Assembly: GCA_017452505.1 (NCBI GenBank)
Contig: JAFTMI010000027.1
Span: forward strand, 1 to 64,000
Reading direction: 5' to 3'
DNA from: Oscillospiraceae bacterium
GTDB lineage: Bacteria > Bacillota > Clostridia > Oscillospirales > Oscillospiraceae
DNA: 64,000 nucleotides
In this document: piece after piece, positions 1 to 64,000 of the stretch
Layout: each line of letters opens with the position of its first letter
How positions within the stretch are numbered: position 1 is the stretch's first letter
Notes under the pieces: generated by a model
The model's input: only the letters and a program-made list of their open reading frames with translations
Database searches by the model: none
Told to the model about the DNA's origin: nothing
Translations under genes and position numbers: made by a program

Positions 1-3000
1 AGCCTCGGTGGGAGCCGTAGTAGGTGCGGTAGTAGGTGCAGTGGTAGCTGCGGTGGTAGGTGCAGTGGTAGGTGCAGAAGTGGGAGCGGTGGTAGGTATG
101 GTAGCAGGCGGGTTCACAGGGTTCACAACCTCGTTGGAGGTGTAGGGATTGCCGGCTACGATTGCCGTTGCTTCGTTCTCCACAACTGTGCCTTCTGCAT
201 TCTCGCTTACCACTACCTTGAAGGAAACGGTCATGCTGCCCCAGGCGGGAACATCATTCAGATTCCAGGTGAGCTTGCCTTCATTGTAGATGCCGCCATT
301 ATCAGCTGCCACAAAGGTCACATACCGGGAGAGGGTGTCGGTGATCTGGACATCCACAGCATTATCGGTAGCATTGGTGTAGGTCAGGGTGTAGACCAGT
401 TCGTCGCCCTTATTGACCTTCTGACCGTCGATGCTGACAGTGGTGTCGGCAGGAGCGAACACATCCTTCACCAGGGGATCCTTCACAGTGTGATTGACCA
501 CTTCGTTGGTGTGGTAGGTGTTCACGCCGTCCCGGACCACAGCGGTGTTGGGGACAATACCCTGGGTTTCGTTCACCTTTACCTGGAAGGTCACGGTGAC
601 GCTTTCGCCCTTGGCCACATGCAGAATCCAGTTCAGGTGCGTACCTGCATAGGTACCGCCGTGGGAAGCAGAGCCGTCCACATAGGTGGTGTGATTGGGA
701 ATGACATCCACGATGTCGGCTACCACATTCTCACCGGTGTAGTTATGGTAGGTGATAAAGTAGGTGAGGATATCGCCTGCATTAACCTTCTGACCGTCGA
801 TGGTTTGGGTGGTGTTGCCGGGGGTGTAAACTTCCTTCCGGGTGACCTCATCAAAGTGTGCGTTGGTGAATTTCACATCGGCAGTGGCCTCTGCAGCGGG
901 GGCGGTGGCAACGCCGGTGGTCACATTGGTGATGACTGCCTTCAGCTGGCCGTCGCCGATGTCGCTGACGGTCACAATGAACTTGTGCTGGCTGCGGTCA
1001 TATACCACATTCTCTGCAGGATCTGCAGTGTCTTCCACGATCACGAAGTAATATGTGCCGGTGGTGTTGAAGATACCCTCGAAGGAGAATGCACCACTGT
1101 GTACCTGCTTGGTGTCCAACAGCTTAGCCGGGTCAATGGCGAAGGTGTTGTCAGTTGCGTAGAGCTTGAAGGTGAACAGGGTGCCTGCGGGGATCTTGCT
1201 GTCGGCATCCACAAGTTCCTTAGTGCCGTTAAAGGTGACCTTGGCATCTGCCGCTATGTAGGTGTTCTCGAACTTGATAGCGGTGTTCTCGACATTGGCA
1301 GCAGCGCTGAGAACGCCGAGGGTGTCGGTGACAGTCACTTTGACCTCTACGGGGTTCTGAACACCGTTGTAGGTAACGCCGGGCACATTGCCTGCGACTT
1401 CCTTGATGGTGTAGGTGTATTCGCCGGCCTTGTCATAGGAAATCGCTGTGAAGGCAAAGCTGCCGTCAGCCTTGTTCTTGACAGTTTCCAGAAGGGTGTT
1501 GCCCTCGTACAGCTCGAAGGAGAACTCGCCTTCCTTGGGTGCACGGCCATGGAGGACCTTGTGGCCGCCCAGGGCATACTCAGTGGGAGTGGGCTTATAG
1601 ATGTTTTGGAAGGTGACGACCTTGCTCACAGCATCCTCGAAGTAGTAGTTGGCATTTAACTTGCCGGTAGTGCTGTCGTTGGTGACTTCGATTACCAGGT
1701 CATAGATGGTGGGGTCGTAGTACATACCGTTCAGAACCTTCTTGCCGGTAGCAGCATCGTCAGTTGCGCCGGCGGGGATCACCTCGAAGATGTCGAGGGC
1801 AATTTTGCTTGCTTGGGCAAAGTGGATCTTGCCCTGATAGAGGGCTTCCGCATCCGGGTCAACGTAGGAGAAGGATACATTGCCTTTTGCATCGTTCTTG
1901 CCCACCATAACGGGGGTGGTGATGCCATCCAGGCAGATATGGAAGGTGAAGGCATCCTTTTCCAGGGCCTTGCCGGTCAGCTCCTTCTTGACGATGCCGT
2001 TCAAATCCAGGATGACATCCTCGGGATCGTAGGTGTTGGAGAACCAAAGCATACCTGCATTGCCGTCCACAACGACGGGAGAAGCCAGCTCTTTAGTTGC
2101 CGCTTCGTTGTAAGCAGCGATGGTCATGGTAGCGGTGAGCTTGCCTGCCACATCCTCTACATTCACAGTTACGAAATACTGGGCCTGGGAGTATCTCCAA
2201 CCGGGATTGTTGGTATTTTCTTCATAAACGATGTAGTAGTGGTAGCCCATCTGCTCTCTGGTGTAAACACCACTGATGCGGGCATTGCCGGCTGCATCGG
2301 AGTAAATGGTATTCAGAGGGGTCTCGGGGGCGTTGGGATCCAGCGGAGTTCCGTTGGCGTTCACCGCGATGGAGCGGAACTTGAAGCCGGCTGCGGAAAC
2401 GGTGTTGTCGCCGGACATATTGAAGATCACCTTCCGGATGTCCATGCTGATAGGAGCGGTGTCGTAGGTGTTGGTGAACTGGGTGACGTAATCCAGCGCG
2501 CTGTCGCCTACGGTGTTTGTGATCTCGGCATTGTTGCTGCCGATGACCCTAGCTTCCAGCTGGCCACCGTTGTCGGTAACCACCACATCAAAGGTGTAGA
2601 TCGTGCGGTCATAGGAAACATTGGTCACATCGCCCTTCTTCTCGATGACGCTGTAGGAATAGGTGCCCCCTTCGGCAAAGGTCTCGTTATTCAGCACGTT
2701 TTCGATGATCACAGACTTATCGCCGTATTCCTGGGCTGCGTAGTCGATCTGGGTCTGCGCAATGGGATTGGCAACGTCGTGCTTGTAAACTTCAAAGAAG
2801 AAGGAGCCGCCGTTCAAGAGGGAAGCTACGCTTGCATCAGCGAAAGTCTTGTTGACCACAACATCCAAATCTATAGTGGTTTCTGTGGGGGTGTAGTGAT
2901 TCAGAACAACTGCGGTGGCGCTGCCGGTGGAAGGAATGACCACCTGGTTGTCAGCATCGGCAGTTTCGCCGGAGTGGTTGCGGGTGCGGTAGGTCACTGC

Positions 3001-6000
3001 GAAGTTGCTGCCGGGATCTGCCTCAGTAATGGTGACGGGCGTGCCTGCCGGCAGGTCAAGGATCTCGACGGTCTGTCTTGCCTTGAGCAGGAAAGGTATC
3101 TTGCCGGCGCTATCCACGGTCACTTCATAAGGATCGATATAGGCGCTGTTCTTCACGGTGAATTTCTTGCCGATAAGGGCAGAGCCTACACGGACAGTGA
3201 TATCAAATTTCTTGTCCAACACACTGGCGGGGACATTGTGGTCGCTGGTGATCTCTTTTGTGATGAAGAGGTTGCCGTACTTGTTGGGGGCGTTGGTGAC
3301 AGTTGCGGGCGCAAACTGTGCAGCGCCGTTTTGCAGCACATCACTCAGCAGAGGAACGCGGACAGTGGCGGTCTTGCTCTCGATGTAGTAATCGCCCTTT
3401 ACATTCTCGCCGATGGTGCATTCCGTGCCGCCGGGGATGCCGCTGATGTAGACGGTTTCTCCTGCCTTGACATTCACGGTCAGCACATTGCCGGTGTAGG
3501 TAGCGGTTACTTCGTTGCCCTGGGCGTCCAGCACCACGGGGTCGGCGACCACACCGGCAGGAACGGTAACGGTCAGCTCATAGAGATCGTCGGGATTGCC
3601 GATGGCCTCGGTGACAGCCTTGGTCAGAGCAATACCGGTGTCGATATTCAGCGTGATACGGCCGTTGTTGCCCAGCCATACGACCACGTCGTTGCCGTGG
3701 TGCGCGGAGGCATTTTCGTGGGTATACACGGGGGCATAGCGGTCAATGGCGGTGTCGGTGAGATTGTTGCCCTTGGCAACGGTCATATTGTGCAGACGGC
3801 TGGTACGCAGAGAGCCAATGCCCAAAACTGCGTAAAGCTCTGCATCGGGGTTCGCCTGCTTATAGGCGGCGATGGTGCTTTCTACCTGATTTTCAGGGAT
3901 GGCCTTGGCATCATTTAAGTATGTACGGGTGTTGTTATCAAAGAAGGCAACGGATTCCTTCAGATGGCGCCAATCGGCATATCTCAGGTAGGTGACTTCC
4001 TCGGCTGCGTTGGCGGCATCGGTAGTGCTGGGGGTGGGGTGGTAGTAGGTTACGTAGGTGTAGACGATATCGGAGGGTTGTGCGTTTTTGTACTGCTCAT
4101 AGGTCATCCAGGTCAGTTCGTATTTGGATTCATCCCAAACGATGCCGTATTCTTCGTTGGGGGTGATGGTGACATTCTGACCGGTCTTTTTGTCAGTGAT
4201 CTTGGTGAAGATACCCTGGTTTGTCTGATGGTAGTAGTATCTGTTGGCTGCGGAGGGCTGGAAGCCTACGTGGGCGTCGCCGAAGTAGACATCGCCGCCG
4301 GCATCAGCAGGATTCATCACACCGTAGCGGTTGCTGTAGAAGGAAACGGTGCCGTTCTGGTCGTCGATGTGGGAGTAGCCCTGGATCTTGGAAACATCAA
4401 CCTCGCCGTTGGGCAGCAGGATGTCGGAAGCCACACCCACGGTGTAGTACACCCGCAAAGGCGCCTGCTTCAGCTCGGTGATGGTGGCGGCGGTATCTTC
4501 GCCGATGGTTTCGGACTCTACCTTCTCCATAATAATGGGAAGGATCTCCTGATTGATCCTGATTTCCAGCTTCTGGACACCGTCTTCCACGGTCACGGAG
4601 ATGGTGATATCCTCAGCGGTATTCCAGCTTTCGTTGGTGGTGGGGTTGCTGCCGGTGCCGGCATCTACAGTGTAGGTGCCGTTGGCGTTCTTCACCACGC
4701 CGTAGGAGGAGCCAAACAGGGTGATGGCCTGGATCTCCTTGATCTCCATATGCTGACCGATGTAATCCACATAGATCAGAGGGGTATCGTCCACGCCTGT
4801 GCCGCCGGCAGTGGTGGTGGAGCTGGAGATGGGGTTGAAAGCGCCGGAAACCAGTTCCTCATAGATCTGCTGGAACACATCCTGCAGGCTGGCGCTTGCC
4901 ACGGGATAGAAGCTATCCACATAGTTGATGTTGCTCTGAATATCTGCCAAAGTAACACCGGTATACTTGTGGTCGAAGGTGAACTTGTAGTTGCCGTAAT
5001 AGTTTTCTGTTCTTTCCACGCTGCCGTTGACTTTATCCTGCAGGTTCAGCCACTGCTGATAAAGCCGGTAGGCGGTGGTGACGGAGGAGTTGCTGTTGCT
5101 GCTGTTGAAGCCATCTCTGGCAGCGCCGGGGTTGATGACAGCGTTAGCAGCGGCATCGCCATCGATATCAACGCCCACGCCGTAGATCATAGGTGCTTTG
5201 CCGTAGACATCTGCTACCTTTGCCTTTTTGTAGGCTGCAGTCAGCAGCGTTGCCATAAGGACACTGGGAGCGGTAGAGCCGGTAAAGATAGACACGGGGG
5301 TCTGGCTGTCGATGTTGTAGAAGGTGTTCTGGGCTGCGGTATTTGCTGCGCCGTCGGTCAGCACGATGGCAACGGGAGTACGGCCCTGGGTGTTCTGTGC
5401 CTTTTCCAGCATGCCCAAGCCCATATTCACACCGGCCTGCACATTGGTGCCTCTGTTGTAACCGGAGGTGTTGTTGTAAAGCAGGGTGCCGTTCTTATCG
5501 AAGGCCTGGATCGTGCCGCCCTTGTCCCGGCTGTTGTACTCGTCGAAGGCGTATTTGTTGTTCAGGACTTTCAGCTGGATGCCGTTATTGTATGTGCCGA
5601 AGGGAAGGACCTGCATGGAATTGCTGTTGTAAGCAACGATGCCGATGCGCACATCCTGCATAGACAACAGGTCTGTCAGCAGGCTGTTGGAGGCCTCAAT
5701 CAGCTTTTCCAGGCGGGTGGTATTGCCGCTGATGATATCATCCATAGAGGTGGAGTCATCCAGCACCAGGACCACATCCATGGGAGCGGAGGAGGTGACG
5801 GTCTCTTTGGAGGTCATGGTAGAGCCCAAAGCGGAGAAAATGACCTGGAAGGCCTCGTTGTCTGCCAGGGTGACCTGGAAGGAGGAGCCTGCCTCACCTC
5901 TGGTGTTGAGGAGGGCGGTGTCGCCGTTCTTATAAACGGACTTGTCGACCCACACACGGCCGGCATAGCGGTTGCCGTCGGCATCGGTGCCCATCATGGA

Positions 6001-6156
6001 TTCAAAGGTGTGGGCTGTGCCGGGGTCCACAACGGTTTCTGTTACAGTGGATTGGGCTACAGGGTCTGCCGCAGCAACCAGCGGAACATAGCTGGCGATC
6101 AGCGCTAAGCAAACCAGCAGGCTGGTAAGTCTTTTGGTAAGGGATGTCTTCTTCAT
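1..6156 (-). CDS. Giant VWA/pilin-domain surface adhesin (C-terminus outside window)
   Basis: The frame is open from the ATG at 6156 to the window edge, at least 2052 codons, so the C-terminus is missing. A strong AAGGAGG lies just upstream. Residues 1-30 form a signal peptide with basic start and hydrophobic core. A von Willebrand A domain spans about 125-435, with a MIDAS-type DDSTS near 133 and TDG near 265. About residues 950-1770 hold repeated Cna-B/FctA (Spy0128-like) pilin modules with YxYxIxE-type motifs, as in domains that form internal isopeptide bonds. Two DUF11-like repeats follow (TIDGQKVN occurs in both), then a Thr/Ala/Pro linker at the window edge. Such proteins act as cell-surface or pilus-tip adhesins; a sortase signal or anchor would lie beyond the window. 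The three long plus-strand frames across it are its antisense shadows. Confidence 0.9.
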   Translation of the reverse strand, partial: MKKTSLTKRLTSLLVCLALIASYVPLVAAADPVAQSTVTETVVDPGTAHTFESMMGTDADGNRYAGRVWVDKSVYKNGDTALLNTRGEAGSSFQVTLADNEAFQVIFSALGSTMTSKETVTSSAPMDVVLVLDDSTSMDDIISGNTTRLEKLIEASNSLLTDLLSMQDVRIGIVAYNSNSMQVLPFGTYNNGIQLKVLNNKYAFDEYNSRDKGGTIQAFDKNGTLLYNNTSGYNRGTNVQAGVNMGLGMLEKAQNTQGRTPVAIVLTDGAANTAAQNTFYNIDSQTPVSIFTGSTAPSVLMATLLTAAYKKAKVADVYGKAPMIYGVGVDIDGDAAANAVINPGAARDGFNSSNSNSSVTTAYRLYQQWLNLQDKVNGSVERTENYYGNYKFTFDHKYTGVTLADIQSNINYVDSFYPVASASLQDVFQQIYEELVSGAFNPISSSTTTAGGTGVDDTPLIYVDYIGQHMEIKEIQAITLFGSSYGVVKNANGTYTVDAGTGSNPTTNESWNTAEDITISVTVEDGVQKLEIRINQEILPIIMEKVESETIGEDTAATITELKQAPLRVYYTVGVASDILLPNGEVDVSKIQGYSHIDDQNGTVSFYSNRYGVMNPADAGGDVYFGDAHVGFQPSAANRYYYHQTNQGIFTKITDKKTGQNVTITPNEEYGIVWDESKYELTWMTYEQYKNAQPSDIVYTYVTYYHPTPSTTDAANAAEEVTYLRYADWRHLKESVAFFDNNTRTYLNDAKAIPENQVESTIAAYKQANPDAELYAVLGIGSLRTSRLHNMTVAKGNNLTDTAIDRYAPVYTHENASAHHGNDVVVWLGNNGRITLNIDTGIALTKAVTEAIGNPDDLYELTVTVPAGVVADPVVLDAQGNEVTATYTGNVLTVNVKAGETVYISGIPGGTECTIGENVKGDYYIESKTATVRVPLLSDVLQNGAAQFAPATVTNAPNKYGNLFITKEITSDHNVPASVLDKKFDITVRVGSALIGKKFTVKNSAYIDPYEVTVDSAGKIPFLLKARQTVEILDLPAGTPVTITEADPGSNFAVTYRTRNHSGETADADNQVVIPSTGSATAVVLNHYTPTETTIDLDVVVNKTFADASVASLLNGGSFFFEVYKHDVANPIAQTQIDYAAQEYGDKSVIIENVLNNETFAEGGTYSYSVIEKKGDVTNVSYDRTIYTFDVVVTDNGGQLEARVIGSNNAEITNTVGDSALDYVTQFTNTYDTAPISMDIRKVIFNMSGDNTVSAAGFKFRSIAVNANGTPLDPNAPETPLNTIYSDAAGNARISGVYTREQMGYHYYIVYEENTNNPGWRYSQAQYFVTVNVEDVAGKLTATMTIAAYNEAATKELASPVVVDGNAGMLWFSNTYDPEDVILDLNGIVKKELTGKALEKDAFTFHICLDGITTPVMVGKNDAKGNVSFSYVDPDAEALYQGKIHFAQASKIALDIFEVIPAGATDDAATGKKVLNGMYYDPTIYDLVIEVTNDSTTGKLNANYYFEDAVSKVVTFQNIYKPTPTEYALGGHKVLHGRAPKEGEFSFELYEGNTLLETVKNKADGSFAFTAISYDKAGEYTYTIKEVAGNVPGVTYNGVQNPVEVKVTVTDTLGVLSAAANVENTAIKFENTYIAADAKVTFNGTKELVDADSKIPAGTLFTFKLYATDNTFAIDPAKLLDTKQVHSGAFSFEGIFNTTGTYYFVIVEDTADPAENVVYDRSQHKFIVTVSDIGDGQLKAVITNVTTGVATAPAAEATADVKFTNAHFDEVTRKEVYTPGNTTQTIDGQKVNAGDILTYFITYHNYTGENVVADIVDVIPNHTTYVDGSASHGGTYAGTHLNWILHVAKGESVTVTFQVKVNETQGIVPNTAVVRDGVNTYHTNEVVNHTVKDPLVKDVFAPADTTVSIDGQKVNKGDELVYTLTYTNATDNAVDVQITDTLSRYVTFVAADNGGIYNEGKLTWNLNDVPAWGSMTVSFKVVVSENAEGTVVENEATAIVAGNPYTSNEVVNPVNPPATIPTTAPTSAPTTAPTTAATTAPTTAPTTAPTEA

Positions 6157-6196
6157 CTTATATATCCTCCTTGGATGATTTGGGTAGTTGGTGTCG

Positions 6197-6553
6197 TTAT
6201 TCACTCTGCATTTCCCCCGTATCTATTTTATTGTGGGGGCAGGAGCAGATTCCAAGCAATTCCTCGCAGTGTTGGTAGTAAGCACATTCTTCGCAAGTGC
6301 TGTTTGCGTCGCGTTTTCCTGTAAAGTGGGAACAGGGCGTTTGGATCGCTGTTATAAAAGGGATCCCCGCATCGGTATACTGGGGAAACTTGACGAAGTC
6401 CGGGTAAATTTCCATGGGCTCTGCGAACTTGTTATGTCTGTCGCATTCCTCATAAAATCCGTACCGTATTTCGAAGGTCTTGCCGTGTGTCTGAATGATC
6501 TTAAATAGATCTCCTTCTTTCGGCGGGATATTCGGTTGTAACTGTGTAAACAT
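6197..6553 (-). CDS. Small Cys-rich protein of unknown function
   Basis: A 118-residue protein starting at the ATG at 6553, chosen because AAGGAGG sits eight bases upstream; the same frame runs open further upstream but without a ribosome site. The C-terminal third carries clustered cysteines (PCSHF, TCEEC, QHC, CSCPH), which suggests a metal-binding or iron-sulfur-like site. No signal peptide or membrane segment is visible, so it is probably cytoplasmic. The adhesin starts only 40 bases downstream, so the two may share a transcript. I do not recognise the family and assign no function. Confidence 0.65.
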   Translation of the reverse strand: MFTQLQPNIPPKEGDLFKIIQTHGKTFEIRYGFYEECDRHNKFAEPMEIYPDFVKFPQYTDAGIPFITAIQTPCSHFTGKRDANSTCEECAYYQHCEELLGICSCPHNKIDTGEMQSE

Positions 6554-6582
6554 CTCGGTCCTCCTTAAAAAGAGAATCTGCC

Positions 6583-6609
6583 ATACTGTTATCGGCTTGA
6601 CAACAGTAT
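6583..6609. promoter_or_regulatory. Inverted repeat, possible operator of the 6553 gene
   Basis: ATACTGTT at 6583-6590 is mirrored by AACAGTAT at 6602-6609, an 8-bp perfect inverted repeat with 11 bases between. It lies 30-56 bases upstream of the start of the Cys-rich protein and the adhesin. It could be an operator or a leader hairpin. No clear -35/-10 pair is visible here. Confidence 0.35.
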
Positions 6610-6743
6610 AGCAGATCGATGCTTTCTTGGGTATTACCTTGCGGGTCAAAAAAAGTGCAAAGATTTTCCAATCCCGTATAACTTTTGGGACGGGGTTTGG
6701 ATATGGTGGCATAACTTTTTGAAGGCCGTTTGGATATATATTC

Positions 6744-6820
6744 GTAGGGGAGGGATAGCATCCCTCCCGGATGCGACGAAAAAGGATCACCTTGCGGGAG
6801 GCATACTATGCCTCCCCTAC
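6744..6820. repeat. Bipartite palindromic intergenic repeat, copy 1
   Basis: GTAGGGGAGGGAT opens and ATGCCTCCCCTAC closes the element. The first half is a palindrome around GGGATAGCATCCC, the second a palindrome around GGCATACTATGCC, with about 30 variable bases between. Further copies are at 13352, 17212, 45483, 59258 (half) and 60265. It resembles a REP/MITE-like non-coding repeat. Confidence 0.8.
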
Positions 6821-6825
6821 AAAAA

Positions 6826-8070
6826 TTACAAGATGGCGGCAAAGTCATCCCGGTCCAGACCGCTCTTTAGCTTGATGGTACGGATGGCCTGCTTCACACC
6901 GGAGATGGACATATGGAGTCTTGCGCCGATTTCTGCGTCGGAAAGCTTAAATGCGGCAAGGCGGGCAACCTCCCGCTGCTGCTTGGACAGCGTGGCAATG
7001 ACCTGACGGCCGGTGATCTGGCTGTTCAGCTTGGACCAGTTTTCCACATAGCCCTTGAACAGGCGACTTACCTCCGCCCAGGCCTCTTCATCCACAGCTT
7101 TCAGCCGCTGCTCCAGCAGGTCACCCAAGGTGCGGCAGTATTCAGCCAAGATGCCGTAGAATTTGTCCGGCAGCGCCAGGGCAAGGGCCCGGTCAATATG
7201 GCGGATGGCCTGGGAGTCATTCTTGGTAAAATGGTATGCAACTGCGCAGGTCAGCCGCAGACAAATCTCCGCAATTACCGTGTTATCCGCCATTGCCTGG
7301 GAGATCATAGGCTCGATGGTGGCAGGCAGCAGACCCATCAGCGCAAGGCCGGAAATGCCTTCCAGTTCGGCGGTTTTGGAGGCAACGCCATGGCCGGCGG
7401 CATACAAATATTTGGCATAATACACCTTGGCCGCAGGCAAGGAATCCTTGTGCAGCAGCTCAAAACAACCGATCTTAAACCAATCGGGAAAATCCTTCAC
7501 ATGATAAAGCATACTGTCAACGGCGCAGATCGTCAGGGTGATGATCTCACGCTCACGGTCATCCTTGGCGTTGGCCTCGGAGATGTGGATCTTAGCCTTG
7601 CGCCACATTTGCAGGTCGCCCCGCCAGATGGCGCACTGGGCCAGCAGCATACCGCCGGAAATCACCGCATAAAAGCCGGAATGCTTTTGCAGCAGATAGT
7701 TTGCGCTGTCATAGACCTTGTCGATCTGACCCCGGGCATAAGCAATTTCCGCAGCAAACAGGGTCTGAGCTTCGTAGTTATTGCTCAGCGCAGCGATGGC
7801 TTTTTCTGCGCAGCCGGGGGTGTGATACAGATTTGTCATACGCAGGACAGGGGTTTTCCGTGGCATGGGCATATCCGTTGTGATTTTCTCGATCCGGGCA
7901 GCCTTGGTTCTGCCGTCGGCAGGCTTGGGGGTACCCTTGGGAATCATCCAGGCTCTGCCGAAACGAGTTGCGCCGTCGATTTTTCCCTGGGCGCAGAGGG
8001 TCTGCAGCCGTCTGGGAGAGATGCCCCATTGGGCGGCAACCTCATCAATTTTCAAATAATCCATAATCAT
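6826..8070 (-). CDS. LuxR-type transcriptional regulator with N-terminal second HTH
   Basis: A 414-residue predicted DNA-binding regulator. Residues about 1-50 form an excisionase/MerR-like helix-turn-helix (IDEVAAQWGISPRRLQ). A long helical middle section (about 80-340) resembles TPR-like sensor regions. The last 65 residues are a LuxR-type HTH (LSKQQREVARL, LSDAEIGARLHMSISGVKQ). The start may be the ATG at 8070 or the in-frame ATG two codons later; AGAGGG precedes both. It has its own promoter with three copies of a 9-mer (separate entry), which suggests autoregulation. Targets are unknown; the neighbouring adhesin operon and the vanY-like gene are only guesses. Confidence 0.75.
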   Translation of the reverse strand: MIMDYLKIDEVAAQWGISPRRLQTLCAQGKIDGATRFGRAWMIPKGTPKPADGRTKAARIEKITTDMPMPRKTPVLRMTNLYHTPGCAEKAIAALSNNYEAQTLFAAEIAYARGQIDKVYDSANYLLQKHSGFYAVISGGMLLAQCAIWRGDLQMWRKAKIHISEANAKDDREREIITLTICAVDSMLYHVKDFPDWFKIGCFELLHKDSLPAAKVYYAKYLYAAGHGVASKTAELEGISGLALMGLLPATIEPMISQAMADNTVIAEICLRLTCAVAYHFTKNDSQAIRHIDRALALALPDKFYGILAEYCRTLGDLLEQRLKAVDEEAWAEVSRLFKGYVENWSKLNSQITGRQVIATLSKQQREVARLAAFKLSDAEIGARLHMSISGVKQAIRTIKLKSGLDRDDFAAIL

Positions 8071-8079
8071 AACCCTCTA

Positions 8080-8163
8080 TATTGTTCGCTTACGCGATGT
8101 TTATATTGTTCGCAATTCCGCTGTTTATAGTCTCATTATACATCGTTTTTGCGAACAATGCAA
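8080..8163 (-). promoter_or_regulatory. Promoter and triple 9-mer operator of the 8070 regulator
   Basis: On the minus strand TTGCAT (8163-8158) and TATAAT (8140-8135) are separated by 17 bases, a near-consensus SigA promoter. ATTGTTCGC occurs at 8081-8089 and 8105-8113 (24 bp apart) and, inverted, at 8151-8159 inside the promoter spacer. The arrangement fits repressor binding by the gene's own product, which is inference. Confidence 0.65.
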
Positions 8164-8172
8164 TAGGAAATT

Positions 8173-8202
8173 TGAAAAAAACCGGCAGCAAAGGCTGCCG
8201 GC
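8173..8202 (-). terminator. Intrinsic terminator after the vanY-like gene
   Basis: On the minus strand GCCGGCAGC pairs with GCTGCCGGT and is followed by a run of Ts. It lies directly beyond the stop codon at 8207 and before the regulator promoter. Confidence 0.8.
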
Positions 8203-8206
8203 ATCA

Positions 8207-8776
8207 TTATTTATTAGCCCAATACTCCTCAAAGCAGATTCCCTTGTCGGTGATTTCCTGGGCAAGGGCGGGGTCGTCGATGTAGCGGAAGTGCCAGGGC
8301 TCATAGCTGATTTTGGTGATGGGTTCCTTGACAGCGGGGTAACGAAGAATAAAGCCGTACTTGGGCATCTTCTTGTGGACGACCTGGTACATATCTTCGT
8401 AGGAAAATAGGTCGGCATTGATGTGGGAAACCTTTCCGTCCAGCATAAAGCCCACATCCAGGGCAAAACCGGTGTGATGCTCGGAGCAGCCGGGAATGGC
8501 CACATACTTCCGGGTGTATTCCTCGCCCTTGGTCTCCATGGTCCGGGCCCAGGTCCGTTCCTGCCGGGCAACATCTCTGTAAACGGACAAAAGCTCGATC
8601 TGCAGGCCGTCATTTTCCATCAGATCCTCCCGCAAAGCCAGAAATGCCTTATAGGCCTTTTCTTCCACCTGATAGGCTTCGCCCACGGCGTTTTCCACCT
8701 TCAGCAAGGTGATGGTGTCTTCAAAACCCTCCGGCAGCCGGTGGGTGTGGTTCAGCAAAATCAAATAATCAGGCAT
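8207..8776 (-). CDS. VanY-like D-alanyl-D-alanine carboxypeptidase (M15B)
   Basis: A 189-residue protein. The motif SEHHTGFALDVG (about residues 98-109) matches the zinc-binding SxHxxGxAxD signature of peptidase family M15B (VanY/DacY), and a downstream EPWHFRY supplies the second catalytic/zinc histidine. These enzymes trim the terminal D-Ala of peptidoglycan stem peptides. No signal peptide or membrane anchor is visible at the N-terminus (MPDYLILL), which is unusual for an extracytoplasmic enzyme; a cytoplasmic role as in VanXY-type enzymes is possible. TAAGGAGG precedes the ATG. It overlaps the end of rlmD by 8 bp, so the two are likely co-transcribed. No vancomycin-resistance ligase is nearby. 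Confidence 0.8.
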   Translation of the reverse strand: MPDYLILLNHTHRLPEGFEDTITLLKVENAVGEAYQVEEKAYKAFLALREDLMENDGLQIELLSVYRDVARQERTWARTMETKGEEYTRKYVAIPGCSEHHTGFALDVGFMLDGKVSHINADLFSYEDMYQVVHKKMPKYGFILRYPAVKEPITKISYEPWHFRYIDDPALAQEITDKGICFEEYWANK

Positions 8777-10130
8777 TTTTACCCTCCTTAATAAGACAGA
8801 CGATGGATTCTACATGGGAACATCTTGGGAAAAGATCCGCCGCTTGGGCGTTCTTTAATACATAGCCCCGCTCTTTGAGGAGGGCCACATCCCGGCCCAG
8901 TGTGGCCGGGTCGCAGGAAACATACACGATCCGCCGGGGGGACATTCTATGGAGGGCCTCGATGGTGTCGGCATTCAAGCCTTTCCGGGGCGGGTCTACC
9001 ACCACCACATCCGGACGGATGCCCTGATTTTCCAGTTCCAAAGCAGCCTTGCCTGCATCACCGCAGAAAAAGGAGGCGTTTTCGATGCCGTTGCGCTTGG
9101 CGTTCTCCCGGGCATCTTCCACCGCCTGCTCCACCACTTCCACGCCGATAACCTTGCCGGCGGCCTTGGCCATAGCTAAGGTAATGGTGCCCACGCCGCA
9201 GTAAAGATCCAGCACCAAGTCATCTTTGGTGATCTCGGCTTGGGCGATGGCGGCTTCGTACAGTCTTTGGGCTTGCTGATGGTTCACTTGATAGAAAGAC
9301 CGGGCGGACAGCCGGAATTTTAAGCCGCAAAGGGTGTCCTCAATATAGCCCGGGCCGTAGAGGGTGATAAATTCCTCCCCCAACACTGTGTTGCCGGCTT
9401 TGGTATTCACAGACAGCACCAGGCAGGTAAAGCCGGGCACGGCCTGCAATCTTTGAATCAAATCTTCAATATGGGGCAGTTTCCGTCCGTTGACCACCAA
9501 GCAGACCAAAATCTGCTCGCTGACTGCACCCCGGCGCACATAAATATGCCGCAGGAGCCCCTTGCCGGTGGTTTCGTCATAGGCGGTAATGCGATAGTGG
9601 TTTACATAATCTACAACGATCCTCTTCACCCGGTCAGTTTCCGGGGGTAGGATCAAGCAATTTTCGTTTTCAATGACCTGGTGAGTACCGGCCTTAAAAA
9701 AGCCTGCAAACACCCTGTTTTTGTGGGAGGAAACGGGATATTGGGCCTTGTTCCGGTAGCCGTAGCAGGTGGGGGCAGCCAAAATGGGCACTTCCGCCAA
9801 GCTCTCGCCGCCGATGCGGTTTAGGCATTGGCGTACCCGCTCGGCTTTCAGCCGGGTCTCTTCTTCGTAGTCCATATGCCAGAAGTCACAGCCGCCGCAA
9901 AGCTTGGCAACGGGGCACTCCCGGTTTACACGGTGAGGGGATTTCTCCAAAATCTCCACGATCTTGCCGGCGGCCCAGGTCTTGCCCACTTTTTCAATGC
10001 GCACCCGGTACTTCTCACCGGCGATGGCGTTGGGCAGGAACACGGCGCAGCCCTCGATCCGGGCAACACCCTGACCCTCGGCAGTATAGTCGGTGACGAC
10101 CGCCTCGTAAATTTGGTTCTTTTCAAGCAT
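8769..10130 (-). CDS. rlmD: 23S rRNA (uracil-C5)-methyltransferase, RlmD/RlmCD (TrmA/RumA family)
   Basis: A 453-residue protein with an N-terminal TRAM domain (about 1-60), a Cys cluster (CPVAKLCGGCDFWH, about 73-86) that in RumA binds a 4Fe-4S cluster, and a C-terminal SAM methyltransferase domain (LDLYCGVGTIT, VVVDPPRKGL, YVSCDPATLGRD). The Cys in VSCDP is the nucleophile that attacks uracil C6. In Bacillus-type bacteria one enzyme often methylates both U747 and U1939, so substrate range is not decided here. Length is typical of the family. It precedes the vanY-like gene and is 16 bp downstream of the GNAT gene, on one likely transcript. Confidence 0.93.
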   Translation of the reverse strand: MLEKNQIYEAVVTDYTAEGQGVARIEGCAVFLPNAIAGEKYRVRIEKVGKTWAAGKIVEILEKSPHRVNRECPVAKLCGGCDFWHMDYEEETRLKAERVRQCLNRIGGESLAEVPILAAPTCYGYRNKAQYPVSSHKNRVFAGFFKAGTHQVIENENCLILPPETDRVKRIVVDYVNHYRITAYDETTGKGLLRHIYVRRGAVSEQILVCLVVNGRKLPHIEDLIQRLQAVPGFTCLVLSVNTKAGNTVLGEEFITLYGPGYIEDTLCGLKFRLSARSFYQVNHQQAQRLYEAAIAQAEITKDDLVLDLYCGVGTITLAMAKAAGKVIGVEVVEQAVEDARENAKRNGIENASFFCGDAGKAALELENQGIRPDVVVVDPPRKGLNADTIEALHRMSPRRIVYVSCDPATLGRDVALLKERGYVLKNAQAADLFPRCSHVESIVCLIKEGKNA

Positions 10131-10146
10131 TTGATGATCTCCTGCT

Positions 10147-10614
10147 TTACAAAAGCTGTTCCATACCCACTTTCTGGGGCTTCAGACCTAATTTTTCATA
10201 AAATGCCATAGCGCTGGGGTTGCAAGACCAGACATTTAAGGTGATGCTGGCGCAGTCCCGGCTCTTGGCATAGCGGCAAACCGCCTCGTAGAGAGTTTTG
10301 CCGATGTGCTTTCCGCGGCAGTTTTCGTGAACGCACAGATCGTCAATATAGCAGGTGGTGTGGTCACAAATAACACTGTCCCGGTAATAGGTCTTCATTT
10401 GGCAGAAGCAGTAGCCCAGCACATTGCCATCTTCCACAGCCACAAAAATGGGGGTCTCAGCCTTGTCCAGCATGGAAAGCACCTGGGAAGGACCGTATTT
10501 TTGAGCATCAGCCCGGAAAATATCCGGCCGGCCGTTGTGATGCACCCGGCCTACCTGCCGCAGCAGTTCCAAAATGCCCGGCACATCTTCGGGGGTTGCA
10601 AAACGAATATCCAT
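10147..10614 (-). CDS. GNAT-family N-acetyltransferase
   Basis: A 155-residue single-domain GNAT protein. It begins MDIRFATPEDV, a common GNAT opening, and has the acetyl-CoA pyrophosphate-binding motif A in CRGKHIGKTL (about residues 100-109), followed by a C-terminal YEKLGL motif. AAGGAGT precedes the ATG. The substrate cannot be read from sequence; family members acetylate small amines, antibiotics, protein N-termini or ribosomal proteins. It lies 16 bp upstream of rlmD. Confidence 0.85.
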   Translation of the reverse strand: MDIRFATPEDVPGILELLRQVGRVHHNGRPDIFRADAQKYGPSQVLSMLDKAETPIFVAVEDGNVLGYCFCQMKTYYRDSVICDHTTCYIDDLCVHENCRGKHIGKTLYEAVCRYAKSRDCASITLNVWSCNPSAMAFYEKLGLKPQKVGMEQLL

Positions 10615-10638
10615 AAACGACTCCTTTGTGTAATGTAA

Positions 10639-10662
10639 CAGGGAGCGTGGTGACGCTCCCTG
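10639..10662 (-). terminator. Hairpin between SdpI-like gene and GNAT gene
   Basis: CAGGGAGCG pairs perfectly with CGCTCCCTG across six bases. There is no T-run on the minus side, so it may be a weak terminator or an mRNA-stabilising hairpin. Confidence 0.45.
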
Positions 10663-10668
10663 GTGTTC

Positions 10669-11118
10669 TTATTGGCGGCGGCTGCCGTCAGCGGTGAAAA
10701 ACTTTGCGCACAAAATGGCAATGCCCAGCCGGACAGCACCGATCAGACCCAGCTGCCACAGCAGGCACACCATGGCAGAGCGCGCCACCTGATAGGTGTC
10801 CTTGCCGATAAAGGTCAGGTCTACAATAATGGCGATGACCAGCAGGATAAGGCCTAAAGCACTAAAGGCAATGCCGGCAATTCTCTGAGAAAAACGCCAG
10901 GCTTCCACACTGCCCATACCGAAATATGTACGGAAGCCGAATTTATAATTGGCCTCCGGCGGTGCCATAAACCGGTACATAAAGCCCAGGATCAGCAGGG
11001 AAAGCGGGCCTGCCAGCAAAAGGATAGACAGCAAAAAACGAATGAGGCCCAACATGGTGTTTAAGTTAGGCACTAAGGCCGCAAAATCCATATCAAAAAG
11101 GCCGGTGATCAAATCCAT
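10669..11118 (-). CDS. SdpI-like membrane protein
   Basis: A 149-residue integral membrane protein with three to four hydrophobic segments (about 22-48, 80-105, 118-142). The stretch FGFRTYFGMGSVEAWRFSQ (about 65-83) matches the conserved SdpI/YhfL C-terminal motif (FGxRT..S...W..). In Bacillus SdpI is the immunity protein against the SdpC toxin and captures the repressor SdpR; most homologues, like this one, have no SdpC neighbour, so immunity is not implied. AAGGAG precedes the ATG. It lies 11 bp downstream of nrdR. Confidence 0.7.
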   Translation of the reverse strand: MDLITGLFDMDFAALVPNLNTMLGLIRFLLSILLLAGPLSLLILGFMYRFMAPPEANYKFGFRTYFGMGSVEAWRFSQRIAGIAFSALGLILLVIAIIVDLTFIGKDTYQVARSAMVCLLWQLGLIGAVRLGIAILCAKFFTADGSRRQ

Positions 11119-11129
11119 GGGGTTTCTCC

Positions 11130-11585
11130 TTATTTCTCTTCCAGGAACTGCTCGATCTCGTGGACAAAGCTGCGCACATCCACAAACCGACGGTATACAG
11201 AGGCAAAGCGGATATAAGCCACCTCATCCAAAGTCTTGATCCGCTCCATCACCATTTGGCCAATGGTGTCGGTGCTGACCTCCCGTTCCAAAGTGTTCTG
11301 AATGGTCTGCTCGATCTCGGTAGCAATTCGGTCCAGATCCTTCACATCCACCTTCCGCTTGTCAAAAGCCCGGACCATAGCGTTAAGAATCTTATTCCGG
11401 TCGAAGGCTTGGCGGGTGCCATCCCGCTTCACAACGATGATGGGCAGGCTTTCCACTACTTCATAGGTGGTGAAACGGCGCTGGCAGTTCAGACATTCCC
11501 GGCGGCGGCGAATGCTCTGGCCGTCCTCGGAATGACGGGAGTCTACAACTTTACTTTCCTGGTCTCCGCAAAATGGACATTTCAT
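11130..11585 (-). CDS. nrdR: Transcriptional repressor NrdR
   Basis: A 151-residue protein starting MKCPFCGDQESKVVDSRH. A zinc ribbon (CPFC at 3-6, CLNCQRRF at about 31-38) is followed by an ATP-cone (about 46-136, VVKRDGTRQAFDRNKI). NrdR represses ribonucleotide reductase genes in response to ATP/dATP. The start at 11585 is preceded by AAAGAGGTG; the longer open frame to 12158 is an upstream artefact. Its own promoter is at 11641-11669. Confidence 0.97.
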   Translation of the reverse strand: MKCPFCGDQESKVVDSRHSEDGQSIRRRRECLNCQRRFTTYEVVESLPIIVVKRDGTRQAFDRNKILNAMVRAFDKRKVDVKDLDRIATEIEQTIQNTLEREVSTDTIGQMVMERIKTLDEVAYIRFASVYRRFVDVRSFVHEIEQFLEEK

Positions 11586-11640
11586 AGGAAACGCACCTCT
11601 TTTTCTGTATTTACCGAAAGGTATACATAATATCGAGTAT

Positions 11641-11669
11641 ATTATACCAGCAGAATTCGCCTCTGTCCA
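11641..11669 (-). promoter_or_regulatory. nrdR promoter
   Basis: On the minus strand TGGACA, 17 bases, then TATAAT with an extended -10 TGG. It places the transcript start about 45 bases before the nrdR start codon. Confidence 0.75.
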
Positions 11670-11744
11670 GCATTTTTTTACCCTTGCCAAATTGGCCTTT
11701 TCGGGGTAAAATATGGGAAAGACAAAACGAAAGGGAAAATCGTT

Positions 11745-12164
11745 GTGAAGAAAAAAACTGTTGTTTATGTAGTGTGGGCAGTATGGTATGTGATCTGCCT
11801 GCTCTTGTGCCTGGGCGAAGAACCTGCCGGTATGGCAAAAATACCCTTTGTGGTGGTAGGTCTTGCGGCCTATGCGCCGCCCTTTTATCTGCTGTATCTG
11901 TCCAAAAAGGATGCAAAGACGGTTAAAATCGTGCAAATCATCAGCGTAGCATCTTTGATCGCTTTTATAGTACTGTTTGTGCTGGGCGTTCTGTCTGTCA
12001 ACTGGAGCGCTGCGGCAGGCCGGATCGTGGATATCCTGTTCAAAATTTTCTGTGCGCCCGTTGTGTGCGGCCAGTTTTGGGTCGTGGGTCTGTTTTTGTG
12101 GGCCAGTCTTCTGCGGGCTTGTGTCCTGCTGCTTAAAAAGCTGAACCGCCCCGATCAAAAGTAA
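11745..12164 (+). CDS. Small four-helix membrane protein, unknown
   Basis: A 139-residue protein from a GTG start at 11745 (MKKKTVVYVVWAV). Four hydrophobic segments lie at about 5-24, 32-50, 62-84 and 102-128. A weak AAAGGGAAA precedes the start. The gene faces nrdR divergently and its last 32 bases overlap the tail of the CDF transporter on the other strand. I do not recognise the family. Coding is supported by the regular alternation of helices and charged loops rather than by homology. Confidence 0.6.
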   Translation: MKKKTVVYVVWAVWYVICLLLCLGEEPAGMAKIPFVVVGLAAYAPPFYLLYLSKKDAKTVKIVQIISVASLIAFIVLFVLGVLSVNWSAAAGRIVDILFKIFCAPVVCGQFWVVGLFLWASLLRACVLLLKKLNRPDQK

Positions 12165-13308
12165 TTACCAAGTAATATTTGCCCTGGCGGGCTTCTGCCA
12201 GGGCATTTTCTAAGCCTTTCTGAATGGCTTTTTCCTGCCCGGCTAATTCGTGGGGGATATTGATGTCAAAAACCAAATTGGTGTGGCCCGCGCCCTTGAC
12301 CATGCGGAAATCGTGGAGGGAAAGCCGCTCGTCCTGCTGCTTCAAGAGATTGCAGATGCATTCCCGGGTCTCGTCCACCACCGGGTCGCCTACCACCACC
12401 GGGTCATAGTGAATGCTCAGGTGCACACCCAGGTCGGCAAGGCACTTGCGTTCTAAGTTGTCGATCAGTTCGTGGCACCAAAGGGCATCCAGTGTTTGAT
12501 CCATCTCCACATGGAGGCTGCCGAACCGCTGACCGGGGCCGTAATCGTGGACCATCAGATCGTGGTAGCCCAGCACAGCCTCTTCCTGCTTGACCAGTGC
12601 TGCGATTTGCTTTTGCAGCTCCGGGCTGGCAGACTCACCCAGCAACGGAGAAATGGTGTCCTTGGCCAAAGTCCATCCGCTGTATAGAATAAATGCGGCC
12701 ACACCAAGGCCCATATAGCCGTCAATGTGCCAGTGGGTAAAATGCTCTACCAAAGCGGCAAGGAGCACCGCACCAGTGGAAATGCAATCGTTCCGGCTGT
12801 CGGCAGCGGTTGCCAAAATGGCGGTGGAATCTATGTACTTGCCCAGACGGGTGTTAAACAGGGACAGCCACAGCTTTATGCCGATGGAAAGCGCCAGCAC
12901 TAACACCAACGGAATGGAAAAAGCCACAGCCGTGGGGTGGAGAATTTTGTTTACAGAGGTTTTTCCCAATTCAAAGCCAATGAGAATGATCATCACCGCA
13001 ACCGCCAGGCCGGACAGGTATTCAAACCGGGCGTGGCCGTAGGGGTGATCCTCGTCGGCGGGCTTTTCTGCCAACTTAAAGCCGATAAAGGTGACAAGGC
13101 TGCTGCTGGCATCGGACAGGTTATTCATAGCGTCGGCGGTGATGGACACCGAGCCGGATAACGTACCGATGAGGAATTTTGCGCCAAAGAGCGCTAAATT
13201 GCAAATAATACCCACAATGCCGCTGAGCCGTCCGGCGGCGGACCGCACCTTGGGCTCACTGGGGGCAAGGCCCTTGGGAAGACCTGCTTTCATCAAAATT
13301 TTTACCAT
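12133..13308 (-). CDS. Cation diffusion facilitator (CDF) family transporter
   Basis: A 391-residue CDF antiporter for divalent cations (Zn, Fe or Mn against protons). The membrane part (about 25-230) contains the metal site residues in SITADAMNNLSD (TM2) and ATAADSRNDCIST (TM5), matching the HxxxD/DxxxD pattern of the family with D replacing H. DHPYGHARFEY is the conserved HPFGHGR-type loop. The C-terminal half (about 230-391) is the cytoplasmic regulatory domain (HDLMVHDYGPG), longer than average with an extra ~80-residue tail. GGAGG precedes the ATG. The exact metal cannot be decided. Confidence 0.92.
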   Translation of the reverse strand: MVKILMKAGLPKGLAPSEPKVRSAAGRLSGIVGIICNLALFGAKFLIGTLSGSVSITADAMNNLSDASSSLVTFIGFKLAEKPADEDHPYGHARFEYLSGLAVAVMIILIGFELGKTSVNKILHPTAVAFSIPLVLVLALSIGIKLWLSLFNTRLGKYIDSTAILATAADSRNDCISTGAVLLAALVEHFTHWHIDGYMGLGVAAFILYSGWTLAKDTISPLLGESASPELQKQIAALVKQEEAVLGYHDLMVHDYGPGQRFGSLHVEMDQTLDALWCHELIDNLERKCLADLGVHLSIHYDPVVVGDPVVDETRECICNLLKQQDERLSLHDFRMVKGAGHTNLVFDINIPHELAGQEKAIQKGLENALAEARQGKYYLVITFDRGGSAF

Positions 13309-13351
13309 AATTACCTCCAGGCAAAACTTGTAGTATTTGGATTTGTATTTT

Positions 13352-13429
13352 GTAGGGGAGGGATGTCATCCCTCCCGTTACCTTGCCAACATTGGAACCA
13401 TTGCGGGAGGCATACTATGCCTCCCCTAC
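13352..13429. repeat. Bipartite palindromic intergenic repeat, copy 2
   Basis: Same design as the element at 6744: GTAGGGGAGGGATGTC half, variable spacer, then GCGGGAGGCATAC half ending CCCCTAC. It lies between two divergent genes. Confidence 0.8.
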
Positions 13430-13448
13430 AGGGAAATTGCCGTTTTTC

Positions 13449-13488
13449 GAAATTCTACCGCCGGTAGAGTGAGAAATTCTACCGCCGG
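13449..13488. repeat. Short tandem direct repeat
   Basis: GAAATTCTACCGCCGG occurs at 13449-13464 and 13473-13488, exactly 24 bp apart, directly after the palindromic repeat and upstream of the degV promoter. It could be an operator or repeat debris. Confidence 0.4.
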
Positions 13489-13541
13489 GAGGCATGAAAA
13501 TACCCCATTCCAGCCCCGGGGGCTGTTCAAAAATAGGATTT

Positions 13542-13570
13542 TTGCGTAAAATATGTACCATAAATATTAT
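13542..13570 (+). promoter_or_regulatory. degV promoter
   Basis: TTGCGT (13542-13547), 17 bases, TATTAT (13565-13570), about 45 bases before the degV start. Confidence 0.6.
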
Positions 13571-13614
13571 ACGCGGCCAGGCGCTTCCTGTCCAGCGTTT
13601 TTGAAGGAGTTTTT

Positions 13615-14475
13615 ATGAACTATCAAATCATTACCGATTCCTGCTGCGATTTGCCGGAGCAGATGTATGACCAGTTAGATGTAACAGTTGTGAATTTGAG
13701 CCTTACCATCAAGGGTCAGACCATCAACAACTACACCGAGTCCCAACTGAAGGAGATCTATGCGGATCTGCGCGCCGGTGAGCATGCCACCACCGCCGCT
13801 GCCAACCCCCAGGATTGGGAGGATGCTATTGCCCCTGTTTTGGAGCAGGGAGAGGATGCTTTGGTGCTGGCTTTCTCCTCCGGTCTTTCCACTACTTATC
13901 AGTCTGCGGTGATCGCCGCTGAGGAGCTGATGGACCGCTTCCCCGGCAGAACCGTCAAGGTGGTGGATACCCTGTGCGCATCCATGGGCCAGGGCCTTCT
14001 GCTGTACTATGCCTGCAAGAAGCGGGATGCGGGTATGTCTTTAGAGGAAGTATTCGCCTGGTGCGAAGAAAAGAAATACAATCTTTGCCACTGGTTCACT
14101 GTGGACGATCTGTTCTTCTTAAAGCGGGGTGGCCGTGTCAGCGCAGCTACCGCCATCGCCGGTACGATGCTGCAGATCAAGCCCGTCCTCCATGTGGATA
14201 ACGAGGGTCATTTGATCAATGTAGCCAAGGCCCGGGGCCGTAAGGCTTCCATTCAGGCTCTGGCTAAGAAAATGGTTGACACCCAGATCCCCGGAGAGAA
14301 TGATATTGCCTTTATTTCCCACGGCGATTGCTTGGAGGATGCAGAGGCACTGGCAGAGATGATAAAGAGCCAGTGCGGCGTGAAGGAAGTTGTGATCCAC
14401 TACATCGGCGGCGTTATCGGTTCTCATTCCGGACCCGGCACTGTGGCGCTGTTCTTCCTGGGCAACGAAAGATAA
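13615..14475 (+). CDS. DegV family fatty-acid-binding protein
   Basis: A 286-residue DegV-fold protein. The opening YQIITDSCCDLP matches the family IxTDSxxDL signature, FSSGLSTTYQSA (about 86-97) matches the central SSxLSGTYQSA motif, and DDLFFLKRGGRVS (about 163-175) matches the DLxyLKrGGRIs motif that closes over the ligand. DegV/FakB proteins bind free fatty acids; FakB partners present them to the kinase FakA. No fakA is nearby, so the role here is by family only. GAAGGAG precedes the ATG. Confidence 0.92.
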   Translation: MNYQIITDSCCDLPEQMYDQLDVTVVNLSLTIKGQTINNYTESQLKEIYADLRAGEHATTAAANPQDWEDAIAPVLEQGEDALVLAFSSGLSTTYQSAVIAAEELMDRFPGRTVKVVDTLCASMGQGLLLYYACKKRDAGMSLEEVFAWCEEKKYNLCHWFTVDDLFFLKRGGRVSAATAIAGTMLQIKPVLHVDNEGHLINVAKARGRKASIQALAKKMVDTQIPGENDIAFISHGDCLEDAEALAEMIKSQCGVKEVVIHYIGGVIGSHSGPGTVALFFLGNER

Positions 14476-14490
14476 GAAAAAAGGAGCGGT

Positions 14491-14522
14491 TTGGGGCACC
14501 ATCCGTAAGGAAGGTGCCCCAA
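14491..14522 (+). terminator. Stable hairpin after degV
   Basis: TTGGGGCACC pairs with GGTGCCCCAA across 12 bases, 15 bp after the degV stop. It lacks a T-run and leads straight into the hairpin ladder. Confidence 0.5.
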
Positions 14523-14528
14523 TGATAT

Positions 14529-14691
14529 CCGTTCCTGTTCGGAACGGGTGATATACCTACGGTATGATATCGCACTTTGTGCGATGATATATGCCTTCGG
14601 CATATAAAAGGAACGGAGATTATATCATATTTTCACGAAGTGGAAATATATCATACGGCTTTTGCCGTATATCATATCTCGTCAGAGATAT
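14529..14691. repeat. Ladder of seven consecutive short hairpins
   Basis: Seven small inverted repeats follow one another: arms CCGTTCC (14529/14541), TACC (14554/14561), ATCGCAC (14569/14579), ATATGCC (14589/14599), ATTTTCAC with one wobble (14629/14640), ATACGGC (14653/14664) and ATATCTC (14674/14685). Loops are 3-5 bases. The stems differ in sequence, but the linkers are all variants of TGATAT or ATATCAT, with the orientation switching midway around a GGAACGG that can also pair with the first CCGTTCC. No coding frame is evident. The class is unknown to me. Confidence 0.75.
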
Positions 14692-14765
14692 ATCATTTTT
14701 ACCTACCCCCAAATTAGATTCTCTTTTTTGGCAAGTTTTTGCTTTTTAAAGTACGTAACCCACTC

Positions 14766-14798
14766 TGACACTTTCGAAAACTGAAAGTGTCATTTTTT
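14766..14798 (+). terminator. Intrinsic terminator downstream of hairpin ladder
   Basis: TGACACTTTC pairs with GAAAGTGTCA across seven bases and is followed by six Ts on the plus strand. It would end transcripts passing through the hairpin ladder. Confidence 0.75.
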
Positions 14799-14807
14799 GA
14801 TTAGCAT

Positions 14808-14846
14808 AGAAAAACGGAGACTACTTCTTTACAAAGTGTCTCCGTT
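14808..14846. terminator. Bidirectional hairpin between degV and EF-G-like genes
   Basis: AACGGAGAC (14813-14821) pairs with GTCTCCGTT (14838-14846). On the minus strand it is followed by TTTTC, and on the plus strand by a T-run about 10 bases on. Confidence 0.55.
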
Positions 14847-14872
14847 ACCGCTCTTTTTTATGCATAATGAAA

Positions 14873-14896
14873 GCGGTGCAGCCGGAGCTGCACCGC
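14873..14896 (-). terminator. Hairpin after EF-G-like gene
   Basis: GCGGTGCAGC pairs perfectly with GCTGCACCGC across four bases, 9 bp beyond the stop at 14905. Confidence 0.6.
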
Positions 14897-14904
14897 TTAT
14901 GTTT

Positions 14905-16968
14905 TTAGTCGTCGTTCTTAGCTTCGTCGATGATCTTCTGCTGGTTGGCCTTGGGCACTTCCTCGTAACGGACAAACTCCAGTGTGAAGGTGCCGCGGGC
15001 CTGGGTCATAGCCCGCAGGTCAATGGCGTAGTTGCTCATTTCAGCCATGGGAACTTCAGCTTCCACCACGGTGTTGCCGTCGGCATCGGGGTTCATACCC
15101 AGAGGACGGCCGCGGCGCTTGCTCAGGTCACCCATCACATCGCCCACGTAGGACTCGGGAACGGTAACGGCCAAAGCACCAACAGGCTCCAGCAGAGTGG
15201 GAGCGGCGTTGGGCATAGCTTCCTTGAAGGCCAGGATAGCGGCCAGCTTACATGCCATTTCGTTGGAGTCAACAGGGTGGTAAGAGCCATCGTACAGAAC
15301 AGCCTTCAGACCAACCATGGGATAGCCGGCCAGGGGTCCCTTGAGAACGGCTTCCTGCACGCCCTTTTCAACAGCGGGGTTGAAGTTCTTGGGCACAGCG
15401 CCGCCCACAACTTCCACATCGAAGATCAGCTCGTCCTGCTCCTCCTGGGGAGAGAACCGGATCCAAACATCACCGAACTGACCGGAACCGCCGGTCTGCT
15501 TCTTGTGACGGCCATGGGCCTCGACGGTCTTCTTGATCTTCTCGCGGAAAGCGACCTTGGCGGGGCTCAGCTCAGCATCCACACCAAAGCGGCTCTTCAG
15601 TTTGGAAACCAGCACGTCCAGATGCTGATCGCCGGCGCCGGAGATGACCAGCTGATGGGTCTCAGCGTTGTTGACCAAGGTGAAGGAGGGATCTTCCTCG
15701 TTCAGACGGGCAAGGCCGGCAGCGACCTTTTCTTCCTGGCCCTTGGTCTTGGGAGCGATGGCCTGGGAGTAGCAGGGAGCTGCGTAGGGGATCTGCTTCA
15801 GGCTGACCACCTTACGGGGATCGCAAAGGGTATCGCCGGTCTTGACCTTATCCATCTTGCCGATGGCGCCGATGTCACCGCAGGCCAGAGCCTTGATCTC
15901 GGTGGCCTTCTTGCCGCACATGGTGTACAGACGGCCCAGCTTCTCGGTCTCGCCGGTACGGGCATTGACCAGAGCGGTATCGGAGGTGATCTCACCAGAC
16001 AGGACCTTCACGAAGGAGTACTTGCCGTACTGATCGGAAACGGTCTTGAAAACAAAGGCAGAGGGAACGCCGCCGGGAGAAACCACGAACTCCTCGGTAG
16101 TGCCGTCGGCCAAGGTTGCCTTGTGGTAGTTACCCTCGATGGGGTTGGGGAACAGGTCGATGATGTGATCCATCAGCATGAGGCTGCCCAGGCAGTTGAC
16201 ACCGGAGCCGCAGAGCACGGGGAAGATGGTCCGGTCCAGAACACCCTGGTGGATGCCCTTGATCATTTCAGCGTAAGTAAAGTCTTCGCCACCGAAGAAC
16301 TTGTCCATGAATTCTTCGCTGGTCTCAGCGACAGCTTCCTTCAAAGCATCGTTGAAGTCGGTGATGACTTCTTCCTTGCCCTCGGGAACGTCGATCTCAA
16401 CGCGCTTTAAGTTCTGCATCTCGTAAGCGCGCTTGTTCAGCACATCGATGATACCGGTTACCTTGCGGTTGCCGTCCCAGATGGGAACGACCAGAGGTGC
16501 GATCTTGTTGCCGTACTTCTCACGCAGAGCGTCAAAAGTAGCGTTGTAGTCGGAGTTGTCCTCATCTACCTTGGAGATGTAGACGATGCAGGGCATATTC
16601 CGGTCCTGGCAGTACTTCCAAGCCTTTTCAAAGCCAACGGTGATACCGTCCTTGGCGGACAGAACCAAAATGGCTGCATCGGCGGCGCGGAGGGCTTCCA
16701 TCACAGCGCCGGAGAAGTCGAAACCACCGGGGGTGTCCAGCAGGTTCAGCTTGGTATTCTTATAAACGAGAGGCACCAAAGAGGTGGAAATGGAAATATT
16801 ACGCTTGATCTCCTCGGGATCGTAGTCACAAACGGTGTTGCCGTCAGCGTTTTTGCCCATACGGACAATAGAACCGGTCATATAGAGCAGGCTCTCAGCC
16901 AGGGCGGATTTACCGCTGCCGCTGTGTCCCAGCAAGCAGACGTTGCGAATAGCATTTGCAGTGTACAT
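14905..16968 (-). CDS. Elongation factor G-like translational GTPase (FusA paralogue)
   Basis: A 687-residue protein with the whole EF-G architecture: G domain (P-loop GHSGSGKS at about 14-21, DTPGGFDF at about 77-84), domain II, and C-terminal domains III-V. The G4 motif reads SKVD rather than the usual NKxD, and the switch I region (NISISTSLVPL) is that of the EF-G2-like subfamily. It therefore looks like the paralogous EF-G-like protein common in Clostridia and actinobacteria rather than the main fusA, which normally sits in the str operon with rpsL/rpsG and tufA; none of these is nearby. Its substrate stage in translation is not established. AAAGGAG precedes the ATG. Confidence 0.88.
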   Translation of the reverse strand: MYTANAIRNVCLLGHSGSGKSALAESLLYMTGSIVRMGKNADGNTVCDYDPEEIKRNISISTSLVPLVYKNTKLNLLDTPGGFDFSGAVMEALRAADAAILVLSAKDGITVGFEKAWKYCQDRNMPCIVYISKVDEDNSDYNATFDALREKYGNKIAPLVVPIWDGNRKVTGIIDVLNKRAYEMQNLKRVEIDVPEGKEEVITDFNDALKEAVAETSEEFMDKFFGGEDFTYAEMIKGIHQGVLDRTIFPVLCGSGVNCLGSLMLMDHIIDLFPNPIEGNYHKATLADGTTEEFVVSPGGVPSAFVFKTVSDQYGKYSFVKVLSGEITSDTALVNARTGETEKLGRLYTMCGKKATEIKALACGDIGAIGKMDKVKTGDTLCDPRKVVSLKQIPYAAPCYSQAIAPKTKGQEEKVAAGLARLNEEDPSFTLVNNAETHQLVISGAGDQHLDVLVSKLKSRFGVDAELSPAKVAFREKIKKTVEAHGRHKKQTGGSGQFGDVWIRFSPQEEQDELIFDVEVVGGAVPKNFNPAVEKGVQEAVLKGPLAGYPMVGLKAVLYDGSYHPVDSNEMACKLAAILAFKEAMPNAAPTLLEPVGALAVTVPESYVGDVMGDLSKRRGRPLGMNPDADGNTVVEAEVPMAEMSNYAIDLRAMTQARGTFTLEFVRYEEVPKANQQKIIDEAKNDD

Positions 16969-17020
16969 ATATGTTCATTCTCCTTTCGTGGACCGCGGTG
17001 CACAGCACCGCAATAAGGAC

Positions 17021-17049
17021 ATTATACACGAACAGCGCTGTGATTTCAA
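17021..17049 (-). promoter_or_regulatory. Promoter of EF-G-like gene
   Basis: On the minus strand TTGAAA, 17 bases, TATAAT. The short leader includes a hairpin GCGGTGC/GCACCGC before the ribosome site. Confidence 0.7.
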
Positions 17050-17211
17050 TGGTTTTTTTGTGATTTTTGTGAAAAAATCCCAGCCGGGGGCAAAATGTTT
17101 GGAAATCGGTGTGTTTTTCGCACAAACACATTTGTCTTTTGCTAAAAAGTTTTACTTTTAGGGTCACCTCCGGGAAGATACTACCGCTCTCCTGTGATGA
17201 ACAATCTATTC

Positions 17212-17290
17212 GTAGGGGAGGCATACTATGCCTCCCACAAGAACTTCTGATATTTCCGCATTAGCGGGAGGGATGGTATCCCTCCCCTAC
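17212..17290. repeat. Bipartite palindromic intergenic repeat, copy 3 (halves swapped)
   Basis: Same element as at 6744 but with the GGCATACTATGCC half first and the GGGATGGTATCCC half last, i.e. the opposite orientation. The rest of the 16969-17376 gap holds the EF-G promoter and no gene that I can support. Confidence 0.8.
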
Positions 17291-17376
17291 AACCTTTTTG
17301 GGCACAAGTTGACAAGTTTTTCCTTGTGAATTTTTTTGAAAATTTTTATGATGGGGTAGCGATTACAATAATATTA

Positions 17377-17385
17377 TGGTATAAT
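17377..17385 (+). promoter_or_regulatory. Extended -10 promoter of U32 peptidase gene
   Basis: TGGTATAAT at 17377-17385 is a consensus extended -10 element. No convincing -35 box lies at 16-18 bases. Confidence 0.6.
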
Positions 17386-17415
17386 GCTTATAACTATACC
17401 ATTTGGAGAGAGATT

Positions 17416-19494
17416 ATGCTGGAACTTTTAGCCCCTGCCGGGTCCATGGAGGCCCTGCGCGCGGCAGTGCAAAACGGAGCCAATGCGGTGTATTTGGGCT
17501 GCGGGCAGTTCAATGCCCGGCAAAGCGCCAAGAATTTTACCCCCCAGGCTCTGACCGAGGCCGTTAAATATTGCCACATTCGCGGTGTAGCTGTTCATCT
17601 GACCCTGAACACCCTGGTGTCCGACAAGGAGACCCAGGAAGCTACGGCGCTGATCCGTTATGCCGCAAACACCGGCGTGGATGCCTTTATCGTGCAGGAT
17701 TTAGGACTCGTCCAGCTGTGCCGGCAGATCGCCCCCCATATCCCCATCCACGGCTCTACCCAAATGACCGTCCATTCTCTGCCCGGCGTGCAATTCTGCG
17801 CTGGCTTGGGTATGTCCCGGGTGGTGCTGAGCCGGGAGCTGAGCCGGGAGGAGATCCGCTATATTTGCGAGAATTCCCCCATTGAGATCGAAGTATTCGG
17901 CCACGGCGCTTTGTGTATGAGCTATTCCGGACAGTGCTACCTGTCCGCAGCCATTGGCGGCCGTTCCGGCAACCGGGGTCGTTGCGCCCAGCCCTGCCGG
18001 CAAAGCTACGGCTACAGCCGCTGGGAAAACAAATACCCCCTCAGTCTGAAAGACAACTGCACCGTGCAGTATGTGAAGGACTTGGAGGAGATGGGTGTTG
18101 CTTCTTTGAAGCTGGAGGGCCGTATGAAGCGGCCGGAGTATGTGGCCGCTGTGACCCAGGTGTACCGCCAGGCCATCGATACAGGCCATGTGACAAAGCA
18201 GATGGCAGACCAGCTTACTACCGCCTTCAACCGCCAGGGCTTTACGGATTATTATTCCGGCAAGAACGGGCCCCATATGTTTGGTATCCGTGACGACAGC
18301 AAGACCGACGAGCGTTGGTGCAAGGAGATGCGCAAGACCTATGAGGCTGCGGAAAATCCCCTGGTAAAAGTGGTTTTTGATGTGGTTATCAAGCACGGCG
18401 AAACTACCTTGACTGTTGCAGATGAGTCCGGCAACAAATGTACCTTGAACGGCCCTGTGGCAGAGCCTGCCCGGGGTATGGGCCTGGGCCATGATGACCT
18501 GGCTCTGCGGCTGAGCAAGACCGGCGGCACGCCCTATGCCTGCGTGAATGTGAGAACGGATATTGCGCCGGGGCTGATGCTGTCCGCCGCTGCCATCAAC
18601 GGTATGCGCCGGGATGCGCTGAATCTGCTCACTGCCAAGCGGGCCCGCCAGGAAAGCGAGCCTTTGGGCCGCCCCGCAAGGGTCGTTACCCACAAAGGAC
18701 CTACCGCGCCCCCGGAATACACCGCCCAGGTGACCACCCGGGAGCAGATCACACCGAAATTGCTGAATTTCGGTCTGAGCGTGCTGTATGTGCCCCTGCA
18801 TATTTTGACCGCCGACCCGGAATTTTGCCAGGGCCTTGCCCAAAAGGTGAATGTTTGCGCGGTGCTGCCCCGGATCGTCCACGATGGGGAGCTCAGTAAG
18901 CTGCGCCAGGATCTGCTGGATGTGCGGCGGATGGGTGTCCGGGAGGCGCTCATCGGCAATGTGGGCCTGTTGCTGCCTGTACGGGAGTGCGGACTGCGCG
19001 CCCGTGGCGATTTTGGTCTGAACCTGTATAGCTCCGCCGCGGTGAATTTTGCCAAGGATATGCAGCTGCGTTCTGCCTGCCTGAGCTTTGAAATGACTCT
19101 GCCCCAAATCCGGGATGTAAGCAAGGGTGTTCCCTGTGAGATCTTGATTTACGGCCGTCTGCCGCTGATGGTGACGGAGAACTGTCTGCTAAGGAACAAG
19201 ACCGGCCAGTGTACCTGCCATACAGGGCCTGCCAAGCTGGTGGACAAGACCGGTGCGGAGTTCCCCATTGTGAAAGATGGAAACAGCTGCCGCAGCGTTC
19301 TGCTCAACGGCAAGAAGCTGTTTTGGCTGGATCGGCAGGATGATTTGGCCCGGCTGGGCCTGTGGGCTACCCGTCTGTCCTTTACCACGGAAAACCCCCG
19401 TGAGGTGGACAGAGTGCTCTCTGCCTGCTCCGGTGGCGCAGCCTTTGACCCCGGTGCCTGCACCAGAGGTCTGTACCTGCGGGGCGTGGAGTAA
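17416..19494 (+). CDS. U32 family peptidase (RlhA/YrrO-type)
   Basis: A 692-residue protein starting MLELLAPAGSMEALRAAVQ, the family's characteristic opening, after a GGAGAG ribosome site. The U32 core covers about 1-330, with the signature EVFGHGALCMSYSGQCYLS at about 160-178 and the Cys-containing GRCAQPCRQSY just after it. A DUF3656-like domain follows (about 350-480) and a C-terminal U32-related region to the end. U32 proteins include collagenase-like peptidases and RlhA, which hydroxylates 23S rRNA C2501; long two-part forms like this one are closer to RlhA. Peptidase activity should therefore not be assumed. Confidence 0.88.
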   Translation: MLELLAPAGSMEALRAAVQNGANAVYLGCGQFNARQSAKNFTPQALTEAVKYCHIRGVAVHLTLNTLVSDKETQEATALIRYAANTGVDAFIVQDLGLVQLCRQIAPHIPIHGSTQMTVHSLPGVQFCAGLGMSRVVLSRELSREEIRYICENSPIEIEVFGHGALCMSYSGQCYLSAAIGGRSGNRGRCAQPCRQSYGYSRWENKYPLSLKDNCTVQYVKDLEEMGVASLKLEGRMKRPEYVAAVTQVYRQAIDTGHVTKQMADQLTTAFNRQGFTDYYSGKNGPHMFGIRDDSKTDERWCKEMRKTYEAAENPLVKVVFDVVIKHGETTLTVADESGNKCTLNGPVAEPARGMGLGHDDLALRLSKTGGTPYACVNVRTDIAPGLMLSAAAINGMRRDALNLLTAKRARQESEPLGRPARVVTHKGPTAPPEYTAQVTTREQITPKLLNFGLSVLYVPLHILTADPEFCQGLAQKVNVCAVLPRIVHDGELSKLRQDLLDVRRMGVREALIGNVGLLLPVRECGLRARGDFGLNLYSSAAVNFAKDMQLRSACLSFEMTLPQIRDVSKGVPCEILIYGRLPLMVTENCLLRNKTGQCTCHTGPAKLVDKTGAEFPIVKDGNSCRSVLLNGKKLFWLDRQDDLARLGLWATRLSFTTENPREVDRVLSACSGGAAFDPGACTRGLYLRGVE

Positions 19495-19496
19495 AA

Positions 19497-19620
19497 AGGC
19501 TTCTCCTCGAGGAGAAGCTGTCAGCGTGCGAGGCACGAGCCGCTGACTGATGAGGTGTCCAAAGTCTGACATCACCTCATCCGCCCCCGTTGGGGGCACC
19601 TTCTCCTCAAGGAGAAGGCT
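19497..19620. repeat. Inverted-repeat element between U32 gene and maf
   Basis: GGCTTCTCCT/AGGAGAAGC hairpin at 19499-19520, GATGAGGTG mirrored by CACCTCATC (19551/19572), and a closing CCTTCTCC/GGAGAAGG hairpin at 19600-19618. This is a third family of non-coding repeat in the window; a remnant is at about 43002-43026. Confidence 0.6.
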
Positions 19621-19644
19621 TTGTCCTTTGCGAAAGGAGATCTT

Positions 19645-20211
19645 ATGCAATTGATATTAGCGTCCCAATCGCCGCGGCGACAGGAATTATTGAAGCTGTT
19701 CCATATTCCCTTTGCTATCCGGGTAGCGGATATTGACGAAACAATGGACGAAAGCAAGCCGCCCTATGACGAGGTGGCCCGGGTTAGCAGCTTGAAGGCA
19801 ATGGCCGTTTCCCGGGAAGAAAGCGATGTGGTCATTGCCGCCGACACTATCGTTGTGTGTGACGGAAAGGTTTTGGGCAAGCCCAGGGACGAGGCCGATG
19901 CCCGCAGAATGCTTAGCTTGCTTTCCGGCCGGGATCATCAGGTGATGACCGGTCTAACTGTCCTGCGGGGGGAGAAAATTCTCTCCTGCACCGAGGTGAC
20001 GGATATTCATTTCCGAGATCTGACAGAAAAAGAGATTGAAAGCTATATCCGCACCGGCGAGCCCATGGATAAAGCAGGCGCTTACGGCATCCAGGGTGGC
20101 GCTGCCCTGTTTGCGGAAAAGCTTCGGGGAGATTATTTCAATGTGGTGGGGCTGCCGGTTTGCCGGCTGGGCAAGCTTCTGAAAGAAATCGCCCCGGAAC
20201 TGGTGGATTAG
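19645..20211 (+). CDS. maf: Maf family nucleotide pyrophosphatase
   Basis: A 188-residue protein starting MQLILASQSPRRQELL, the Maf signature (SxSPRR). The start at 19645 follows AAAGGAG. The motifs ADTIVVCDGKVLGKP and the AYGIQGGAALFAEKLRGDYFNVVGLP region are intact. Maf proteins hydrolyse dTTP/UTP or modified nucleotides and help to arrest septation. The location just upstream of mreC-mreD-mrdA, as in Bacillus (maf-radC-mreBCD), supports the identity, though no mreB or radC is here. Confidence 0.95.
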   Translation: MQLILASQSPRRQELLKLFHIPFAIRVADIDETMDESKPPYDEVARVSSLKAMAVSREESDVVIAADTIVVCDGKVLGKPRDEADARRMLSLLSGRDHQVMTGLTVLRGEKILSCTEVTDIHFRDLTEKEIESYIRTGEPMDKAGAYGIQGGAALFAEKLRGDYFNVVGLPVCRLGKLLKEIAPELVD

Positions 20212-20218
20212 AATAAAA

Positions 20219-20355
20219 GGCCCCCTTGCCCTAAAGGGGGCTGCTGAGCAAAGCGAAGCTGGGGGATATTTATGCTGCTTTGCAGCATATCGCCCTTTGG
20301 GCGATTATCCCTCCGTCTCGCCTTTGGCGAGCCACCTCCCTTTAGGCAAGGGAGG
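20219..20355. repeat. Complex palindromic repeat upstream of mreC (family B, copy 1)
   Basis: The element begins GGCCCCCTTGCCCTAAAGG, carries internal hairpins ATGCTGCTTTGCAGCAT and ATCGCCCTTTGGGCGAT, and ends TTTAGGCAAGGGAGGC. The other copy, inverted, is at 23911-24053, so the two enclose mreC-mreD-mrdA. Confidence 0.8.
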
Positions 20356-20379
20356 CTTGAAACAATTGGAGGAAACTTT

Positions 20380-21210
20380 ATGAAACATTTATTTACGGTT
20401 CGTGTCCGTGCGGTATTGGTGGTAGCGGTGCTGATCGCCATTGTGCTGGCGGTTGCGGGCTCTTTGATTGGCCTGAGCTTTCCCCAGACGGTGGTGCAGG
20501 GCGTTTTGTCCCCCTTCCGGGCCGGCGCCAGCAAGCTGATGGACGGCGCGGAGCAGCTGTATGACTATATCTTCAAATACGAATCCCTCCAGGCGGAGAA
20601 CGATGCCCTCAAAGAGCAGCTGGCCGCCATTGAGGACGAGGCCCGGGATGCCTATGCCACCAAGCAGGAAAATGAACGGCTGAAAGCGGCTTTGGGTCTG
20701 AAGGAAGCCCACGAGGACTATGAACTGGTGGATGCGTACATCATTTCCACCAGCTCCGGCGATTGGAGCAATACCTTTACCATCAACCGGGGTACCAATG
20801 TGGGCATTCAGAAGGATATGTGCGCCATCACCGCCTACGGCGAGATCGTGGGCCTGGTCAGCGAGGTGGGCGTAAACTACGCTGTGGTGAAGTCCGTGCT
20901 GGACTCCTCCTTGGAGATCAGCGCCACCATTGCCGCCTCCGGTCACAGCGGTATGGTCCAGGGCGGCTATGCCTCCGGTCTTGAGGGCCTGCTGCGTATG
21001 AATTACCTGCCCTCCAATTCCACCATCCGCAACCGGGACCAGGTAGTCACCACCGGTTCTACGGTCTATCCCCGGAATTTGGTGCTGGGCTATGTGGTGG
21101 ATGCAGGCTTTGACGATACCGGTGTTGCCAAGTATGCGCTGTTGGAGCCGGCGGCGGATGTGCGCAGCCTGGAGCAGGTATTTATCGTGACACAGTATAA
21201 TGTGGGGTAA
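20380..21210 (+). CDS. mreC: Rod shape-determining protein MreC
   Basis: A 276-residue protein: short cytoplasmic start (MKHLFTVRVRA), one membrane helix (about 11-33), a coiled coil (about 62-105) and a C-terminal beta domain with the family pattern (STSSGDWSNTFTINRGTNVG, about 126-145, and GLVSEV, SGHSGMVQGG). MreC scaffolds the elongasome and activates PBP2. TTGGAGG precedes the ATG at 20380; an upstream in-frame extension is in the repeat and is not the start. The mreD start follows within 5 bp. Confidence 0.95.
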   Translation: MKHLFTVRVRAVLVVAVLIAIVLAVAGSLIGLSFPQTVVQGVLSPFRAGASKLMDGAEQLYDYIFKYESLQAENDALKEQLAAIEDEARDAYATKQENERLKAALGLKEAHEDYELVDAYIISTSSGDWSNTFTINRGTNVGIQKDMCAITAYGEIVGLVSEVGVNYAVVKSVLDSSLEISATIAASGHSGMVQGGYASGLEGLLRMNYLPSNSTIRNRDQVVTTGSTVYPRNLVLGYVVDAGFDDTGVAKYALLEPAADVRSLEQVFIVTQYNVG

Positions 21211-21214
21211 GACT

Positions 21215-21793
21215 ATGGCAAAAAAGTACGAATTTCGCCCGGATAAGCCGAAATTCTCCCTGCTGACCTATCTGATCCTATCGCCCAACCAGCGGCGCAA
21301 AGCCCTCAAATGGGGTCTTTATACCGCGTTTTTGGTGTTTTTGTCGGTTTTGCAGGATGTGGCGCTGAGCCGGGTACGGATTTTCGGAGCAACCACTGAA
21401 CTGATCCCCTGCGCGATCTTCCTGATCTGCATTATGGAGGGCGTGGAGCAGGGCAGTGTCTTTGCGCTGATCTCCAGCCTTTTGTATCTGTTTTCCGGCA
21501 CAGCCCCCGGTGTGTATTCTATGGTGGCAATCGTCTTCTGTGCCATAGGCGCCTGCGTTGTGCGGCAGGCTTATTTGCAGGAGCGGTTTTCTTCGGCAAT
21601 GATCAGCACCAGCCTGGCAATGGTTTGCTATGTGCTGACAAATTTCATCTTCGGCTTGTTCCTGGGTCTGACTATTTGGAGCAGATTCCACGGCTTTATC
21701 ATTACAGCCGTCCTGTCACTGCTGGCAGTACCGGCTTTTTACCCCATTTTCAAGGCCATTGGTAAAATTGGAGGCCAGTTATGGAAAGATTAA
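21215..21793 (+). CDS. mreD: Rod shape-determining protein MreD
   Basis: A 192-residue protein with about five hydrophobic segments, a typical MreD length and layout, placed between mreC and mrdA. The ATG at 21215 is preferred; an alternative at 21200 overlaps the mreC stop. MreD is an inner-membrane elongasome component. It overlaps mrdA by 13 bp, indicating translational coupling. Confidence 0.88.
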   Translation: MAKKYEFRPDKPKFSLLTYLILSPNQRRKALKWGLYTAFLVFLSVLQDVALSRVRIFGATTELIPCAIFLICIMEGVEQGSVFALISSLLYLFSGTAPGVYSMVAIVFCAIGACVVRQAYLQERFSSAMISTSLAMVCYVLTNFIFGLFLGLTIWSRFHGFIITAVLSLLAVPAFYPIFKAIGKIGGQLWKD

Positions 21794-23868
21794 CCAAAGT
21801 TCGCGCTATGATCCTGTCGGTTGTGCTGCTGCTGATCCTGGGCTTTTTCACCTTTAAGCTCTATGATCTGCAGATCATTGAAACCGGCGGCAGCACCGAT
21901 AACCAGGCGACCTTTACCACCCTCACCCGCGTGAAAGCGGCCCGGGGTGATATCCTGGATAAAAACGGTAATTTGCTGGTGAGCAACCGGGCCAGTTATG
22001 ACCTGATCATCAACCACTATGTGATCCTCACCGCTAACAACACCAACGAAAACCTCCTGCGGCTGGTAAAGCGCAGCCAGGAGGCCGGCATCGAATATAC
22101 GGAGCATTTCCCCGTGTCCATCGAGCGTCCCTTCACCTATATCCGGGACAAGCAGACAGCCATTTGGCAGGACCATTTCCAGACCTTCCTCCATTATATG
22201 GAGATCGACTCGGATATCACCGCACCGCTGTTGGTAGAAAAGCTCCGGGACCGGTACGACATCCCCGCGGAATGGACCGACGATGAGGCCCGGCAGGTCA
22301 TTGGCCTGCTGTATGAAATGACCCTGCGCAAATGCGTGGGCAGCCTTTCTACCTTTGTGTTTATTCCCGATGCCAACGACGAAGAGCTCTCCGCCATCGT
22401 GGAGCTGAATATTCCCGGTATGAAGGTCGAGGCCTCCACTGTCCGGGAGTACAATACCAAGTACGCAGCCCATATTTTGGGTTATGTGGGCGCTATGAAC
22501 GCCGAGCAGTGGGAGTACTACAAGGATATCCCCGGCTACGAAATGGATGCCGAGGTGGGCCAGGACGGCCTGGAAAAGGTCTATGAGGAGTACCTCCACG
22601 GCATTGACGGCTGGCGGGAAGACGTGGTCACCACCGACGGCACTTTGGTTTCCTCCCGGTATCGCCAGGAGCCCAAAGCAGGTTCTAATGTAGAGGTTTC
22701 CATCGATCTGAATATCCAGATGGCAGGCGAGGACCAAATGGGTATCGTCATCGAGGATCTGCGCACCCCCGATAAGGACGGCAAGCTCAAAGACGGTCAC
22801 GATGCCGAGGGCGGCGCATTTGTGGCGATGGATGTAAAGACCGGTCAGATCCTGGCCTGCGGCAGCTATCCCACCTATAACTTAGCCACCTTCTTTGACG
22901 ATTATGAAACTTTGGCAAAGGACGAATATAAGCCCCTGTACAACCGGGCGCTTCTTGCCACCTATCCTCCCGGATCTACCTACAAAATGAGTATGGTCAT
23001 TGCGGCTATGGAGTCCAAAGTCATCGATTCGAAGACGACGATTCGCGACCAGGGTAAATACGAGATCACCCCCACGTACCCTGTTTACTGTCTGCAGTGG
23101 ACCAACTACGGCCAGACCCACGGAGACTGTAATGCTGCCAAGGCGCTGATGGTGTCTTGCAACTACTTCTTCTACGAGTTGGGCGAAAAGATGAGCATCA
23201 ATGCGATAGATGCTACCGCCAAGGGCTTGGGCCTGGGCGAGCCCACCGGTGTGGAACTGCCGGAGTATCTGGGCTACCGCGCCAATAAGGAAACCAAGGC
23301 GGAATTACACTCCGGTGACGATGCCTACTGGTACACCGGTGACCAGGTGCTGGCAGCCATCGGTCAGTCCGAAAACCGCTTCACCCCCATTCAGCTTTGC
23401 TCCTATGCAACCGCCCTGGCCAACGAGGGCACTCGCTACAAGGCCACCTTTATGAGCCGTGTGGTGTCCGCTGACTACCGTCAGCTGCTGGACGAGAACA
23501 AGCCCAAGGTCCTCAGCACCATGGAGATGTCCGAGGAAACCGTCAGCACATACAAAGAGGGTATGTATATGGTTACCCAGACAGATGCCAACGGCTGGCT
23601 GGGTACTGCCTATTCAACTTTTAAGGATTATCCCATCAAGATCGCAGCCAAGACCGGTACGGCAGAAACCGGCATTTACGGCACGTCCGCCAACGGCGCG
23701 TTCGTGTGCTTCGCCCCTCTGGACGATCCCCAGATCGCCATTGCCATCTATGTGGAAAAGGGCGGCCACGGTTCTACCCTTGCCACCATCGCAAAGAGTA
23801 TGCTGGATGCATACTTCGATGTGGACGTGGTGGGCGATGTGAACATTTACGAAAACCAAGTAAGCTGA
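21781..23868 (+). CDS. mrdA: Penicillin-binding protein 2 (class B transpeptidase)
   Basis: A 695-residue class B PBP: one N-terminal membrane helix (about 8-30), a pedestal/dimerisation region (ARGDILDKNGNLLVSNRASYDL at its start), and a transpeptidase domain with the SxxK serine in PGSTYK (about 399), SCN (about 459) and KTGTAETG (about 624). It crosslinks peptidoglycan during elongation with MreC, MreD and RodA. The gene closes the mreCD-mrdA operon and is followed by a strong terminator. All active-site motifs are intact. Confidence 0.94.
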   Translation: MERLTKVRAMILSVVLLLILGFFTFKLYDLQIIETGGSTDNQATFTTLTRVKAARGDILDKNGNLLVSNRASYDLIINHYVILTANNTNENLLRLVKRSQEAGIEYTEHFPVSIERPFTYIRDKQTAIWQDHFQTFLHYMEIDSDITAPLLVEKLRDRYDIPAEWTDDEARQVIGLLYEMTLRKCVGSLSTFVFIPDANDEELSAIVELNIPGMKVEASTVREYNTKYAAHILGYVGAMNAEQWEYYKDIPGYEMDAEVGQDGLEKVYEEYLHGIDGWREDVVTTDGTLVSSRYRQEPKAGSNVEVSIDLNIQMAGEDQMGIVIEDLRTPDKDGKLKDGHDAEGGAFVAMDVKTGQILACGSYPTYNLATFFDDYETLAKDEYKPLYNRALLATYPPGSTYKMSMVIAAMESKVIDSKTTIRDQGKYEITPTYPVYCLQWTNYGQTHGDCNAAKALMVSCNYFFYELGEKMSINAIDATAKGLGLGEPTGVELPEYLGYRANKETKAELHSGDDAYWYTGDQVLAAIGQSENRFTPIQLCSYATALANEGTRYKATFMSRVVSADYRQLLDENKPKVLSTMEMSEETVSTYKEGMYMVTQTDANGWLGTAYSTFKDYPIKIAAKTGTAETGIYGTSANGAFVCFAPLDDPQIAIAIYVEKGGHGSTLATIAKSMLDAYFDVDVVGDVNIYENQVS

Positions 23869-23897
23869 AAAAAGCACCCCAAAAGGGGTGCTTTTTT
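23868..23897 (+). terminator. Intrinsic terminator of mreC-mreD-mrdA
   Basis: AAAAAAGCACCCC pairs with GGGGTGCTTTTTT across a four-base loop, directly after the mrdA stop. Confidence 0.92.
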
Positions 23898-23910
23898 AAT
23901 GGACGAAACG

Positions 23911-24053
23911 CCTCCCTTGCCTAAAGGGAGGTGGCCGAGCGCCAGCGAGGTCGGAGGGATAATCGCCCAAAGGGCGATATGCTGCAAAGCAGCATATGTA
24001 TCCCCCAGTCAAAAATCAGAGATTTTTGACAGCCCCCTTTAGGCAAGGGGGCC
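23911..24053. repeat. Complex palindromic repeat (family B, copy 2, inverted)
   Basis: Reverse-oriented counterpart of the element at 20219-20355: the CCTCCCTTGCC end is now first and the GGGGGCC end last, with the same ATCGCCC and GCTGCAAAGCAGC hairpins. It also carries an extra hairpin around AAAAATCAGAGATTTTT in the position where copy 1 has other sequence. Confidence 0.8.
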
Positions 24054-24060
24054 TTGGATG

Positions 24061-24597
24061 CTAAAAGAACAACAGGGAATACCAGGTGACGATGTTTTCG
24101 CCGTACTGAAATTCCAATCCGTTTTCCTCCAAGGTGGGGATCAGATTGATGCCGTGGCTTTCCACACAGGGGTGCATCCGATCCGGGTGGCGGCAGGGCT
24201 CGCCGTCCAGCCAGGCGCACCGGGCGCACTCCGCGCAGGCCTCGGTGGAGAGAATATAGGGCTCGATGCCCTGGGCACGGAAGAATCCGCGCACTTGATT
24301 GGTGATGCTTTCGTGTTCCGGACGGGTGGCAAGGGCTGCGTCAATATCGGCAATGTCAGCCACCTCAGTGATGGTGCCGATGAGCAGACAGTTCTCAAAA
24401 CCCTTGCACTTGTTTTCGCAGGCAGCCACTTCGCCCACTGCCGGGGGACAGGCCCAGGTTTTGTTATACATGGGGCATTCGGCGGAGCAGATGTAGCGGA
24501 TCCTTTCGGAAAATTCCAAACTTTTCGGATCAATAAAGCCGTAAAAGTACAGAGGAAGCTGAGAAAGTTCCGATTCCAAACGGGTCATATCCATCAT
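24061..24597 (-). CDS. DUF2284 predicted metal-binding protein
   Basis: A 178-residue protein with twelve cysteines in the DUF2284 pattern: CSAECPMYNKTWACPP (about 37-52), CENKCKGFENC (about 58-68) and ACAECARCAWLDGEPCRHPDRMHPC (from about 121). The family is predicted to bind iron-sulfur or other metal centres; no reaction is established. The start ATG overlaps the stop of the phosphatase gene (ATGA), so the two are translationally coupled. It sits just outside the island boundary and is chromosomal. Confidence 0.85.
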   Translation of the reverse strand: MMDMTRLESELSQLPLYFYGFIDPKSLEFSERIRYICSAECPMYNKTWACPPAVGEVAACENKCKGFENCLLIGTITEVADIADIDAALATRPEHESITNQVRGFFRAQGIEPYILSTEACAECARCAWLDGEPCRHPDRMHPCVESHGINLIPTLEENGLEFQYGENIVTWYSLLFF

Positions 24598-25022
24598 TTC
24601 AGTTCCTCCAAAATCCGCGCACAGCCCTCGCAGATGTCCTCCCAGGTTTGAGAGAAATCGCCGGAGTACCAGGGGTCAGCCACATCCCGATCTAAGAAGG
24701 GCAGGAATCCTTCATAGCCCGGGAACATCTGCTTTAAGTACCGCAGATTCCGGCTGTCCATATAGTAAATGCGGTCGTAGATGTCAAGGTCAGCCTTGGT
24801 GATCTGCCGGGCGAATTTGCCGTCGCAGCCCAGTCCGTGACGGGCCAATTCCCGCCGGGCGGGGGGATAAACAGGATTGCCCAGCTCCTCCCGGCTGGCC
24901 GCCGCCGATGCGATTTGCACCCGGTCAGCAATGCCGGCTTTCGCCACCAAATCTTTCATTACAAACTCCGCCATAGGACTTCTGCAAATATTCCCATGGC
25001 AGACGAATAACACTTTTATCAT
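24594..25022 (-). CDS. Low-molecular-weight protein tyrosine phosphatase; target gene of the island
   Basis: A 142-residue phosphatase. The P-loop CHGNICRS (Cys about 9, Arg about 15) is the LMW-PTP CxxxxxR(S/T) signature, and the general-acid loop is DRDVADPWY (about 113-121). GAGGAGG precedes the ATG at 25022. The island core site lies inside codons 7-11 of this gene, so its ribosome site and first codons (MIKVLF) come from island DNA, while codons from about CHG onward are chromosomal. The displaced original start (MVKILFVCHG) is at 42850-42897. The gene thus stays intact after integration. Targets of the enzyme are unknown. Confidence 0.93.
   Translation of the reverse strand: MIKVLFVCHGNICRSPMAEFVMKDLVAKAGIADRVQIASAAASREELGNPVYPPARRELARHGLGCDGKFARQITKADLDIYDRIYYMDSRNLRYLKQMFPGYEGFLPFLDRDVADPWYSGDFSQTWEDICEGCARILEELK
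24992..25007. other. Left attachment site (attL) of the island
   Basis: TCCCATGGCAGACGAA at 24992-25007 matches TCCCGTGGCAGACAAA at 42867-42882 in 14 of 16 positions; TGGCAGAC is the longest identical core. It lies in the phosphatase P-loop codons. Confidence 0.75.
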
Positions 25023-25140
25023 TGCTAAGTTCCTCCTCGATAAACCACGATTTGCCTTGATATATAAGGCTTTTTCCCTATTCTGCCGTTTTGGCAGATC
25101 GTTTTCTAATGTTGCTTTTCGTGGCGTATTGTGGTCTGCA

Positions 25141-25165
25141 AAAGTAGTAAAATTGGTAGTAAATA
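25141..25165. repeat. Integrase arm-type repeat, left end
   Basis: Two GTAGTAAA-type units (AAAAGTAGTAA, TTGGTAGTAAAT) matching 42784-42807 in the same direction. An inverted pair of the same unit follows at 25171-25195. Tn916-type integrases bind direct repeats near both element ends through an N-terminal arm-binding domain. Confidence 0.6.
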
Positions 25166-25213
25166 GACACCGTTTACTACCGGCTTTACTACTTATAGCA
25201 GACAAACACATTT

Positions 25214-26413
25214 TTAAGCTTCCATCACCCGGTCGAACTCTGCTTTTGCATCATCAAATTTGACATGGGTGTATGTGTTCAGCGTGATGCTGATATCTGC
25301 ATGTCCCATAATGTACTGCAAGGTTTTGGGGTTCATACCGCTCTTTGCCATGTTGGTGCAGAATGTGTGCCGACACACATGGGGTGTGATTTTGGGAAGC
25401 TGTATTCTGTAGATGCTATTATACTTGTTGCGGATATGCTTAAAGTAATGTTCCCAGTGAAGGCAGACCATTGGCATATCGTTTTTATCCAGGAACAGGA
25501 AACCGGTATGTCCGTCGATCATAGGCTCTTTGGCAGGCTTTTTCCGATTATTCATCACTCTGCGAAAGCTCGCCATAACCTCGTTGCTCATAGGGACGAA
25601 CCGTTCGCCACTCTTGGTCTTGGTATCCTCGATGATATACTCCATTTCCCTGGTACGCTGCAGCTGATGGTCCACCCGGATCCGCCTGTTCTTAAAGTCA
25701 ATATCAGAGAAGGTCAATCCGCAGAACTCAGACACACGAAGTCCGGTGTTGAACAGAATGTAGATGCCATCATAGTACTTGCTGTAATGCTCGTCCTTTT
25801 TGATGAAATCAAGGAACGCCCTTTCCTGGGCACGTGTAATGGCTTCCCTTGTGATGCTGTCATTGATGACAACCTCTGCCAGCTCAAATCCAAAGGGATT
25901 TTTGCGGATCAAATCGTCTTGCAGCGCCATCTCGAATGCAGGGCGAACCACACCACGAACAGAATGTATGGTGCTGTATCCCCGCCCATCTACCTTCTGC
26001 ATCTTGATCAGCCAGCCTTTGGCATCGGACTGTTTTACCTTGTCGATCCACAGCTTGCCGAAATCTTCCTTTTTGAGGATGTTCCGAACGAAGTTGTAAT
26101 TCGCCAAGGTGTTGTGGCGAACATTGACTTTCAAAGACAGGTACTTTTCTACTAGCTCCAACACTGTCAGCTCTCCGCCGTTGGGGACAAGCTTGTTGAA
26201 CAGGTCTTGGTGTATCTGCCGTTCCTTTTCCCGCAGAGAGAGGTCCCTCGCTCTGCCGGGTGGTGTGCGATCATTTTTGTCCAATCGCCAACTGTAAACG
26301 AATTTGACATTGCCATTCAGGTCTTTGTACTTGTAAGCATATCTGCCGTCCTGGCGTTGGCTCTCTCCGACGTGTAAAATGCGGTTGCGGTTATCCCGCC
26401 GCTTTTCACTCAT
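25214..26413 (-). CDS. int: Tn916-type tyrosine integrase
   Basis: A 399-residue tyrosine recombinase, close to the 405 residues of Tn916 Int. Residues about 1-60 (DNRNRILHVGESQRQDGRYAYKY in two parts) form the Tn916-type arm-DNA-binding domain, about 80-170 the SAM-like core-binding domain, and about 195-395 the catalytic domain with TGLRVSE (Arg), HVCRHT (His-x-x-Arg) and NTYTHV (Tyr). The start at 26413 follows AAAGGAG; a longer frame upstream lacks support. It ends about 200 bp from the left core, the usual place for an integrase. It is downstream of xis. Confidence 0.95.
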   Translation of the reverse strand: MSEKRRDNRNRILHVGESQRQDGRYAYKYKDLNGNVKFVYSWRLDKNDRTPPGRARDLSLREKERQIHQDLFNKLVPNGGELTVLELVEKYLSLKVNVRHNTLANYNFVRNILKKEDFGKLWIDKVKQSDAKGWLIKMQKVDGRGYSTIHSVRGVVRPAFEMALQDDLIRKNPFGFELAEVVINDSITREAITRAQERAFLDFIKKDEHYSKYYDGIYILFNTGLRVSEFCGLTFSDIDFKNRRIRVDHQLQRTREMEYIIEDTKTKSGERFVPMSNEVMASFRRVMNNRKKPAKEPMIDGHTGFLFLDKNDMPMVCLHWEHYFKHIRNKYNSIYRIQLPKITPHVCRHTFCTNMAKSGMNPKTLQYIMGHADISITLNTYTHVKFDDAKAEFDRVMEA

Positions 26414-26504
26414 TGTGACTCTCCTTTCTTTTGTGGGAAGAAGAGAGCTCCGATATGATAAATGCATTATAACATACGGTGGCTCAGTTTACTATTACAA
26501 AATT

Positions 26505-26702
26505 CTAAATTACAGACGAAGAATCTAAAAATTCCTCGAAACGCTTCCTTTTTATCATAATTCGGTTTCCGCTGGTTAATAAAAAGTCGGCGTCCATATT
26601 CTCATCCACGATCTGTCGCAGCTTCTTTTCACCAATATGAAAATACTCAGCAGCTTCACGGAGTGTCAACATATATTTCTCCCAGTATGGGATATCCGTC
26701 AT
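26505..26702 (-). CDS. xis: Tn916-type excisionase
   Basis: A 65-residue winged-helix protein similar along its length to Tn916 Xis: DIPYWEKYMLTLREAAEYF, GEKKLRQIVDEN and GNRIMIKRKRFEEFLD mirror the family. Xis bends DNA and steers Int toward excision. GGAGGG precedes the ATG. It is upstream of int on the same strand, 13 bp downstream of the second recombinase. Confidence 0.92.
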   Translation of the reverse strand: MTDIPYWEKYMLTLREAAEYFHIGEKKLRQIVDENMDADFLLTSGNRIMIKRKRFEEFLDSSSVI

Positions 26703-26715
26703 AAGCCAGCCCTCC

Positions 26716-27609
26716 TTACATGTTGGATTTTCTGACAGATGCCAGATAAATGTTGGTCACATCTGCCCTATCGTGGCCCAGCAGCCGGGATACAGTCAAG
26801 TGGGCATCTAATTCCGAAACGCCCTCAGCAATTAGCTGGCTGTATTTTTCTGCAGCGTAGGTGTGCCTAAGGCCGTGGAAGGTCAAAGGCCGGTCGGAGT
26901 CCAGGTCCTGCACATCCGCCCTATAGAGAAGAATAAATTGCTGCAGTTGGTTAATGGCTTTGTCGGTAGGAATACTGTCCGGCACCAACAGCTTGCTGCC
27001 GGGAGGTGTCGATCTAAGACACTTCTCCAACGCAGAGACGATCTGCTGATTGATCGGCACAGTACGGATCTTGCCACCCTTACCTTTGATGGTAATGGCA
27101 CACTCCCGTATGGCTTGCCGGGCAATGGCTGTGTCAATGCGGAAACATTCGTGAATCCGCAAGCCGGCATACCGGGCTAAGTAGAAAGCGAGAATGTAAT
27201 CCTCCCGATCCAAGGCTTTCCCCAATAATCGGTTGAATTCCGCAACACTCCAAGTACGGTCGGTGTCTCCGAAACGCCGCCGTTCCAGCTCTACGCCCAG
27301 TTCTGCATTGGACGGCAATTTATACTTGGGGTTACTGATCTTGTCGTGGAAAAAGCGGATTGCCGCCAAATCCGTTTTAATGGTGCTGGCAGACAGTTCC
27401 TTTTCCTGCATCCATAGCACATAGGCAACCAGATGCTTGCCGCTGAAGTTGGACAGCTTTTGCAGGCGGTATACCTCGGCAAGAAAGTGGCAAAACCGTT
27501 TCATTGCCATATAGTACCGTTCTTTCGTGCGGTAGCTGCCCTGCCGGTTGTGTCGCGCCAGTTTGTTTAACTGCGCCTCCAAGCTAAAATAGATATTATG
27601 TGTTTTCAT
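26716..27609 (-). CDS. Second tyrosine recombinase
   Basis: A 297-residue tyrosine recombinase unlike the Tn916-type Int next to it: no arm-binding domain, a SAM-like N-terminal domain (about 20-110), and a catalytic domain with AGLRIHE (Arg), HGLRHTYAAE (His-x-x-Arg) and VTNIYLAS (Tyr). Such XerC-like accessory recombinases often ride on clostridial mobile elements, and their role (resolution, a second integration specificity) is unknown. AAAGGAG precedes the ATG. It forms an apparent operon with xis and int. Confidence 0.88.
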   Translation of the reverse strand: MKTHNIYFSLEAQLNKLARHNRQGSYRTKERYYMAMKRFCHFLAEVYRLQKLSNFSGKHLVAYVLWMQEKELSASTIKTDLAAIRFFHDKISNPKYKLPSNAELGVELERRRFGDTDRTWSVAEFNRLLGKALDREDYILAFYLARYAGLRIHECFRIDTAIARQAIRECAITIKGKGGKIRTVPINQQIVSALEKCLRSTPPGSKLLVPDSIPTDKAINQLQQFILLYRADVQDLDSDRPLTFHGLRHTYAAEKYSQLIAEGVSELDAHLTVSRLLGHDRADVTNIYLASVRKSNM

Positions 27610-27779
27610 ACGAGCTCCTTTCCAATGGATATAGTTTCCCCAGTGGCAACTTCATCGGTTTCTACCCGGTTTCCATGGAAATCACAATGTGTGTAATCTC
27701 AAAAACCGTTGCGAGACAAAGACTTTCGTCGTGCGATAGCGTTTTCTTTTGTTTCTGTCTCTTTTGTGAAATTGTCTGG

Positions 27780-28085
27780 GTCAGTACGATGCCGCGTGGG
27801 AAGACAGCTTCCTGTCATTCATAGGTGATGACGGCGGCGGACACAAGCCGCTGAACTCGGCTGCAGCAATCACTGCATGTGTCCGGCGATTCCCTCGACA
27901 AGAATCAACGCGGGAGAACTCCTTGTTGCCGAGCCGGCATTGCAATTGCCGGAACAAGGGAGCCGGTTTGTGGCAAGCAAACCGAACAAACATAGCTCTG
28001 TACTTGCGTTACAGAGAGTGGGACTTTTCCTGCAGTCCGTAGTGCAGTTGTTTTTGTCCATTGGATGGGCGTATGGGATACCCAT
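27780..28085 (-). ncRNA. Highly structured non-coding region, possible ncRNA of unknown class
   Basis: About 300 bases with dense nested inverted repeats: GACACA/TGTGTC around a GCCG..CGGC hairpin, GCCGGCATTGCAATTGCCGG, CTGCAGT/GTGCAG, GGGCGTATGGGATACCC. GC content is higher than in the adjoining cargo. No frame has a ribosome site or convincing protein. A mobile-element RNA (HEARO/omegaRNA-like, intron fragment) is possible, but I cannot identify it. The rest of 27610-27780 shows nothing I can name. Confidence 0.35.
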
Positions 28086-28110
28086 ATTGATTTAGTTCTG
28101 TTCGTACAAC

Positions 28111-28154
28111 AAAAAAAGACCGACTTTCCCTCTCCGAAGAGTTGAAAGCCGGTC
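28111..28154 (-). terminator. Intrinsic terminator T3, minus strand
   Basis: GACCGGCTTTC pairs with GAAAGTCGGTC and is followed by seven Ts on the minus strand. Confidence 0.85.
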
Positions 28155-28194
28155 AATTTTCCAATTGCCGTTTGGATTTGTTCATTGTCAGACC

Positions 28195-28234
28195 TAAAAA
28201 AGGTCGGAGTTACCCCAAAGAGTAAATCCGACCT
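28195..28234 (-). terminator. Intrinsic terminator T2, minus strand
   Basis: AGGTCGGA pairs with TCCGACCT, then six Ts on the minus strand. It is the second of three consecutive minus-strand terminators. Confidence 0.85.
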
Positions 28235-28342
28235 AGTGCATCAAACCTTATTCCCCAGAGGGGAAATGTAATCAAACCTATTTCCATCTATGGGATACCA
28301 CAAGCCGAGTAGGTTGTCAATACAAAAAATGAGAGCCATATC

Positions 28343-28383
28343 GAAAAATAAGGGGCACAGCCAACCCCTTAGCTGCACCCCTT
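28343..28383 (-). terminator. Intrinsic terminator T1 close to a strong promoter, minus strand
   Basis: AAGGGG..CAGC pairs with GCTG..CCCCTT and is followed by ATTTTTC on the minus strand. It lies only about 15-50 bases after the predicted start of the 28401-28428 promoter, as in a transcription attenuator. A small frame beginning ATGTCCTTT overlaps it and may encode a leader peptide. Confidence 0.7.
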
Positions 28384-28400
28384 GTAAAAAGGACATCTTT

Positions 28401-28428
28401 ATTATACCAACAGGAAATAGTTTGTCAA
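28401..28428 (-). promoter_or_regulatory. Strong consensus promoter, minus strand
   Basis: TTGACA (28428-28423), 16 bases, TATAAT (28406-28401). A possible second promoter (TTGACA, 17 bases, TATCCC) lies downstream at about 28324-28296. No full gene follows before int2, only terminators. The stretch 28430-28843 has only doubtful small frames, such as a plus-strand frame from 28612 and a minus-strand one at 28619-28804. Confidence 0.75.
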
Positions 28429-28843
28429 ATCTTAGCGGCCCTTTTTGCAAATTTATTTTTGTACGAATTCGTACAGGAATTGTGTATGTACTTACCGATC
28501 AAACTGACGACAATCGCTGGGTGTTTTAACCGTCCGACTATGTGGCGGTCTTTTGTAAACACACCGGGATACTTGCCACAAAAGCACAACAGCAAGAAAG
28601 GATTGTAATTTATGCTGATTATTCATCAATGGAAAAGACACTTTTTACCGACGATTTTATGTTATTGCACAATGTGGAACCAAAATCACGTAAGCACAAT
28701 CTTCTTGCTTCTTTCTTGGCGTTTGTTTTATCAGGAGGATCAATCGACAGATCACAGATGATGGAGAACAACACTTCGTCATCCCATATAATTTTCGGCA
28801 ACAATTACCTTATTGGATCATCAACACAGCACCAACATCCTGT

Positions 28844-30127
28844 TTATGTAATCTTTCTTTTAAAAATACATGTCTCAGTTTTTACAACAGCGAGCCACAA
28901 AGAAACAAACCCGATAATAGAAATAACTATCAAAAGGATGCCGACATAAAGAACACTTTCAATAGAATAACGGTGGACAGAAAGTACGCCTAATCCAAAG
29001 AATAATACAATGATGTTTGTGAGCAAGTTACACGCAAATAGCCGCTTGTTTTTCTTCTTCTCCTCATCAATGCTTTTTGTCTTAGATGTGCTAAAAATAG
29101 TTTTATCATTTAAAAGAGGAAAACACTTCTCTACTACATTTATCATAGCAACGGCTTGCAGACTATCCTTGAAGGTTTCTTCTCGAATAGGATCACAAGG
29201 AAAAATATCATTTTTGGCAATTCCCCAGTCACAAATACCTTTTATAACCGCGCAAGGAATATCGCAATTATTGGATACTTGGAAAAGTGCACTTCCTTCC
29301 ATTTCTCCGCCTACAACAAAATCGTTCTTCGTGTATGCATTACACACCTTATCTTTTTCATCAAAAGAAGACATAACGGAACCGCCGGACAAAACACCGC
29401 CATATGTAACACCATCAAGGAATCCATTGGCATTAACAAACCGTACATCTAGCCAACTATCAATGCTCTTATCTTGCGATCTGTCCGGTTTTATAAATTC
29501 TTCATCTCGCTTATTTTCACTGTAAGGGAAAAGTTTTTTAGAGACTATCACATCACCAATATTTTGTGATTCAAAATCGATTCCAAATGCTACGCCAAGA
29601 GAAAGTATAACATTGGGCTTAAAATGCTTAAGCGCTTCATTAACGGTTGTGTTCATACCCAAATCTTTATATGATCCGGTTTGCGGTTGATGAATATGTG
29701 CGACCCAGTATGCTCCCCATTTAAAAATAAAATATGCATTAGTACCGCAAATTATCCTAATTATTTTTTTGTTTTGTCCGTTACTTGTGACGCGAGAATG
29801 CAGTACCGCTTTCTCAATCGGATTAGCCGTAATAACCATTACTTTACACCGAGTCAACATGCAGTTTAATTCTTTTTCATCTATCAACTCATACCATTTC
29901 TCAATAAAGCCACACGATATTGCATTTTTGTAGCAATTGTAAGCTTCTGATAGTTCTTTGCCATGCTCTTTTTCATAGTTTCGCATATGCGATATAAATT
30001 CATTTCTATATTGGTTATCTGGAGCGTTTTGCTCCATTCGTGTAGCAACACGATCAAGATAATCGTCCCATTTCTGAATGGTATATTTTCCATGCTTACG
30101 CAGCGGGATAGGAACTTCAGTTTTCAT
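28844..30127 (-). CDS. Nucleoside phosphorylase-like protein with two C-terminal membrane helices
   Basis: A 427-residue protein from the ATG at 30127 (AAAAGGATG ahead; an upstream ATG at 30166 lacks one). About residues 95-335 match the PNP/MTA-SAH nucleosidase fold: VILSLGVAFGI, GDVIVSKKLFPY, GVLSGGSVMSS, VVGGEMEGSALFQ (ligand-binding Met-Glu) and KGICDWG. The tail has two hydrophobic helices (about 370-388 and 395-418) after a Lys-rich linker. Nucleosidase-like domains tethered to membrane segments occur as predicted effectors in nucleotide-based bacterial conflict systems. It lies 73 bp after the AMP-ligase gene on the same strand and is probably co-transcribed. Activity and substrate are inference. 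Confidence 0.75.
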   Translation of the reverse strand: MKTEVPIPLRKHGKYTIQKWDDYLDRVATRMEQNAPDNQYRNEFISHMRNYEKEHGKELSEAYNCYKNAISCGFIEKWYELIDEKELNCMLTRCKVMVITANPIEKAVLHSRVTSNGQNKKIIRIICGTNAYFIFKWGAYWVAHIHQPQTGSYKDLGMNTTVNEALKHFKPNVILSLGVAFGIDFESQNIGDVIVSKKLFPYSENKRDEEFIKPDRSQDKSIDSWLDVRFVNANGFLDGVTYGGVLSGGSVMSSFDEKDKVCNAYTKNDFVVGGEMEGSALFQVSNNCDIPCAVIKGICDWGIAKNDIFPCDPIREETFKDSLQAVAMINVVEKCFPLLNDKTIFSTSKTKSIDEEKKKNKRLFACNLLTNIIVLFFGLGVLSVHRYSIESVLYVGILLIVISIIGFVSLWLAVVKTETCIFKRKIT

Positions 30128-30200
30128 GATTGTCACATCCTTTTCTATATATTTGGTCTGTTGCACTAAATATAGGTTATTTCAACCTCAGAACCAATGC

Positions 30201-31946
30201 TTAAATCTTGATTATTCCTTCAACATCCTTTTTTATAAACGGTACGTCCCTTTTTCCAGAGTGTGCGCTTGGGAAACTATCCCATATGCAGAAACTGTGG
30301 GGAACTGCTTCGGGTAATTTTATAACATGCTCAACAAGCTTTTGAATTTCTGCGAAGTAATCCATCTGCTTTTCGGGATTTTGTCTCAGAAGCGCGCCTG
30401 TGTCGTTTTCCCAAACAATATGTGCTACCAATCTATTGTTGTCCTCGGGGTGGGTTTGAATCTCGCACAGTTTAACCTTTTCAGAGGAGAGAATTGCTCT
30501 TTCGATATCAAAATTGTAAATCTGTGTGCCGTCAATTACAGAGTAATCGCTCTTTCTCCCCAAAACAACAAGGCTGCCATCTTCGTTCATATAGCCTATA
30601 TCACCAGTCTTACTCCAACGATCACCATTCTCATCAATGTGGAAAAACTCCGCTGTTGCTTCAGAGTTGTTGAAATACTCGATCATACCGATCTCAGTCT
30701 TAACCAAAATGTTTCCTCGTTCGCCATATTTCAATTCCTTAAAGTCATCATCGAAAATCCCAACCGTTGTGATGTCAGGAAGAGGGATACCTGATGCAGT
30801 GTTAGAGAATTTCTGTGATGTAATATCCGTTGTTACGGTTGCACCACACTCACATTCACCATAGCCGTTGAGTAACCGAGCTTTGGAGCCATGGTTTCTG
30901 AACACACCTTCAATATTTGCAATATCTTTTTCTGTTAGGGGTTCTCCACCTTCGACAGGATACTTTAGGAACGCCAAAGACTTGCCCTCGAGCAACTTCA
31001 AGCTTTTCTCAAAGGTAAAGCCTTGGTACATAGATGTGTTTGTTAAGATATATTCAGGCTTGAACTTGAGAACGTTTTTTACAAATGCAGTATGGTCAAA
31101 CCTTGGATCAATACACACTTGAACACCGAAAGACAGTGGGAAGTTAATACCCAAACTTAGGCCGGTGGAATGCCATGGCGGAATGTTTTGATAAACCTTC
31201 TGTTTTCTTGATGTATCAAAACCGGAATTGCCATATGCATTGATCAGCTTTTGGAAGCTATCAACGGAAAGCACAATTCCTTTAGATGCACCGGTTGTGC
31301 CGCTTGAATAAACCATAGCCTGTGGTTTCTGTGGCGCATAGGGGTCAACAGCGGCGTCATTTCGGCAAGCACCATCTTTAATAAAGGTCTTCCAAGCGAC
31401 CTCGTTTGTCTTGCCATCAATTATATATTTCGGAGATATAAATCTTAAAACCGAGGAATTCATCATCGGTAATACAACAATCTTTTTGTCAGCATCCCTG
31501 AACAGCAGCTCTTTGAACTTAGGTAAGAACTTATCAACCATGATGATAAGTTTGCTGCCACATTCATCGATTCTGGCCAAAAGTTCCTCAGGTGTGTAGA
31601 ATGGCGAAATAACATTTGCCACCGCACCAATTTTACTGATAGCATAAAAAGTGTAAATAACTTCTGGCGTAGTAGTGGAACAAATTGTCACATAGTCGCC
31701 CTTTTTGACCCCATATGCTTCTAACGATTTTGCAACAATGTCAGTATTTCTTATGAGCTCACCAAAAGTGACTTTTGCACCAAAATATTCAAGCGCAATT
31801 TCATTAGGATAATCGGCATTGTTCTTAATCAAGCCTTGATATGGGGTGGAATTTAAGAATATGCTCCGCTTTTCAACACCCTCATAAAACCGATTCCATG
31901 GCTTGTCTATTGACGGATAGCCCGTCAGTTTCTTCTCTGTAGGCAT
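30201..31946 (-). CDS. AMP-forming acyl-CoA synthetase/ligase family enzyme
   Basis: A 581-residue ANL-superfamily adenylate-forming enzyme. P-loop-like A3 motif YSSGTTGASKG (about 213-223), A5 GYGECECGA (about 354-362), A7 SKTGDIG (about 443-449), A8 RKSD (about 460) and the A10 lysine in SGKRDV (about 565). It would activate a carboxylate with ATP; the substrate is not evident. The start at 31946 gives a proper distance to GGGAG; an ATG at 31952 is too close to it. Its mRNA leader carries a structured element and an intrinsic terminator (separate entries), so expression is probably attenuated. The phosphorylase-like gene follows. An ANL enzyme in such a cluster is unusual. Confidence 0.85.
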   Translation of the reverse strand: MPTEKKLTGYPSIDKPWNRFYEGVEKRSIFLNSTPYQGLIKNNADYPNEIALEYFGAKVTFGELIRNTDIVAKSLEAYGVKKGDYVTICSTTTPEVIYTFYAISKIGAVANVISPFYTPEELLARIDECGSKLIIMVDKFLPKFKELLFRDADKKIVVLPMMNSSVLRFISPKYIIDGKTNEVAWKTFIKDGACRNDAAVDPYAPQKPQAMVYSSGTTGASKGIVLSVDSFQKLINAYGNSGFDTSRKQKVYQNIPPWHSTGLSLGINFPLSFGVQVCIDPRFDHTAFVKNVLKFKPEYILTNTSMYQGFTFEKSLKLLEGKSLAFLKYPVEGGEPLTEKDIANIEGVFRNHGSKARLLNGYGECECGATVTTDITSQKFSNTASGIPLPDITTVGIFDDDFKELKYGERGNILVKTEIGMIEYFNNSEATAEFFHIDENGDRWSKTGDIGYMNEDGSLVVLGRKSDYSVIDGTQIYNFDIERAILSSEKVKLCEIQTHPEDNNRLVAHIVWENDTGALLRQNPEKQMDYFAEIQKLVEHVIKLPEAVPHSFCIWDSFPSAHSGKRDVPFIKKDVEGIIKI

Positions 31947-31964
31947 TTTCATTTCTCCCGTAAT

Positions 31965-31992
31965 AAAAAAGTGCGCAGACGAAGCTGCGCAC
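31965..31992 (-). terminator. Intrinsic terminator inside the AMP-ligase leader
   Basis: On the minus strand GTGCGCAG pairs with CTGCGCAC across six bases and is followed by TTTTTTATT. It ends about 15-20 bases before the AMP-ligase start codon, so unless it is bypassed the gene is not transcribed. Confidence 0.85.
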
Positions 31993-32124
31993 CGAAAAAT
32001 GCACCGCCTCTAACCGCCGCGACGCAAGTCTTCACATATCCCAAGGAATGCGAAATGAAGAGTGCATTTTTACCAAAGTAAAATACGCACTCCTTGGGAG
32101 TTTTATGTATTAACTTGCGTCGCA
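31965..32124 (-). promoter_or_regulatory. Structured leader of the AMP-ligase operon, riboswitch/attenuator-like
   Basis: The predicted transcript starts near 32124 at the base of a long stem: GCGACGCAAGT (32019-32029) pairs perfectly with ACTTGCGTCGC (32113-32123). Inside it CCCAAGGAATGCG (32040-32052) pairs with CGCACTCCTTGGG (32086-32098; one mismatch). Overlapping that, GAGTGCATTTTTAC (32060-32073) can pair with the GTAAAATACGCACTC at 32078-32092, so two folds compete. A terminator follows just before the gene. I do not recognise a known riboswitch class. Confidence 0.65.
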
Positions 32125-32129
32125 TGACC

Positions 32130-32158
32130 ATATTATCACAATTTTACATCTAAAGCAA
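32130..32158 (-). promoter_or_regulatory. Promoter of the AMP-ligase/phosphorylase operon
   Basis: On the minus strand TTGCTT (32158-32153), 17 bases, TAATAT (32135-32130), placing the start right at the leader's closing stem. Confidence 0.65.
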
Positions 32159-32244
32159 GTTATTTAATGCCTACAGATAGAGAGATATCAATTTAGAATC
32201 AGCACCAGTCAAAACTGATGTACTATTGCAACACCATATTAAAC

Positions 32245-32781
32245 CTATGACTCTTGAAGCTTTTTTACCAATTCTGCATATTCCGCTTTTATCTTAACTG
32301 GTATTTCATTTCGCTGTGATATCGCTTTACCAAGCTCGGTATAATACCAAATTACATCATCCTTGGTCGCTGAAAAACGCTGCCAAACTATTTCTCCCGA
32401 CACGGATAGATCATAAACGATACTCCGTAAATTTGAGAGTTTATCTGCACTCAAGACCAGTGCTACATTTATACCTGTTGTCGCTATTTTGTTTATTGTT
32501 CGCAATTTGCGTTCCTTCCAGCTGGCTGTATGCGAATTGGAACACGACTCCACTATCATTGCAATTTTATCACCGAAAGCATTCTGTATGTCAGAATACG
32601 AAACATCTGTATCCTCTAATACATCATGCAAAACTCCCGCAATCAAAACTTCTTCAGATGTGTCTATTCCTGATAAGATTTGAGCAACTTCCATTGGATG
32701 AATAATATACGGCAACGATGTACCCTTCCTAAGTTGCCCAACATGCGCTGTTGCCGCAAAAATTACTGCTGTATGAAACAT
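32245..32781 (-). CDS. Small HD-domain alarmone hydrolase (MESH1/SpoT-hydrolase-like)
   Basis: A 178-residue single-domain HD phosphohydrolase. It has the SpoT/MESH1 hydrolase pattern: AHVGQLRKG and PYIIHP (first metal His residues, about 12-30), LHDVLEDT (HD pair, about 51-58) and SADKLSNLR (about 112-120). These enzymes remove pyrophosphate from (p)ppGpp or pppApp. GGGAGG precedes the ATG at 32781. It is divergent from the alarmone synthetase gene, sharing a 226-bp control region, the layout expected for a toxic small alarmone synthetase and its neutralising hydrolase. Its stop is followed by the AMP-ligase promoter. Confidence 0.85.
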   Translation of the reverse strand: MFHTAVIFAATAHVGQLRKGTSLPYIIHPMEVAQILSGIDTSEEVLIAGVLHDVLEDTDVSYSDIQNAFGDKIAMIVESCSNSHTASWKERKLRTINKIATTGINVALVLSADKLSNLRSIVYDLSVSGEIVWQRFSATKDDVIWYYTELGKAISQRNEIPVKIKAEYAELVKKLQES

Positions 32782-32878
32782 TTTGTCCTCCCTAAAAATA
32801 ATCATTTATAGAGCATACAATCTTTGTGATAAAATCAATCATCAAGCTTGTTATTGTTAATCTAACATGCATTTTCCA

Positions 32879-32916
32879 TGTAATTAGCAAAAATGTTTGC
32901 GTGTAATTAGCAAAAA
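32879..32916. repeat. Tandem 15-bp repeat in the synthetase/hydrolase control region
   Basis: TGTAATTAGCAAAAA occurs at 32879-32893 and 32902-32916, 23 bp apart, ahead of a TATAAT at 32947-32952 that probably serves the synthetase gene. It is a likely operator. Confidence 0.5.
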
Positions 32917-33007
32917 ATTGTAGACACGTAATATTTTTTATGTTATTATAATCGTAATTTTATCATTAATGCTATTCCATTATTTGCTATTTGAAAGAAG
33001 GTTTAAT

Positions 33008-34009
33008 ATGCCCGGTTCTGAAATAGATAAAAAAGCCGCAGCTAAAGAACGATTTCTTAAAAAATATGACAATATTAAATTAAGAAAGGATCTTGATTTA
33101 GTAGAAAAGAGAATACCGGATTTCTGGGAAAATGTAGAGGAGATTCGGAAACACTATGAAAAATCTATTTCAAGCTACAAAAGCACACTAAGTGATATTA
33201 TTGACTCAATAAGCCATGCTGACATGGATAAGCCGGTTATCCACTCAATTCGGTACCGAATTAAGGATGCAGATAGTTTGATTGTAAAGATCATTCAAAA
33301 GAGTGCTAAGGTACCGGAATCACCGCAGGGTAATGCAGAGATAGAGAAGTATCGTAACCTCACAAAGGACAATTACTATAAAATTATTACTGATCTTATC
33401 GGAATAAGAATATTAATTCGCTATAGATATCAATGGAAGAGTGTTCACTCATTGGTATGGAAATTGTTCAAATCGGAAGAACACGAGTATATTGAGGATT
33501 GGATCACCGAATACCAAAATGACCGTGCAGTTAAATATATTGTCGAACAGCCAAAAGCTTATGTAAAGCAAATATCCGATCGAGCTGTATATGAAGAAAT
33601 AGGCAAGAACATTTTTGACATCAGGGATTCTGACAATCATTATGCTAGTCTTCATTATATAATAAATGTAGGTGGCTGCTATTGCGAACTCCAAGTTCGA
33701 ACTATTTTTGATGAAGCTTGGTGCGAATGCAACCATGATTTTGTCTATAAAGCACACATTAAGTCTCAACAGGCTAAGAACACATTAGAACGTTTGTCGG
33801 TAATTCTTTCTCAGCATACTACTGCGGCAGAAAGTATTGTGGCACTTATGTGTGATTTGGCAACTTCACCCCCCTCTCGCAAGAAGAGCACACCAATCGA
33901 GACAGTTAGCACGTCCGATGTAAAAAACCAAGAGAAAGTTTTTACATCCATACAAAAGCGGGCTACGCACTTGTCTCAGTCTGATATGCCAGACAATTAT
34001 CTTATGTAG
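33008..34009 (+). CDS. RelA/SpoT-type alarmone synthetase domain protein
   Basis: A 333-residue protein from the ATG at 33008 (AAAGAAGG ahead). The RelA/SpoT nucleotidyltransferase domain covers about 60-270 with its key features intact: HSIRYRIKDADSLIVK, DLIGIRIL (catalytic Asp), NHYASLHYI and ELQVRTIFDEAWCECNHDFVYK (in two parts; Glu, Gln-x-Arg). There is no HD hydrolase, TGS or ACT domain, so it is a small alarmone synthetase with a helical N-terminus and a Ser/Thr-rich, probably flexible C-terminus. It may make (p)ppGpp/pppApp or, as some toxSAS proteins do, pyrophosphorylate tRNA. It heads a three-gene unit. Confidence 0.85.
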   Translation: MPGSEIDKKAAAKERFLKKYDNIKLRKDLDLVEKRIPDFWENVEEIRKHYEKSISSYKSTLSDIIDSISHADMDKPVIHSIRYRIKDADSLIVKIIQKSAKVPESPQGNAEIEKYRNLTKDNYYKIITDLIGIRILIRYRYQWKSVHSLVWKLFKSEEHEYIEDWITEYQNDRAVKYIVEQPKAYVKQISDRAVYEEIGKNIFDIRDSDNHYASLHYIINVGGCYCELQVRTIFDEAWCECNHDFVYKAHIKSQQAKNTLERLSVILSQHTTAAESIVALMCDLATSPPSRKKSTPIETVSTSDVKNQEKVFTSIQKRATHLSQSDMPDNYLM

Positions 34010-34023
34010 TAAGGGGTCTTTAT

Positions 34024-34236
34024 ATGGAAACGAATATTGCTTTGCAAAATGCACGGGCTTTTATAAAAATGGTTAAAACAGGAAAGTTGCCAAAAGAAAT
34101 TCTTCCTAACAGTTCGCCGAATTATACTTATGATCGCGAAAAAAAGGATACTGCACATTATGTTCAGACGTTCTTGAATTCCTCAAGCTATGACTTTATA
34201 AAACGAAGCGAGGAGGTACGCTATAATGGCGAATAA
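34024..34236 (+). CDS. Small protein co-transcribed with alarmone synthetase
   Basis: A 70-residue, charged protein starting METNIALQNARAFIKMV, with AAGGGG ahead, 14 bp after the synthetase stop and overlapping the next gene by 11 bp. No domain recognised and no signal peptide. Its place in the operon suggests an adaptor, antitoxin or regulator of the synthetase (inference). Confidence 0.65.
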   Translation: METNIALQNARAFIKMVKTGKLPKEILPNSSPNYTYDREKKDTAHYVQTFLNSSSYDFIKRSEEVRYNGE

Positions 34237-34756
34237 TAGCACATTTTCATATCAAGATGTTCTCGCAAACTTTGGAGAAGAAAAAGTTGCACAAAGATAC
34301 ACAAGTATCTTCACGCAAATGGATGGATTTATTCGAAGAAATAAGTATGAGGGTAAAGTGATTATATGCCCAAGTATTCTCAACCAGTTGGTGATAGATT
34401 ATTTCACAGACATATACCGGCTCAAAGAATTTCATCATATAGATTTGACTAACTACATTAAAATTACCGCTTATATGTCATACTGGCTAGTTAGAAGAAA
34501 ACCTTTGCAGGTCATCAAAGATGATATCGAAGATATTGATTTGGCGTTTTGCAATGAGAACTTTGTCCTAAGTTATATCATGCGTTTTTTGCAAGGTTCT
34601 GTTGTTAACGTACATGATGAAAATGGTGTATACCATGAATTTGTTTCAACACTGAGTTACGCTTTGAGATATCGAACACTTACGCCTCAAATGATTGAAC
34701 TTATGTTGGAAGGATTTATGGGCGGTAAAGTTTTTCAGAAAACCAGTCTAGAATAA
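34226..34756 (+). CDS. Partner protein of the alarmone synthetase unit, unknown
   Basis: A 176-residue, mostly helical protein preceded by GAGGAGG within the previous gene and overlapping it by 11 bp, which implies coupled translation. No catalytic motif or membrane helix that I recognise (central segment NYIKITAYMSYWLVRRK). A strong terminator follows. The conserved-looking tight operon suggests that it works with the synthetase. Confidence 0.7.
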   Translation: MANNSTFSYQDVLANFGEEKVAQRYTSIFTQMDGFIRRNKYEGKVIICPSILNQLVIDYFTDIYRLKEFHHIDLTNYIKITAYMSYWLVRRKPLQVIKDDIEDIDLAFCNENFVLSYIMRFLQGSVVNVHDENGVYHEFVSTLSYALRYRTLTPQMIELMLEGFMGGKVFQKTSLE

Positions 34757-34772
34757 TTAAATAAAGTCTGTT

Positions 34773-34802
34773 GTGCCCAGGGGTCCCCCTGGGCACTTTG
34801 TT
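34773..34802 (+). terminator. Terminator of the alarmone synthetase operon
   Basis: GTGCCCAGGGG pairs with CCCCTGGGCAC across two bases, then TTTGTTTAAT. It ends the plus-strand unit before the convergent XRE gene. Confidence 0.8.
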
Positions 34803-34902
34803 TAATAACAATCATAAACACAATTCCGCATTAGATTAGTATTTAGCTAATGTGTATACAGATTAATGCTGCACTTCCGTCTATAGGTAACCGTCTTGGG
34901 GT

Positions 34903-36078
34903 TTACTTCTTATCTCTGCTTGAATTAAAATCGATTACGATAGGTTTGGACAGCGACTCAGCGCTTAGATATCCGCTAGGCAACCCACATATTTCTTCAA
35001 TGTCTTTAGATGGCAATCTAAATAAGGAAGTGAACTCCTCTTTTGTATAGTCTCCACGATCAATTAACATTTGCGATGCAGTACGAAGAATAACAGCATT
35101 CTCACAAGGCCAAACATCGTCATACGGTTCATTCTTACGCCACCGTTTTGCAGATATCTGCTTCTGAATATATATCATTTGATTCTCAGAAAAAACTTCT
35201 AATTCGCGGCAACGATAAACCATTGCCTGAATGGAAACTTTCCATTTTTCTTTAAGTGGAAGAAAAGACATCAGCGACGTGGATCGAATGTCTAACAAAA
35301 ATGAAACTCTAGGCAACAAAAAGCAGGAAGCAAATTGATTTGCTTCTCGCTCAATTCTATTAAGAGTATTCCTGTCCTCTAATTCGACTTGTGAAATATC
35401 TTGATGAAGAAGAAGGTGTCCTAGCTCATGTGCCATATTGAATCGTGTCCGAACAGCACACTCTTTTTGAAGGTCTAAAAAAATAAAAGGCCGTTTTCCA
35501 ATAACCGCTGAACACGCATCTGTTTCAGAAAAGCCCGTCTTGACTGATGCTACAACAATGCCATGAGATTCCAACAATCTGGACATATTTGATATTGGAG
35601 CCGTACCGATCTTCCAGTACTTTCTTAAAAACATTGTAATTTCTTCAATATCGTCATATGAATACGATGCGCTTTGTAGGAATTTTTCTGGAAGTGTGGG
35701 CAGGTCTGCATCTGGGAAAAGAATTTCCTCGGCCAAGATTTTAGATAACTGTGCTGCCCATTGTATCTTTACAGTTAAGATGTCTTTTGCTCGTACAGCG
35801 TTGGTTTTTAGACTACGAAAAAAAACTGTACCTTGATTTTCCGGGGCAGAAAGCGGCTTGTGAAAAAAAGAAAGCGGCATATTCAAGCTGCGAGCAATTT
35901 CATTTATGACAATACTGCTAGGCTCAGCTATTCCAAGTTCATATTTTGAAATAGCTTGCCTCGTAACACCGACACAGGAAGCCAGGTCAATGGCAGTCAT
36001 TCCTCTTGCTAATCGTGCTTCACGAATTCGCTCCGGGACTAACGGCTCAATTGGCTGGAACCTAAATTGCTTTGGCAT
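34903..36078 (-). CDS. XRE-family regulator fused to ImmA/IrrE metallopeptidase
   Basis: A 391-residue protein. Residues about 15-70 are a Cro/C1-type HTH (RGMTAIDLASCVGVTRQAIS). About 165-300 is an ImmA/IrrE (COG2856) zinc peptidase domain with NMAHELGHLLLH (HExxH). In the ICEBs1 system ImmA cleaves the repressor ImmR; fused forms act as damage- or stress-controlled regulators of mobile elements and defence genes. GGGAGG precedes the ATG. It is 18 bp downstream of the 36097-36723 gene and shares its promoter. Confidence 0.88.
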   Translation of the reverse strand: MPKQFRFQPIEPLVPERIREARLARGMTAIDLASCVGVTRQAISKYELGIAEPSSIVINEIARSLNMPLSFFHKPLSAPENQGTVFFRSLKTNAVRAKDILTVKIQWAAQLSKILAEEILFPDADLPTLPEKFLQSASYSYDDIEEITMFLRKYWKIGTAPISNMSRLLESHGIVVASVKTGFSETDACSAVIGKRPFIFLDLQKECAVRTRFNMAHELGHLLLHQDISQVELEDRNTLNRIEREANQFASCFLLPRVSFLLDIRSTSLMSFLPLKEKWKVSIQAMVYRCRELEVFSENQMIYIQKQISAKRWRKNEPYDDVWPCENAVILRTASQMLIDRGDYTKEEFTSLFRLPSKDIEEICGLPSGYLSAESLSKPIVIDFNSSRDKK

Positions 36079-36096
36079 AGTGTTTGCCTCCCATTT

Positions 36097-36723
36097 TTAT
36101 TTTGCTTCTTCCTGTCTATCTCGAAGTGCATTTTTGAAATCCAGCACAATTTCGTCATTGACAGGCTCACTATCAACGATGGTCAATCCTCTAACGACAC
36201 TATTCAAATCAACTTGCTGTGCCCAAGCTCCCATGTCAGGAGTCGGGATACCACAACAAACGAATGAGGGAAGTGCTGATCCGTAACCATGGGTCAAAAT
36301 CCCATAAATATTTTTCTCAGCGCTGAACGCAGGCTCAAAACCCTCCATGGCAATTTGCCCATTCAGGCAATAATCATTACGAAAAATACAGTCGCGCGGC
36401 AAAGACCAAACATGTGGAGTCTGGCTTACGGTCAATACAAAGTTGCCCTGACGAAGTTCAAGATGTTTGTGGTTCATTCTTGAATTGGGAACAAAACAGC
36501 TCTCAAAAGGGAGCATGCCCTCCCGAGCACGACGATCCAGTTCATACTCAACAGCCCAATTCTTTAGATGGGGCAAAATCTGCCGACCTAAAACTCCCCC
36601 TAAAAAATCAAAGGTGTCCGCAGCTTCCTTCGCTAATGCATAGGCAGCAGTAAAGGCAGGGAGCAGAACCATTGCAACACTTGGAGTAATAATATCTTTT
36701 TCGATATCAACATTCTTGACCAT
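36097..36723 (-). CDS. Unknown protein paired with ImmA/IrrE regulator
   Basis: A 208-residue protein from the ATG at 36723 (AGGAGG ahead; the frame runs upstream but past the promoter). A weakly hydrophobic stretch (TPSVAMVLLPAFTAAYALA, about 12-30) is followed by a soluble domain with NHKHLELRQGNFVL and a C-terminal DFKNALRDR. This fits the DUF4393-like small proteins only loosely, and I give no family. It may be a substrate or partner of the peptidase-regulator. Confidence 0.6.
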   Translation of the reverse strand: MVKNVDIEKDIITPSVAMVLLPAFTAAYALAKEAADTFDFLGGVLGRQILPHLKNWAVEYELDRRAREGMLPFESCFVPNSRMNHKHLELRQGNFVLTVSQTPHVWSLPRDCIFRNDYCLNGQIAMEGFEPAFSAEKNIYGILTHGYGSALPSFVCCGIPTPDMGAWAQQVDLNSVVRGLTIVDSEPVNDEIVLDFKNALRDRQEEAK

Positions 36724-36787
36724 AGGTGCCTCCTGTAACATCAAAGTGGTATGCACCTATATTACTAAAAAAAGCCCGTTTTGTCAA
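36722..36787 (-). promoter_or_regulatory. Promoter and operator of the ImmA/IrrE pair
   Basis: On the minus strand TTGACA (36787-36782), 17 bases, TAATAT (36764-36759): near-consensus. ATAGGTGC (36722-36729) is mirrored by GCACCTAT (36753-36760), an 8-bp inverted repeat spanning the -10 edge to the start codon, a plausible operator for the XRE protein. Confidence 0.7.
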
Positions 36788-36915
36788 CTATATAATCCAG
36801 AATAAGTTTTTGTGTTTCGTACGTCTGTGTCGTAATGTGCAAACACATTACGTGTTGATGATACTTGCGTGCATTATTCAACACCTCAAAATCGGCCGTT
36901 CTCAAAGTAAACAGC

Positions 36916-36955
36916 AAATCCGAACCCTTCACCAACAGGTATAAAGTTCGGATTT
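36916..36955 (+). terminator. Hairpin in the 36790-37190 gap
   Basis: AAATCCGAAC pairs perfectly with GTTCGGATTT, followed by GTCTTGTTTG on the plus strand. A weak terminator or remnant; the gap has otherwise only the XRE remnant at 37017-37112. Confidence 0.4.
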
Positions 36956-37016
36956 GTCTTGTTTGGTTAAAAGGTATTCATTGATGCATATCTTTATCTT
37001 CCGCTAAAGAATATAG

Positions 37017-37112
37017 TCAAAGAAGGTCGGCTGCTTCTTCACAGGTCAGATCCAGTTCTTCCCGCACACGGTGGTATCTATTCTTGTTCTCTTTTGTAGA
37101 TGCCCTGCCCAT
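37017..37112 (-). pseudogene. Truncated XRE-type regulator remnant
   Basis: A 31-codon frame starting MGRASTKENKNRYH and continuing HRVREELDLTCEEAADLL, then stop. It resembles the N-terminus of small clostridial HTH proteins whose helix-turn-helix continues well beyond this point. GAGAGG lies upstream. It is either a decayed gene or a micro-ORF. Confidence 0.4.
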
Positions 37113-37189
37113 CTGTAAATATACCTCTCATAATTTGAGGTTTTCATTATACGACTAAAAATGTTTACGCAAACTAAAAATACGATAGC

Positions 37190-37906
37190 CTATCCATTCG
37201 TATTTTTGCACTTTTTATTCCGTAGTTTTTTCCGTTTCTTGCCATATACGACAGCGAAGATATAGTATGATGTTAGCACCAACCATGGAAGCCAGAGTGC
37301 AATCCAGTTTTCCCGAACAAAGTTATCTAGTATTGGGATGCAAATACAAACTAAAAGGATTACAATACAGTTGATTATTACGGGGAGAAACTCTGTCAAC
37401 ATTGTTTTAAGAATGCGCTTGATTGCTACACTCAGTTCTTTTTTGTCGTTCTGCACTATGTTATCTTTCTCTGTATGATTACGAAACCTGAAATCAATGT
37501 AAAAGCTTAGAAAATACACGAAGATCGGCAGCGCTGGTAACCATCCTTCATAATATTGGGTGATTAATGCAAAAGCTAAAACAAAACCATATATTAAAGA
37601 CTTAATGGATTTATTGATTGCATTTGACACCCAAAACCGATTGATAAAAAATGCAATAACTCTACAAAGTATTACCGAAGCAAGAAACAAGGCATCCGAC
37701 AACTCTTCGGGGACATAAGTTTTCAAAGCATATGGCAATAAGACAACAAATGCATATATAGGATATGCTGCTAATCTAGCAGGAAACCTCTCCACTGCAT
37801 CCTGCCGTTTTGAATTATTGTTTGTCCATTGTACCAAAGAGAAGAAGCAAAAAAACAGGCCGGTTGAACCTAAAAGGCACAGGATTGTAATAAGGTATCT
37901 GGGCAT
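37190..37906 (-). CDS. Multi-pass membrane protein, unknown
   Basis: A 238-residue protein with about six hydrophobic helices (about 4-25, 48-64, 70-92, 105-122, 170-190, 200-222) and a Lys/Arg-rich C-terminus. AAAGGAG precedes the ATG. It lies 21 bp after the ATPase gene on the same strand, so the pair probably forms an operon. No family recognised. Confidence 0.65.
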   Translation of the reverse strand: MPRYLITILCLLGSTGLFFCFFSLVQWTNNNSKRQDAVERFPARLAAYPIYAFVVLLPYALKTYVPEELSDALFLASVILCRVIAFFINRFWVSNAINKSIKSLIYGFVLAFALITQYYEGWLPALPIFVYFLSFYIDFRFRNHTEKDNIVQNDKKELSVAIKRILKTMLTEFLPVIINCIVILLVCICIPILDNFVRENWIALWLPWLVLTSYYIFAVVYGKKRKKLRNKKCKNTNG

Positions 37907-37927
37907 GTTTTTCTCCTTTCCCTGCTA

Positions 37928-39181
37928 TCACATATCCAGACTGTCCGCATTTAGCAGGAAGTCATACACGCTGATGACCAAGATTCCATCATCGGTGTAC
38001 CAGGGAGCGGGGGTGTCCTTGACCACGATGATTTTTTTGAAAGTATCATCGATGCGGAGCAGGGAGTTGGATTCCTGCTGCATTTTTGCTTCATCCGGAA
38101 TGGCGAAAGCAGACTGGACATAGTAGCGCTTGGAGCCCTTGTTGCACACAAAGTCCACTTCCAACTGCTTACGAACCGCTTTTCCCTCACCGTCTTTTCC
38201 GGACACGCATACCAGACCAACATCCACATTGAAATCCCTTGCGATCAATTCATTGAACAGAATGTTTTCCATAGTGTGGTTTTCTTCAATCTGCCGGAAG
38301 TTGATCCTGGCATTACGCAGACCCACATCGCTGAAATAATACTTCTGAGGGGTGTCAATGTATTTTCTGCCCTTGATGTCATAGCGGGTCGCCCGACTGA
38401 CAATGAAGGAGTCGCACAGATAATCCAGATAGCTCTTGACGGTGTTTACGCTGATCTTGATGTTCTTTTTAGTTTTGAAAGTATCTGCCAGCTTTTTGGG
38501 ATTGGTCAGCGAGCCGATACCAGAGGAAAGGATATTGATCAATTCCTCAAATTCATCCTTGTTGCGAATTCTGTGGCGACCAACAATGTCATTAACATAG
38601 GTTTCGTCAAACAGTCGCTTCAGAAGCTCGATTTTCTGCTCCGGAGTGGACAGTAGCACTACAGGAGGCAAACCGCCATAGAGAACATACTCTTTCCAGC
38701 CGTCATACTTGTTGCCCTCATAAGCGGACATAAATTCTGCAAAGGACAAGGGGTTGATATGCAACTCGTCACCACGGCCCCGAAACTCAGTAATGATATC
38801 CTTGGACAGGAATTTTGCGTTGCTGCCGGTAACATACACATCCACATTGGAGATACGCATAAGCCCATTTAGTACGGATTCAAACTCTCCCAGCAGCTGT
38901 ACTTCGTCAAGAAGGATATAGTACATCTGATCATCAGCAATCTGTTCCTTAATGTGGGGGTAAAGCACTTCCGGATCGCGGAACTTCTTGCTTTCAAAGG
39001 AATCAAAAGCAATTTCAATAATATGATCCCCTGCAACATTGCAGGAACGCAGGTGCTGCTTAAACAAGGTAAACAGCAAATAGGATTTTCCGCATCGTCG
39101 CATACCAGTAATGACCTTAATTAGTCCGTTATGCTTTTTGGCTATCAATTTGTTCAGGTAATAGTCACGCTTGATCTCCAA
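37928..39181 (-). CDS. AAA_14/DUF4143 family ATPase
   Basis: A 417-residue ATPase of the archaeal-type ATP-binding family common in gut bacteria. Walker A is GMRRCGKSYLL (about 26-36), Walker B is YILLDEVQ (about 90-97), sensor VTGSNAKFLS follows, and the DUF4143 nuclease-like domain covers about 195-400 (ENILFNELIARDFNV, LEVDFVCN with acidic residues). I choose the TTG at 39181 because AGGAG lies eight bases ahead of it and the promoter at 39236-39264 rules out the longest frame; the ATG at 39211 is an alternative. Function is unknown, with defence or toxin-antitoxin roles suspected. Confidence 0.82.
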   Translation of the reverse strand: MEIKRDYYLNKLIAKKHNGLIKVITGMRRCGKSYLLFTLFKQHLRSCNVAGDHIIEIAFDSFESKKFRDPEVLYPHIKEQIADDQMYYILLDEVQLLGEFESVLNGLMRISNVDVYVTGSNAKFLSKDIITEFRGRGDELHINPLSFAEFMSAYEGNKYDGWKEYVLYGGLPPVVLLSTPEQKIELLKRLFDETYVNDIVGRHRIRNKDEFEELINILSSGIGSLTNPKKLADTFKTKKNIKISVNTVKSYLDYLCDSFIVSRATRYDIKGRKYIDTPQKYYFSDVGLRNARINFRQIEENHTMENILFNELIARDFNVDVGLVCVSGKDGEGKAVRKQLEVDFVCNKGSKRYYVQSAFAIPDEAKMQQESNSLLRIDDTFKKIIVVKDTPAPWYTDDGILVISVYDFLLNADSLDM

Positions 39182-39192
39182 CTCAATCACTC

Positions 39193-39288
39193 CTATTGAA
39201 AATAATTGCATCTTTCTTAATCTTTTTTCAATAGAATTATATCCCAAAATAAAGCGTTCGTCAACGGCTATTGAAAATTTTTGCATCT
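39193..39288 (-). promoter_or_regulatory. Promoter flanked by duplicated 21-mers
   Basis: On the minus strand TTGACG (39264-39259), 17 bases, TATAAT (39241-39236). CTATTGAAAA..TTGCATCT occurs at 39193-39213 and again at 39268-39288 (19 of 21 identical), one copy on each side of the promoter, as expected for a repressor that loops or clamps it. Confidence 0.7.
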
Positions 39289-39423
39289 AAACACAGAAAA
39301 GTTCAACGCATATAGCAAACAAATTTGGGCACCGGGTTTTGTTTGATTCCAATATTGAGATTGTGTTTTTTATGGGTTCGTGATACAATTTGTTATAAGG
39401 ATGTAATAAGGTAGGTGAAACAA

Positions 39424-41007
39424 ATGGATAAGGAGCAGCAGCAAATTTCCATTGCTGATGTTTACCAAATGATGAAGCAAGGACAGTTACGGGTACCTGC
39501 GTATCAACGTGAATTCGTTTGGAGCGAAAGTCAGCAGGAACTGCTGATTGATAGCATTATGCAAGGGATATATGTCGGGCAGATGTTCATTGCAAAAGGT
39601 GAACAGTGTGATAGCTACGACATTATAGATGGCCAGCAAAGAATAAAGACTATCTGTAATTTTATTGATAATAATTTTCAGATTAACACGATTGTTTTTG
39701 ACGAATCTCAACGAGAAGAATTTCTAAACAAAAAGCTGCATTTCTTTGTGCTTAATGATGTTATCAGCACAGAAAAGATAACCGAAGTCTTCCGCTTAAT
39801 AAATACCGCAGGTGAGCCGCTTACTGCTCAAGAAATCCGTCGAATAAACGCAAAAGGAAACTTTGCCGAAACGGTAAAAGCAATAACAAACGCGGCTTAT
39901 CCGCAAAAAACGAATGCTACCGATCCCTCTCCACACGGCTTTACAACAAATATATGGGAGAAGTTTGGGGTTCTTTCAAGCAAAGAACTAAAGCAAGGGG
40001 CAGACGAGGTTCTAATTTCCAGAATTCTCTTGGCGATCATCCAAGGTCACTGTCAACCGCATGATGAAGCTTTGTTGGATGAAGTATACAAAACAAATAG
40101 TGACCTGCACAAAGAAATTGAAGCCAAACTTGAAGATTTTCCGATTTCTGTTCTTATCTTACGGTTAGAAGAAACGCTTTCGCTGTTGGCGATGCCTATG
40201 GTAGATATAAACGGATTGTCAAAAGAATGCTTCTATATCAGCTTCTTATCGCTATACAATTTACTACTTGAAGGAGCTAAAATAACCAATTCCACATCCC
40301 TAAGTCTGGCATTTAGCGAGATCAATCAACTAGTACCCCCTGATACTATATCGGAAAAACAGTACTCCTGCCTAATGGACTATGCTAAATTCCAAATTAC
40401 GCAGAAATGCATAGAGGAAAAAGCGGGCGACGCGATTGGTATAAATGAACTGGAAGCGGCTCTGTATCGCGCAAAAGTTGAAACTGCAGGATATGAGTTT
40501 AAGCAGGGCATATTGTTTTTGGATGAGCAACGCAATGAGAATGAACATCTAATGAATGCAATTCTAGAAACAATATGCGGAATGGCAAATTCTTGCCTAT
40601 CTGGCTCTGCCTACTTGTTTATTGGCATAGCAGATAAGAAGCAAGATGCTCTGCGAATTGCAGAGCTTGACCATATCAAACCGGCATTTGTGGCGGATCA
40701 CTACATTGTAGGAATTGAGAGAGAAGCCAAGGCCTTAAATATCTCCGTCGAAGGATATTGCAGACGGATCAAAAATGCAATTGATACACCCAAACTGTCC
40801 AAAGCATTAGCCTTGTCGGTTCTCCCCAATATAGACATCGTACGATATCGGGATCTTTCTGTTCTTCGGATAGAAGTTCCTCCGCAAAACGAAATCTCCT
40901 ACTTTGATGGTAAGATTTATATTAGAAAACATAGCAATACAGAGGAAGTGACTTTGGCCTGTGACATCGTCGCAATAGCAAATCGCTTCTTTTACAAAAA
41001 CAAGTAA
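39424..41007 (+). CDS. DUF262 (GmrSD/ParB-like) protein fused to AlbA_2 domain
   Basis: A 527-residue protein from the ATG at 39424 (GGTAGGTG ahead). Residues about 1-190 are a DUF262 domain: VPAYQREFVW, LIDSIMQG and DGQQRIKT (the DGQQR motif shared with GmrS, SspE and other anti-phage NTPase/nucleases). About 365-475 match the Schlafen AlbA_2 domain (ETAGYEFKQG, SAYLFIGIADKK). No HNH domain (DUF1524/GmrD) is seen, so the AlbA_2 part replaces it. DUF262 proteins sense or restrict modified phage DNA. The next gene starts 63 bp later on the same strand. Confidence 0.8.
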   Translation: MDKEQQQISIADVYQMMKQGQLRVPAYQREFVWSESQQELLIDSIMQGIYVGQMFIAKGEQCDSYDIIDGQQRIKTICNFIDNNFQINTIVFDESQREEFLNKKLHFFVLNDVISTEKITEVFRLINTAGEPLTAQEIRRINAKGNFAETVKAITNAAYPQKTNATDPSPHGFTTNIWEKFGVLSSKELKQGADEVLISRILLAIIQGHCQPHDEALLDEVYKTNSDLHKEIEAKLEDFPISVLILRLEETLSLLAMPMVDINGLSKECFYISFLSLYNLLLEGAKITNSTSLSLAFSEINQLVPPDTISEKQYSCLMDYAKFQITQKCIEEKAGDAIGINELEAALYRAKVETAGYEFKQGILFLDEQRNENEHLMNAILETICGMANSCLSGSAYLFIGIADKKQDALRIAELDHIKPAFVADHYIVGIEREAKALNISVEGYCRRIKNAIDTPKLSKALALSVLPNIDIVRYRDLSVLRIEVPPQNEISYFDGKIYIRKHSNTEEVTLACDIVAIANRFFYKNK

Positions 41008-41070
41008 ATATAAGTAAAGAACGACTTGAACAGGCTGCAACCAATTAATCCAAAACAAAGGAGGAACTCT

Positions 41071-42591
41071 ATGGAAGAGCACAATACGGTATATACAGAA
41101 GCATATACTTTTCTCTTTGATGCAGACAACGAAGCGTTCGACGGGTACTATGGAGCTCCTTGTGGTGAAATGCTTTTTAGTGCAGTTTTGTCATTGCAAC
41201 AGCCGGTCTGTACTAGACTTTTCGCCGGAGATCTGGTGCTGGCACAACATTGCCAACAAATAACTGCAGTAAAGAAATCCTCCACACAAAATGGTTACAC
41301 ACTTCATATGGACAACGACCTATATGTCTCTATACTGACCGAGCTGGTTAGTTCCATTAAAGAGCGGGATAATTTTATCGTTGTTCCCAATATTGCAATG
41401 ACACTGGGGAAACATAACATATTTTCAATTACGCTCGGTAACATTACCGATGTGGCTTGGCAAGATGTTTGTCAAAAACTGATGGGAGCAACGGGTTTTG
41501 TTGCCTCCTTCCAGCTTGATATGGGGAATCCACTCCATACGGATCTGTTCATCCATTCCCTCATTGCGCATGGCTTTTTGTATGGAAATGAACTGAATAT
41601 ATTACAACTGCCATTTGAAGACCAAGAAGAGCTGATTCCTTTGTGGATACAGGATCAGCCTGATATTCAAGTCCGTTTTATGGATTTGGACGATTTTGAA
41701 AAACGTTGCCCTCAAATGCCTACTGCAGAAGACCTATCCTCTGCAGGTTCCCGGTATGTGGAACTAATGGAGAAAAAAGGTGAGCCCAATCTGTATCAAC
41801 GGTTAGCCTACGCCCTCCTTCATAATGACGATATTGCAGATTGTGATTTTACAATTTCAGGATCTTTTTCTTGGGAGCAGGTCAACATCCCGGAAAACAA
41901 GCTTACAAAATATGCACTTAATATGGAGCACGAAGGAAGCGGAAAAGGAAAGGCTAAACTATTCCAACAGCTCTTAAACATTACGAAGGATGATTGGCGT
42001 TATCTTGCTGCCCAGATTGAAAATGCCATAGAATATGGCACCTTACAAAACGTACGGCAAACGGAACACGGCGTGCAATTCCATATCGATATACCCATCA
42101 AAGGCTTAAACGATGTGTCCCGAATAGTGCGAACAGCATGGATTATACGGCAACCGCAGCAGTGTTCTTTGACCACAGCATACATATTGGATAAATCTCA
42201 GCAGACAGAAGCCGAGGGAGAACAGCCACTTATTGTGCAAGATACTAATCCGGAGTTGTTCTGTTCCTTGTTGTACGGTTATGCTAGTGGTGCCGGTGAG
42301 CGAGCAGCAAAAAATTGTGTTCCTACTCCAATGTACATCCATGGATACAACGAACCGATTATGGACGGAGCAGCAGGCTTTGCCTGGGTTGTTATCCACG
42401 ACGCAAGGAAACAGTTCCCTCGTTGGTTGAAAAAACATCAGATTGGACATTTGAGGTATAATGGTGGCTGGGCCGTTCATGCGAAAGGATGTGGACAATC
42501 CTCTGCCCGGGCAAAGGCATATGCAAATGCTTTTGCAAAAGTCCTGCGTCAAAACGGCATTGATTGTACCGTAGAATCCCGGCTTGACTAA
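41071..42591 (+). CDS. DUF6883-like domain protein, unknown
   Basis: A 506-residue protein, ATG at 41071 with AAGGAGG ahead. The middle region (about 280-380: IPENKLTKYALN, GSGKGKAKLF, VRTAWIIR) resembles DUF6883, a small domain found with toxins and immunity proteins. The C-terminal end (KAYANAFAKVLRQNGID, and SSARAKAYA) looks like a second alpha/beta domain. The N-terminal 250 residues match nothing I know. It lies 63 bp after the DUF262 fusion and may belong to the same defence unit; it is the last gene before the right end. Confidence 0.65.
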   Translation: MEEHNTVYTEAYTFLFDADNEAFDGYYGAPCGEMLFSAVLSLQQPVCTRLFAGDLVLAQHCQQITAVKKSSTQNGYTLHMDNDLYVSILTELVSSIKERDNFIVVPNIAMTLGKHNIFSITLGNITDVAWQDVCQKLMGATGFVASFQLDMGNPLHTDLFIHSLIAHGFLYGNELNILQLPFEDQEELIPLWIQDQPDIQVRFMDLDDFEKRCPQMPTAEDLSSAGSRYVELMEKKGEPNLYQRLAYALLHNDDIADCDFTISGSFSWEQVNIPENKLTKYALNMEHEGSGKGKAKLFQQLLNITKDDWRYLAAQIENAIEYGTLQNVRQTEHGVQFHIDIPIKGLNDVSRIVRTAWIIRQPQQCSLTTAYILDKSQQTEAEGEQPLIVQDTNPELFCSLLYGYASGAGERAAKNCVPTPMYIHGYNEPIMDGAAGFAWVVIHDARKQFPRWLKKHQIGHLRYNGGWAVHAKGCGQSSARAKAYANAFAKVLRQNGIDCTVESRLD

Positions 42592-42709
42592 AGTTATAAT
42601 CAATGAGATAGCAATATCCCTACCAATGCAATCTGCCATGTAAGTACCTATATTAATGTTCTTCTGCCGCGAAAACAGGTTTTGGACGAAATGGCAGACA
42701 AACAAAAAC

Positions 42710-42758
42710 AAGACCCGGGAAAGGCGTTTTTTGCACCTTCCTCGGGTCTTGTGTTTTT
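42710..42758 (+). terminator. Terminator of the right-end cargo operon
   Basis: AAGACCCG pairs with CGGGTCTT with an inner AAGG/CCTT pairing, followed by GTGTTTTTGTG. Confidence 0.7.
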
Positions 42759-42783
42759 GTGTCCTATATCATATCGGCTCTCT

Positions 42784-42807
42784 AAAAGTAGTAATTTGGT
42801 AGTAAAT
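42784..42807. repeat. Integrase arm-type repeat, right end
   Basis: AAAAGTAGTAA followed by TTGGTAGTAAAT, matching 25141-25165 with one base fewer. AACCACGAT in inverse (42827-42835) lies nearer the core. Confidence 0.6.
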
Positions 42808-42849
42808 TCAGGGCAAAACTCAATTTATCGTGGTTTCTCTAAGCATATC

Positions 42850-42897
42850 TCAGCTGATTAGAGTGGTCCCGTGGCAGACAAAGAGAATTTTCACCAT
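42850..42897 (-). pseudogene. Displaced original 5' end of the phosphatase gene
   Basis: GAGGAAATTTT then ATG GTG AAA ATT CTC encodes MVKILFVCHG, the start of an LMW protein tyrosine phosphatase, then diverges at the core site and stops after 15 codons (TTLIS). It matches MIKVLFVCHG of the intact gene at 25022. This is the host gene's own start, separated from its body by the island. Confidence 0.85.
42867..42882. other. Right attachment site (attR) of the island
   Basis: TCCCGTGGCAGACAAA, 14 of 16 identical to 24992-25007. It lies in the codons for VCHG of the displaced phosphatase start. Confidence 0.75.
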
Positions 42898-43139
42898 AAA
42901 ATTTCCTCGCTTTTTCGTGTCATTGCGAAGGCGGCTTTGCCGCCTGTGGCAATCTCCAAGAATGCAAGTATTATACCACGCATCGCGGCATATTGCAACA
43001 AAGGCTTCCCCCCAAGGGGAAGGCTATTCCATCGGCAAGCATTACGCATTGAAAGCAGATGTCAAAATATTGATTTCTCTGTGCAGGCGGTGTATAATTT
43101 GCTTAGGCAACAAACTTGAATTTGTGGAGGGGATAAGCT

Positions 43140-43553
43140 ATGTGGTTTGTACTCGCATTACTGTCTGCAGTTTTTGCAGCGCTTACCTCTATACTGGCAA
43201 AGGTCGGCATAGACGGTGTCAACTCAAATCTTGCAACAGCGATCCGAACCGTTGTTGTAGTTGTAATGGCTTGGGGCATGGTGTTCCTCACCAATGCACA
43301 GAATGGAATTGCGGAAATAAGCAAACGGAGTTGGCTGTTCCTCATTCTGTCGGGGTTGGCAACGGGCGCTTCCTGGTTGTGCTATTACAAGGCGTTGCAG
43401 TTAGGTGATGCATCCAAAGTGGTTCCCATTGACAAATTAAGTGTTGTAATTACATTGGTTTTGGCATTCGTTTTTTTACATGAGCAATTCACAACAAAAT
43501 CGTTGATAGGTTGCATACTTATCGGAATTGGAACGATGGTAATGGTACTTTAA
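43140..43553 (+). CDS. Small EamA/DMT-family membrane protein
   Basis: A 137-residue protein with one EamA unit (about five helices); full-length EamA transporters have two. It begins MWFVLALLSAVFAALTSILAKVGI and has the EamA end motif (DKLSVVITLVLAFVFLHE, GCILIGIGTMVMVL). Short forms like this probably dimerise. GGAGG precedes the ATG. It is the first chromosomal gene right of the island. The gap before it (42900-43139) has two hairpins of host repeat type (GGCGGC..GCCGCC, CTTCCCC..GGGGAAG). Confidence 0.85.
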   Translation: MWFVLALLSAVFAALTSILAKVGIDGVNSNLATAIRTVVVVVMAWGMVFLTNAQNGIAEISKRSWLFLILSGLATGASWLCYYKALQLGDASKVVPIDKLSVVITLVLAFVFLHEQFTTKSLIGCILIGIGTMVMVL

Positions 43554-43570
43554 TTTCTTGTTTGCAAAAG

Positions 43571-43613
43571 AAAGCAGCCGCTGGCCTGATGGTCGGCGGC
43601 TGCTTTTATTTTA
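43571..43613 (+). terminator. Intrinsic terminator after EamA gene
   Basis: AAAGCAGCCGC pairs with GCGGCTGCTTT, then TATTTTAG on the plus strand. It also lies at the end of the convergent phosphate transporter gene. Confidence 0.8.
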
Positions 43614-45383
43614 GTTTTCTTCGGGGAAGGCGTACCGGGCCTTGTACTTGGCAAACTGCTCGGCAAAGGCGGCGGATTCGTGGAGCTCGCCGGCCTTCAG
43701 AGCGTTCAGATATTCGTGGGCCTCCAGCTTGCCCTCGGAGACCTGCAGCATTTCCACAGCCACATTGGAGCAGTGGTCGGCGGTCCGCTCGAAGGCGGTC
43801 AGCAGGTCCTCCAGCACAAAGCCGTATTCCACGGTGCAAAGGCCGTCCCGCAGACGGCGTACATGGCGGGATTTGACCTCACGGACCAGGGCATCAACAA
43901 CCTGCTCCTGGGGCTCGATCTTTGAGGCCTGCTCCCGGTTGAGGTTTTTGTAAGCTTCTACCGTCCGGTCCACAGCATCTAACACAGCCTGCTCCAAAAC
44001 CGCCAACTCACCCTTGGCCTGCTTGGAGAACTCCACCTTCTTTTCCTCGATCTCCAAAGCCGCCTTGGCCACGGACAGGGCGTGGTCGGCGATCCGCTCG
44101 ATATCGGAAATGGAGTAAAGCAGGGTGTTGAGGATGCGGTTATCCTTCACGGACAGGCGCATATCAGAAAGCTTCACCATATAAGTGCCCAAGGCATCCT
44201 GATAGCGGTCGGTCTTGTCTTCTAAGGCGATGACATCTTCCATCACCGCGGGGCTGAACTTGGTACGCAGACCCATAGCCAGGCGCATAGCCTCGGCCGC
44301 ATCGGCAGCCATCTCGCTGGCCACCTCATGGGCACGCTGGACAGCAACCGCAGGGGTTGCCAGCAAACGCTCGTCCAGCAGCTCCGTGGGCTGGGGGGTA
44401 TGCTTTTGGGGAATGAACACATACGCCAGCTTCACCAGCAAACCGTTTGCAGGCATCAGCACGCAGGTAGCGGCAACATTGAAGAAGGTGTGGATCACGG
44501 CGATATCCCAGGCAGCGGCAGGACTGCTTAGGAAATTCCAGTCAATAAACAGACCCAAACCGTAGAACACCACAACAAAGAGGGCAACACCCACCACATT
44601 GAACAGCAGGTGGACCATAGCGGTGCGGCGGGCATTGCGGTTAGCGCCGATGGCGCCCATCATAGCGGTGATACAAGTACCGATATTCTGACCCAAAATA
44701 ATGGGGATCGCCGCGCCGTAGGTAACAGCGCCGGTAACGCACAGACCCTGCAAAATACCGATGGACGCGGAGGAGGACTGGATCACAGCAGTGAGCAGCG
44801 CGCCAAACACAATGCCCAGCAGCGGATTGGAAAAGGAGATCATGAGCTTGGCAAACCAGGGCTCATTCTTGAGAAATGCCATGGAGTCGCCCATAATGTC
44901 CATACCGGTCATCAGCGCCATAAAGCCAAGGCAAATGGTGCCGATGCCCTTTTTCTTCTCACTCTTGGAGAACATAAACAGGGCAATGCCGATGATAGCG
45001 ACCAGGGGTGCCAGGGTAGAGGGCTTAAAGACCCGCACTAAGAAGCTGTCACCCTCCAGGCCGGAAAGGGACAAGATCCAGGCGGTGACGGTGGTACCGA
45101 TGTTGGAGCCCATAATCACGCCCACGGCCTGCTTGAGGGTCATAATGCCGGAGTTAACGAAGCCGACCACCATGACGGTGGTTGCCGACGAGGACTGGAT
45201 CACCGCGGTGACACCCATGCCCAGAAGGAAGCCCTTGAACACATTGGAGCTCATTTTGGCCAACACTGTCTGCAGCTTGCCGCCGGCCTGCCGCTCTAAG
45301 GACTTGCCCATAACATCCATGCCGAACAGGAACAGGGCAAGGCCACCCAAAAGGGTGATAATTTTGAAAATATAATCTGTCAT
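43611..45383 (-). CDS. Na+/phosphate cotransporter with PhoU-like domain
   Basis: A 590-residue NptA/PNaS-family protein. Two inverted membrane repeats carry the hallmark AVIQSSSA motifs (about 61-68 and about 200-207), with GSNIGTTVTAW and GQNIGTCITA following them. The C-terminal part (about 360-560) is a PhoU-like helical domain. It imports phosphate with sodium; the PhoU domain probably senses phosphate status. TAGGAG precedes the ATG. Single-gene unit. Confidence 0.93.
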   Translation of the reverse strand: MTDYIFKIITLLGGLALFLFGMDVMGKSLERQAGGKLQTVLAKMSSNVFKGFLLGMGVTAVIQSSSATTVMVVGFVNSGIMTLKQAVGVIMGSNIGTTVTAWILSLSGLEGDSFLVRVFKPSTLAPLVAIIGIALFMFSKSEKKKGIGTICLGFMALMTGMDIMGDSMAFLKNEPWFAKLMISFSNPLLGIVFGALLTAVIQSSSASIGILQGLCVTGAVTYGAAIPIILGQNIGTCITAMMGAIGANRNARRTAMVHLLFNVVGVALFVVVFYGLGLFIDWNFLSSPAAAWDIAVIHTFFNVAATCVLMPANGLLVKLAYVFIPQKHTPQPTELLDERLLATPAVAVQRAHEVASEMAADAAEAMRLAMGLRTKFSPAVMEDVIALEDKTDRYQDALGTYMVKLSDMRLSVKDNRILNTLLYSISDIERIADHALSVAKAALEIEEKKVEFSKQAKGELAVLEQAVLDAVDRTVEAYKNLNREQASKIEPQEQVVDALVREVKSRHVRRLRDGLCTVEYGFVLEDLLTAFERTADHCSNVAVEMLQVSEGKLEAHEYLNALKAGELHESAAFAEQFAKYKARYAFPEEN

Positions 45384-45482
45384 ATATTTCTCCTATTGGA
45401 AAATCTTCAAATTTCTTCATTTTACACTATAACACGGCTTTTTGCAAAAGTCAACCCCCGCCATACGAAAAGGATACCCCTC

Positions 45483-45579
45483 GTAGGGGAGGGATATCAT
45501 CCCTCCCGCAAAATGCAGATTGTTTTTTACTGCAGAAAAAATATGATAGGTTGCGGGAGGCATACTATGCCTCCCCTAC
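45483..45579. repeat. Bipartite palindromic intergenic repeat, copy 4
   Basis: GTAGGGGAGGGATATCATCC half, a longer spacer with a CTGCAG/AAAAA stretch, then GCGGGAGGCATAC..CCCCTAC half. Confidence 0.8.
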
Positions 45580-45609
45580 AAAAGATCATTTTCCGGTTCT
45601 CTACAATAT

Positions 45610-45640
45610 AAAAAACCTCCCTTATCAAAGGGAGGCTTTT
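45610..45640 (-). terminator. Terminator of the his operon
   Basis: On the minus strand GCCTCCCTTTGAT pairs (CCTCCC/GGGAGG) and is followed by six Ts. Confidence 0.85.
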
Positions 45641-46383
45641 AGGGTTTCGTAAACATCATACCCAAAGAGGATATGGTCTTTGCTGTGGCAATCGGAGGAG
45701 AAAATGATTTCCTTGCCGGCGCTTACCCACCGGCTGATAATATCCCGGGTGGGGTAAGGCTCGGTGGTGTAACCACGGGACATAGCGCCGGTGTTCACCT
45801 CCAAGAGCGCCGGGGCATCCAGCAAAGCATCCAGCGCTTTCCGGGCCGCCGCTATATACCGGGGGTGGTCGGGGTCAAAGAGATCCCGCTCCCGGTTGAA
45901 TTTGGTGATGAGATCAAAATGGCCGATGATATGGCACCGGGTTTTGTTATACACATCGGAAACCGCCTCGTAATAATCCTCCACGAAGCTGTAGAAATCC
46001 CCGCCATAATACTGTTCTACGATGGCGATTTGGGTTTCCTTGCTCTCGTCTACGGACAGGTACGCCCCATCCTTTTCCACATAGTGCACAGAGCCGATGA
46101 CATAGTCATAGCCTGCAGTGGATTCCGGGGAGTGGTAATCCTGCTCGATGCCCAAATAAATCTTGATTTGCTCTGCGTACTTTTTCTGCAAGTCCCGGAC
46201 AGCATTGATATAAGCCAAGGTGTTTTCCTTGGTCATACAATAGCTGCCGTCAAAGGGGGTATAAGAATGCCCGGAAAAGCCGATCTCCTTACAGCCCAGC
46301 CGCAGGGCTTCTTGCACCATTTCTTCCGGGGTATGCTTGCCGTCGCAGAAACAGGTGTGGGTGTGGTAGTTACAGGGGATCAT
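45625..46383 (-). CDS. hisK: Histidinol-phosphatase, PHP family
   Basis: A 252-residue PHP-domain phosphatase. It begins NYHTHTCFCDGKHTPEE (HxH metal motif with the D/G-rich loop), then GFSGHSY, GIEQDYH, IGSVHY, IGHFDL and the terminal SSDCHSKD. It dephosphorylates histidinol phosphate, the step missing from the short HisB of this operon. It is the last gene of the his operon; its start overlaps hisIE by 4 bp. Confidence 0.92.
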   Translation of the reverse strand: MIPCNYHTHTCFCDGKHTPEEMVQEALRLGCKEIGFSGHSYTPFDGSYCMTKENTLAYINAVRDLQKKYAEQIKIYLGIEQDYHSPESTAGYDYVIGSVHYVEKDGAYLSVDESKETQIAIVEQYYGGDFYSFVEDYYEAVSDVYNKTRCHIIGHFDLITKFNRERDLFDPDHPRYIAAARKALDALLDAPALLEVNTGAMSRGYTTEPYPTRDIISRWVSAGKEIIFSSDCHSKDHILFGYDVYETLKASL

Positions 46384-47030
46384 TTGGTCATTTTCTCCTG
46401 CTTGACCTTGTGGTCAATGATGTGGCGGGAGGCAAGCTCTCTGTGGACGTCCTCTACGGTAATGCCCATCTGCACCATCAGCACCATTGCGTGATAGGCA
46501 AGGTCTGCCAGCTCATAGATGGTTTCCTTTTTATCGTCGGCCTTGCCGGCGATGATGACCTCGGTGCACTCCTCGCCCACCTTTTTGAGGATTTTGTCGA
46601 TGCCCTTTTCAAAGAGATAGGTGGTGTAAGAACCCTCGGGGCGGTTTTCGTTTCTGCCAACAAGCATATCGTAAAGGCCCTGGAGGCTGAACTCCTGCAG
46701 CTCCTCACTTTCCCAAACCGGGGAAGTAAAGCAGGAATCGGTGCCCTTGTGACAGGCCGGGCCGTCCTTTTCCACAACCACCACCAAAGCATCCCCGTCG
46801 CAGTCGGCGGTGATGGAAACGATGTGCTGGTAGTTGCCGCTGGTCTCACCCTTCAGCCACAGCTCCTGCCGGGAGCGGCTCCAAAAGCAGGTCAGACCCT
46901 TTTCCATAGAAATTTCCAGGCTTTCCCGGTTCATATAGGCCACGGTCAGCACCTTTTTGGTGATGGAATCCACCACAACAGCGGGGATCAGGCCGTTTTC
47001 GTCAAATTTCAGATTATCAATGGAGAGCAT
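46380..47030 (-). CDS. hisIE: Bifunctional phosphoribosyl-AMP cyclohydrolase / phosphoribosyl-ATP pyrophosphatase
   Basis: A 216-residue fusion. The HisI part (about 1-110) has SRSRQELWLKGETSGN, DCDGDALVV and CHKG (zinc ligands); the HisE part (about 118-210) has the EXXE-type helix in KVGEECTEVIIAGK and YELADLAYH. It catalyses steps 2 and 3 of histidine synthesis. One base separates it from hisF. Confidence 0.96.
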   Translation of the reverse strand: MLSIDNLKFDENGLIPAVVVDSITKKVLTVAYMNRESLEISMEKGLTCFWSRSRQELWLKGETSGNYQHIVSITADCDGDALVVVVEKDGPACHKGTDSCFTSPVWESEELQEFSLQGLYDMLVGRNENRPEGSYTTYLFEKGIDKILKKVGEECTEVIIAGKADDKKETIYELADLAYHAMVLMVQMGITVEDVHRELASRHIIDHKVKQEKMTK

Positions 47031-47031
47031 A

Positions 47032-47790
47032 TTATAACCTCACAATAATGTTATTCTTTTTCAGTTCCTGTTTTAGGTCGGGAATGGCGATCTGTCCGAA
47101 ATGGAACACAGATGCAGCCAGCGCCGCATCGATGGTGGGAATGGCGCCAAACAGGTCGGTAAAATGCTGTACAGAACCAGCGCCGCCGGAGGCGATCACC
47201 GGCACATTCACTGCATCGCACACCGCTTGCAGCATCTCGATATCAAAGCCTTTTTTCACGCCGTCGGTGTCGATGGAGTTGACAACCACCTCACCTGCGC
47301 CTAATGAGACGCCCTTTTTGATCCAGGAGATGGCCTCCATACCGGTATCCTCTCTGCCACCCTTGGCAAAGACCTGGAACTGGCCGTCCACCCGTTTGAT
47401 ATCCGCCGACAGCACCACGCACTGGCTGCCGTATTTTTGGGCGGCATCGTAAATGAGCTGGGGATCGCGGATGGCACCGGAATTGACGCTGACCTTGTCC
47501 GCGCCGCATTTTAAGACACGGTCAAAGTCGTCCACGGTGTTGATGCCGCCGCCTACGGTCAGAGGAATGAAGATTTGGGATGCTACTTCCCGGAGCACGT
47601 CGGTAAACAGCTGCCGACCCTCGGCAGAGGCAGTGATATCATAGAACACCAGCTCGTCTGCGCCACAGTCGGAGTAGTGCTTTGCCAGTTCAATGGGGGA
47701 GGAAACATCGGAAAGGCCCTGGAAATTGGTACCTTTCACCACCCGGCCATTTTTGATGTCCAGGCAGGGGATGATGCGTTTTGTGATCAT
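47032..47790 (-). CDS. hisF: Imidazole glycerol phosphate synthase, cyclase subunit
   Basis: A 252-residue TIM barrel. RIIPCLDIKNGRVVKG (catalytic Asp about 11) opens it, VGGGINTVDD and the second aspartate in SIDTDGVKKGFD (about 130) are present, and IASGGAG closes it. With HisH it converts PRFAR and glutamine-derived ammonia to IGP and AICAR. It overlaps hisA by 4 bp. Confidence 0.97.
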   Translation of the reverse strand: MITKRIIPCLDIKNGRVVKGTNFQGLSDVSSPIELAKHYSDCGADELVFYDITASAEGRQLFTDVLREVASQIFIPLTVGGGINTVDDFDRVLKCGADKVSVNSGAIRDPQLIYDAAQKYGSQCVVLSADIKRVDGQFQVFAKGGREDTGMEAISWIKKGVSLGAGEVVVNSIDTDGVKKGFDIEMLQAVCDAVNVPVIASGGAGSVQHFTDLFGAIPTIDAALAASVFHFGQIAIPDLKQELKKNNIIVRL

Positions 47791-48500
47791 TTCGCCACCT
47801 CCAAAGCCTCTTTCAGGTCGATAGCGCCGGTGTAATAGGCCTTGCCGATGATCGCGCCGTAGATGTCCATTTTCCGCAGGGCAGCGATGTCTTCCATAGA
47901 GGAAACGCCGCCGGAGGCGGTGATATCCAGCTTGAATTTCTCAGAAAGCTGCCGGTATAGGGCAAGATTTGTGCCCTGCATAGCGCCATCCTTGGAGATG
48001 TCGGTGCAGATAATATGCTTTACGCCGATCTCCTGCATTTTGGCAAGGAAGTCTTCTAAGGTGACAGCGGATTTTTCCAGCCAGCCCTTGATGGCAATGT
48101 AGCCGTCCTTTACATCCGCGCCCACGGCAATTTTATCGCCGTATTTCTCAACAGCGGCGCGGAGGAATGCCTCGTCGTTAACAGCAGCCGTGCCCAAAAT
48201 CACCCGGGAAACACCGGCGGATAAGTACTTTTCCACCGTTTCCATATTGCGGATGCCGCCGCCGATCTCCACAAAGAGGGAGGTTTCTTTGGCGACCTGC
48301 TCCACGATAGCAAGATTGGGGGTCGTGCCGTCCTTAGCGCCCTCCAAGTCCACCATATGAATATGGGTGCAGCCGCTCTTTTCAAAATCTTGAGCGATTT
48401 CAATGGGATTTTCGCTGTAAACGGTCATATTGGCGTAATCGCCCTTGTAAAGCCGCACGGCTTTCTTTTCATATAAATCGATTGCCGGAAACAAGATCAT
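47787..48500 (-). CDS. hisA: ProFAR isomerase
   Basis: A 237-residue TIM barrel homologous to HisF: LFPAIDLYEKKAVRL (catalytic Asp about 8), VEIGGGIRN, and CTDISKDGAMQGTN (second catalytic Asp). It isomerises ProFAR to PRFAR. Both ends overlap its neighbours by 4 bp. Confidence 0.97.
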   Translation of the reverse strand: MILFPAIDLYEKKAVRLYKGDYANMTVYSENPIEIAQDFEKSGCTHIHMVDLEGAKDGTTPNLAIVEQVAKETSLFVEIGGGIRNMETVEKYLSAGVSRVILGTAAVNDEAFLRAAVEKYGDKIAVGADVKDGYIAIKGWLEKSAVTLEDFLAKMQEIGVKHIICTDISKDGAMQGTNLALYRQLSEKFKLDITASGGVSSMEDIAALRKMDIYGAIIGKAYYTGAIDLKEALEVAK

Positions 48501-49117
48501 ATGGCTTCCTCCTTTTCGCAGAAGGCCCGCAGAATGTTAAGACCTACCTCGCCGCTTTTTTCCGGGTGGAACTGGCAGCCCATCACATTGCCGCACTGCA
48601 CAGCGGCGGTGACGAATTTACCGTACTCAGCGGTGGCCACCACACTTTCCGCACCGGGGTCTACATAGAAGGAATGGACGAAATACACGCAATCGCCCGC
48701 TTTGATGTACTTAAGAAGCTTGCTGTCTTTAGTAAAATGCAGGGCGTTCCAGCCAATATGGGGAATCTTCAATTCCGCGGGGATCGTGCCATCCATTGGG
48801 ATCACACTGCCCTTCAGCAGACCAAGACCGGTATGCTCACCAAACTCATAGCTTTTTTCAAACAGCAGCTGCATACCCAGGCAAATGCCCATAATTTCCT
48901 TGCCGGCGGCAGCCTGCTCCAAAATCACCTTGTCAAGACCGGAATCCCGGAGCTTTTTTGCCGCATCGGCAAAAGCACCCACGCCGGGAAGGATGATCTT
49001 CTCAGCGCTGCGAATTTCGTCCGGATTGGATGTAACCTTGGCATCAGCGCCGATCCGCTCCAGGGAGCAGCACAGGGAAAAGAGATTTCCCACGCCGTAA
49101 TCAACAACTGCAATCAT
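48497..49117 (-). CDS. hisH: Imidazole glycerol phosphate synthase, glutaminase subunit
   Basis: A 206-residue class I glutaminase. IAVVDYGVGNLFS opens it, the nucleophile Cys lies in GICLGMQLL (about 77), and the catalytic His and Glu in CQFHPEKSGE. It feeds ammonia to HisF. Its start overlaps the hisB stop by one base. Confidence 0.97.
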   Translation of the reverse strand: MIAVVDYGVGNLFSLCCSLERIGADAKVTSNPDEIRSAEKIILPGVGAFADAAKKLRDSGLDKVILEQAAAGKEIMGICLGMQLLFEKSYEFGEHTGLGLLKGSVIPMDGTIPAELKIPHIGWNALHFTKDSKLLKYIKAGDCVYFVHSFYVDPGAESVVATAEYGKFVTAAVQCGNVMGCQFHPEKSGEVGLNILRAFCEKEEAI

Positions 49118-49704
49118 TATAAGATTCCTTTCGTGGAGGGTACTTCATTGGCAAAAGCCTTGTCAATGGCAACGGCCTTGCGCAGCGTCCGGGCCACAGA
49201 CTTGAAAGTGCCTTCAATGATGTGGTGGGAGTTGCCGCCGCAAAGCTGCCGCAGATGTAAGGTCAGGCCTGCGTTGTTGGCAAGGGCAATAAAGAACTCC
49301 AGCACCAGCTCTGTGTCAAAATCCCCCACCTTTTCCGTGGGGATCTCCAATGCATAGTAGCAGCCGCCCCGTCCGGAAATGTCCACCGCGGTGAGGATCA
49401 GGCTTTCATCCATCGCCAGGGTGGTGTCGCCATAGCGGATGATGCCCTTTTTGTCGCCCAGGGCTTCGGCAAAGGCCTTGCCTAAGCAGATGCCGATGTC
49501 TTCCACGGTGTGGTGGTAATCCACATAGGTATCACCCACGCAGGTGACCTCCAAGTCAAACCGGCCGTGCTTGGCAAAGAGGGTCAGCATATGGTCTAAA
49601 AAGCCGCAGCCGGTTGCTATCTTGGATGCGCCGGTGCCGTCTAAACTTAAGGACAGGGAGATATCGGTCTCCCCGGTTTTACGCTTGATTTGGGTGGTTC
49701 TCAT
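49117..49704 (-). CDS. hisB: Imidazoleglycerol-phosphate dehydratase
   Basis: A 195-residue monofunctional IGPD. It has the two metal-binding motifs DYHHTVEDIGI (about 61-71) and NSHHIIEGTFK (about 162-172). There is no phosphatase domain, which fits the separate hisK. It is 2 bp from hisC. Confidence 0.97.
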   Translation of the reverse strand: MRTTQIKRKTGETDISLSLSLDGTGASKIATGCGFLDHMLTLFAKHGRFDLEVTCVGDTYVDYHHTVEDIGICLGKAFAEALGDKKGIIRYGDTTLAMDESLILTAVDISGRGGCYYALEIPTEKVGDFDTELVLEFFIALANNAGLTLHLRQLCGGNSHHIIEGTFKSVARTLRKAVAIDKAFANEVPSTKGIL

Positions 49705-49706
49705 AG

Positions 49707-50765
49707 TTATGCTCCCAGTATTTCTTTGATTTTTTCAATAAGGGTCTCCATCTGCTGCAAAGTGCCGATGGTGATGCGTACATAGGGGGAAATGCGTGCC
49801 TTGGTAAAGTGCCGCACCAGTACGCCCCGGGCTTTCAGCTCCTTATAAAGCTTTTCACCGTCGATTTTGTCAGACTTGGCAAAGACAAAGTTTGCCTTGG
49901 AATCAAGCACGGTAAAGCCCAGCTTTTGTAGCTCCGACACTGTCCATGCCCGGTTTGCCATAATGGTCTTGGCGTTTTGCAGATAGTAGTCATTTTCTTC
50001 CAATGCCGCAACGCCGGCAAACTCCGTCATCCGGTTTACATTGTAGGGGTTGGTGGAGTAGCGGATGGTGTTTAAGTCGGCGATCAGCTTTTCATTACCG
50101 ATGGCAAAGCCCAACCGGGCGCCGGCCATAGACCGGGACTTGGAGAAGGTCTGCACCACCAGCAGATTTTCATAGTGCTCCACTAATTTTACAGCGCTCT
50201 CCCCGCCAAAATCCACATAGGCCTCGTCCACGATCACCACATTACCCGGATTGCTCTTTAGGATATCTTCAATATCCTGAAGCGGCAGGCACATACCGGT
50301 GGGGGCATTGGGGTTGGCAATGACCACGGTCTTATGGATGGCCATATAATCGGCAGGGTCGATGGAAAAGTCCTCTTTCAAGGGGATTTGGGTGTAGGGG
50401 ATGTGATTCAGTTGGGCAAACACCGGATAAAAACCGTAGGTGATGTCCGGAAAAGCCAGGGGGGATTTTTCGTCGGCAAAGGCCATAAAGGCGAAGTTCA
50501 GCGCCTCGTCAGAGCCGTTGGACACCAACACCTGGGAGGGTTTTACCCCATAAACCTCCGCTAATCTTTTCCGCAGAGCGGTGCTTTCCGGGTCGGAATA
50601 CAGCTGGAGTTTGGAACATTCCTTAGCCACGGCTTCCGCAACACCGGCAGAGGGCGGGAAGGGGGATTCATTGGTGTTCAGCTTCACATATTGCATATCT
50701 CTGGGCTGCTCACCGGGGGTGTAGGGCTCCAAAGCGGCAAATTTCTCTGTAAAAAACTTACTCAT
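49707..50765 (-). CDS. hisC: Histidinol-phosphate aminotransferase
   Basis: A 352-residue fold-type I PLP aminotransferase. Key residues are in NTNESPFPPSAGV, ANPNAPTG, DEAYVDFGG, and the PLP lysine in TFSKSRSMAGARLG (about 213). It converts imidazole-acetol phosphate to histidinol phosphate. It overlaps hisD by 4 bp. Confidence 0.95.
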   Translation of the reverse strand: MSKFFTEKFAALEPYTPGEQPRDMQYVKLNTNESPFPPSAGVAEAVAKECSKLQLYSDPESTALRKRLAEVYGVKPSQVLVSNGSDEALNFAFMAFADEKSPLAFPDITYGFYPVFAQLNHIPYTQIPLKEDFSIDPADYMAIHKTVVIANPNAPTGMCLPLQDIEDILKSNPGNVVIVDEAYVDFGGESAVKLVEHYENLLVVQTFSKSRSMAGARLGFAIGNEKLIADLNTIRYSTNPYNVNRMTEFAGVAALEENDYYLQNAKTIMANRAWTVSELQKLGFTVLDSKANFVFAKSDKIDGEKLYKELKARGVLVRHFTKARISPYVRITIGTLQQMETLIEKIKEILGA

Positions 50766-52045
50766 TTTTTGTCCTCGAATCGAATGGTTGCGCTCTTGGC
50801 GTGGGCATCCAGGCCCTCTTTGTGGGCAAAGAATGCGATCTTGTCCGCCACTTTCTCCAGAGCATTTTCTGTATAATAAGTAAACTGGGTCTTCTTCACA
50901 AAGTCATCCACGGACAACGGCGAAGAGAACCGGGCTGTGCCGCTGGTGGGCAGGGTGTGGTTAGGGCCTGCGAAATAGTCGCCCAAGGCCTCGGGGCAGT
51001 ACTTGCCCATAAAGATAGAACCGGCGTGCTTGATCTTATCCAGGTAATCAAAGGGATTGTCCACGCAAAGCTCCAAATGCTCGGGAGCGATCTCGTTGGC
51101 GATCTCAATGGCCTGCATCAGATTGCCCTCCGCCACAATGATTTTACCACCCAAGTCAATAGATGCTCTTGCAATCTCGGAGCGGGGCAGCTGGGGGATC
51201 TGCTCTTCCAGTTCACGGCTTACTTCCTCAGCAAAGGCACGGCTGTCGGTGACCAGCACGGCGCTGGCCATCTTGTCATGCTCTGCCTGGCTCAGCAGGT
51301 CCGCTGCCACAAAACGGGGATTTGCCGTGGCATCTGCCACCACCAAGATCTCACTGGGGCCGGCGATCATATCGATGGACACCCGGCCGAAGACCTGCTT
51401 TTTGGCCTCTGCCACATAGGCATTGCCCGGGCCCACGATCTTGTCCACCTTGGGAATGCTCTCCGTGCCGTAGGCCAAGGCAGCAACAGCCTGTGCGCCG
51501 CCCACCTTGAAGATCCGGTCCACACCGGCGATCTTGGCAGCGGCCAAAATCACGGGATTCACCTTGCCGTCCTTGGCAGGGGGTGTGACCATTACAATCT
51601 CCTTACAGCCGGCGATCTTGGCGGGAATGGAATCCATCAGCACCGTGGAGGGATATGCGGCTGTGCCGCCGGGCACATACAGACCCACCTTTTCAATGGG
51701 GGTCACTTTCTGACCGATGACCACGCCGTCTTTTTCATTCAGAATAAAGCTGTTCCGCACCTGCTTTTCGTGATAGGCACGGATGTTGGCAGCTGCCTCC
51801 CGGAGGATGTCCAAAAACTCCGGCTCTACGGCGGCGAAAGCCTCGTCGATCTCGGCGGCGGTCACTTCCAAAGCGGTGAGATTCACCTTGTCGAATTTGG
51901 CAGCGTAGGCATAGAGGGCCTTGTCGCCTAAGCTTGCCACGGTGGAAATGATCTCCGTGACCACGCCTTCCACATTGGCGGCAATATTTTCCCGGGCAAA
52001 GATCTCCTTGTTGGGGACTTGCCCATAATTATAAATCTTAATCAC
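50762..52045 (-). CDS. hisD: Histidinol dehydrogenase
   Basis: A 427-residue enzyme with the HisD motifs VPGGTAAYPSTVLM, DMIAGPSEILV, SQAEHDK (zinc and catalytic region) and the C-terminal EGLDAHAKSAT. It oxidises histidinol to histidine in two NAD-dependent steps. It overlaps hisG by 8 bp. Confidence 0.97.
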   Translation of the reverse strand: MIKIYNYGQVPNKEIFARENIAANVEGVVTEIISTVASLGDKALYAYAAKFDKVNLTALEVTAAEIDEAFAAVEPEFLDILREAAANIRAYHEKQVRNSFILNEKDGVVIGQKVTPIEKVGLYVPGGTAAYPSTVLMDSIPAKIAGCKEIVMVTPPAKDGKVNPVILAAAKIAGVDRIFKVGGAQAVAALAYGTESIPKVDKIVGPGNAYVAEAKKQVFGRVSIDMIAGPSEILVVADATANPRFVAADLLSQAEHDKMASAVLVTDSRAFAEEVSRELEEQIPQLPRSEIARASIDLGGKIIVAEGNLMQAIEIANEIAPEHLELCVDNPFDYLDKIKHAGSIFMGKYCPEALGDYFAGPNHTLPTSGTARFSSPLSVDDFVKKTQFTYYTENALEKVADKIAFFAHKEGLDAHAKSATIRFEDKK

Positions 52046-52667
52046 AACTGTTCACCTGGTTTCTTACTTCACGCAGAAGCTCTTCGATCTGCGCGCCTTT
52101 GAATTGAAAACTTGCTTTGTTGGCGATCAGCCTTGCGCTGATGGGGAGAATGGTCTGCTTCACTTCCAGATTGTTTTCTTTCAGGGTTGTGCCGGTCTCC
52201 ACAATATCCACGATCACATCGCTAAGACCCAAAATGGGAGCCAGCTCGATAGAGCCGTTGAGCTTGATAATGTCGATCTGCCGACCGATGCTATTATAGT
52301 AATTGGCGGCAATGTTGGTAAATTTGGTGGCGACCTTCAAGGTGCGGTTTTCGTTGTCGCGGAAGGAAGCCGGGGCAGCCACTGCCATACGGCATTTGCC
52401 CAAAGCCAAATCCAGCAGCTCGTAAACATCCGGCTCGTATTCCAGCAAAATGTCCTTGCCGGCCACGCCGATATCCGCCGCGCCCCGCTCCACATAGATG
52501 GCAACATCCGAGGGCTTGACCCAGAAGTAACGGACCTGCTTTTCGGTGTTTTCAAAAATCAGCTTGCGGTTGTTTTCCTTGATAGAGGGGCATTCAAAGC
52601 CGGCATTTTCAAACATAGCGTAAACTTTTTCGCCAAGGCGACCCTTGGGGAGTGCAATATTTAGCAT
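52038..52667 (-). CDS. hisG: ATP phosphoribosyltransferase, short form
   Basis: A 209-residue catalytic subunit lacking the C-terminal ACT-like regulatory domain. IALPKGRLGEK opens it, and the phosphoribosyl-binding motif is VDIVETGTTLKEN (about 152-164). Short HisG needs HisZ, which is the gene directly upstream, overlapping by 7 bp. Confidence 0.97.
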   Translation of the reverse strand: MLNIALPKGRLGEKVYAMFENAGFECPSIKENNRKLIFENTEKQVRYFWVKPSDVAIYVERGAADIGVAGKDILLEYEPDVYELLDLALGKCRMAVAAPASFRDNENRTLKVATKFTNIAANYYNSIGRQIDIIKLNGSIELAPILGLSDVIVDIVETGTTLKENNLEVKQTILPISARLIANKASFQFKGAQIEELLREVRNQVNSCD

Positions 52668-53752
52668 AATGCGCCCTCCTTTGACAGTTTCATAAGCTTG
52701 CGGTAGCGCAGCTTGGGGGGTGTGGCTTTTTGGGCGCAGACAGTTTTGCCCACAGAGGTCAGTGCGGAAACCGCCTTGGCCACCGCCAGATAGTCAGTGC
52801 CTTCCTCATAAAGCAGCAGCACATCCACATCGTATTCCTCGTCCTCGTTGGGCAGCTGCTCCAACAGATCCAGATACACCGCAAAACCCACTGCGCCTGC
52901 CCGGCGGTCCAGCTTTTCCATCAGCTTGTCATACTGACCGCCTGCCAGCACACTTTCGCAGATGCCGCTCAGGAAACCCCGGAACACGATGCCGTTGTAG
53001 TAATTCATATTGTTCACCGCGGAAAAATCAAAGACGATCTTATCTCCCCAGGGCAGCTGATCCAAAAGGGCGGACAAAGTCTTCAGCTCCTGCAGCGCCT
53101 CTTGACCGCAGGTTAAGTTTTCAAGAGCTTTCAGCACCTTAGTGCGAGGGCCGTATGCCTCCAACAGCCGGATCAGCTGCCGATCCTCCACGCCGTACTG
53201 CCGGCACAGCCGGGACAGGTCGTGGGGGTTTTTGCTCTTCATACAGCCGATGACCTTTTGCCGGAAACTTTGGTCGGGAGAGATCTCCTCCAGTACCGCA
53301 GACAGCACGCCCAAATGGGAGATCTGCAGCACGAAATCCTCGGAGATCAGCGCCAGGCTCTGGGCGGCTAAGGAAACCGCCTCGAAAATATCGTACAGGT
53401 CGATATCGCCGATGCACTCTAAGCCTGCCTGCATAATTTCCTTGAACTGGTGGGTGTTCTCGGAGACCCGGTAGACGTTCTCATTATAATATACCTTTTG
53501 CTTGCAGCCGGGGGCGTCCTCACCGTTTTTGATGATGGACAGGGTCACATCGGGCTTCAGAGCCAAAAGTCTTCCGTTGGTGTCGTTAAAAGTGATAAAC
53601 CTGTCACTGACTAAGAAATCCTTGTTTTGGATGTAGTATTCATAGGACTCGAACTTGCTCATTTTGTAGGGCAAATACCCATACTGCCGGTACAGCTTTC
53701 GCAGGGCAAATACGGCCTTTTCTTCGTTTTTCAGAATCTTGGTATCAAGCAT
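52661..53752 (-). CDS. hisZ: ATP phosphoribosyltransferase regulatory subunit
   Basis: A 363-residue HisRS-like protein without tRNA-binding domain: motif 2-like LALKPDVTLSI, VYRVSENTHQFKEIMQAGLE in two parts, and GGQYDKL. HisZ confers histidine feedback on short HisG. It overlaps yerC by 8 bp, so the operon is yerC-hisZGDCBHAF-IE-hisK. Confidence 0.95.
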   Translation of the reverse strand: MLDTKILKNEEKAVFALRKLYRQYGYLPYKMSKFESYEYYIQNKDFLVSDRFITFNDTNGRLLALKPDVTLSIIKNGEDAPGCKQKVYYNENVYRVSENTHQFKEIMQAGLECIGDIDLYDIFEAVSLAAQSLALISEDFVLQISHLGVLSAVLEEISPDQSFRQKVIGCMKSKNPHDLSRLCRQYGVEDRQLIRLLEAYGPRTKVLKALENLTCGQEALQELKTLSALLDQLPWGDKIVFDFSAVNNMNYYNGIVFRGFLSGICESVLAGGQYDKLMEKLDRRAGAVGFAVYLDLLEQLPNEDEEYDVDVLLLYEEGTDYLAVAKAVSALTSVGKTVCAQKATPPKLRYRKLMKLSKEGALC

Positions 53753-54044
53753 TGTCCTTCTCCTTGTTCAGCCGGGAAATGACTTTCTTATAGCCTCCGG
53801 CGCCGTATTCATAGCTGCGGCTGACACGGCTGATGGTGGCGGTGCTGGCGCCGGTCTCCTTACAAATGGTGGTGTAGCTGATGCCCTGGCTGAGCAGTTT
53901 AGCCACCTCCAAGCGCTGGGAAATATCCTGGATCTCCTTAATGGTGCAGATGTCCTCCAAAAAAGCCAGGCATTCCTCTTTGGTCTTCAGGCACAGGAGG
54001 GCTTTACACAGATCCTCCGTACTCTCGTCATACCGATTTTGCAT
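53745..54044 (-). CDS. yerC: TrpR-like YerC/YecD family regulator, probable his operon repressor
   Basis: A 99-residue protein with a TrpR-type HTH (IQDISQRLEVAKLLSQGISYTTICKETGASTATISRVSR, given here as one domain at about 38-76). The start at 54044 follows GAAGGAG; a longer frame overlaps the promoter. As first gene of the his operon it is likely the histidine-responsive repressor (HisR in regulon predictions for Firmicutes). The ligand is inferred from context. Confidence 0.88.
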   Translation of the reverse strand: MQNRYDESTEDLCKALLCLKTKEECLAFLEDICTIKEIQDISQRLEVAKLLSQGISYTTICKETGASTATISRVSRSYEYGAGGYKKVISRLNKEKDNA

Positions 54045-54089
54045 AGTTTTCTCCTTCGGGCACTTTACTGTGCTAATGTGATAAAACAT

Positions 54090-54117
54090 ATTATATAGCT
54101 TTTGTGCAGAATGTCAA
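54090..54117 (-). promoter_or_regulatory. his operon promoter
   Basis: On the minus strand TTGACA (54117-54112), 16 bases, TATAAT (54095-54090). The leader between it and yerC contains CACTTTACTGTGCTAATG, a candidate operator with partial symmetry. No T-box features are seen. Confidence 0.75.
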
Positions 54118-54225
54118 TAGGAAATTTCCTTGATTTTTCAAAAGTTTTTTGGTTTTTGGGCAGATTCTTTCAAAAAGTCTTGGGAATTTTTTACAGGGTG
54201 TGAGAAACCACAAAAAGGAAATGTC

Positions 54226-54254
54226 TTGCAAAGTACATTACGGGGCGGTATAAT
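54226..54254 (+). promoter_or_regulatory. Promoter of the C39-like peptidase operon
   Basis: TTGCAA (54226-54231), 17 bases, TATAAT (54249-54254), about 20 bases before the ribosome site of the gene at 54279. Confidence 0.75.
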
Positions 54255-54278
54255 AACAAAAAAACGGAGGGAAGCCCT

Positions 54279-54875
54279 ATGCGTCATATCAATCAGCGCA
54301 GATACTCTTACATTCCCTATCCCCAGCATACAGAGGAGCCGGACAATCCCCGGGGCAAGAAGGTCACCGTCCGCAACGGCGGGTGCGGCCTGTGCAGCGC
54401 CTGCATGGTGGTGGACCAGCTCACTACGGAAAAATTCTCTGTCCGGGAGGCCGCGGAGCTTTCTGTTGCGGTGGGCGGAAGCCACGGCAGCGGTACGGAT
54501 ATGGAAGTTTTCGGCCCGGTGGTTGCTGAGAAATTCAATCTGGATTTCGGGATGACCTCTGACATAAACGAAGCCATAGAGGCGATTCGTGACGGTGGCC
54601 GGGTCATTGCCCGGATGGCAAATTTAGAGCCCCACCACAAGGGCATTTTCACCAAGAAGGATCATTATATTACCGTGATTGCCGCCACGAAAGACGAGGT
54701 CTGTATTTTAGACCCCAGCTGGACCTCCAAGAAGTTTACAAAGTGGGAAAAAGAGGGTCTTGTCCGGCTGGATGGCACATTGGTTTACACCACCCCGGAA
54801 ATTCTCCATAACGAGAGAAACACCTTTGTGCCTTCCTACTATATTTTCCGCCGCAAGAAAGGAAATAAAATATGA
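54279..54875 (+). CDS. C39-like (papain-fold) cysteine peptidase family protein
   Basis: A 198-residue protein. NGGCGLCSACMVV (Cys about 36-39) resembles the Peptidase_C39_2 nucleophile motif, with the catalytic His in DHYITVIAA (about 128) and the Asp in ILDPSW (about 146). There is no signal peptide and no transporter domain, so it is probably a cytoplasmic peptidase or a bacteriocin-processing relative. GGAGG precedes the ATG. It overlaps the thioesterase gene by 4 bp. Confidence 0.75.
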   Translation: MRHINQRRYSYIPYPQHTEEPDNPRGKKVTVRNGGCGLCSACMVVDQLTTEKFSVREAAELSVAVGGSHGSGTDMEVFGPVVAEKFNLDFGMTSDINEAIEAIRDGGRVIARMANLEPHHKGIFTKKDHYITVIAATKDEVCILDPSWTSKKFTKWEKEGLVRLDGTLVYTTPEILHNERNTFVPSYYIFRRKKGNKI

Positions 54876-55345
54876 GAGAAACCAAAAAGGTCAGCGATTC
54901 GCTGACAGAGCAGCAATATCTCATTCGCCCCGGCCATATCAATCACTACGGCCGGCTTTTTGGCGGTCAGCTGATCTACTGGATCGATGAGCTGGCGGGC
55001 ATCGTTGCCATTCGCCACTCCGGTGCCATCGTCACCACCGCCGCCATCGACAATCTCCAGTTCCAGGCCCCGGCCTATGAGGGAGATATGGTGGTTCTGC
55101 AAGGCATGGTGACCAATGTGGGCCGCAGCTCTATGGAGATCCGGGTGGATACATTTCGGGAAGCCCTGGACGGCAGCCGGGTGATGATCAACAGAGCCTA
55201 TATCGATATGGTTGCCATTGACAGTGAGGGCCGCCCGGTAGAGGTTCCCGACCTGCTCCCGGAAACAGAAGAACAAAAACAAGAACAACAGGCGGCCATT
55301 AAGCGCAAAGCCCTTAGAAAACAGCGCCGCCAGGAGGGATTTTAA
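54872..55345 (+). CDS. Hotdog-fold acyl-CoA thioesterase
   Basis: A 157-residue hotdog protein of the YciA/BFIT type: HINHYGRLFGGQLIYWIDELAGI in two parts (about 22-44), matching the GG..L..W.DE.A active-site helix, then TAAIDNLQF and a Lys/Gln-rich tail. It hydrolyses acyl-CoA; chain length is unknown. It is between the peptidase (4-bp overlap) and the M20 gene (2 bp), in one operon. Confidence 0.88.
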   Translation: MRETKKVSDSLTEQQYLIRPGHINHYGRLFGGQLIYWIDELAGIVAIRHSGAIVTTAAIDNLQFQAPAYEGDMVVLQGMVTNVGRSSMEIRVDTFREALDGSRVMINRAYIDMVAIDSEGRPVEVPDLLPETEEQKQEQQAAIKRKALRKQRRQEGF

Positions 55346-55347
55346 GG

Positions 55348-56526
55348 ATGGAAAATAAGTATTTGCAGGAAGCCAAGTCCATAGCCCCTTGGATGGAAGA
55401 AGTTTTTAAGCACTTGCACCAGAATCCGGAGCTGAGCCATCGGGAATATGAAACCCAGAAGTTTATCTTGGCTGAGCTGGAGAAAATGGGCATCGAGGCT
55501 GTGCCTTGCGCCGACACCGGCGTGGTGGGCATCATCCGTGGCGGCAAGCCCGGCAAGACCGTGGGTTTCCGGGCAGATATGGATGCGCTGCCCGTGGAGG
55601 AAGCCACCGACCTGCCCTATAAATCCCAAAATCCCGGCGTGATGCACGCCTGTGGCCACGATTCCCATATGACCATCCTGCTTGGTATGGCCAAAATTAT
55701 GAACGAGAAAAAAGAGGAGCTTGCCGGTAACATCAAGCTGTTCTTCCAGCCTGCTGAGGAAAAAGAGGGCGGCGCCAAGCGTATGATCGAGGCCGGCTGT
55801 ATGGAGAATCCCAAAGTGGACGCGGTGTTCTTCAGCCATTGCAGTGCCACCGTGCCTGTGGGCAAAATCCATGTCCGCTCCGGTGCCACCAGCGCCGCCA
55901 GCGACAAATTCACCGTGACCTTCAAGGGCGTGGGCTGCCACGGCGCCTATCCCCACAGAGGTGTTGACCCGGTCGTGGCTGCCTGCCAGGTGGTAATTGC
56001 ATTGCAGACCATTTCCAGCCGCCGTAACAATCCCGCGGACCCTGTGGTGGTGACGGTGGGCTCTATCCATGCAGGCTCTGCAGGCAATGTGATCCCCGCT
56101 ACCTGTGAGATTTGCGGCACCATACGTACCCTCGATCCCAATACCCGCAAGCGGGTACATGAGGATCTCAAGCAGATCGTCACCGGTGTGGCCGGCGGTA
56201 TGGGCGTGGAGACGGATATTTCCATCAAGTGGGGCTACAGCGCTACCATCTGCAATGACGAAATGGTTGCGTTGACCCGGGCGGCCGGCGAGAAGGTGCT
56301 GGGCGCAGAGAATGTACTGAAGCACCCGGAGACCTCCATGGGTGCAGAGGACTTTGCCTATTTCTGCGAAGCAGCCCCCGGCTGTAATTTCCGCTACGGT
56401 GTGAATAGCGAAAAGACAGGCAAGGCGACCATCCACAATCCTGCCTTTATGGTGGATCTGGATGCCCTGCCCATCGGCGCAGCGGTGTATGCTCAGATCG
56501 CAGATGACTTCTTAAACAGCAACTAA
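55348..56526 (+). CDS. M20 family amidohydrolase (N-acyl-amino-acid/hippurate type)
   Basis: A 392-residue M20D metallopeptidase. Metal and catalytic motifs: RADMDALPVEE, MHACGHDSHM, QPAEEKEGGAKRMI, and the lid region. The dimerisation domain is at about 180-290. Near the end SMGAEDFAYF is the last metal motif. It deacylates N-acyl or N-benzoyl amino acids. It ends with a terminator. Confidence 0.92.
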   Translation: MENKYLQEAKSIAPWMEEVFKHLHQNPELSHREYETQKFILAELEKMGIEAVPCADTGVVGIIRGGKPGKTVGFRADMDALPVEEATDLPYKSQNPGVMHACGHDSHMTILLGMAKIMNEKKEELAGNIKLFFQPAEEKEGGAKRMIEAGCMENPKVDAVFFSHCSATVPVGKIHVRSGATSAASDKFTVTFKGVGCHGAYPHRGVDPVVAACQVVIALQTISSRRNNPADPVVVTVGSIHAGSAGNVIPATCEICGTIRTLDPNTRKRVHEDLKQIVTGVAGGMGVETDISIKWGYSATICNDEMVALTRAAGEKVLGAENVLKHPETSMGAEDFAYFCEAAPGCNFRYGVNSEKTGKATIHNPAFMVDLDALPIGAAVYAQIADDFLNSN

Positions 56527-56531
56527 AAATC

Positions 56532-56565
56532 AAACGGTCATTGTTTCGACAATGGCCGTTTTTCT
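56532..56565 (+). terminator. Terminator after M20 gene
   Basis: AAACGGTCATTGT pairs with ACAATGGCCGTTT (one wobble), followed by TTTCTTTG. Confidence 0.85.
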
Positions 56566-56627
56566 TTGCATATTTTTTGCGCCGGTGGCAAACACTACCT
56601 CCGAACACAAATACAGGAGGATTTTCA

Positions 56628-57836
56628 ATGAAACGAATTCGTATCATCTGCCTAATTTTGGCCTGCGTTTGCCTGTTAGGTCTGACTGCCGCCGCTACGG
56701 AAGTGGACTGCGACAGCGTTTACTGCTTCACTGCCAAAGAATTTACCACGGAAGAAACACCTTTGTCCGGGGTTTGCATCACGGAGCTTCCCGATGCCGC
56801 CACCGGCACTGTGATGCTGGGCAACCGCGTCCTGCGGGCCGGGGATATTCTCACCGCCGGTCAGCTGGAGCAGCTCTCCTTCCACCCTCTGCGCACCGAA
56901 GAAGACGCCCAGGCAACCATCAGCTACCTGCCCATTTATGAAAACCGGGTGGAAAAGACCGCCACCATGACCATTGCCATCCGGGGCAAGGAGGATAAAG
57001 CCCCCGTAGCCCAGGATCTGTCCATGGAGACCTATAAGAACCTGCCCAACGATGGTGTGCTGAAAGCCAGCGATCCCGAGGGGGAACAGCTTACCTTTAC
57101 TGTGGTTCGCGGTCCGAAGCGGGGCAGTGTGGAGGTAAAGGCCGACGGCACCTTCACCTACACCCCTAAGAAGAATAAGGTGGGCATCGACTCCTTCACC
57201 TACACCGCCGCCGATCCTGCCGGCAATGTATCCCGCACCGCAACTGTCACCATCCAGATTCTGAAGCCCTCCGACGGCCGGAAGTACACCGATACGGTTG
57301 GCCTTAACAGCCGCTTTGAGGCGGAATGGCTGCGAAACACCGGCCTGTTTGTGGGTGAGGAGGTGGGCGGCAATGCCTGTTTCTATCCCGATAAGACCGT
57401 CACCCGTGAGGAGTTTCTCACCATGGTGGTAAAGCTCTTGGAGATCCCCGCAGGCAATGCAGATAGTATTGAACTGCCTGCGAACACCCCCGCCTGGCTG
57501 AAGCCTTATATGGTGGCTGCCCAGCGCAGCGGTCTGATGGCCGGCTGGCAGGATACGGCGGATCTTTCCCAGCCCATCACCGGCGCAGAGGCTGCGGTGA
57601 TGCTGCAAAATGTTCTGGATCTAACCGTAAGCGCCGATGTGGTGGAGCAGACTGCCGCCAATGACACGGAGATCCCCACCTGGGCATATGCCAGCCTGAC
57701 TGTGATGGCGGAAAACGGCATTAAGCTGGATGCCAACGCACCGCTGACCCGTGAGGCTGCGGCGGAGGCGCTGTATCAAGTGAACCTCATTGCCCCCGAT
57801 GCCCCCGGTATGGCGGTCATCCGCATGCAGAAATAA
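56628..57836 (+). CDS. Exported protein with cadherin-like repeat and SLH domains
   Basis: A 402-residue protein from the ATG at 56628 (AGGAGG ahead). Signal peptide at about 1-24. A bacterial Ig/cadherin-like module at about 130-220 (LKASDPEGEQLTFTVV, GTFTYTPKKNKVGIDSFTY in two parts). Three S-layer-homology repeats at about 240-395 (FYPDKTVTREEFLTMVVKL, PITGAEAAVML, LTREAAAEALYQV). SLH repeats bind pyruvylated or other secondary wall polymers, so it is probably cell-wall bound. No sortase motif. Confidence 0.85.
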   Translation: MKRIRIICLILACVCLLGLTAAATEVDCDSVYCFTAKEFTTEETPLSGVCITELPDAATGTVMLGNRVLRAGDILTAGQLEQLSFHPLRTEEDAQATISYLPIYENRVEKTATMTIAIRGKEDKAPVAQDLSMETYKNLPNDGVLKASDPEGEQLTFTVVRGPKRGSVEVKADGTFTYTPKKNKVGIDSFTYTAADPAGNVSRTATVTIQILKPSDGRKYTDTVGLNSRFEAEWLRNTGLFVGEEVGGNACFYPDKTVTREEFLTMVVKLLEIPAGNADSIELPANTPAWLKPYMVAAQRSGLMAGWQDTADLSQPITGAEAAVMLQNVLDLTVSADVVEQTAANDTEIPTWAYASLTVMAENGIKLDANAPLTREAAAEALYQVNLIAPDAPGMAVIRMQK

Positions 57837-57862
57837 TCCCTCGTTTTCATTGCGAGGGGAAG

Positions 57863-57901
57863 CGCAAGAAACCCACCGGCAATGCCAGTGGGTTTCTTGC
57901 G
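57863..57901. terminator. Bidirectional terminator between SLH and CapA genes
   Basis: CGCAAGAAACCCAC pairs perfectly with GTGGGTTTCTTGCG, between two convergent genes. Confidence 0.8.
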
Positions 57902-59140
57902 TTATTCGCCTGCCACGCGGGCTTCAATTCTTTGGAGGGCATACTTCATTTTGGCATAGGTTTCTGCTGTCACCTTGTCCAAATATCCGCTTTCATAGGC
58001 GGCCATGGTTTCTTTCAAACGCACCACCTTAAGGGGCTTATTCTCTTCACTTACGGTAAAGATGGGAGTGTAGGTGCAGTTTGTGATCCTGGCATCGCCG
58101 GATTTATGATCCTTGGTGATCTCCAAGTCCAGCACGATGGAATACTCCGAACCGGACCGGGAGGCATCGGAGAAGAAATCACCCAAAGAATAGGCCAGCA
58201 CCTTGCCGGTTTCCGGGTTGAAGTCCACCTTCTGCACATAGTGGGAATGGGTGCCGAGAATGGCGTCCACATCATGGGACTGCAGCAGCTCCACAATGGC
58301 TTCCTGGCTGGGGCTGATGGTGTTGTTGAACTCACTGCCCCAGTGGAGCAGCGCCACCATAATATCCGGTTTTTCTTTCTTGGCGGCACCTATAATGGAA
58401 GAGATTTTCTCTGTATCCACCACCTGGTAGGCGCTGTCATAGTCCGTATACAGCACATTCACGCAGTTTTCACTGCCCACAGGCAGCGCCATGCCGTCCA
58501 TGCCCTTGGTAAATGCCACAAAGGCAATGCGAATGCCTTGCACATTCTTGATGGTATAGCCCTTACCGGCCTTAAAATCCTTGTTGGTGGCATAAGCACC
58601 CACAGGCTCCATGCCTGCGGCGGTGATGCCGTTTAAGGAAGTGGCAAGTCCGGAAATGCCCTTGTTGATGGAGTAGGAATTGGCCATCTGCACCAGGTCA
58701 ATGCCCATACTGCCCATAGCCTCGGCCAAGGCTTGGGGGGCAGAGCCACCTGCACCATAGGGCTCACCGCAGAGGTTGCCCTCAAAATTGATGGAGGCCA
58801 CATCCGCCTTGGCCAGCAAATGGGCTACATCCAAAAAGGCTTCTGTATAGCCGGCTGCATCGCCGGCGCCCACGGTTTTATCGTTCACATTCAGGTCGCC
58901 TGCCGCCGCATAGTGGATCACGGTTTTGGAGGGCTTGGTTTCGGCTGTGGCAGCAGTAGTGGCCGGAGTTGTTCCCTGGGTAGGGACTGTGGTACTGACT
59001 GTGGGGTCAGCCGGAGCGGGGTCTTTGCCGGAAATGCTGAAAATCAGCACGCCGCAAACGATCAGCACGGTGGCTGCAATCAACAGCCGAATTGGCAATT
59101 TTGTGACTTTTTTCGGCGGTCTGCGCCGGGGTTTCTCCAT
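57902..59140 (-). CDS. CapA-family (PGA_cap) metallophosphoesterase-fold protein
   Basis: A 412-residue membrane-anchored protein: cytoplasmic Arg/Lys-rich start (MEKPRRRPPKKV), one membrane helix (about 18-36), a Thr/Pro/Ala-rich linker (about 42-72), and a CapA domain (about 77-360) with AAGDLNVND, INFEGNL, VALLHWG and GTHSHYVQ. In Bacillus CapA belongs to poly-gamma-glutamate export, but most single CapA-like genes are not tied to a cap operon, as here. GGAGG precedes the ATG at 59140. Confidence 0.88.
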   Translation of the reverse strand: MEKPRRRPPKKVTKLPIRLLIAATVLIVCGVLIFSISGKDPAPADPTVSTTVPTQGTTPATTAATAETKPSKTVIHYAAAGDLNVNDKTVGAGDAAGYTEAFLDVAHLLAKADVASINFEGNLCGEPYGAGGSAPQALAEAMGSMGIDLVQMANSYSINKGISGLATSLNGITAAGMEPVGAYATNKDFKAGKGYTIKNVQGIRIAFVAFTKGMDGMALPVGSENCVNVLYTDYDSAYQVVDTEKISSIIGAAKKEKPDIMVALLHWGSEFNNTISPSQEAIVELLQSHDVDAILGTHSHYVQKVDFNPETGKVLAYSLGDFFSDASRSGSEYSIVLDLEITKDHKSGDARITNCTYTPIFTVSEENKPLKVVRLKETMAAYESGYLDKVTAETYAKMKYALQRIEARVAGE

Positions 59141-59257
59141 GGGAACACCTCCTTTACTCAAATTATGTAGCTATTTTACACCATTTTTCTCCGTTGCACA
59201 AGTACCAAACCTTTACATAAGGGGAAAATTAAGATAAAATAAGAAAAAACCCGGTTC

Positions 59258-59283
59258 GTAGGGGAGGGATACCATCCCTCCCG
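59258..59283. repeat. Half copy of the bipartite palindromic repeat
   Basis: Only the GTAGGGGAGGGATACC/ATCCCTCCCG half is present, followed by unrelated sequence. It shows that the half is a unit that can stand alone. Confidence 0.75.
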
Positions 59284-59327
59284 AATATAATAACAAAGAA
59301 ACTTGTTATGTAATTATTGGTGACTAT

Positions 59328-60257
59328 ATGAACAAAATCTTTACACCTCCCGTGGGTCGATTTGCCCCCACGCCCTCCGGGCGAATGCACCTGGGCAATG
59401 TGTTTGCGGCGCTGATCGCCTGGCTTTCCGTCAAGTCCCGGGGCGGCTACCTGATCCTGCGTATGGAGGACTTAGACACCCAGCGGACAAGCGCGGAATT
59501 TGCCGACCTTTTGCGGTCAGATCTGCGGTGGCTGGGTCTTGACTGGGACTTGGAAACCGACCCCCAAAGCCAGCGCTCGGCAATTTATGACCAATATTTT
59601 CAAAAATTGGAGCAAATGGGTCTGCTCTACCCCTGCTACTGCACCCGCAGCCAGCTGCATAGTGTAAATGCCCCCCATCTGTCCGACGGCACTTATGTGT
59701 ATGCGGGCACTTGCCGAAATCTCACGGAAGCGCAAAAAGCCGCCTTTGGCAGAGCCCCTGCCTGGCGGGTAAAAGTTCCGGACAGAATATGGACCGTCGA
59801 GGACCTGGCCCAAGGCACTTATACGGAGAATTTGTTAAGCGATTGCGGCGACTTTGTGGTGCGCAGAGCCGATGGGGTGTATGTGTACCAGCTGGCGGTG
59901 ACGGTGGACGATGGCGAAGCCGGGGTCACAGAGGTGGTCCGGGGTATGGATTTGCTCAGCTCCGCCCCCCGGCAGATGTATTTGCAGGAGCTTTTCGGCT
60001 TTCAGCACCCGGCATACGGCCATGTGCCCATGCTTTTAGCCCCGGACGGCCGGCGGCTCAGCAAGCGGGATAAGGATATGGACTTAGGCTTTTTGCAGGC
60101 ACATACCACCCCGGAAGCCCTTTTGGGGCTACTCGGCTATGCTTGCGGTATTCTTAACAAGCAAGCCCCCATCTCCGCCAAGGAACTGTCCGCTGAATTC
60201 AGCTGGAACAAGCTAAAGCCCCAAGACATTTACCTGGATATTTCCTCTTTGCTGTAA
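59328..60257 (+). CDS. gluQ: Glutamyl-Q tRNA(Asp) synthetase
   Basis: A 309-residue GluRS catalytic-domain paralogue without anticodon-binding domain. RFAPTPSGRMHLGN (HIGH-like) opens it, the zinc site is in CYC.. Y..TC (about 103-126), and the KMSKS-like motif is RRLSKRDKD (about 242-250). It glutamylates queuosine in tRNA-Asp. There is no Que gene nearby. No clear Shine-Dalgarno ahead of the ATG (GGTGACTAT). Confidence 0.93.
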   Translation: MNKIFTPPVGRFAPTPSGRMHLGNVFAALIAWLSVKSRGGYLILRMEDLDTQRTSAEFADLLRSDLRWLGLDWDLETDPQSQRSAIYDQYFQKLEQMGLLYPCYCTRSQLHSVNAPHLSDGTYVYAGTCRNLTEAQKAAFGRAPAWRVKVPDRIWTVEDLAQGTYTENLLSDCGDFVVRRADGVYVYQLAVTVDDGEAGVTEVVRGMDLLSSAPRQMYLQELFGFQHPAYGHVPMLLAPDGRRLSKRDKDMDLGFLQAHTTPEALLGLLGYACGILNKQAPISAKELSAEFSWNKLKPQDIYLDISSLL

Positions 60258-60264
60258 CCCTCTT

Positions 60265-60349
60265 GTAGGGGAGGCATAATATGCCTCCCGGATGTGCCGT
60301 CAAAGAACCATCTTCGATGGTTACGGGAGGGATGATATCCCTCCCCTAC
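60265..60349. repeat. Bipartite palindromic intergenic repeat, copy 5 (halves swapped)
   Basis: GTAGGGGAGGCATAATATGCC half first, then a CCATCTTCGATGG hairpin in the spacer, then GGGAGGGATGATATCC half ending CCCCTAC; same orientation as 17212. Confidence 0.8.
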
Positions 60350-60360
60350 AACATTGCGGC

Positions 60361-60388
60361 TTGCTTTTTTAGAAAAATTTGGTAGAAT
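60361..60388 (+). promoter_or_regulatory. Promoter of nucleotidyltransferase gene
   Basis: TTGCTT (60361-60366), 16 bases, TAGAAT (60383-60388). Confidence 0.55.
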
Positions 60389-60418
60389 AGAGTTATCATA
60401 ATTTTGGAGGTACATATT

Positions 60419-61345
60419 ATGAACAAACCCGTTCTTGTGGTACTGGCAGCCGGTATGGGCAGCCGTTACGGCGGTCTGAAGCAGATCGACCCCGTTGGTA
60501 GCCACGGCGAAGCAATTTTGGACTACTCCCTCTTTGATGCCCATGAAGCCGGTTTTGAAACCGCCGTTATCATCATCAAGGACATGATCAAAAAGGACTT
60601 TATGGACACTGTGGGCAAGCGCCTGGAAAAGTGCCCCATGGAGATCCGCTACGCATTCCAGGAGCTGGAGAAGATCCCTGCAGGCTGCGAGATCCCCGCA
60701 GAGCGCACCAAGCCCTGGGGCACCAGCCACGCAGTGCTCTGCGCCAAGGAAGAGATCGGCAACGCTCCCTTTGCAGTGGTCAATGCCGACGATTACTACG
60801 GCAAGCAGGCTTACAAGGAACTGTACAACTTCCTGTCCAAGATCCAAGACCCCGCTTCCTGCGACTACTGCATGGTGGGCTACCGGCTGGGCAATACCGT
60901 CACCGACCACGGCTCTGTAGCCCGCGGTGTCTGCGCCACCGATGAAAACAGCTACCTGACCGACATCGTAGAGCGCACCAAGATCGAAAAGTACGAAGGC
61001 GGCATCCACTTCACCGAAGATGACGGCGCTACCTGGACCGATGTGGACGCAGATACCCCTGTTTCCATGAATATGTGGGGTCTGACCCCCGGCTTTATTG
61101 CCGAGGTGGAGAAGGATTTCCCCCGTTTCTTCAAGGAAGAAGTCCCTGCTAACCCCGCAAAGTCTGAAATGTTCCTGCCCATGACCGTGGGTCAGCTTTT
61201 GCACGCAGGCAAGGCCACCGTCAAGGTGCTGCGCACTGCCGATAAGTGGTACGGCGTGACCTATGCTGCCGACAAGCCCCAGGTGGTAGCAGCACTGAAG
61301 GAACTGGCTGCCAAGGGCGCATACCCCGACGGACTTTGGAAATAA
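60419..61345 (+). CDS. Sugar-phosphate nucleotidyltransferase-like protein
   Basis: A 308-residue NTP_transferase-fold protein: LAAGMGSRYGGLKQ (nucleotide-binding, about 8-21) and NADDYYG (Mg-binding, about 120). It resembles family members of unknown sugar specificity in Clostridia; the 200-308 region (MNMWGLTPGFIAEVEKDF) is conserved in them. Partner genes for a nucleotide-sugar pathway are not nearby. TTGGAGG precedes the ATG at 60419. Confidence 0.85.
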   Translation: MNKPVLVVLAAGMGSRYGGLKQIDPVGSHGEAILDYSLFDAHEAGFETAVIIIKDMIKKDFMDTVGKRLEKCPMEIRYAFQELEKIPAGCEIPAERTKPWGTSHAVLCAKEEIGNAPFAVVNADDYYGKQAYKELYNFLSKIQDPASCDYCMVGYRLGNTVTDHGSVARGVCATDENSYLTDIVERTKIEKYEGGIHFTEDDGATWTDVDADTPVSMNMWGLTPGFIAEVEKDFPRFFKEEVPANPAKSEMFLPMTVGQLLHAGKATVKVLRTADKWYGVTYAADKPQVVAALKELAAKGAYPDGLWK

Positions 61346-61426
61346 TTTTTCGAACCTTTTTTCATAATCGGAATATCTTGGAATGAGCGGTCAATCACCG
61401 CGAATAAATTTCGGAGGTATCTGATT

Positions 61427-61570
61427 ATGTGTAACAACGGTTTCTGCGGCGGTAATATTTGCTGGATCATCCTGATCATCCTGTTGCTGTGCAACTGCGG
61501 CGGCAACGGCCTGGTCGGCAACAACAACGGCTGCGGCTGTGGCTGCAACGATAACTGCGGCTGCTGCTAA
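61427..61570 (+). CDS. Cys/Gly-rich membrane-associated microprotein (chorion-like HCB type)
   Basis: A 47-residue protein, too short for most gene finders, with TCGGAGG six to ten bases ahead of the ATG. Layout: MCNNGFCGGNICW, then a very hydrophobic IILIILLLC, then Gly/Asn/Cys repeats ending GCGCGCNDNCGCC. Eleven of 47 residues are Cys. Similar small proteins in Clostridia are annotated as chorion class high-cysteine proteins and resemble spore YjcZ-like peptides in layout; the function is unknown. Confidence 0.75.
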   Translation: MCNNGFCGGNICWIILIILLLCNCGGNGLVGNNNGCGCGCNDNCGCC

Positions 61571-61766
61571 TTTAAATAAGCATAACCGTTGATTAGATCG
61601 TCTTCGGTTGTCAGCGGATTTTTTGACCCAGCTTCGCGGTTTGTAAAACTTGAAATACACAAAGTATGTCTTCGTTTTCCAAACCTTAATCTGTGCCAAA
61701 ATCTCTCGCCGGCAACTCTCGCCGACTGAATCACCGGCTATGCAGAAAATCTTCTAAAGAAACATT

Positions 61767-61794
61767 TTGCCCGGGTGGAAAACCACCCGGGCAA
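61767..61794 (-). terminator. Perfect hairpin, copy 1 of 2
   Basis: TTGCCCGGGTGG pairs with CCACCCGGGCAA across AAAA. The identical 28-mer recurs at 62393-62420. It lies after the stop of the 61798 gene. Confidence 0.7.
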
Positions 61795-61797
61795 CAT

Positions 61798-62112
61798 TTA
61801 TTTTCCGGAAAATTGCTGTCCGTACCAAAACATCAAACGGCAAAGCTCCCTCTCCATATCCATATAGCAGCGAATGATACATTCCACATCCTCGTCCTCA
61901 TCCACTACACCCAATCTGTCGCACAGACGGTCATAGGCATCCCGCATTTTTCCATACAACACCATACACTTAGCACCGTCAGCAAAGGCATTTTCCACCC
62001 CCGGCATTCGCCACGGTTCTAAAACGTGACAGGTCAAAGATTCATATACCTGTTCCCACAAATCTGTTTTTATAAAAACCCCACCTTTCTGATAGTGTTC
62101 GTATGTGAACAC
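61798..62112 (-). CDS. Small helical acidic protein, unknown
   Basis: About 104 residues. I use the GTG at 62112 (AAAGGA ahead), but the start is uncertain because the palindrome at 62092-62115 overlaps it; a later start is possible. The body (LTCHVLEPWRMPGVENAFADG) and DRLGVVDEDEDVECIIRCYMDMERELCRLMFWYGQ region is helical and acidic. It is divergent from an XRE gene and followed by a hairpin. No family recognised; it may be the partner of the XRE protein. Confidence 0.6.
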   Translation of the reverse strand: MFTYEHYQKGGVFIKTDLWEQVYESLTCHVLEPWRMPGVENAFADGAKCMVLYGKMRDAYDRLCDRLGVVDEDEDVECIIRCYMDMERELCRLMFWYGQQFSGK

Positions 62113-62154
62113 TATTCCTTTCTTGATTTTACGGCAATAATAGAGAAAAAGCAA
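62092..62154 (-). promoter_or_regulatory. Promoter and palindromic operator between the divergent pair
   Basis: On the minus strand TTGCTT (62154-62149), 17 bases, TAAAAT (62131-62126). ATAGTGTTC (62092-62100) is perfectly mirrored by GAACACTAT (62107-62115), just after the predicted start site, an operator-like palindrome probably bound by the XRE protein. Confidence 0.65.
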
Positions 62155-62174
62155 GTAAAAAGAGGGGTGTTGGT

Positions 62175-62387
62175 ATGATAAAATATGATCGACTTTGGGA
62201 AACTATGAAAGCCCGGGGAATTACGCAATACGATCTATACACCCACTACAATGTGAATCGCTCTCAAATCAACAGATTGCGTCAAAACAAAAATGTGGAA
62301 GTCAACACGATTGATAAGCTGTGCAATATTCTCCAATGCTCTGTTGAGGAAATTATGGAGCATTTCCACGATGATAATAAATTTTAA
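62175..62387 (+). CDS. Small XRE/Cro-type transcriptional regulator
   Basis: A 70-residue HTH protein: YDRLWETMKARGITQYDLYTHYNVNRSQINRLRQNKNVEVNTIDKLCNIL in the classic Cro/C1 five-helix layout (HTH at about 16-45). GAGGGG precedes the ATG. It faces the 61798 gene divergently across a palindromic operator and likely represses that pair. Confidence 0.85.
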   Translation: MIKYDRLWETMKARGITQYDLYTHYNVNRSQINRLRQNKNVEVNTIDKLCNILQCSVEEIMEHFHDDNKF

Positions 62388-62392
62388 TCAAA

Positions 62393-62420
62393 TTGCCCGG
62401 GTGGAAAACCACCCGGGCAA
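62393..62420 (+). terminator. Perfect hairpin, copy 2 of 2
   Basis: Identical to 61767-61794 and followed by CATTTTAC; terminator-like, directly after the XRE gene. Confidence 0.7.
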
Positions 62421-62467
62421 CATTTTACACAAATTACAATCTTCTACACAATGCTGCACCCCCGGAC

Positions 62468-62581
62468 AATGCGCCCGGAGGGGTACATAGGGGAGGGGCG
62501 TTTCGCAAGCGGGAGTTGCGGCTCAGCCCCTCCCCTATGGCGCATTCTTTGGGTACTTTCTTGGCGCAACAAGAAAGTACC
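62468..62581. repeat. Nested inverted repeats before the flavoprotein gene
   Basis: CATAGGGGAGGGGC (62486-62499) pairs with GCCCCTCCCCTATG (62526-62539), inside AATGCGCC/GGCGCATT. Then GGTACTTTCTTG (62552) pairs with CAAGAAAGTACC (62570). Two further non-coding repeat families side by side. Confidence 0.65.
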
Positions 62582-62600
62582 GCCACCGGCAGGTATTCCT

Positions 62601-62632
62601 AAAAAAGCCCCGCCTTTTGGTGGGGCTTTTTG
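62601..62632 (-). terminator. Terminator of flavoprotein gene
   Basis: AAAAAGCCCC with GGGGCTTTTT around CGCCTTTTGGT; on the minus strand a T-run follows. Confidence 0.85.
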
Positions 62633-62633
62633 C

Positions 62634-64000
62634 TTACTTGTCCTGCAAATACTTATCGATGGCAGCGGCGGCCTTCTTGCCGGCGCCCATTGCCAGGATA
62701 ACGGTGGCAGCGCCGGTAACAGCATCGCCGCCGGCGAACACGCCGTCACGGGTGGTCATCTCGTCCTCATTGACGATGAGGCCGCCCTTGCGGTTGGTTT
62801 CCAGACCGGGGGTGGTAGACCGGATCAGCGGGTTGGGGCTGGTGCCCAAGCTCATAATCACAGTATCCACATCCAGCACGAACTCAGAACCGGGAACCTC
62901 GATGGGACGGCGGCGGCCGGAAGCATCGGGCTCACCCAACTCCATACGGATGCAGTTCATACCGCAGACGCGGCCATCCTCGTCGCCGATGATGGAAGTG
63001 GGGTTGCACAGGGTCTTAAACTCGATGCCCTCTTCCTTGGCGTGGTGCTGCTCTTCCAGACGGGCGGGCATCTCAGCCTCACCGCGGCGGTAAACAACAT
63101 AAACATGTTCAGCGCCCAGACGCATCGCGCAGCGGGCAGCGTCCATTGCCACGTTACCGCCACCCACAACAGCAACTGCCTTGGACTTGATGACGGGAGT
63201 ATCGTAATTCTCGTCGTAAGCCTTCATCAGATTGGTACGGGTCAGATACTCGTTGGCGGACATAACTCCCTTGAGGGATTCACCGGGAATGTTCATAAAC
63301 ATGGGCAGACCTGCGCCGGAGCCCACAAACACAGCCTTGAAGCCCATGTCGAACAGCTCGTCGATGGTGAGCACTCTGCCGATAACCATATTGGTCATCA
63401 CTGTCACGCCCTGGGCCTCCAGCTTGCTGATTTCGTTGGCAACGATGGCCTTGGGCAGACGGAACTCGGGGATGCCGTAAACCAGCACGCCGCCGGCGGT
63501 ATGGAGAGCCTCGAACATAGTGACCTCATAGCCCCGCTTGGCCAAATCGGAAGCAGCGGTCATACCGGCAGGGCCGGAACCCACAACGGCCACCTTCTTG
63601 CCGTTGGACTCGACCTTCTCGGGCATTGCGTTCACATTCTCCCGGTACCAGTCAGCAACGAAGCGCTCCAGGCGGCCGATAGCAACGGGCTCACCCTTGA
63701 TGCCGCGAACACACTTGGCCTCGCACTGGGTCTCCTGGGGGCAAACACGGCCGGAAAGAGCGGGCAGCGCATTGGTGGAGGTGATGACCTCGTAAGCGGC
63801 CTTGAAGTCGCCTTCCTGGACCTTCTTAATAAACTCGGGGATACGCACGTTAACGGGGCAACCCTCTACGCAAGCGGGCTTCTTACAGCCTAAGCAGCGG
63901 TTTGCCTCTTCGATAGCCATTTCGGCGGTGTAGCCGATGGCAACTTCCTTAAAGTTCCGGGCACGAACCTTGGGGTCCTGCTCAGGCATAGGAGTTTTTG
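62634..64000 (-). CDS. gltA: NADPH-dependent glutamate synthase small-subunit-like flavoprotein (5' end outside window)
   Basis: At least 455 codons. The frame stays open to the window edge and reads KTP before the MPEQDPKVRARNF that could pass as a start; family members normally have this motif internally after about 10 residues, so the true start probably lies beyond 64000. CLGCKKPACVEGCPV and CPQETQCEAKC bind 4Fe-4S clusters. VVGSGPAGMTAA binds FAD and VVGGGNVAMDAAR NADPH. In Clostridia the same family includes NfnB of ferredoxin-NADP reductase and SudA; upstream context that would decide is missing. Confidence 0.85.
   Translation of the reverse strand, partial: KTPMPEQDPKVRARNFKEVAIGYTAEMAIEEANRCLGCKKPACVEGCPVNVRIPEFIKKVQEGDFKAAYEVITSTNALPALSGRVCPQETQCEAKCVRGIKGEPVAIGRLERFVADWYRENVNAMPEKVESNGKKVAVVGSGPAGMTAASDLAKRGYEVTMFEALHTAGGVLVYGIPEFRLPKAIVANEISKLEAQGVTVMTNMVIGRVLTIDELFDMGFKAVFVGSGAGLPMFMNIPGESLKGVMSANEYLTRTNLMKAYDENYDTPVIKSKAVAVVGGGNVAMDAARCAMRLGAEHVYVVYRRGEAEMPARLEEQHHAKEEGIEFKTLCNPTSIIGDEDGRVCGMNCIRMELGEPDASGRRRPIEVPGSEFVLDVDTVIMSLGTSPNPLIRSTTPGLETNRKGGLIVNEDEMTTRDGVFAGGDAVTGAATVILAMGAGKKAAAAIDKYLQDK

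What the first reader, a model, noticed from the sequence alone, without database searches (positions are those of the whole stretch)
28844..34756. Candidate new conflict system: alarmone synthetase, alarmone hydrolase, AMP-ligase and membrane-tethered nucleosidase
Seen: an intact RelA/SpoT-type synthetase operon with two coupled small genes, divergent from an intact SpoT-like HD hydrolase, followed by an AMP-forming ligase and a phosphorylase-like protein with two terminal membrane helices. Known: toxic alarmone synthetases are neutralised by hydrolases, and PNP-like domains act as predicted effectors in nucleotide-signal immunity. Inferred: the synthetase may produce a nucleotide signal or toxin whose level is set by the hydrolase, with the phosphorylase-like protein as effector. 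The ligase has no obvious place in known systems.
Basis: partly seen in the sequence, partly recalled or inferred. Interest (0 to 1): 0.8.

Follow-up and report, generated by a model that had tools for sequence, protein, structure and literature searches.

The report
Toxin-like gene trio beside unlisted RNA switch
The cluster is not one four-part machine: its core is a mobile three-gene unit that looks like a toxin with two partner proteins, and one neighbouring gene is preceded by a switch-like RNA that is absent from the RNA family database we searched and occurs many times in related bacteria.

Summary
They do not form one system. (1) The synthetase travels with the two small genes: in 3 of 3 relatives found in a scan of 84,980 species genomes (63, 40, 38% identity) gene order and overlap are kept, while hydrolase, ligase and phosphorylase are absent nearby. 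The 176-aa family also sits beside membrane proteins in three other genomes. Best reading: a toxSAS-like toxin-antitoxin or defence module whose partner protein is used with different effectors; function inferred. (2) The hydrolase is an ordinary small alarmone hydrolase, optional here. (3) The ligase has its own promoter and a ~163-nt leader RNA with terminator; related ligases carry this leader in two other genomes without the rest. The RNA matches no Rfam 15 family, was matched in 67 of 197 order and 67 of 245 class genomes (up to 11 copies, the scoring limit), and has two mutually exclusive helices, each supported by covariation. It precedes varied genes, exported proteins among them. Ligand and effect on termination are unknown.

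The parts
33008..34009 (+). SYN: RelA/SpoT-domain synthetase, 333 aa from the likely start (open frame from 32969)
   Evidence: PF04607 E 1.1e-12; relatives at 63/40/38%; own clade with moderate support 85/89
34024..34236 (+). S70: 70-aa partner, no known family
   Evidence: next to SYN in the window and 3 of 3 relatives, 70/44/43% identity; no significant Pfam, NCBIfam or PDB relative
34226..34756 (+). S176: 176-aa partner, no known family; its start overlaps the end of S70
   Evidence: window and 3 of 3 relatives, 76/49/50% identity; overlap kept; family also beside membrane proteins
32245..32781 (-). HD: small alarmone hydrolase, likely start 32781 (open frame to 32805), divergent from SYN
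   Evidence: HD_4 E 4.2e-21; nearest solved relatives 7qoe, 4yf1, 7qoc; not found beside SYN in 3 of 3 relatives
32873..32916 (.). two copies of a 21-bp repeat between HD and SYN, possible operator
   Evidence: not seen upstream of SYN in L126-L128 except one chance-like partial match in L127
32130..32158 (-). promoter-like sequence of the ligase leader: TTGCTT, 17 nt, TAATAT, 4 nt before the modelled RNA start
   Evidence: by eye; a strict pattern placed a promoter exactly 4 nt before the RNA in 28 of 48 copies, elsewhere in 3, and found none in 17 including this one
31963..32125 (-). leader RNA, family not in Rfam 15: P1, P2, alternative helices a:c and c:d, terminator
   Evidence: MFE z -7.0 for 31950-32145
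31963..31993 (-). intrinsic terminator within the leader RNA (hairpin 31971-31993 plus U tract)
   Evidence: terminator arms covary across 48 copies, 0 of 2000 shuffles
30201..31952 (-). AMP-forming ligase, 583 aa
   Evidence: PF00501 E 1.5e-50; relatives under the same RNA in L114 (36.9%) and L093 (27.3%)
28844..30166 (-). phosphorylase/nucleosidase-fold protein with two C-terminal hydrophobic helices, 34 bp after the ligase
   Evidence: PF01048 E 2.5e-10; PADLOC 'Effector, PN-superfamily' E 1.7e-5 over 36 residues only; only partial nucleosidase-domain matches in 3 of 146 other order genomes, none in plasmids or viral contigs

Best explanation
The stretch holds three independent units side by side in a mobile island. 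Unit 1, SYN-S70-S176, is a three-gene toxSAS-like module: SYN is a nucleotide or tRNA pyrophosphokinase that stops growth when free; the tightly coupled S70 and S176 hold it inactive, S176 belonging to a partner family that is also attached to other, membrane-located effectors; infection or loss of the partners would release SYN. Unit 2, the HD hydrolase, is a small alarmone hydrolase that could lower background product but was not found with the module elsewhere. Unit 3, the ligase (perhaps with the phosphorylase behind it), is transcribed from its own promoter through a ~163-nt leader RNA whose strand c pairs either with upstream strand a (hairpin) or with downstream strand d (pseudoknot next to the terminator), so that the choice between the two folds sets read-through. 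Shown: gene linkage, overlap of the small genes, absence of the other parts in the relatives held, RNA covariation, leader position. Inferred: toxicity, neutralisation, trigger, transcription start, and the effect of the RNA on transcription.
For: Module: 3 of 3 relatives keep SYN-S70-S176 and lack HD, ligase, phosphorylase in the DNA held; S70/S176 overlap kept in all four; SYN relatives form one clade (85/89; 88% of bootstrap trees); one locus sits 3' of tRNA-Pro with an integrase-like gene behind it. S176 family with other proteins: two loci with a 150-aa membrane protein, SLATT_5 E 0.0068 and 0.03 and PADLOC RTasSLATT E 0.0012 (the last for L138 only), below the Pfam cut-off, and one with a 4TM and a 1TM protein (by eye). 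RNA: 67 of 197 and 67 of 245 genomes, own genome counted in both; a:c and c:d own pairs better than swapped pairs, 0 of 2000 each in 48 copies and in 32 non-redundant ones, a:d control null, repeated in 22 further copies from four genomes: a:c 0 of 2000, c:d 4 of 2000, a:d 1487 of 2000; 43 of 48 copies have a start codon with ribosome-binding-like site within 130 nt, 34 within 35 nt, against 10 and 1 in the antisense control; three ligases under it.
Against: No activity was measured. SYN, S70 and S176 match no PADLOC model at E<=0.1, and S176 no known antitoxin: Panacea by hhalign probability 0.1%, nothing in PDB below E 0.26. Only four intact copies of the module are known. The supposed fifth, decayed copy (L136) is weak: its synthetase-like fragment scored blastp E 0.002 and was missed by the SYN profile, and its 70-aa ORF was missed by the S70 profile. 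The SLATT likeness competes with other weak matches (DUF2232 E 0.0044 for L137, Serinc 0.02 for L138). SYN's other relatives are chromosomal synthetases without these partners, so a non-toxic role is possible. HD and SYN do share one divergent region here (163 bp between open frames). The alternative helices do not covary with the terminator arms, so how the RNA would control read-through is not shown. 8 of 22 copies in the second set have no clear gene within 160 nt.
Confidence: 0.6

Rival explanations
1. One reading: synthetase makes a nucleotide signal, hydrolase sets its level, phosphorylase with membrane helices is the effector, ligase an accessory.
For: All genes are intact and adjacent in one island; phosphorylase has a short PADLOC effector match; SYN and HD are divergent neighbours.
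Against: 0 of 3 SYN relatives have HD, ligase or phosphorylase in the flanks held; the ligase is tied to a separate leader RNA that recurs with ligases elsewhere. Of four plasmid neighbourhoods of HD relatives opened, two (H8, H15) have named neighbours and none of these is a synthetase; H9 has no annotation and H12 only hypothetical genes.
Confidence: 0.06
2. FaRel-like arrangement: SYN is a (p)ppApp- or (p)ppGpp-making toxSAS with two antitoxins, the hydrolase HD and the S70/S176 pair; ligase and phosphorylase are unrelated.
For: Cellulomonas marina FaRel is flanked by a hydrolase antitoxin and a second type II-like antitoxin (PMC11782079, passages); HD is intact, nearest to solved small alarmone hydrolases, and divergent from SYN with a repeated 21-bp motif between them.
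Against: HD not found beside SYN in 3 of 3 relatives; the repeat is not conserved upstream of SYN in them.
Confidence: 0.2
3. SYN-S70-S176 is a stress regulator, not a toxin: a small alarmone synthetase with two regulatory subunits carried on islands.
For: Nearest tree neighbours are chromosomal synthetases; no homology found to known antitoxins.
Against: Rare distribution and island or tRNA-side position in two of four loci; S176 family also occurs with membrane proteins.
Confidence: 0.15
4. The leader RNA is a mobile or repeated element (MITE-like, or terminator repeat) rather than a regulator.
For: Many copies per genome, tandem copies, copies on two unverified contigs labelled as phage; 8 of 22 copies lack a close downstream gene.
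Against: Promoter-like sequence at a fixed distance in 28 of 48 copies, start codon at a median of 18 nt, variable sequence with covariation in two alternative helices.
Confidence: 0.15

Closest known systems
toxSAS toxin-antitoxin modules (FaRel, FaRel2, PhRel, PhRel2, CapRel)
   Same: small RelA/SpoT synthetase encoded with small partner genes, on a mobile island here
   Different: partners S70 and S176 match no antitoxin family tested (Panacea; others only through profile searches of PDB sequences); activity untested
Cellulomonas marina faRel operon
   Same: synthetase beside a small alarmone hydrolase and a second partner
   Different: hydrolase not found with SYN in the relatives; two conserved small genes instead of one second antitoxin
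Panacea (PanA, SocA_Panacea) antitoxins
   Same: one partner family combined with different effectors (as described in the abstract of PMC8832971, search listing)
   Different: no sequence relation found: hhalign probability 0.1%, E 0.51, against a profile of only three Panacea proteins
SLATT 2TM effectors
   Same: the membrane proteins beside S176-like genes in L137 and L138 weakly resemble SLATT_5
   Different: scores 16.2 and 14.1 bits against a cut-off of 29.5, and other weak families score similarly
Transcription-terminating riboswitches and attenuators
   Same: 5' leader next to a promoter, mutually exclusive helices, intrinsic terminator before the gene
   Different: no Rfam match; no uniting downstream function; switch strands do not covary with the terminator
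Candidate structured RNAs of human microbiomes (PMC8040213)
   Same: similar habitat and kind; the motif could be among its thousands of candidates
   Different: its tables could not be searched here; the passages seen do not describe it

Membership tests
toxSAS toxin-antitoxin | RelA/SpoT synthetase domain with intact catalytic residues | tested here: met
   PF04607 E 1.1e-12; motifs conserved in the window protein and its three relatives (their catalytic role is recalled)
toxSAS toxin-antitoxin | conserved operon with an adjacent partner gene | tested here: met
   S70 and S176 in 3 of 3 relatives, overlap kept
toxSAS toxin-antitoxin | partner is a known antitoxin fold (pZFD/PAD1, Tis1-like, Panacea, SAH) | tested here: inconclusive
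   Panacea not met; no significant PDB or Pfam hit for S70/S176; SAH present in the window only; structure prediction was off
toxSAS toxin-antitoxin | synthetase toxic alone, neutralised by partner | not testable with these tools
   needs expression tests
Small alarmone hydrolase (SAH) | HD_4 domain close to solved SAHs with metal-binding motifs | tested here: met
   phmmer to 7qoe E 1.2e-36, 4yf1 2.8e-33
CBASS or nucleotide-signal immunity with PNP effector | signal-making enzyme fixed beside the PNP effector | tested here: not met
   no PNP in the flanks of 3 of 3 SYN relatives; no full-length relative of the PNP in 146 other order genomes
Known Rfam riboswitch or leader family | match to an Rfam 15 covariance model | tested here: not met
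   no match over the leader at E<=1; none over the copies in 18 loci at gathering threshold
Riboswitch (kind) | ligand binding that changes downstream expression | not testable with these tools
   needs probing and reporter assays
Riboswitch or attenuator (kind) | conserved leader with alternative folds before a terminator and gene | tested here: met

The most novel reading that the evidence does not exclude
The leader RNA is an undescribed, very abundant riboswitch-like class of Clostridia: a promoter-anchored ~163-nt RNA in which one strand chooses between a hairpin and a pseudoknot, controlling surface proteins, lipoproteins, AMP-ligases and mobile-element genes in answer to one common signal. 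Beside it, SYN-S70-S176 would be a conflict module in which one unknown partner family is combined with alarmone synthetases or membrane effectors.
Probability: 0.35. Interest if true: 0.85.

Novelty: new variant of a known kind. Interest (0 to 1): 0.62.

Why it matters
A leader RNA with 10 or 11 matches in 17 of 245 class genomes (11 candidates scored per genome) and no Rfam 15 match would imply a signalling layer that is directly testable by probing and reporters. The S176 family gives a handle on a conflict module whose effector can be an alarmone synthetase or a membrane protein, with partner proteins that match no antitoxin family tested here.

Tried and rejected
Co-occurrence in viral contigs for SYN, phosphorylase and ligase: no relatives (strict seeds, close relatives only). 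Plasmids: SYN 4 partial hits at 27-32% identity, phosphorylase none, S176 2 hits at E 0.008 and 0.03. Phages: SYN one partial hit. Order genomes: no close SYN in 294 others, 2 with weak matches.

Leader peptide instead of RNA: rejected, because distances between conserved blocks fall in all three frames (21/14/13 of 48) and the terminator start varies by one base. Strand invasion of the terminator by a, c or d: no covariation. Panacea as the fold of S176: no support. Shared operator conserved with SYN: not found. An exact motif scan of viral contigs for the leader gave 0; plasmids gave none. A search of plasmids with the S176-like protein of L138 gave none.

Literature: PMC11782079, PMC8040213 and PMC2864571 (passages found by term); PMC11109978 and PMC8632094 (term searches of the main text, 0 occurrences); PMC8832971 and PMC9712102 only in search listings with the start of the abstract. 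I found no description of the RNA, but that rests only and on these passages; supplementary tables were not searchable.

Full report
What is there. The window is part of contig C25 of a 1.99-Mb draft genome, 82.5% complete and 6.1% contaminated. The genes of the finding lie in an AT-rich island (mostly 37-42% GC; the flanks are mostly 50-58%) that begins with an integrase-like gene, a Tn916-type excisionase and a second recombinase-like gene (both recombinases by eye), the latter preceded by an xerDC RNA. All named genes are intact. The 60-aa ORF upstream of the ligase overlies the leader RNA described below.

Does it travel together? Close relatives of SYN are rare: 294 other genomes of the order gave only two with weak matches; 391 class genomes gave 16 with a match, own included, the best other one 35% over part of the protein. 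One scan of 84,980 species genomes with strict seeds gave 39 stretches, of which three encode a relative: L126 (Oscillospiraceae, 63%), L127 and L128 (Lachnospiraceae, 40 and 38%). In all three SYN is followed by S70 and S176 in the same order (alignments), and the start of S176 overlaps the end of S70 in all four loci. No homologue of the hydrolase, ligase, phosphorylase or RmrAT was found in those loci at blastp E 0.01; the loci are 12.1, 12.2 and 6.5 kb long, so more distant genes were not seen. L126 sits directly 3' of a tRNA-Pro gene with an integrase-like gene downstream (by eye). The four SYN proteins form one clade (support 85/89, under the program's star; 88% of bootstrap trees) next to clostridial chromosomal synthetases and apart from the synthetase that is paired with a hydrolase in L042 (long branches flagged by the program).

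The S176 family. A profile of S176 matched 7 of 391 class genomes including the own and, extended, 3 of 294 phylum genomes including the own (one of the three is a weak match inside an unrelated 641-aa protein). I fetched the flanks of four of the six other class loci (the two weakest, with stops, were left) and of the two other phylum loci. L137 and L138 have an S176-like protein followed at once by a 150-aa membrane protein with weak SLATT_5 likeness, among other weak likenesses. L180 has a 4TM protein, a 1TM protein and an S176-like protein (37%) in adjoining or overlapping frames (by eye). L136 has a 70-aa ORF, an S176-like gene split over two frames, and a fragment resembling the start of a synthetase (blastp E 0.002; missed by the SYN profile), so probably a decayed relative. 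L139 is degenerate. So the constant element is S176 and the changing one looks like an effector. This is why I read S176 as a partner of toxic effectors; whether it neutralises, senses, or both is inference. Panacea is not supported, and there is no significant PDB or Pfam relative.

The hydrolase. It belongs to small alarmone hydrolases with solved relatives 7qoe, 4yf1 and 7qoc. tblastn matches occur in 346 plasmid records, 34 of them covering at least 80% of it in one place. Of the four such neighbourhoods that I opened, two had named neighbouring genes and none of these was a synthetase; one record had no annotation and one only hypothetical genes. A hydrolase can neutralise toxSAS products, as in the FaRel operon (PMC11782079, passages), so it may help here, but it is not fixed to SYN.

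The ligase and its leader RNA. Upstream of the ligase a 196-nt stretch folds far better than shuffled sequence (z -7.0, 0 of 200). Two further copies lie elsewhere in the same genome. A covariance model of the three matched 67 of 197 genomes of the order, own included; a model of 48 copies matched 67 of 245 genomes of the class, 65 of them outside the order, and 17 had 10 or 11 matches with only 11 candidates scored per genome. E-values are rough and some listed matches are weak. No Rfam 15 family matches it. Two unverified contigs labelled as phage, from human faeces, also carry it; an exact motif scan of viral contigs and a search of plasmids gave none.

Anatomy in 48 copies: a sigma-A-like promoter, by a strict pattern exactly 4 bases before the RNA in 28 of 48 and by eye in most others, precedes stem P1 (consensus TTGCGACACAA...TTGTGTCGCA); inside lie P2 and strands a (TGCATTTTTACC-like) and c (GGTAAAAATGCATnCTC-like); after P1 comes strand d (GGAGnTATGCRTTTTTCG-like), directly followed by an intrinsic terminator, then a ribosome-binding-like site and start codon. 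43 of 48 have such a start within 130 nt and 34 within 35 nt, median 18; the antisense control gave 10 and 1. In the second set of 22 copies 14 had one within 160 nt.

Test of the switch. With the A and U runs removed, c pairs with its own d better than with the d of other copies (mean -10.63 against -8.24 kcal/mol, 0 of 2000 shuffles as low) and with its own a (-7.35 against -5.21, 0 of 2000); a against d, the control, shows nothing (605 of 2000). The same holds in 32 non-redundant copies and, in 22 copies from four other genomes of the class, for a:c (0 of 2000) and c:d (4 of 2000), with a:d null. Segments were cut by pattern and a few are imperfect. Shuffling does not remove shared ancestry, but the a:d control has the same ancestry. 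As a and d compete for the same bases of c, the RNA has two conserved exclusive folds. The terminator arms covary with each other but not with a, c or d, so the link between fold and termination is unproven.

What the RNA precedes. Of 54 distinct downstream proteins scanned, 7 match BspA-type leucine-rich repeats, 3 AMP-binding, 2 each Big_2, dockerin and HTH_3, and single ones SLH, NlpC/P60 and zinc ribbons (25 of 43 families shown). By a crude pattern 18 of 43 in the first set have a lipobox or hydrophobic N-terminus. The three ligases are those of the window, L114 (36.9% identity) and L093 (27.3%); no homologue of the phosphorylase, hydrolase or SYN was found in the 7-kb stretches around the latter two, and in both the RNA follows a tRNA gene on the same strand within about 250 nt. 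Hence the ligase belongs to this RNA's set of genes. The phosphorylase, 34 bp behind the ligase, probably shares its transcript; no full-length relative was found to test this.

Verdict. Toxicity, neutralisation, ligand and termination control are inferences to be tested.

Noticed in passing
window 34903-36756: RmrA and RmrT homologues (PADLOC E 3.2e-130 and 2.8e-38) follow SYN-S70-S176 on the other strand: a separate candidate defence pair, not found beside SYN in the three relatives.
   Followed up: partly
window 27779-27906: xerDC RNA (RF03062, 99.3 bits) upstream of the second recombinase-like gene.
   Followed up: no
window 39415-41007: 530-aa protein whose N-terminus matches PADLOC NsnA and related models (best E 8.6e-26); part of the same island.
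   Followed up: no
L042 9098-10680: An unrelated synthetase gene overlaps a small HD hydrolase gene, a second synthetase-hydrolase pair in the same order.
   Followed up: partly
L099 1120-1611: A homologue of the window's HD hydrolase (44.7% over 76 aa) lies near another copy of the leader RNA (3247-3415), on the other strand behind the gene that the RNA precedes; possibly coincidence.
   Followed up: no
L136 7208-8198: Probable decayed copy: 70-aa ORF, split S176-like gene and synthetase-like fragment.
   Followed up: partly
L165, leader copies at 3669-3854 and 11098-11285: Two leader RNA copies about 7 kb apart precede identical 83-aa proteins, suggesting duplication of leader and gene together.
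   Followed up: no
L102 3751-4313; L125 258-748; L166 3958-4401: Tandem copies of the leader RNA, each with a promoter-like sequence by eye.
   Followed up: partly
window 32873-32916: Tandem 21-bp repeat in the divergent HD/SYN region.
   Followed up: partly
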